A stretch of 11,675 nt of DNA from Promethearchaeota archaeon (GTDB taxonomy: Archaea; Asgardarchaeota; Lokiarchaeia; Sigyniarchaeales; SOKP01). The stretch spans positions 1 through 11,675 of the forward strand of contig JAEORV010000012.1 of assembly GCA_016840695.1 (NCBI GenBank), read 5' to 3'. The translations under genes and the position numbers were made by a program. A model generated the notes under the pieces. That model saw only the letters and a list, made by a program, of their open reading frames with translations. It ran no database searches and had not been told where the DNA came from. The stretch's first letter is position 1. Each line of letters opens with the position of its first letter. Of this stretch, positions 1 through 11,675 are shown piece after piece.

Positions 1-9
1 TTTAATTTG

Positions 10-24
10 ATACTTTATATTAAT
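10..24 (+). promoter_or_regulatory. possible TATA region of the cofC-like gene
   Basis: An AT-only stretch (ACTTTATATTAATT region) lies about 15 to 25 bases before the ATG at 36. That spacing fits an archaeal TATA box feeding a leaderless or nearly leaderless transcript, and there is no GGAGG-like site before the ATG. The window begins just upstream, so a BRE element or an upstream gene cannot be judged. The region is AT-rich throughout, so this is weak evidence. Confidence 0.3.
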
Positions 25-35
25 TCAACTTTTCC

Positions 36-764
36 ATGAGTGTTTTACTAATCCCCATCGCTCCCTTGTCAAGGGCAAAATCGCGCCTTGAAAATTATTT
101 TTCACGAGAACAAATAAAGGACTTTACGATGGCCATGTTCAAGGATTTGGGGACTACGCTTTTAAACGTGGATTGTTTCGAAAAAAAAATCGTGTACTGT
201 GCAAGCGATGAAATTTTAGAAATCGCCGATGATTTTAATCTAATTGGCGTGAAAGAAGAGCTAACAGATGCTAAATCTACGTTTGACGCTGTCATTTCTA
301 GAATGAATGATTTTGCCATTAAAAAGTTTAACGCTAACGGGACCATCATTGCATTCTTAGATGTTATCTTGATTACCGCTAAAAATTTTTACGAAATTAA
401 CGAACTCTTGAAAAATAATAAATTAGTCGTTTGTCCTGCCATTCATTCTGCGGGAATCTCCATTTTTGGCAGGAAGCCTCCCAATATCATAGAGCCGTGT
501 TTCTCTGATCCTGATATTCCTTCCTTAAGCTTGCTGCTTAACAACGCAAGAGAAAAGGGTATTGAGGAAATTGCGGTTTACGATTCTTTTCGGGCGGGTT
601 TTGACATCGACATCCCGGAGGATTTATTACTGGCGTACGAATACTTGAAAATATTCGATTTAACGCACACCTATACCTACAAATTCTTAAAAAACAACTT
701 GAAATCGTCGTTACAAAAAAAAGATGCAACCAACAATCGAAAGTTTAAGAGCTTGAAAAATTAA
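36..764 (+). CDS. cofC: CofC-like 2-phospho-L-lactate guanylyltransferase (F420 biosynthesis)
   Basis: This 242-residue protein resembles CofC, a MobA-like nucleotidyltransferase that activates 2-phospholactate (or phosphoenolpyruvate) with GTP to build the side chain of coenzyme F420 in the cytosol. Visible family marks are the N-terminal nucleotide-binding segment IPIAPLSRAKSRL (residues 6-18), the AxxGxxxxGRKPP region (135-149), and the C-terminal GFDIDIPEDL (188-197), which matches the family's FDxDTPEDL. The usual acidic metal-binding motif, normally close to PADLPL, is here AFLDVILI (106-113): the Asp (109) is kept but both prolines are lost. A Lys/Asn-rich tail of about 25 residues follows the last family motif. 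The gene ends in TAA two bases from the end of the convergent coiled-coil gene. Assignment to CofC rather than another MobA-like enzyme is likely but rests on motifs only. Confidence 0.72.
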   Translation: MSVLLIPIAPLSRAKSRLENYFSREQIKDFTMAMFKDLGTTLLNVDCFEKKIVYCASDEILEIADDFNLIGVKEELTDAKSTFDAVISRMNDFAIKKFNANGTIIAFLDVILITAKNFYEINELLKNNKLVVCPAIHSAGISIFGRKPPNIIEPCFSDPDIPSLSLLLNNAREKGIEEIAVYDSFRAGFDIDIPEDLLLAYEYLKIFDLTHTYTYKFLKNNLKSSLQKKDATNNRKFKSLKN

Positions 765-766
765 GT

Positions 767-2008
767 TTAAAACGAAAATGTGATGTTTATTTTTACCTGC
801 TCTCCCAGAGTTTCCTCAATTAATTTCTGAAACTCTTCTCTTTCATTTTTTAAAGAAGCTAAATATCTCATGTAATCGCTGTTTTTTTTATTCAAATCGT
901 TCTCAAGATGTTCCAACTTTGCAGTGTTAAGAGCAATCTTATTTTTAACATCGTCGAGTTGTTCTGCCAGTCCAGCTTTAGAAATTTTTATTTCAATTTC
1001 TTTTATTTTAGCCTTTATCTGGTTGATTTTTTCAATTTCTGCATGTAATACTTTCTCATCAAAGATAGTATTTATATGCTCGATGGTCTTGTCTTTTTTA
1101 TCTGATTTAAGATTTAACTTATTTTCTTCTAAGGCGTGCCGTAATTTGACTAATAAGCTGGAGAATTTTGCTAAATCCTTACTATCGTTCGTTAATGCTC
1201 TAATAGGATTTTTTAAAAAGTCTCTCAAATAATTTAAGTTAATTCCGGGTACGTGAATGGTCTCTCTTTCCAATTCGACTTTCATTTTTTTTAATGCCTT
1301 TTTAAAGCTAAGTTGGTCGTTAATTTTTATTCTTAGCTGGAATAATCTATTTTTTTCCATTTCAAGTTGTTTAAATAAGGGGTTTTTCTCGAGTTCCATC
1401 AACTCCGAGTTCAAGGCTTCTTGATTTTTATTTCTTTCTTCAAGCTCCTCTTCAAAAGCATCCAAATCGACTTTAGCGTGTTCAATATTTTCTTTTAAAG
1501 TAAATAATTTTGGCGTTTTCTTTTTTACTAATTCCTCTGCATTTTTCACATCTCCGTATTTCTTTCGTAAAAATTCATCAAAGAGACTTAATCTTTTCCG
1601 AAGTTTACGTGATAAATATTCCAATTCTTTTATCTGAGGTTGTACTTCTTTTTTGAACTTGGGTAAAGATTTTTTTGCAATATCATTGATGGTTTGAAAT
1701 AATTTTTTATTACTATTTAAAAGCTTTATCAAATTATCGTAATATATTTCATCATCGCCTGGAATCTCAATATCGTCAATTTCTTTGGTGATTCTATCTG
1801 TAAAGAAATTTAAAGACCTTAATGCTTTATCTCCGATTTTTCTTTCGCCCCCTGCATCTTGGAAGTGCTCGACACTCCTTCTAAGTTCGTTTAAACCGTT
1901 ATAAATCTCTTGAACTAATTTTTTTACAGCCTTTTTAATTTTAGAATAAAGAGCGTTAACTTTCTCATTGTAAAAATCCTCTAATTCTTCTAATTCGACT
2001 TCGACCAT
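767..2008 (-). CDS. coiled-coil protein of unknown function, downstream of serS
   Basis: This 413-residue, Lys/Glu/Leu-rich protein has no signal peptide, membrane segment, Cys motif or nucleotide-binding loop. Most of it (roughly residues 1-60, 85-230 and 300-400) reads as heptad-type amphipathic helix, with a break around residues 240-275. It ends in a short beta-like tail (VKINITFSF). SMC-like or prefoldin-like scaffolds look similar in composition, but there is no Walker A or ABC signature, so it is not an SMC ATPase. The ATG at 2006-2008 is preceded by a weak AGGA. The gene starts 30 bases after the serS stop on the same strand, so the two may be co-transcribed. The function is not recognised. 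Confidence 0.8.
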   Translation of the reverse strand: MVEVELEELEDFYNEKVNALYSKIKKAVKKLVQEIYNGLNELRRSVEHFQDAGGERKIGDKALRSLNFFTDRITKEIDDIEIPGDDEIYYDNLIKLLNSNKKLFQTINDIAKKSLPKFKKEVQPQIKELEYLSRKLRKRLSLFDEFLRKKYGDVKNAEELVKKKTPKLFTLKENIEHAKVDLDAFEEELEERNKNQEALNSELMELEKNPLFKQLEMEKNRLFQLRIKINDQLSFKKALKKMKVELERETIHVPGINLNYLRDFLKNPIRALTNDSKDLAKFSSLLVKLRHALEENKLNLKSDKKDKTIEHINTIFDEKVLHAEIEKINQIKAKIKEIEIKISKAGLAEQLDDVKNKIALNTAKLEHLENDLNKKNSDYMRYLASLKNEREEFQKLIEETLGEQVKINITFSF

Positions 2009-2038
2009 TATTTGTCCTATTTTTTAATTCAATTATAT

Positions 2039-3328
2039 TTATTTTGAGGCATTAATAATCTTTTTGCCATTCATGTATTTTTGAAGTACTTTAGGAATTG
2101 AGACAGAACCATCCTCGTTTTGATAATTTTCCAAGATACAACAAATCGTGCGTTCCGTAGCAATTGCCGTCGAGTTTAATGTGTGTACGATTTGTTTTTT
2201 CTCAGATGTTCCAACCTTTCCCATGCGAATTTTTAATTTTCTACCTTGATAATCTAAACAATTGCTACACGAAACAAGTTCTCGATAGTTTTCTGCCGCG
2301 GGAAACCACGCTTCAAGATCGTATTTCTTTGCCGCATTATCGTTTAATTCCCCTGAGGCTATGTTTACAACCCTATATGGAAGTTCCAATTGCTTGTATA
2401 TTTCTTCGGCGTTAGCAATGAGTTCTTCGTGGAGTTCCCACGATTCTTCCGGTTTTGAAAATATAAATTGTTCAATTTTTTCAAATTGATGGATTCTAAA
2501 TATCCCTAAGGTGTCCTTTCCATGCGATCCGGCTTCTCTTCTAAAGCACGATGATACTCCTGCATATTTGAGTGGTAGTCGTTCTGGTTCAAGAATCTCG
2601 TCGTAATGAAAAGCAGCTATGGTTTGTTCCGATGTTGCAATCATGTATAAATCCTCATCGTGTATTTTGTATAATTGTTCTTCGAAGTCAGCTAGCTCTG
2701 CCGCTGCTTTAATTACTTCGTACTTGATGAAAAAAGGCGTCCACATGGGAGTAAATCCCTTATTTTCTAAAATATCTAATGCAAATTTCAAAAGGGCGAG
2801 GTTTAGCATTACCAAATCGCCTTTTAAATAGTAGAACCTCGATCCAACCACTTCTGAGGCTTTTTTCGTGTCCGCTCCTCCTGTTGTTTCAATCAATTTC
2901 ACGTGGTTTAACGGTGTAAAATTGAATTTTGGGATTTTTCCAATTGTTCTTTCTATTCCATTCCCTTCTTCTGTTTCTGCGATTGGTACTGATTCGTGTA
3001 TAATGTTTCCTACAACATATCGGTATTCGTCTCTCAACTGCTCATATTGTTTCTTTTTTTGTTCGAACTCCTCTTGTTGTATTTTTAGCTCTTTAACTTC
3101 TTGTTTCAACTCTTCAGCTTTCTCTTTTTCTCCAGCCTTAATTAACTTTCCTATTTCTGGATTTAACTTGTTAAGTTTCTGCCTTACGTCTTCGTACTTC
3201 TTTAGCGCTTCTCTTAATTTTTCATCGAATTCCAGCACTTTCTTCGCATTCGTAGGATCTTTAAACCTTTTTTTCTCTGAATCGATAATTTTTTCTAAAT
3301 TTGTTCGGAACAATTCAATATCAAGCAC
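2039..3328 (-). CDS. serS: seryl-tRNA synthetase (standard class II type)
   Basis: Cytosolic enzyme that charges tRNA-Ser, and also tRNA-Sec with serine as the first step of Sec synthesis. The 429 residues match the usual length. Residues 1-110 form the antiparallel coiled-coil arm that grips the tRNA long arm. The catalytic core shows the serine-site TSE (232-234), motif 2 with FRREAG (262-267) followed by FRIHQFEKIEQF (277-288), and motif 3 with the ATERTICCILENYQ segment containing the ATP-binding Arg393. It is the common SerRS and not the rare methanogen-type enzyme. The start is GTG (3326-3328), supported by a GAGGG ribosome site about 10 bases upstream and by the family N-terminus MLDIELFR. 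The downstream coiled-coil gene follows closely. Its presence beside selenoprotein genes is fitting but may be coincidence. Confidence 0.97.
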   Translation of the reverse strand: MLDIELFRTNLEKIIDSEKKRFKDPTNAKKVLEFDEKLREALKKYEDVRQKLNKLNPEIGKLIKAGEKEKAEELKQEVKELKIQQEEFEQKKKQYEQLRDEYRYVVGNIIHESVPIAETEEGNGIERTIGKIPKFNFTPLNHVKLIETTGGADTKKASEVVGSRFYYLKGDLVMLNLALLKFALDILENKGFTPMWTPFFIKYEVIKAAAELADFEEQLYKIHDEDLYMIATSEQTIAAFHYDEILEPERLPLKYAGVSSCFRREAGSHGKDTLGIFRIHQFEKIEQFIFSKPEESWELHEELIANAEEIYKQLELPYRVVNIASGELNDNAAKKYDLEAWFPAAENYRELVSCSNCLDYQGRKLKIRMGKVGTSEKKQIVHTLNSTAIATERTICCILENYQNEDGSVSIPKVLQKYMNGKKIINASK

Positions 3329-3367
3329 ACTTTATTCCCTCTCAATCATTTACTGAATTAATTATTG

Positions 3368-3376
3368 ATATAATAT
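3368..3376 (-). promoter_or_regulatory. possible TATA box of serS
   Basis: Read on the minus strand the stretch is CATATTATATC, about 40 bases before the GTG start. A transcript start some 25 bases downstream would give a short leader that still includes the GAGGG ribosome site. The 116-bp gap 3329-3444 otherwise holds only AT-rich sequence, including the hairpin at 3400-3418 (TTTATTTT/AAAATAAA with a 3-base loop). Confidence 0.35.
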
Positions 3377-3436
3377 GAATAATTAGATAATATTACTAAT
3401 TTATTTTTTGAAAATAAAATCAAATTGATAAATTAG

Positions 3437-3443
3437 AAAAAAA
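3437..3443 (-). terminator. T7 run after the Cys hdr operon
   Basis: On the minus strand seven T residues follow immediately after the UGA stop of the 63-residue gene. Archaeal RNA polymerase terminates at short oligo-T tracts, so this is a reasonable end for the HdrD-HdrA-MvhD operon. An A/T-only hairpin (3400-3418) lies just beyond. Confidence 0.4.
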
Positions 3444-3444
3444 T

Positions 3445-3636
3445 TCACTCGTGAGATATTCTCTCGTTAATTGTTGAGCGCAATAAAGCAGTCTTAATCT
3501 TTCTCTTGTCATATCCAACCATATCGATGATTCGCATGATTTTAATGCGTTTACTCTTCCCTTTTAAACCTTCTTCTGCCATGAACTCGTTAGCAAAAAT
3601 TTCTTTCTCTGACTTTTCCGACATGATTGATTTCAT
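3445..3636 (-). CDS. small basic protein of unknown function, last gene of the Cys hdr operon
   Basis: This 63-residue reading frame lies 22 bases after the mvhD stop on the same strand and just before a T7 terminator-like run, which places it at the end of the hdr operon. It is rich in Lys, Arg, Glu and Ile, has no Cys, no membrane segment and no recognisable motif. The C-terminal half (about 28-63) reads as basic amphipathic helix. Two ATG codons are possible, at 3636 and 12 bases further in (residue 5); neither has a clear ribosome site. It ends in UGA, and reading through would add only three residues before UAA. It could be a small subunit or regulator of the complex, or a chance frame; position is the main argument for it. 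Confidence 0.5.
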   Translation of the reverse strand: MKSIMSEKSEKEIFANEFMAEEGLKGKSKRIKIMRIIDMVGYDKRKIKTALLRSTINERISHE

Positions 3637-3658
3637 TAATGTTTTGTAGGTAAAAAAT

Positions 3659-4096
3659 TTAATTAGATTTTTTAAAAGGACCTAATTTTTTAATTTGATT
3701 CGTGAACTCAGTCACTACTTCTGACCACCGTTTGCCTTCAGAAGCACTAACCCATTCTAATCTAACTCGTTTCTCGTCAATTCCTAATTGCTTGATTATG
3801 ATTTTATGTAATTTCTTGAATCTTTCGTCCGTGTATTCGTTCCCAGAAATGTAGTGGCAATCTCCAATGTGACACCCACTTAGAAGCACGCCGTCAGCTC
3901 CATCTTTTAACGCTTTCAAGAGGAAGGTAGGATCAACTCTTCCCGAGCACATGACTCGAATGATCCTGATGTTTGGAGGATACTGAAATCGTGAAACTCC
4001 CGCTAAATCTGCGCCGGCGTACGAACACCAGTTACAACAAAACGTCACGATGTTAGGCTCCCATTCCTTGCTTGCTTTTTTTTTAGATTTTGACAT
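3659..4096 (-). CDS. mvhD: MvhD family [2Fe-2S] electron-transfer subunit, cysteine form
   Basis: MvhD is the small adaptor that docks a hydrogenase (or formate dehydrogenase) to HdrA and carries one [2Fe-2S] cluster. The 145-residue protein shows the family Cys pattern: FCCNWC (Cys20, 21, 24), VMCSGR (Cys50) and SGCHIGDCHY (Cys75, Cys80). An N-terminal Lys-rich stretch precedes the domain. The ATG lies three bases after the UGA stop of hdrA, with GGGAGG at 4108-4113 as a good ribosome site inside the end of hdrA. It is in the same frame as hdrA, separated only by UGA and one Lys codon, so a fusion would form if that UGA were decoded. The Sec-containing counterpart is at 10870-11289. Confidence 0.93.
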   Translation of the reverse strand: MSKSKKKASKEWEPNIVTFCCNWCSYAGADLAGVSRFQYPPNIRIIRVMCSGRVDPTFLLKALKDGADGVLLSGCHIGDCHYISGNEYTDERFKKLHKIIIKQLGIDEKRVRLEWVSASEGKRWSEVVTEFTNQIKKLGPFKKSN

Positions 4097-4099
4097 CTT

Positions 4100-4102
4100 T
4101 CA
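4100..4102 (-). other. UGA stop between in-frame hdrA and mvhD
   Basis: The Cys-type hdrA ends in UGA. The next codons in the same frame are AAG and then the ATG of mvhD, so this UGA is the only barrier to a continuous 1182-residue HdrA-MvhD product. The GGGAGG ribosome site just before it argues for normal stop and re-start. The genome evidently decodes some UGA codons as Sec, so leaky decoding is possible. No Cys counterpart is known to me at this linker position. Confidence 0.6.
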
Positions 4103-7100
4103 CGCGTCCTCCCTTGTTTCGATTTTTTCTAATAAATAGGAATCTATCATGGTATTTATCTGGTTAAAATCGTAATGTTTGACTGAGATAGCTCCTACAG
4201 GGCAGGTGGCTGCACAAGTTCCACATCCCTTGCATAAAGCTGAATTTATTGACGATTTTTTAATGGTCATGCTGATGTCTTCGAATTCCATTATTTCTTC
4301 CGTAAGGCTTATAGCATTATAGGGGCACACATCAACGCACTTACCGCACCCTATGCATTTTTCTGGAATAACTGCTGCTACTAATCCGGATGTCGTGATT
4401 TTATCAGCACTTAAGAAACGACTTGCTCTTCCTGCTGCGCCGTTTGCTTGCGCTATTGAATCTTGAATGTTTTTTGGCCATTGAGCGCAACCACATAGAA
4501 ATATTCCATCTGTAGCGAAATCTAAAGGTCTCAATTTCACGTGAGCTTCCAAAAAAAATCCGTTTTTGTCTAATGGGACTTTCAGCATCATTGCCAATTC
4601 CTTTAGATTATCTGCTGGCACCATTGGAGTTGCAAGCACGAGTAAATCGGTTTCAAATTCCATATTGTCCTGTAAATTCGTATCAAACATTTTTATCCCG
4701 TACTTTTCTGGCTTGTTGCCTTTTTTCTTGATTTCTGGTAATCTCTCTAAATCATATCTCAAGAAAATCGCATCTTTTCTCCTTTCTCGGTAATAATCTT
4801 CAAATTCTTTCTTAGCCATTTGAAGGTCCCTGTAGAGTACCACGATTTCGAGATCTGGTTTTAATTCTTTCAGAATCTTCACGTTCTTAATTGATGTTGC
4901 GCAACAGATATTTGAACAATATGTTATTCCTTTTTTCTGCCGGGCATTAACGCATAACATTATCGTAACGCGCTTTACACCATCAAGCCACGATTTATCT
5001 TTTCCATTTAACCTTTGTTCTAATTCCATTTGAGTGATAACATTTGTGTTTTTCTCGTTATATTCAAACAATCCATCAGGTTTGTGTTCTTGTCCACCAG
5101 TTGCGACAATAATGGTACCAATTTTTAATTCTTGAACTTTATTGTCTGAATCTAAAATCGAAACGTCGTAATTTCCAACATATCCTTTAATGCTTTCTAT
5201 CTTGGCGTTTAGAAATAATTGAATGTTATTGTTTTTCTCAACTTTATCTTTGGTTTCGTTCAGTAATTCCGACGCGTTCTTGTGAACCGGGTAAAGCACA
5301 TTCAGGTATTTTAAATTTCCTCCTAATTCCTTTTCCTTTTCGACCAAGTAGGTCTTGAATCCTTGATTGGCAGTGTTTAACGCCGCACTCATGCCTGAAA
5401 TGCCGCCTCCAATAACTAAAGCAGTGTGAGTTATGTCAATTTTGTGCTCCATCTGGGGTTGCAATAACCTTGATTTTGAAACGTGCATTCTAATCAGGTC
5501 GATGGCCTTTTCTGTTGCGGCTTCCTTTTCAGTCATGTGAACCCAAGAACACTGATCGCGTATATTCACGAGCTCAAAAAGGTATTTATTCAATCCTGCT
5601 TCTTGGCATGTTTCTTGAAATAGCGACTCGTGCGTTCTTGGAGTGCATGATGCGACTATGAATCTATTTAAATCGTGTTCGGCGATTAATTCTTTAATTC
5701 TAATTTGTGAATCAGAAGAGCACGAATATAAGTTTGCCTCGCACACTACCACATTTGGCAAGGTTTTCACGTATTCTGCAACCTTCGGAACATCAACATA
5801 ATTCCCTATGTTTATTCCACAATGGCATACCATGACACCGATTCGGGGTTCGTCTGTTAATTTCACTTGTTTTTCTGCTATCTCAAACACTTTTTCTTTC
5901 ACCTGCGTGTATTTGACAGAACTCAATTGGTCAGCGATTTGCGCGGCTACTCCACTGGCGTCAGCAACGGTCTCTGGAATGTCCATTGGACCTTGACAAA
6001 ATCCACATAAATACACGCCATCTCTTGAAGAAGATAATTTCTCAAAATAAGACTTTTCTTGAAAGAAGTTATATCTATCCAAATCAATATTTAAAGCTGC
6101 TCCTAACTCTTTAACTCCTTTTGAAGGAACTAATGGCGATTGCAGTACTACTAGATTTGCTCGAAACACTTTAAATTCTCCAGATTTGAGGTCTTCGTAG
6201 CGAATGATTAAATCGTTCGTTTCGGGATCTTCTTCTATGGTACTTATTTTGGACTGAAAATATATCACTCCATATTCTTCTTGTGCTCTTTGGGTAAATT
6301 CGTAGAAATTTTTACCATAAGCCCGAATATCGTGTCTAAAAACGTAGCAACTTGAGTTTTCAGAATGTTCTTGAGTGATAATCGCTTGCTTTGCAGTGTA
6401 AGTACAACAAACGCTGGAACAGAAGGGGACGTCTTCGTGCAAATCTCTCGAACCAGCGCATTGAATGAAAGCAATTACTTCAGGCTCTTTTTCATCGCTT
6501 AATCTAATAACATGTCCACCAAACGGACCAGAAGCGCATAAAATTCTTTCATATTCTAAACCACTGACAACATTTTTAAAACGATATCCCCATCTTGAAG
6601 ATAATTTCTCGGCAGGCATTTCGAATCCAGTCGCAACTACCACCGCTCCGACTTTAATATCAAATTCTTGCGGTTGTTGCTCGAAATCTATCGCGTCCGC
6701 AGGGCAGGCTTTTTTACATACCTGACAAACTCCTTTGGTTAGGTATAAGCACATTTCTGAGTCGATCAAGTAAATTGGAGGGACTGCCTGTGGAAAGGGT
6801 ATATATGCCGATTTTCTCTTACCTATGTTCATTTCAAATGGATTTGGAGCCATTATTTTTGGACACTTTGCTGCGCACTCTCCACAACCTTTACACTTTT
6901 CCTCGTCGATATATCGGGGTTTTTTAAGGATTGTTGCCGTAAAATTACCAGGATCCCCAGTAACTTTCAACACTTCATGATAAGTCATTAATTCTATGTT
7001 TGGATTTCTAAAAACTTCGACCATTTTTGGCGCGAGAATACATAAAGAACAATCCAACGTTGGAAATGTTTTATCTAATTGTGCCATTCTCCCACCTATA

Positions 7101-7207
7101 GAAGGAGTCTTCTCTACTAAATAAACTTTAAAACCTAATTCTGTCAAATCTAACGAGATTTGAATTCCTGCTATTCCTCCACCAATTACTAACACGGAAC
7201 CTTCCAT
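4100..7207 (-). CDS. hdrA: HdrA-like flavoprotein with two FAD modules, cysteine form
   Basis: Cytosolic FAD and iron-sulfur subunit of heterodisulfide-reductase-type complexes, the electron-bifurcating core. The 1035 residues contain two HdrA-type modules. Module 1: FAD-binding VIGGGIAG (7-14), FPTLDCSLC (48-56), an inserted ferredoxin pair (Cys105/108/111/115 and Cys153/161/164/168), and the C...FCSSVCC region (250-268). An HdrA N-domain follows, with VCHC (460-463), SCSS (495-498) and ASCTP (519-523). Module 2: FAD-binding VIGGGISG (598-605), YCSNICC (763-769), and a C-terminal ferredoxin pair (Cys951/954/957/961 and Cys992/995/998/1002). Module 2 lacks the FPTxDCSxC cysteines, having YPVHKN there, and lacks an inserted ferredoxin. 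The methanogen HdrA is about 650 residues, so this is the elongated tandem type. GGAGG at 7218-7222 precedes the ATG, two bases after the upstream HdrD-like gene. It ends in UGA. Confidence 0.95.
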   Translation of the reverse strand: MEGSVLVIGGGIAGIQISLDLTELGFKVYLVEKTPSIGGRMAQLDKTFPTLDCSLCILAPKMVEVFRNPNIELMTYHEVLKVTGDPGNFTATILKKPRYIDEEKCKGCGECAAKCPKIMAPNPFEMNIGKRKSAYIPFPQAVPPIYLIDSEMCLYLTKGVCQVCKKACPADAIDFEQQPQEFDIKVGAVVVATGFEMPAEKLSSRWGYRFKNVVSGLEYERILCASGPFGGHVIRLSDEKEPEVIAFIQCAGSRDLHEDVPFCSSVCCTYTAKQAIITQEHSENSSCYVFRHDIRAYGKNFYEFTQRAQEEYGVIYFQSKISTIEEDPETNDLIIRYEDLKSGEFKVFRANLVVLQSPLVPSKGVKELGAALNIDLDRYNFFQEKSYFEKLSSSRDGVYLCGFCQGPMDIPETVADASGVAAQIADQLSSVKYTQVKEKVFEIAEKQVKLTDEPRIGVMVCHCGINIGNYVDVPKVAEYVKTLPNVVVCEANLYSCSSDSQIRIKELIAEHDLNRFIVASCTPRTHESLFQETCQEAGLNKYLFELVNIRDQCSWVHMTEKEAATEKAIDLIRMHVSKSRLLQPQMEHKIDITHTALVIGGGISGMSAALNTANQGFKTYLVEKEKELGGNLKYLNVLYPVHKNASELLNETKDKVEKNNNIQLFLNAKIESIKGYVGNYDVSILDSDNKVQELKIGTIIVATGGQEHKPDGLFEYNEKNTNVITQMELEQRLNGKDKSWLDGVKRVTIMLCVNARQKKGITYCSNICCATSIKNVKILKELKPDLEIVVLYRDLQMAKKEFEDYYRERRKDAIFLRYDLERLPEIKKKGNKPEKYGIKMFDTNLQDNMEFETDLLVLATPMVPADNLKELAMMLKVPLDKNGFFLEAHVKLRPLDFATDGIFLCGCAQWPKNIQDSIAQANGAAGRASRFLSADKITTSGLVAAVIPEKCIGCGKCVDVCPYNAISLTEEIMEFEDISMTIKKSSINSALCKGCGTCAATCPVGAISVKHYDFNQINTMIDSYLLEKIETREDA

Positions 7208-7209
7208 TA

Positions 7210-8472
7210 TTATTTAACCTCCTTCTTTTTCTCTACTTTATGTATTAAATTAACGAAAAATTCAGAAACATCTTTTATTTCAATTGACGCAATATCCTCA
7301 AAATCGTTTTGAAGACAAGAAAAATGAAGGATGCACTTTGGGCAGGAAGTCACCATCGTGGTACCTGCAGCTTTTGCTTCTAAAAGTCGTTTATATCTTA
7401 ACGCCTTGGATCTTTCATTACAATTCATCCAAGAGCTCACACCGCAACACAACGCATTTTTCTTATTATGTTCCATTTCGTTGAAAGAATAACCTAAACT
7501 TTTTAATTTTCCAAACATCTCACGAATATCTTCTATTAGAGTGCTCTCTTTCGGTAAAAACCTATTTAGCCGGCAAGGGTCGTGATACGTGAATTGAACA
7601 TCAACTAACTTGTCATCTGGATTTTTAAATTCGATTTCTCCTTGCTTCCATTTCTCGTAGATGTATTCTAAAACATGTTTTACTTCAAACTTGTCGCTAA
7701 AATCGTCAAATAACTTTGAATATTCCACTTTTAAAGTTCGATATCCTTCAGCGCAGGAAGTTATGATGGTTGAAACTCCCGCTCTTTCAAATAATTCGTA
7801 ATTCTTCTTTGCTAAGTCGATGAAGGCTTCGAATTTACCTTGCCCCCAGTATAAATCGTGACCACAACAACTCTCGTCTTTCCGGACGACAATTGGTTTA
7901 TCTTCAATTTTAGAGATTATTTTTAAAGTGTCAGAAGGAACATTATCCAATTCGTCAAACTCAAATTTAAAATATGGTTGACATCCAACAAAATACATGA
8001 TCTCTCCTGTATCGGAGATTTCACATTCTTTTGGAACCCAACTAAGATCCCGTTTTGGTTCCATGTGTGAATAACTCATGAGTTCTGAAATAGTCGTGTA
8101 CATGGCTTTATGAGCGATACTGTCATCCAAACATTGTGCATCTCTCTGCCTCATTTTATATCTTGCCATTCTCACGATGTCAGCAAAATTTACATCCTCT
8201 GGACAATTCTGCAAGCAGCTATTGCATGTTAGACAATCGTTTAAAATGCCACTAGTAATTATCTTCTCTTCAAATCCTTCTAAAATTTCTTGAATAATTC
8301 TACTAGGTGTAAATTTTTGAACTTTAGATAATTGACAAATTCCAGAACATCGGGCGCATTGATAACATCTCCTTAGTAACTTTCTCATTTTAGGTTCATA
8401 AATCTTATCCATGTAAACTTCATTATCGCTGAAAACTGGTTTTATTTCTCCCTTCTTCTTCATTTGAGTCAT
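7210..8472 (-). CDS. hdrD: HdrD-like heterodisulfide reductase subunit (HdrC-HdrB fusion)
   Basis: This 420-residue soluble protein has the HdrD layout: an HdrC-like part with two [4Fe-4S] motifs (Cys36/39/42/46 and Cys80/83/86/90), followed by an HdrB-like part with two CCG domains that in HdrB bind the disulfide-reducing clusters. CCG domain 2 is complete (Cys300, Cys342-Cys343-Gly, Cys377xxCys380). Domain 1 has Cys164, Cys202-Cys203-Gly and Cys240, but the last cysteine is replaced (CAEG). There is no membrane segment and no HdrE neighbour, so it most likely works with the HdrA encoded two bases downstream as a soluble complex. The disulfide or other acceptor is unknown, since no methyl-CoM reductase genes are seen. 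The ATG at 8470-8472 has only a weak ribosome site; an in-frame ATG at 8461-8463 is an alternative start. Confidence 0.9.
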   Translation of the reverse strand: MTQMKKKGEIKPVFSDNEVYMDKIYEPKMRKLLRRCYQCARCSGICQLSKVQKFTPSRIIQEILEGFEEKIITSGILNDCLTCNSCLQNCPEDVNFADIVRMARYKMRQRDAQCLDDSIAHKAMYTTISELMSYSHMEPKRDLSWVPKECEISDTGEIMYFVGCQPYFKFEFDELDNVPSDTLKIISKIEDKPIVVRKDESCCGHDLYWGQGKFEAFIDLAKKNYELFERAGVSTIITSCAEGYRTLKVEYSKLFDDFSDKFEVKHVLEYIYEKWKQGEIEFKNPDDKLVDVQFTYHDPCRLNRFLPKESTLIEDIREMFGKLKSLGYSFNEMEHNKKNALCCGVSSWMNCNERSKALRYKRLLEAKAAGTTMVTSCPKCILHFSCLQNDFEDIASIEIKDVSEFFVNLIHKVEKKKEVK

Positions 8473-8490
8473 TTTACTTTACCCAATCGT

Positions 8491-8498
8491 TATAAATT
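8491..8498 (-). promoter_or_regulatory. possible TATA box of the Cys hdr operon
   Basis: On the minus strand the sequence AATTTATA lies about 20 bases before the first ATG (8472) and 30 before the second (8463). With the usual archaeal spacing the transcript would start near 8465-8469. That would favour a leaderless mRNA that uses the second ATG, shortening the HdrD-like protein by three residues. Confidence 0.35.
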
Positions 8499-8576
8499 GT
8501 AATCTTTTCTAATAATTCTCTACTTTTTATCATTATCACTATAATAAGAATCATGTTGGGGATTTAATTTATCTTT

Positions 8577-8593
8577 CGATTATATTTTAATCG
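8577..8593. repeat. inverted repeat CGATTA / TAATCG
   Basis: Perfect 6-bp arms with a 5-base loop (TATTT). The right arm overlaps AATCGTG (8589-8595), whose inverted copy CACGATT lies at 8654-8660. In the middle of a divergent promoter region these are plausible regulator-binding arms; no T-run follows, so they are not an obvious terminator. Confidence 0.4.
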
Positions 8594-8718
8594 TGCCCAT
8601 TAATGATAATTTGGTAAATCTTTTACAGAAAAAATGTTTCACTTCATATAACACACGATTGAAGATAATAAAACTCAAAAAAAACAAACAAAAAAATTAT
8701 TAAATTTCTGAGTTGCAC

Positions 8719-8746
8719 TAATAAAAGATAAGATTTAGTTTTATTA
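8719..8746. repeat. inverted repeat TAATAAAA / TTTTATTA
   Basis: Perfect 8-bp arms enclose a 12-base loop (8727-8738) upstream of the Sec hdrA promoter region. The arms are A/T only, so chance is a fair explanation in this background. It lacks an AUGA/UGA core and does not look like a 5' SECIS. Confidence 0.3.
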
Positions 8747-8790
8747 TCCGAAAATTAAAATTTATTCAATTATTTCCTACTTCAAGGAGA

Positions 8791-8810
8791 TTTTAAATTA
8801 TAATTTAAAA
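8791..8810. promoter_or_regulatory. 20-bp A/T palindrome, likely TATA region of the Sec hdr operon
   Basis: The 20 bases TTTTAAATTATAATTTAAAA are a perfect palindrome, centred about 51 bases before the hdrA ATG. The purine run AAGGAGA (8784-8790) lies directly upstream, as a BRE element would. A transcript starting about 25 bases downstream would carry a leader of roughly 25-30 bases that includes the AGGTGG ribosome site. Confidence 0.45.
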
Positions 8811-8840
8811 AATTTAAAAATTATTGGTGGTACATAACAA

Positions 8841-8846
8841 AGGTGG
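8841..8846 (+). promoter_or_regulatory. ribosome binding site of Sec hdrA
   Basis: AGGTGG lies five bases before the ATG at 8852 and matches the archaeal anti-Shine-Dalgarno core. It fixes the start at 8852, 48 bases upstream of the first in-frame UGA, and so argues that the region before the first UGA is translated. Confidence 0.75.
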
Positions 8847-8851
8847 ATTTG

Positions 8852-10849
8852 ATGTCTGAAAATCAGACCAATGCTAAAATAGGAGTCTATGTTTGTCGGT
8901 GAGGAGTAAATATCGGTGCTGCTGTTGATTGCGATGCTGTCAGAGAATTCGCAGAGGCCTTACCTAATGTAGTCCATACTAGATGCAATGATTTTACATG
9001 TAGCGACCCTGGGCAAGAACAAATAAAAAACGATATCATGGAGTTAGGTTTAGATAGAGTCGTTGTTGCCTCTTGAACTCCCAAAATTCACGAACCTACT
9101 TACAGGTCGGTATTATCTGATGCGGGATTGAGCCCATATTTCTTTCAAATGGTCAATATACGGGAACATTGTTCCTTCGTCCATTTTGACGATCGTGGAA
9201 AAGCAACGGAGAAAGCTAAAAGACTAGTTCAAGGGGGAGTGAATCGTGCGAGAGAATTAGAAGTAATCCCTCGAAAAGAAATACCCGTTGAAAGAGCTGC
9301 GTTAGTTATTGGAGCGGGAATTGCAGGTATGAATGCTGCGTTGGATTTAGCAAATCAAGGGATACAGGTGCATCTTGTCGAAAAAGAACCCACAATTGGT
9401 GGCATGATGGCAATGTTAGACAGGATATTTCCAACGGACGATTGTGGAATATGAGTCCTGGCACCAATCATGGTAAACGCCGCAAAACACCCCAATATCA
9501 CGCTTTATACTTATAGCGAAGTTGTAGAGTTTAGCGGCAACACGGGCAATTTCAATGTAAAAATACGAAAAAACGCGAGATATGTGGACGAAAAGAAATG
9601 CACGGGCTGCGGTCTGTGTACAACGAAATGTCCCATAAAAGTTCCGAGGGAATTCGACCGTGGTATCGGCGAACGAGGTGCCATTTATATACCTTTTCCT
9701 CAAGCTGTTCCCAAAATAGCTTTAATCGATAAGGAAGCATGTATTGACTGCAAGAATTGCCAGAGAGCGTGCCTTGCTGAAGCAATTGATTTTGAACAAG
9801 AGCCAGAATACATTGATGTGAAAGTAGGTGCCGTCATCGTTGCAACCGGGTATGATGAATATCCAATAATGAAGTATAACGATTATAATTACGGAATATT
9901 ACCTGATGTCATAACCCAAATTGAACTTGAGCGGATGTTAAGTCCAATCGGACCTACGGGTGGACATGTATATCGTGTATCGGATGGAAAGGTACCTAAA
10001 AAGATCGCAATGATACAATGTGTTGGTTCGCGATCCGTGAACGGCAATCCTTATTGTTCGGTTGTTTGCTGCAGTGTTGCGCTGAAAAACGCTCAATTGT
10101 TAAAACAAGAATACCCTGATATAGAAATAACGCTATTTTATATAGATATTCGAACACCAGATAAGGGAAACGAAGAATATTATAGAAAAGTAAGGGATTA
10201 CGATATTAACATCATTCGAGGAAAGGTTGGCGAAATCACGCAAGATCCTGAAACTAATAAATTAAATGTAAGAGCATATTCGTCTCTAACTGATAATATT
10301 ATTAACTTAGACGCAGATCTCGTTGTCTTGTCAACAGGAATTATTCCTTCAAAAGGAACCGAAGAGGCGATTGAAACGCTCGGATTATCCAAGGGACCAA
10401 GCGGATTTTTATCTGAAAATCATGTGTGTTTGAGCCCTCAAGAAACAAAAAACGTCGGAATTTACATCTGTGGATGTGCAGCGGGTCCAAAAAACATTCC
10501 GTATTCTGTTTCCACAGCGTTAGCAGCTTCAAGCAAAGCTGCGATCATTTTATCAAGTGATACTTATAGTCAGGAACTCATTATTGCTGAAGTAAATGAC
10601 GATCTCTGTATGGGATGCCATAGGTGCGAAAAACTCTGCGAATACGAAGCGATTCGCGTGAACGAACAGGATATTGCAGTTGTTGACGATTTAAAATGCA
10701 AGGGCTGCGGTGTATGCGTTACCTCTTGTCCTGCAAGGGCAATTGACTTGAAATATTATAGAGAAAAGCAACTCACGGAAGAAGTCAAGGGAATTGGAGC
10801 TTTTTGCGTAGAGACAGCTGATATAAAAAAAGAAGCCGTAAAGGAGTAA
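8852..10849 (+). CDS. hdrA: HdrA selenoprotein with three Sec residues
   Basis: Classical HdrA, 665 residues when three in-frame UGA codons are read as Sec (residues 17, 75, 201). Order of parts: HdrA N-domain with VCRU (14-17), FTCS (48-51), ASUTP (73-77) and EHCS (106-109); FAD-binding VIGAGIAG (152-159); FPTDDCGIU (193-201); inserted ferredoxin pair (Cys250/253/256/260 and Cys297/300/303/307); YCSVVCC region; C-terminal ferredoxin pair (Cys586/589/592/596 and Cys616/619/622/626). Each Sec aligns with a Cys of the 1035-residue paralogue: VCHC, ASCTP and FPTLDCSLC. The surrounding reading frame is intact and conserved on both sides of every UGA, so decay or sequencing error is very unlikely. 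Sec-containing HdrA is known in methanogens, and Lokiarchaeota selenoproteins with several Sec residues have been described. Without Sec decoding the product would stop after 16 residues. The gene ends in UAA, 20 bases before mvhD. Confidence 0.95.
8900..8902 (+). other. UGA codon read as Sec17 of HdrA
   Basis: Gives VCRUG in the HdrA N-domain, aligned with VCHCG (Cys463) of the Cys paralogue. This cysteine pair belongs to the presumed cluster-binding set of the N-domain. Confidence 0.92.
9074..9076 (+). other. UGA codon read as Sec75 of HdrA
   Basis: Gives VASUTPKIHE, aligned with VASCTPRTHE (Cys521) of the Cys paralogue, a highly conserved HdrA motif. Confidence 0.93.
9452..9454 (+). other. 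UGA codon read as Sec201 of HdrA
   Basis: Gives FPTDDCGIUVLAP, aligned with FPTLDCSLCILAP (Cys56) of the Cys paralogue, next to the FAD-binding fold. Confidence 0.93.
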
Positions 10850-10869
10850 ACTAATAGAGATGAATAATC

Positions 10870-11289
10870 ATGACAGAAACGAAAACAGAACTTTCAAGGA
10901 GAATTATTGCGTTTGGTTGCGATAAATGAGGATATTCTGCCGCAGATTTAACAGGAACTACTCGAAAACTTTATACTACTGATGTTCATATAATAAGAGT
11001 GAAGTGCACGGGAAGAATCGGGATTCATATAATCATGGATGCGTTTCTCAATGGAGTAGATGGCGTAGCAATAATCTCTTGAAAGGAAGGTGAATGCGAA
11101 TTCGGAAGAGGAAACATGAACACATACGAACACGTTAACTTCTTAAAGAAGCTTTTCGATCATTTAGGAATTTCTGGAGATAGAATACAGCAATATTTCT
11201 GTTCAGCAGCGGAAGTGGAAAAGTTTATATCTTCTGTAGAAGATATTTCCAAAAAAATTCACGCGTTACCTCCTCTACCAAAAAAATAA
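10870..11289 (+). CDS. mvhD: MvhD/VhuD selenoprotein with two Sec residues
   Basis: MvhD adaptor with one [2Fe-2S] cluster, expected to feed electrons to the HdrA encoded 20 bases upstream. It is 139 residues when two in-frame UGA codons are read as Sec (20 and 71). FGCDKU (15-20) aligns with FCCNWC of the Cys form, VKCTGR (44-49) with VMCSGR, and SUKEGEC (70-76) with GCHIGDC. So Cys21, 24, 50, 75 and 80 of the Cys form correspond to Cys17, Sec20, Cys46, Sec71 and Cys76, while the first Cys of the CC pair is Gly16. The downstream half (TYEHVNFLKKLFDHLGI) matches the family and shows the frame is real. Sec-containing VhuD is known from methanogens. The ATG at 10870 follows an in-frame UGA at 10861 and has only a weak AGAGATGA ribosome site. 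The gene ends in UAA. Confidence 0.93.
10927..10929 (+). other. UGA codon read as Sec20 of MvhD
   Basis: Gives GCDKUGYSAADL, aligned with CCNWCSYAGADL of the Cys paralogue, a conserved [2Fe-2S]-region cysteine. Confidence 0.92.
11080..11082 (+). other. UGA codon read as Sec71 of MvhD
   Basis: Gives IISUKEGEC, aligned with LSGCHIGDC (Cys75) of the Cys paralogue. The following conserved Cys is kept as Cys76. Confidence 0.91.
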
Positions 11290-11360
11290 TCCGAATGAGG
11301 ATGAATATCCAATAAAAATAATAGATTGGATACAACTGACCCTTAGCTAGGGTGTTCGGA
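11290..11360 (+). promoter_or_regulatory. candidate SECIS element in the 3'UTR of Sec mvhD
   Basis: A structured stretch begins right after the mvhD UAA. Apical stem: TATCCAAT (11306-11313) pairs with ATTGGATA (11325-11332), 8 bp, around an 11-base A-rich loop. Below it, 5' ATGAA (11301-11305) faces 3' TGAC (11337-11340), which gives U·C, tandem G·A/A·G and A-U: the kink-turn quartet of eukaryote-type SECIS elements with its conserved preceding A. A lower stem TGAGG (11296-11300) pairs with CCTTA (11341-11345). Outer arms TCCGAA (11290-11295) and TTCGGA (11355-11360) also pair. Weak points: a 4-base CAAC bulge (11333-11336), a short apical stem, and a competing hairpin ACCCT/AGGGT (11339-11353). 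The fold was made by eye. Confidence 0.6.
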
Positions 11361-11366
11361 ATGAAG

Positions 11367-11380
11367 TTTAAAATTTTAAA
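11367..11380 (+). promoter_or_regulatory. A/T palindrome, possible TATA region of the next gene
   Basis: TTTAAAATTTTAAA is a perfect 14-bp palindrome centred about 34 bases before the ATG at 11408, close to archaeal TATA spacing for a nearly leaderless transcript. It resembles the palindrome ahead of the Sec hdrA gene, though A/T richness alone could give both. It lies just after the SECIS candidate, so it may mark the end of that 3'UTR. Confidence 0.3.
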
Positions 11381-11407
11381 TAAGTAATAAAAGAATTGTA
11401 ATATAGA

Positions 11408-11675
11408 ATGGCAACTGAAAAAGATTTAACATGGGAATTTTTACATAGCGTTAATGAAACGCTAGATTCATATAGAGTTCGGGCGTTAATAGACGCCAAA
11501 AAAGATATCTTAGAAGCAGGGATTTACAACGAATCTCAATACTACGATATTTTATTCAAAATGTTTGACGAGGAAAGGTTGAAATACGCTTTATATGATT
11601 TTTTAAAAGATAATCAAGATAATAATTATAATACAATTAAAAAATATTCTCAAGATAATTCAATTGAATTTAGTA
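11408..11675 (+). CDS. unrecognised protein, N-terminal part only (cut by window end)
   Basis: An open frame from ATG at 11408 runs to the window edge without a stop (89 codons visible, starting MATEKDLTWEFLHSVNETL). It is acidic and Asn/Asp/Tyr-rich, probably mostly helical, with no Cys, membrane segment or recognised motif. The last 20 visible residues become a low-complexity Asn/Lys/Ser linker, which suggests that a second domain lies beyond. There is no GGAGG site. It is 118 bases after Sec mvhD on the same strand and could be co-transcribed or have its own promoter. The function is not recognised. Confidence 0.65.
   Translation, partial: MATEKDLTWEFLHSVNETLDSYRVRALIDAKKDILEAGIYNESQYYDILFKMFDEERLKYALYDFLKDNQDNNYNTIKKYSQDNSIEFS

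Follow-up and report, generated by a model that had tools for sequence, protein, structure and literature searches.

A lokiarchaeal HdrA gene with three in-frame UGA codons at conserved cysteine columns, and a proposed clustering of its selenocysteines on one inter-subunit iron–sulfur cluster

The window, i.e., the whole stretch of 11,675 nucleotides analysed here, carries on its plus strand an hdrA gene and an mvhD gene, both interrupted by in-frame UGA codons, and a SECIS-like element behind them, while a divergent operon in which the corresponding positions are all Cys occupies the minus strand (Table 1). The product of hdrA comprises an N-terminal Fe–S domain, a FAD domain, an inserted ferredoxin domain, and a C-terminal ferredoxin domain, and the motif AAGGTGG stands 5 bases upstream of its ATG at 8852. 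Minus-strand HdrA matches were also found by tblastn upstream of the Sec-HdrA orthologue in three of four named relatives. The same contig contains a gene for seryl-tRNA synthetase (2039-3328, minus strand), the enzyme that also charges tRNA-Sec, although its presence beside the selenocysteine (Sec) operon may be a coincidence. Behind the SECIS-like element, an open frame at 11408-11674 on the plus strand runs off the contig and has no Pfam match.

Table 1. Genes, in-frame UGA codons, and RNA features of the window, together with one frame from another contig of the same genome (last line).
Feature	Position	Strand	Remarks
hdrA	8852..10849	+	665 codons, three in-frame UGA, TAA end
UGA codon 17 of hdrA (Sec), CxU motif	8900..8902	+	UGA in 103/106 HdrAs including the window, Cys in 2, gap in 1
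UGA codon 75 of hdrA (Sec), ASUTP	9074..9076	+	UGA in 43/106 HdrAs, Cys in 63
UGA codon 201 of hdrA (Sec), CxxU	9452..9454	+	aligns with 5ODC Cys197; UGA in 103/106 HdrAs, Cys in 3
mvhD/vhuD (FlpD family)	10870..11289	+	139 codons, two in-frame UGA, 20 bases behind hdrA
UGA codon 20 of mvhD (CDKU)	10927..10929	+	UGA in 90/91 aligned MvhDs
UGA codon 71 of mvhD (ISUKEGEC)	11080..11082	+	UGA in 85/91 aligned MvhDs
SECIS-like three-way junction	11286..11368	+	directly behind the mvhD stop; covariance model R1, 88.9 bits (window among the 20 sources of R1)
SECIS lower stem, UCCGAAU/GUUCGGA	11290-11296/11354-11360	+	fold
SECIS AUGA	11301-11304	+	core
SECIS stem	11305-11313/11325-11333	+	fold
Second hairpin, ACCCU-UAGCU-AGGGU	11339-11343/11349-11353	+	between SECIS stem and lower stem
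HdrC/HdrB-like protein, divergent all-Cys operon	7210..8472	-	CCG and Fer4 domains
All-Cys type II HdrA (two FAD domains)	4100..7207	-	own stop is TGA
All-Cys MvhD (FlpD)	3659..4096	-	divergent from the Sec operon
159-codon frame, UGUU (three UGAs)	L178:632-1108 (G000:C486)	-	adjoins a CUU paralogue; own SECIS; relatives L182-L211

It is confirmed that positions 8852-10849 encode a full HdrA with UGA at three Cys/Sec columns. What was looked for in a selenoprotein HdrA, namely UGA at conserved Cys columns, homology on both sides, the full domain architecture, and alignment to solved HdrA proteins, was found throughout. The readthrough translation of 8852-10849 contains in-frame stops at codons 17, 75, and 201 only, and the probability that three random UGAs among 665 codons would all fall at the 33 Cys/Sec columns is 1.1e-4. 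A preliminary description, made from the letters of the window, had matched these codons with Cys residues of the adjoining paralogue and had claimed homology on both sides of each of them, and both statements hold: the paralogue reads VCHCG, ASCTPR, and FPTLDCSLC there, residues from 3-9 to 646-648 can be aligned by phmmer with five solved HdrA sequences, and in each of the stretches that the UGAs delimit, the first of which has 16 codons only, pN/pS against two named orthologues lies at 0.16-0.27. When the three columns were followed through the HdrA families, as had been suggested there, Cys or Sec stood in every relative reaching them. The truncated annotation that had been predicted also exists, since a database copy of 459 residues, annotated as 'heterodisulfide reductase subunit A' and with 97% identity, begins with the Met just behind codon 201. 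Moreover, the lokiarchaeal source that had been suspected agrees with the four named relatives of this HdrA (72-77% identity), all of them Candidatus Lokiarchaeota MAGs, which have Sec at 17 and 201 and Cys at 75 (TGT in the two with codons read). We infer that the UGAs of hdrA are decoded positions and not lesions.

To see which columns carry UGA, 106 HdrAs were compared, i.e., those of 100 chosen loci, the window, and five further loci of the same genome (L014-L018, two with UGAs and three all-Cys). The 100 loci, each with at least two UGAs, were picked by hand from at least 150 rows, leaving out partial rows, one UGA-free row, and some full rows; a count such as 103 of 106 therefore locates the UGAs among the columns and is no measure of the frequency of Sec-HdrA. 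Seven Cys columns (17, 50, 75, 201, 300, 303, and 619) hold 289 UGAs, as against 2 elsewhere, and codons 17, 75, and 201 are Cys or Sec in all 106 proteins (105 and one gap at codon 17). The two in-frame UGAs outside Cys columns, in L120 near codon 112 and in L131 at codon 164, are probably errors or lesions and give a gauge of the noise. Within this set, of which 100 members were selected for UGAs, HdrA has two Sec residues in 51 cases, three in 23, four in 27, five in 2, and none in 3. Sec at 17, 50, 75, and 201 together occurs in 25 of the 106, including two paralogues from the genome of the window (L014 on G000:C377 and L015 on G000:C94), both followed by an mvhD with two UGAs and a SECIS. 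The multi-Sec character noted in the preliminary description was thus underestimated, with four UGAs in two paralogues of the same genome and up to five in relatives.

Further UGAs were found at codon 303 in eight proteins (L097, L098, L103, L105, L108, L129, L145, and L160), at codon 300 in three (L165-L167), and at codon 619 in one (L148). In the inserted ferredoxin domain, the second and third Cys of a CxxCxxCxxxC motif stand at positions 300 and 303, and in the C-terminal ferredoxin domain the second Cys of such a motif stands at 619, the domain names being taken from papers; silent changes surround the conserved TGA at codon 303. Among 120 listed database proteins, 22 have 560-700 residues and were called with TGA as Trp, and they show Trp at column 17 in all 20 reaching it, at column 201 in 22 of 22, at column 75 in two, and at column 303 in four. 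On a tree built without the Cys/Sec columns, a quick method gave as the fewest Cys/Sec changes 1 at column 17, 8 at 50, 6 at 75, 1 at 201, 1 at 300, and 5 at 303; all Sec forms share Sec17 and Sec201, and columns 50, 75, and 303 switch repeatedly. In a less selected sample of 99 genomes of the phylum, for which the best HdrA matches were listed, three to five UGAs occur only inside the family of the window, and at most two outside it.

The machinery for Sec, which the preliminary description had expected in the same genome, was recovered in part. The MAG to which the window belongs (contig C93) has 2.68 Mb and is 74.36% complete, and tRNA-Sec with anticodon UCA (56.7 bits against an Rfam cut-off of 47), SepSecS (486.9 bits, with a match starting 75 bases downstream of tRNA-Sec on the same contig), and SelB (243.8 bits against 242.25, passing only just and only with in-frame neighbours) exceed their cut-offs, whereas the best SelD match in this incomplete MAG reaches 86.8 bits, below the cut-off of 125, and PSTK gives 0 matches.

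These data bear on three other ways of explaining the UGAs. If UGA were generally a sense codon in this organism, for instance for Trp, the full-length database proteins obtained with TGA called as Trp would be accounted for, but UGA stands almost only at Cys columns, a tRNA-Sec with a UCA anticodon is present, and TGA is the stop of many mvhD genes in relatives and of the Cys hdrA in the window itself, so that UGA is not generally reassigned; this explanation is already contradicted and has hardly any probability left. The same is true, with scarcely more in its favour, of a decaying pseudogene in the N-terminal region with expression of only the 459-codon part after codon 201, which is just the part that the annotation contains, since purifying selection acts before, between, and after the UGAs (with the reservation on the first 16 codons given above), UGA17 and UGA201 are each shared by 103 of the 106 HdrAs, and a SECIS is present behind the operon. 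It is more conceivable, yet still improbable, that Sec is real at 17 and 201 and that UGA75 of the window copy arose by a mistake in sequencing or assembly or by a recent harmful mutation. The Cys at 75 in the nearest named orthologues does count against the preferred explanation, TGT and TGA differ by one base, and the UGAs in L120 and L131 indicate that such errors or lesions occur. Nevertheless, 42 further HdrAs among the 106 also have UGA75, including five window-like proteins, two database proteins of other sources show Trp in this column, at least six changes of state are needed for it on the tree, and no further in-frame stop interrupts the 665 codons of hdrA. Decoding as Sec at all three codons is therefore preferred.

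The core of the SECIS-like element of the window reads AUGA-A-UAUCCAAU-AAAAAUAAUAG-AUUGGAUA-CAA. Type I elements were defined by a 5' AUGA, a 3' GA or AA, a stem of 7-15 bp, and a loop of 8-20 bases with leading As, and in the window these are represented by AUGA, CAA, 8 bp, and AAAAAUAAUAG, as in the type I eSECIS-like form. Among 85 aligned elements, AUGA is found in 84 and GA or AA also in 84, and GC stands in the loop of the second hairpin in 80. All 21 pairs changed on both sides in these 85 matches, with 91.9% of cells paired, as against 36-59% when the partner was slid by 1-3 columns as a control. Pair counts were made on an alignment of 20 sequences (A2) and on the 85 matches of the model built from it (A3), which leans towards its own structure; a MAFFT alignment (A1, 63 of 82) misplaced L168-L172 and was not a basis of the counts. 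At the level of known families, no Rfam SECIS family reached its gathering score in the window, and none was found at E<=10 in 8400-11675.

The covariance model R1, built from 20 elements, matches 93 of 103 Sec-hdrA loci, i.e., 84 of 95 loci and 9 of 11 further ones. Its misses among the 95 are three all-Cys loci, one contig end, and seven members of a diverged group (L168-L174), and those among the 11 are L077 and L079, both of which end too early. There is no R1 match in the all-Cys loci L016 and L018, and L017, with only 47 bases behind hdrA, is no real control. In 6 more Sec-hdrA loci, the element was found by a pattern search that applied fixed loop rules to the stretch between 6 bases ahead of the stop and 90 bases past it and gave an element in 82 of 91 loci; its nine misses were the all-Cys L016, L081 at a contig end, L128, L119, L123, and L165-L167, which R1 found, and L174, which was found by eye only. 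A search that took the best-scoring hairpin within 350 bases made implausible picks in a number of loci and was replaced.

No mvhD match was found by tblastn within 3 kb in 15 of the 106 loci, which comprise L077 and L079, ending early, the all-Cys L017 and L018, and 11 loci in which the element lies directly behind the hdrA stop (L096, L100, L101, L111, L113, L114, L116, L117, L120, L121, and L122). This placement means that the SECIS can serve hdrA itself. Across hdrA and mvhD there are up to seven UGAs, with one SECIS-like element behind the operon, and, judging from the sequence, this single element would direct Sec insertion at the UGAs of both genes. Against this counts that a lokiarchaeal vhuU SECIS was reportedly non-functional in Methanococcus maripaludis (PMC11881835). 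As a speculation, the second hairpin might bind the archaeal SECIS-binding factor.

When R1 was run on the window's genome, it matched at six places with E<=1, three behind Sec mvhD genes, two behind vhuU-like frames, and one behind a frame of 159 codons that contains the motif UGUU. The elements behind the vhuU-like small frames, which read FDCULSCAAH, are in L179 and L181 (G000:C296 and C203); their neighbours are a hydrogenase large subunit (L179) and HdrC/HdrB-like genes. The UGUU/GCUU family to which the 159-codon frame belongs occurs in 48 of 61 genomes of the window's family, with 66 matches, 62 of them with two or three UGAs and the remaining four ending before the site. Of its database relatives, 35 of 36 do not extend past the first UGA, and the remaining one, in which TGA was called as Trp, reads WGWW. 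In the GCUU family, one column is UGA in all 21 frames examined and the following column in 18 of them, and the sequence behind the pair is conserved; these 21 frames, lying on the plus strand of their locus, come from 17 of 30 loci. The second hairpin is also part of the SECIS of the UGUU/GCUU family (22 matches, some of them from outside that family), and an element much like that of the GCUU family stands at L175:3802-3873 on the minus strand, with no evident preceding frame in the translated stretch.

No Pfam or NCBIfam model matches the UGUU/GCUU family at thresholds, the one sub-cut-off Pfam match having an E of 0.21, and its AlphaFold2 prediction has a mean pLDDT of 52.6. Its neighbours were listed in 15 loci, with one gene per kind tested. 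At several loci they include an arsenite methyltransferase (over the cut-off in L198), an ACR3-type exporter (282.7 bits against a cut-off of 282.8 in L193), or ArsC-like or HgcA-like proteins (below the cut-off in L190 and L199, respectively); ferredoxins were identified by Pfam. At a guess from these neighbours and the vicinal Sec pair, the family may be arsenic- or mercury-binding. It is not among the seven selenoprotein families given in PMC11227280, and no description of the GCUU family was found in the main texts of open-licence papers.

The places of the Sec residues in HdrA can be read on solved proteins, because residue n of the window corresponds in the alignment to residue n-4 of 5ODC up to about residue 390, so that positions 15, 17, 50, 75, and 201 are Cys11, Cys13, Cys46, Cys71, and Cys197, respectively. 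In solved HdrA, the N-terminal Fe–S cluster receives one of its ligands, Cys197, from the other HdrA copy, and in fused or tandem HdrAs the N-domain resides in one copy and Cys197 in the other (PMC9012536). This complementary pattern was found again in the 48 listed homologues of at least 900 residues, all of which retain the four N-domain Cys; Cys198 and Cys201 are both present in 48 of 48 matches of the first FAD domain, and neither occurs in any of the 48 later matches. Since position 201 equals the partner ligand Cys197 and the long homologues show this complementarity, the most likely arrangement is a single inter-subunit [4Fe-4S] cluster with Sec17, Sec75, and the partner's Sec201 among its ligands. 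What counts against this reading is that five conserved Cys/Sec residues (15, 17, 50, 75, and the partner's 201) compete for four ligand places, and conservation does not single out the non-ligand Cys, all four N-domain Cys being retained in the 48 long HdrAs. Position 15 is Cys in 105 of 105 proteins and never Sec, and 17, 50, 75, and 201 all become Sec; if position 15 were the odd one out, the four-Sec paralogues would have an all-Sec cluster.

The Sec residues might also be real without being cluster ligands, with Sec201 and Cys198 forming, as CxxU, a redox pair at the FAD similar to that of thioredoxin reductase. CxxU is a classical redox motif and HdrA is placed under it in reviews (PMC13188914 and PMC9312934), but Cys197 is a cluster ligand according to structure-based text (PMC9012536), Fe–S ligation by the Sec of Hdr is stated in a review (PMC9499178), and the Sec residues at 17, 50, 75, 300, 303, and 619 are not CxxU pairs beside a flavin. 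The redox pair thus seems unlikely, if somewhat less so than an error at codon 75, and ligation of the shared cluster is the reading followed here.

In the proposed mechanism, the three UGAs of hdrA and the two of mvhD would be read as Sec by machinery of the archaeal/eukaryal type, and, to judge from their families, HdrA and MvhD would be the central part of a hydrogenase complex of the HdrABC-MvhADG type that bifurcates or confurcates electrons. Having selenolates as ligands would probably serve to tune the step beside the bifurcating FAD, in its potential, speed, or conformational gating; which electron branch is affected is uncertain, because two sources differ on the path through the neighbouring clusters. 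Sec17 and Sec201 would be a fixed pair, whereas 50, 75, and, more rarely, 300, 303, and 619 would go from Cys to Sec or back through changes of a single base; all seven are Cys positions and are proposed as Fe–S ligands. Overall, a lokiarchaeal Sec-HdrA with UGAs read via one SECIS, Sec residues on one inter-subunit cluster, and Cys/Sec switching at further Fe–S sites is considered quite probable. A bolder version is put forward only tentatively and is held to be somewhat less than an even chance: in HdrAs with Sec at four positions, all four ligands of one [4Fe-4S] cluster would be Sec (17, 50, 75, and the partner's 201), the window would be a three-of-four form, Sec would have spread by single-base changes to 300, 303, and 619, and one three-way-junction SECIS would serve up to seven UGAs.

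Sec is usually thought of as a catalytic residue, and here it seems to take the place of Cys at one ligand after another of electron-transfer clusters. With two, three, four, and five Sec residues in orthologues and paralogues of a single enzyme, nature would offer a graded series that would make the benefit of selenium to an Fe–S cluster directly testable. Moreover, one SECIS-like element would serve up to seven UGAs in two genes, in the archaeal group closest to eukaryotes. Proteins with multiple Sec residues have reportedly been met in Lokiarchaeota before, in three of five families (Mariotti et al. 2016), and multi-Sec forms of HdrA in Asgard archaea are probably already known.

Sec-HdrA beside Sec-MvhD with a common SECIS is already known in Asgard archaea (Huang et al. 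2024, PMC11227280): as in the window, an HdrA selenoprotein lies beside frhD/mvhD, in Lokiarchaeia among others, and shares a 3' SECIS with an AUGA_RA core. A Sec count for HdrA was not found in the main text of that paper, whereas the family of the window has a position map, two to five Sec residues, and Sec at ferredoxin ligands. The type I eSECIS-like elements described there, whose AUGA_AA form was published for Asgard hdrA/frhD, agree with the window in the AUGA_RA core, the stem of 8 bp (9 in many relatives), and the 11-base loop starting with AAAAA. The published model consists of core, upper stem, and apical loop; 'hairpin' does not occur in the main text, whereas the window adds a covarying second hairpin that makes the element a three-way junction. 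The HdrA of HdrABC-MvhADG (5ODC/5ODH) can be aligned over nearly its whole length and has the same Cys set, but with Cys at all five positions. The Sec-HdrA of Methanococcales is the same protein with one Sec (PMC13188914), and in the solved 9sfi_A, column 201 holds an X, taken as Sec, and columns 17, 50, and 75 hold Cys. This bears out, as far as seen, the earlier remark that methanogen HdrAs carry fewer Sec residues; the same inventory of 2026 gives two for MvhD/VhuD, and, of nine selenoprotein genes of M. maripaludis, only vhuD has two TGA codons (PMC9622424). In the main texts of open-licence papers, no convergence of Sec residues on one cluster, no Sec at ferredoxin-type ligands of HdrA, and no second hairpin of an Asgard SECIS were found, the term 'three-way junction' occurring once, in PMC2746813 on SECIS-binding proteins. 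Compared with these known systems, what the locus and its relatives would add, as read from their sequences, is the single-cluster interpretation, the Sec sites at ferredoxin ligands, and the second SECIS hairpin.
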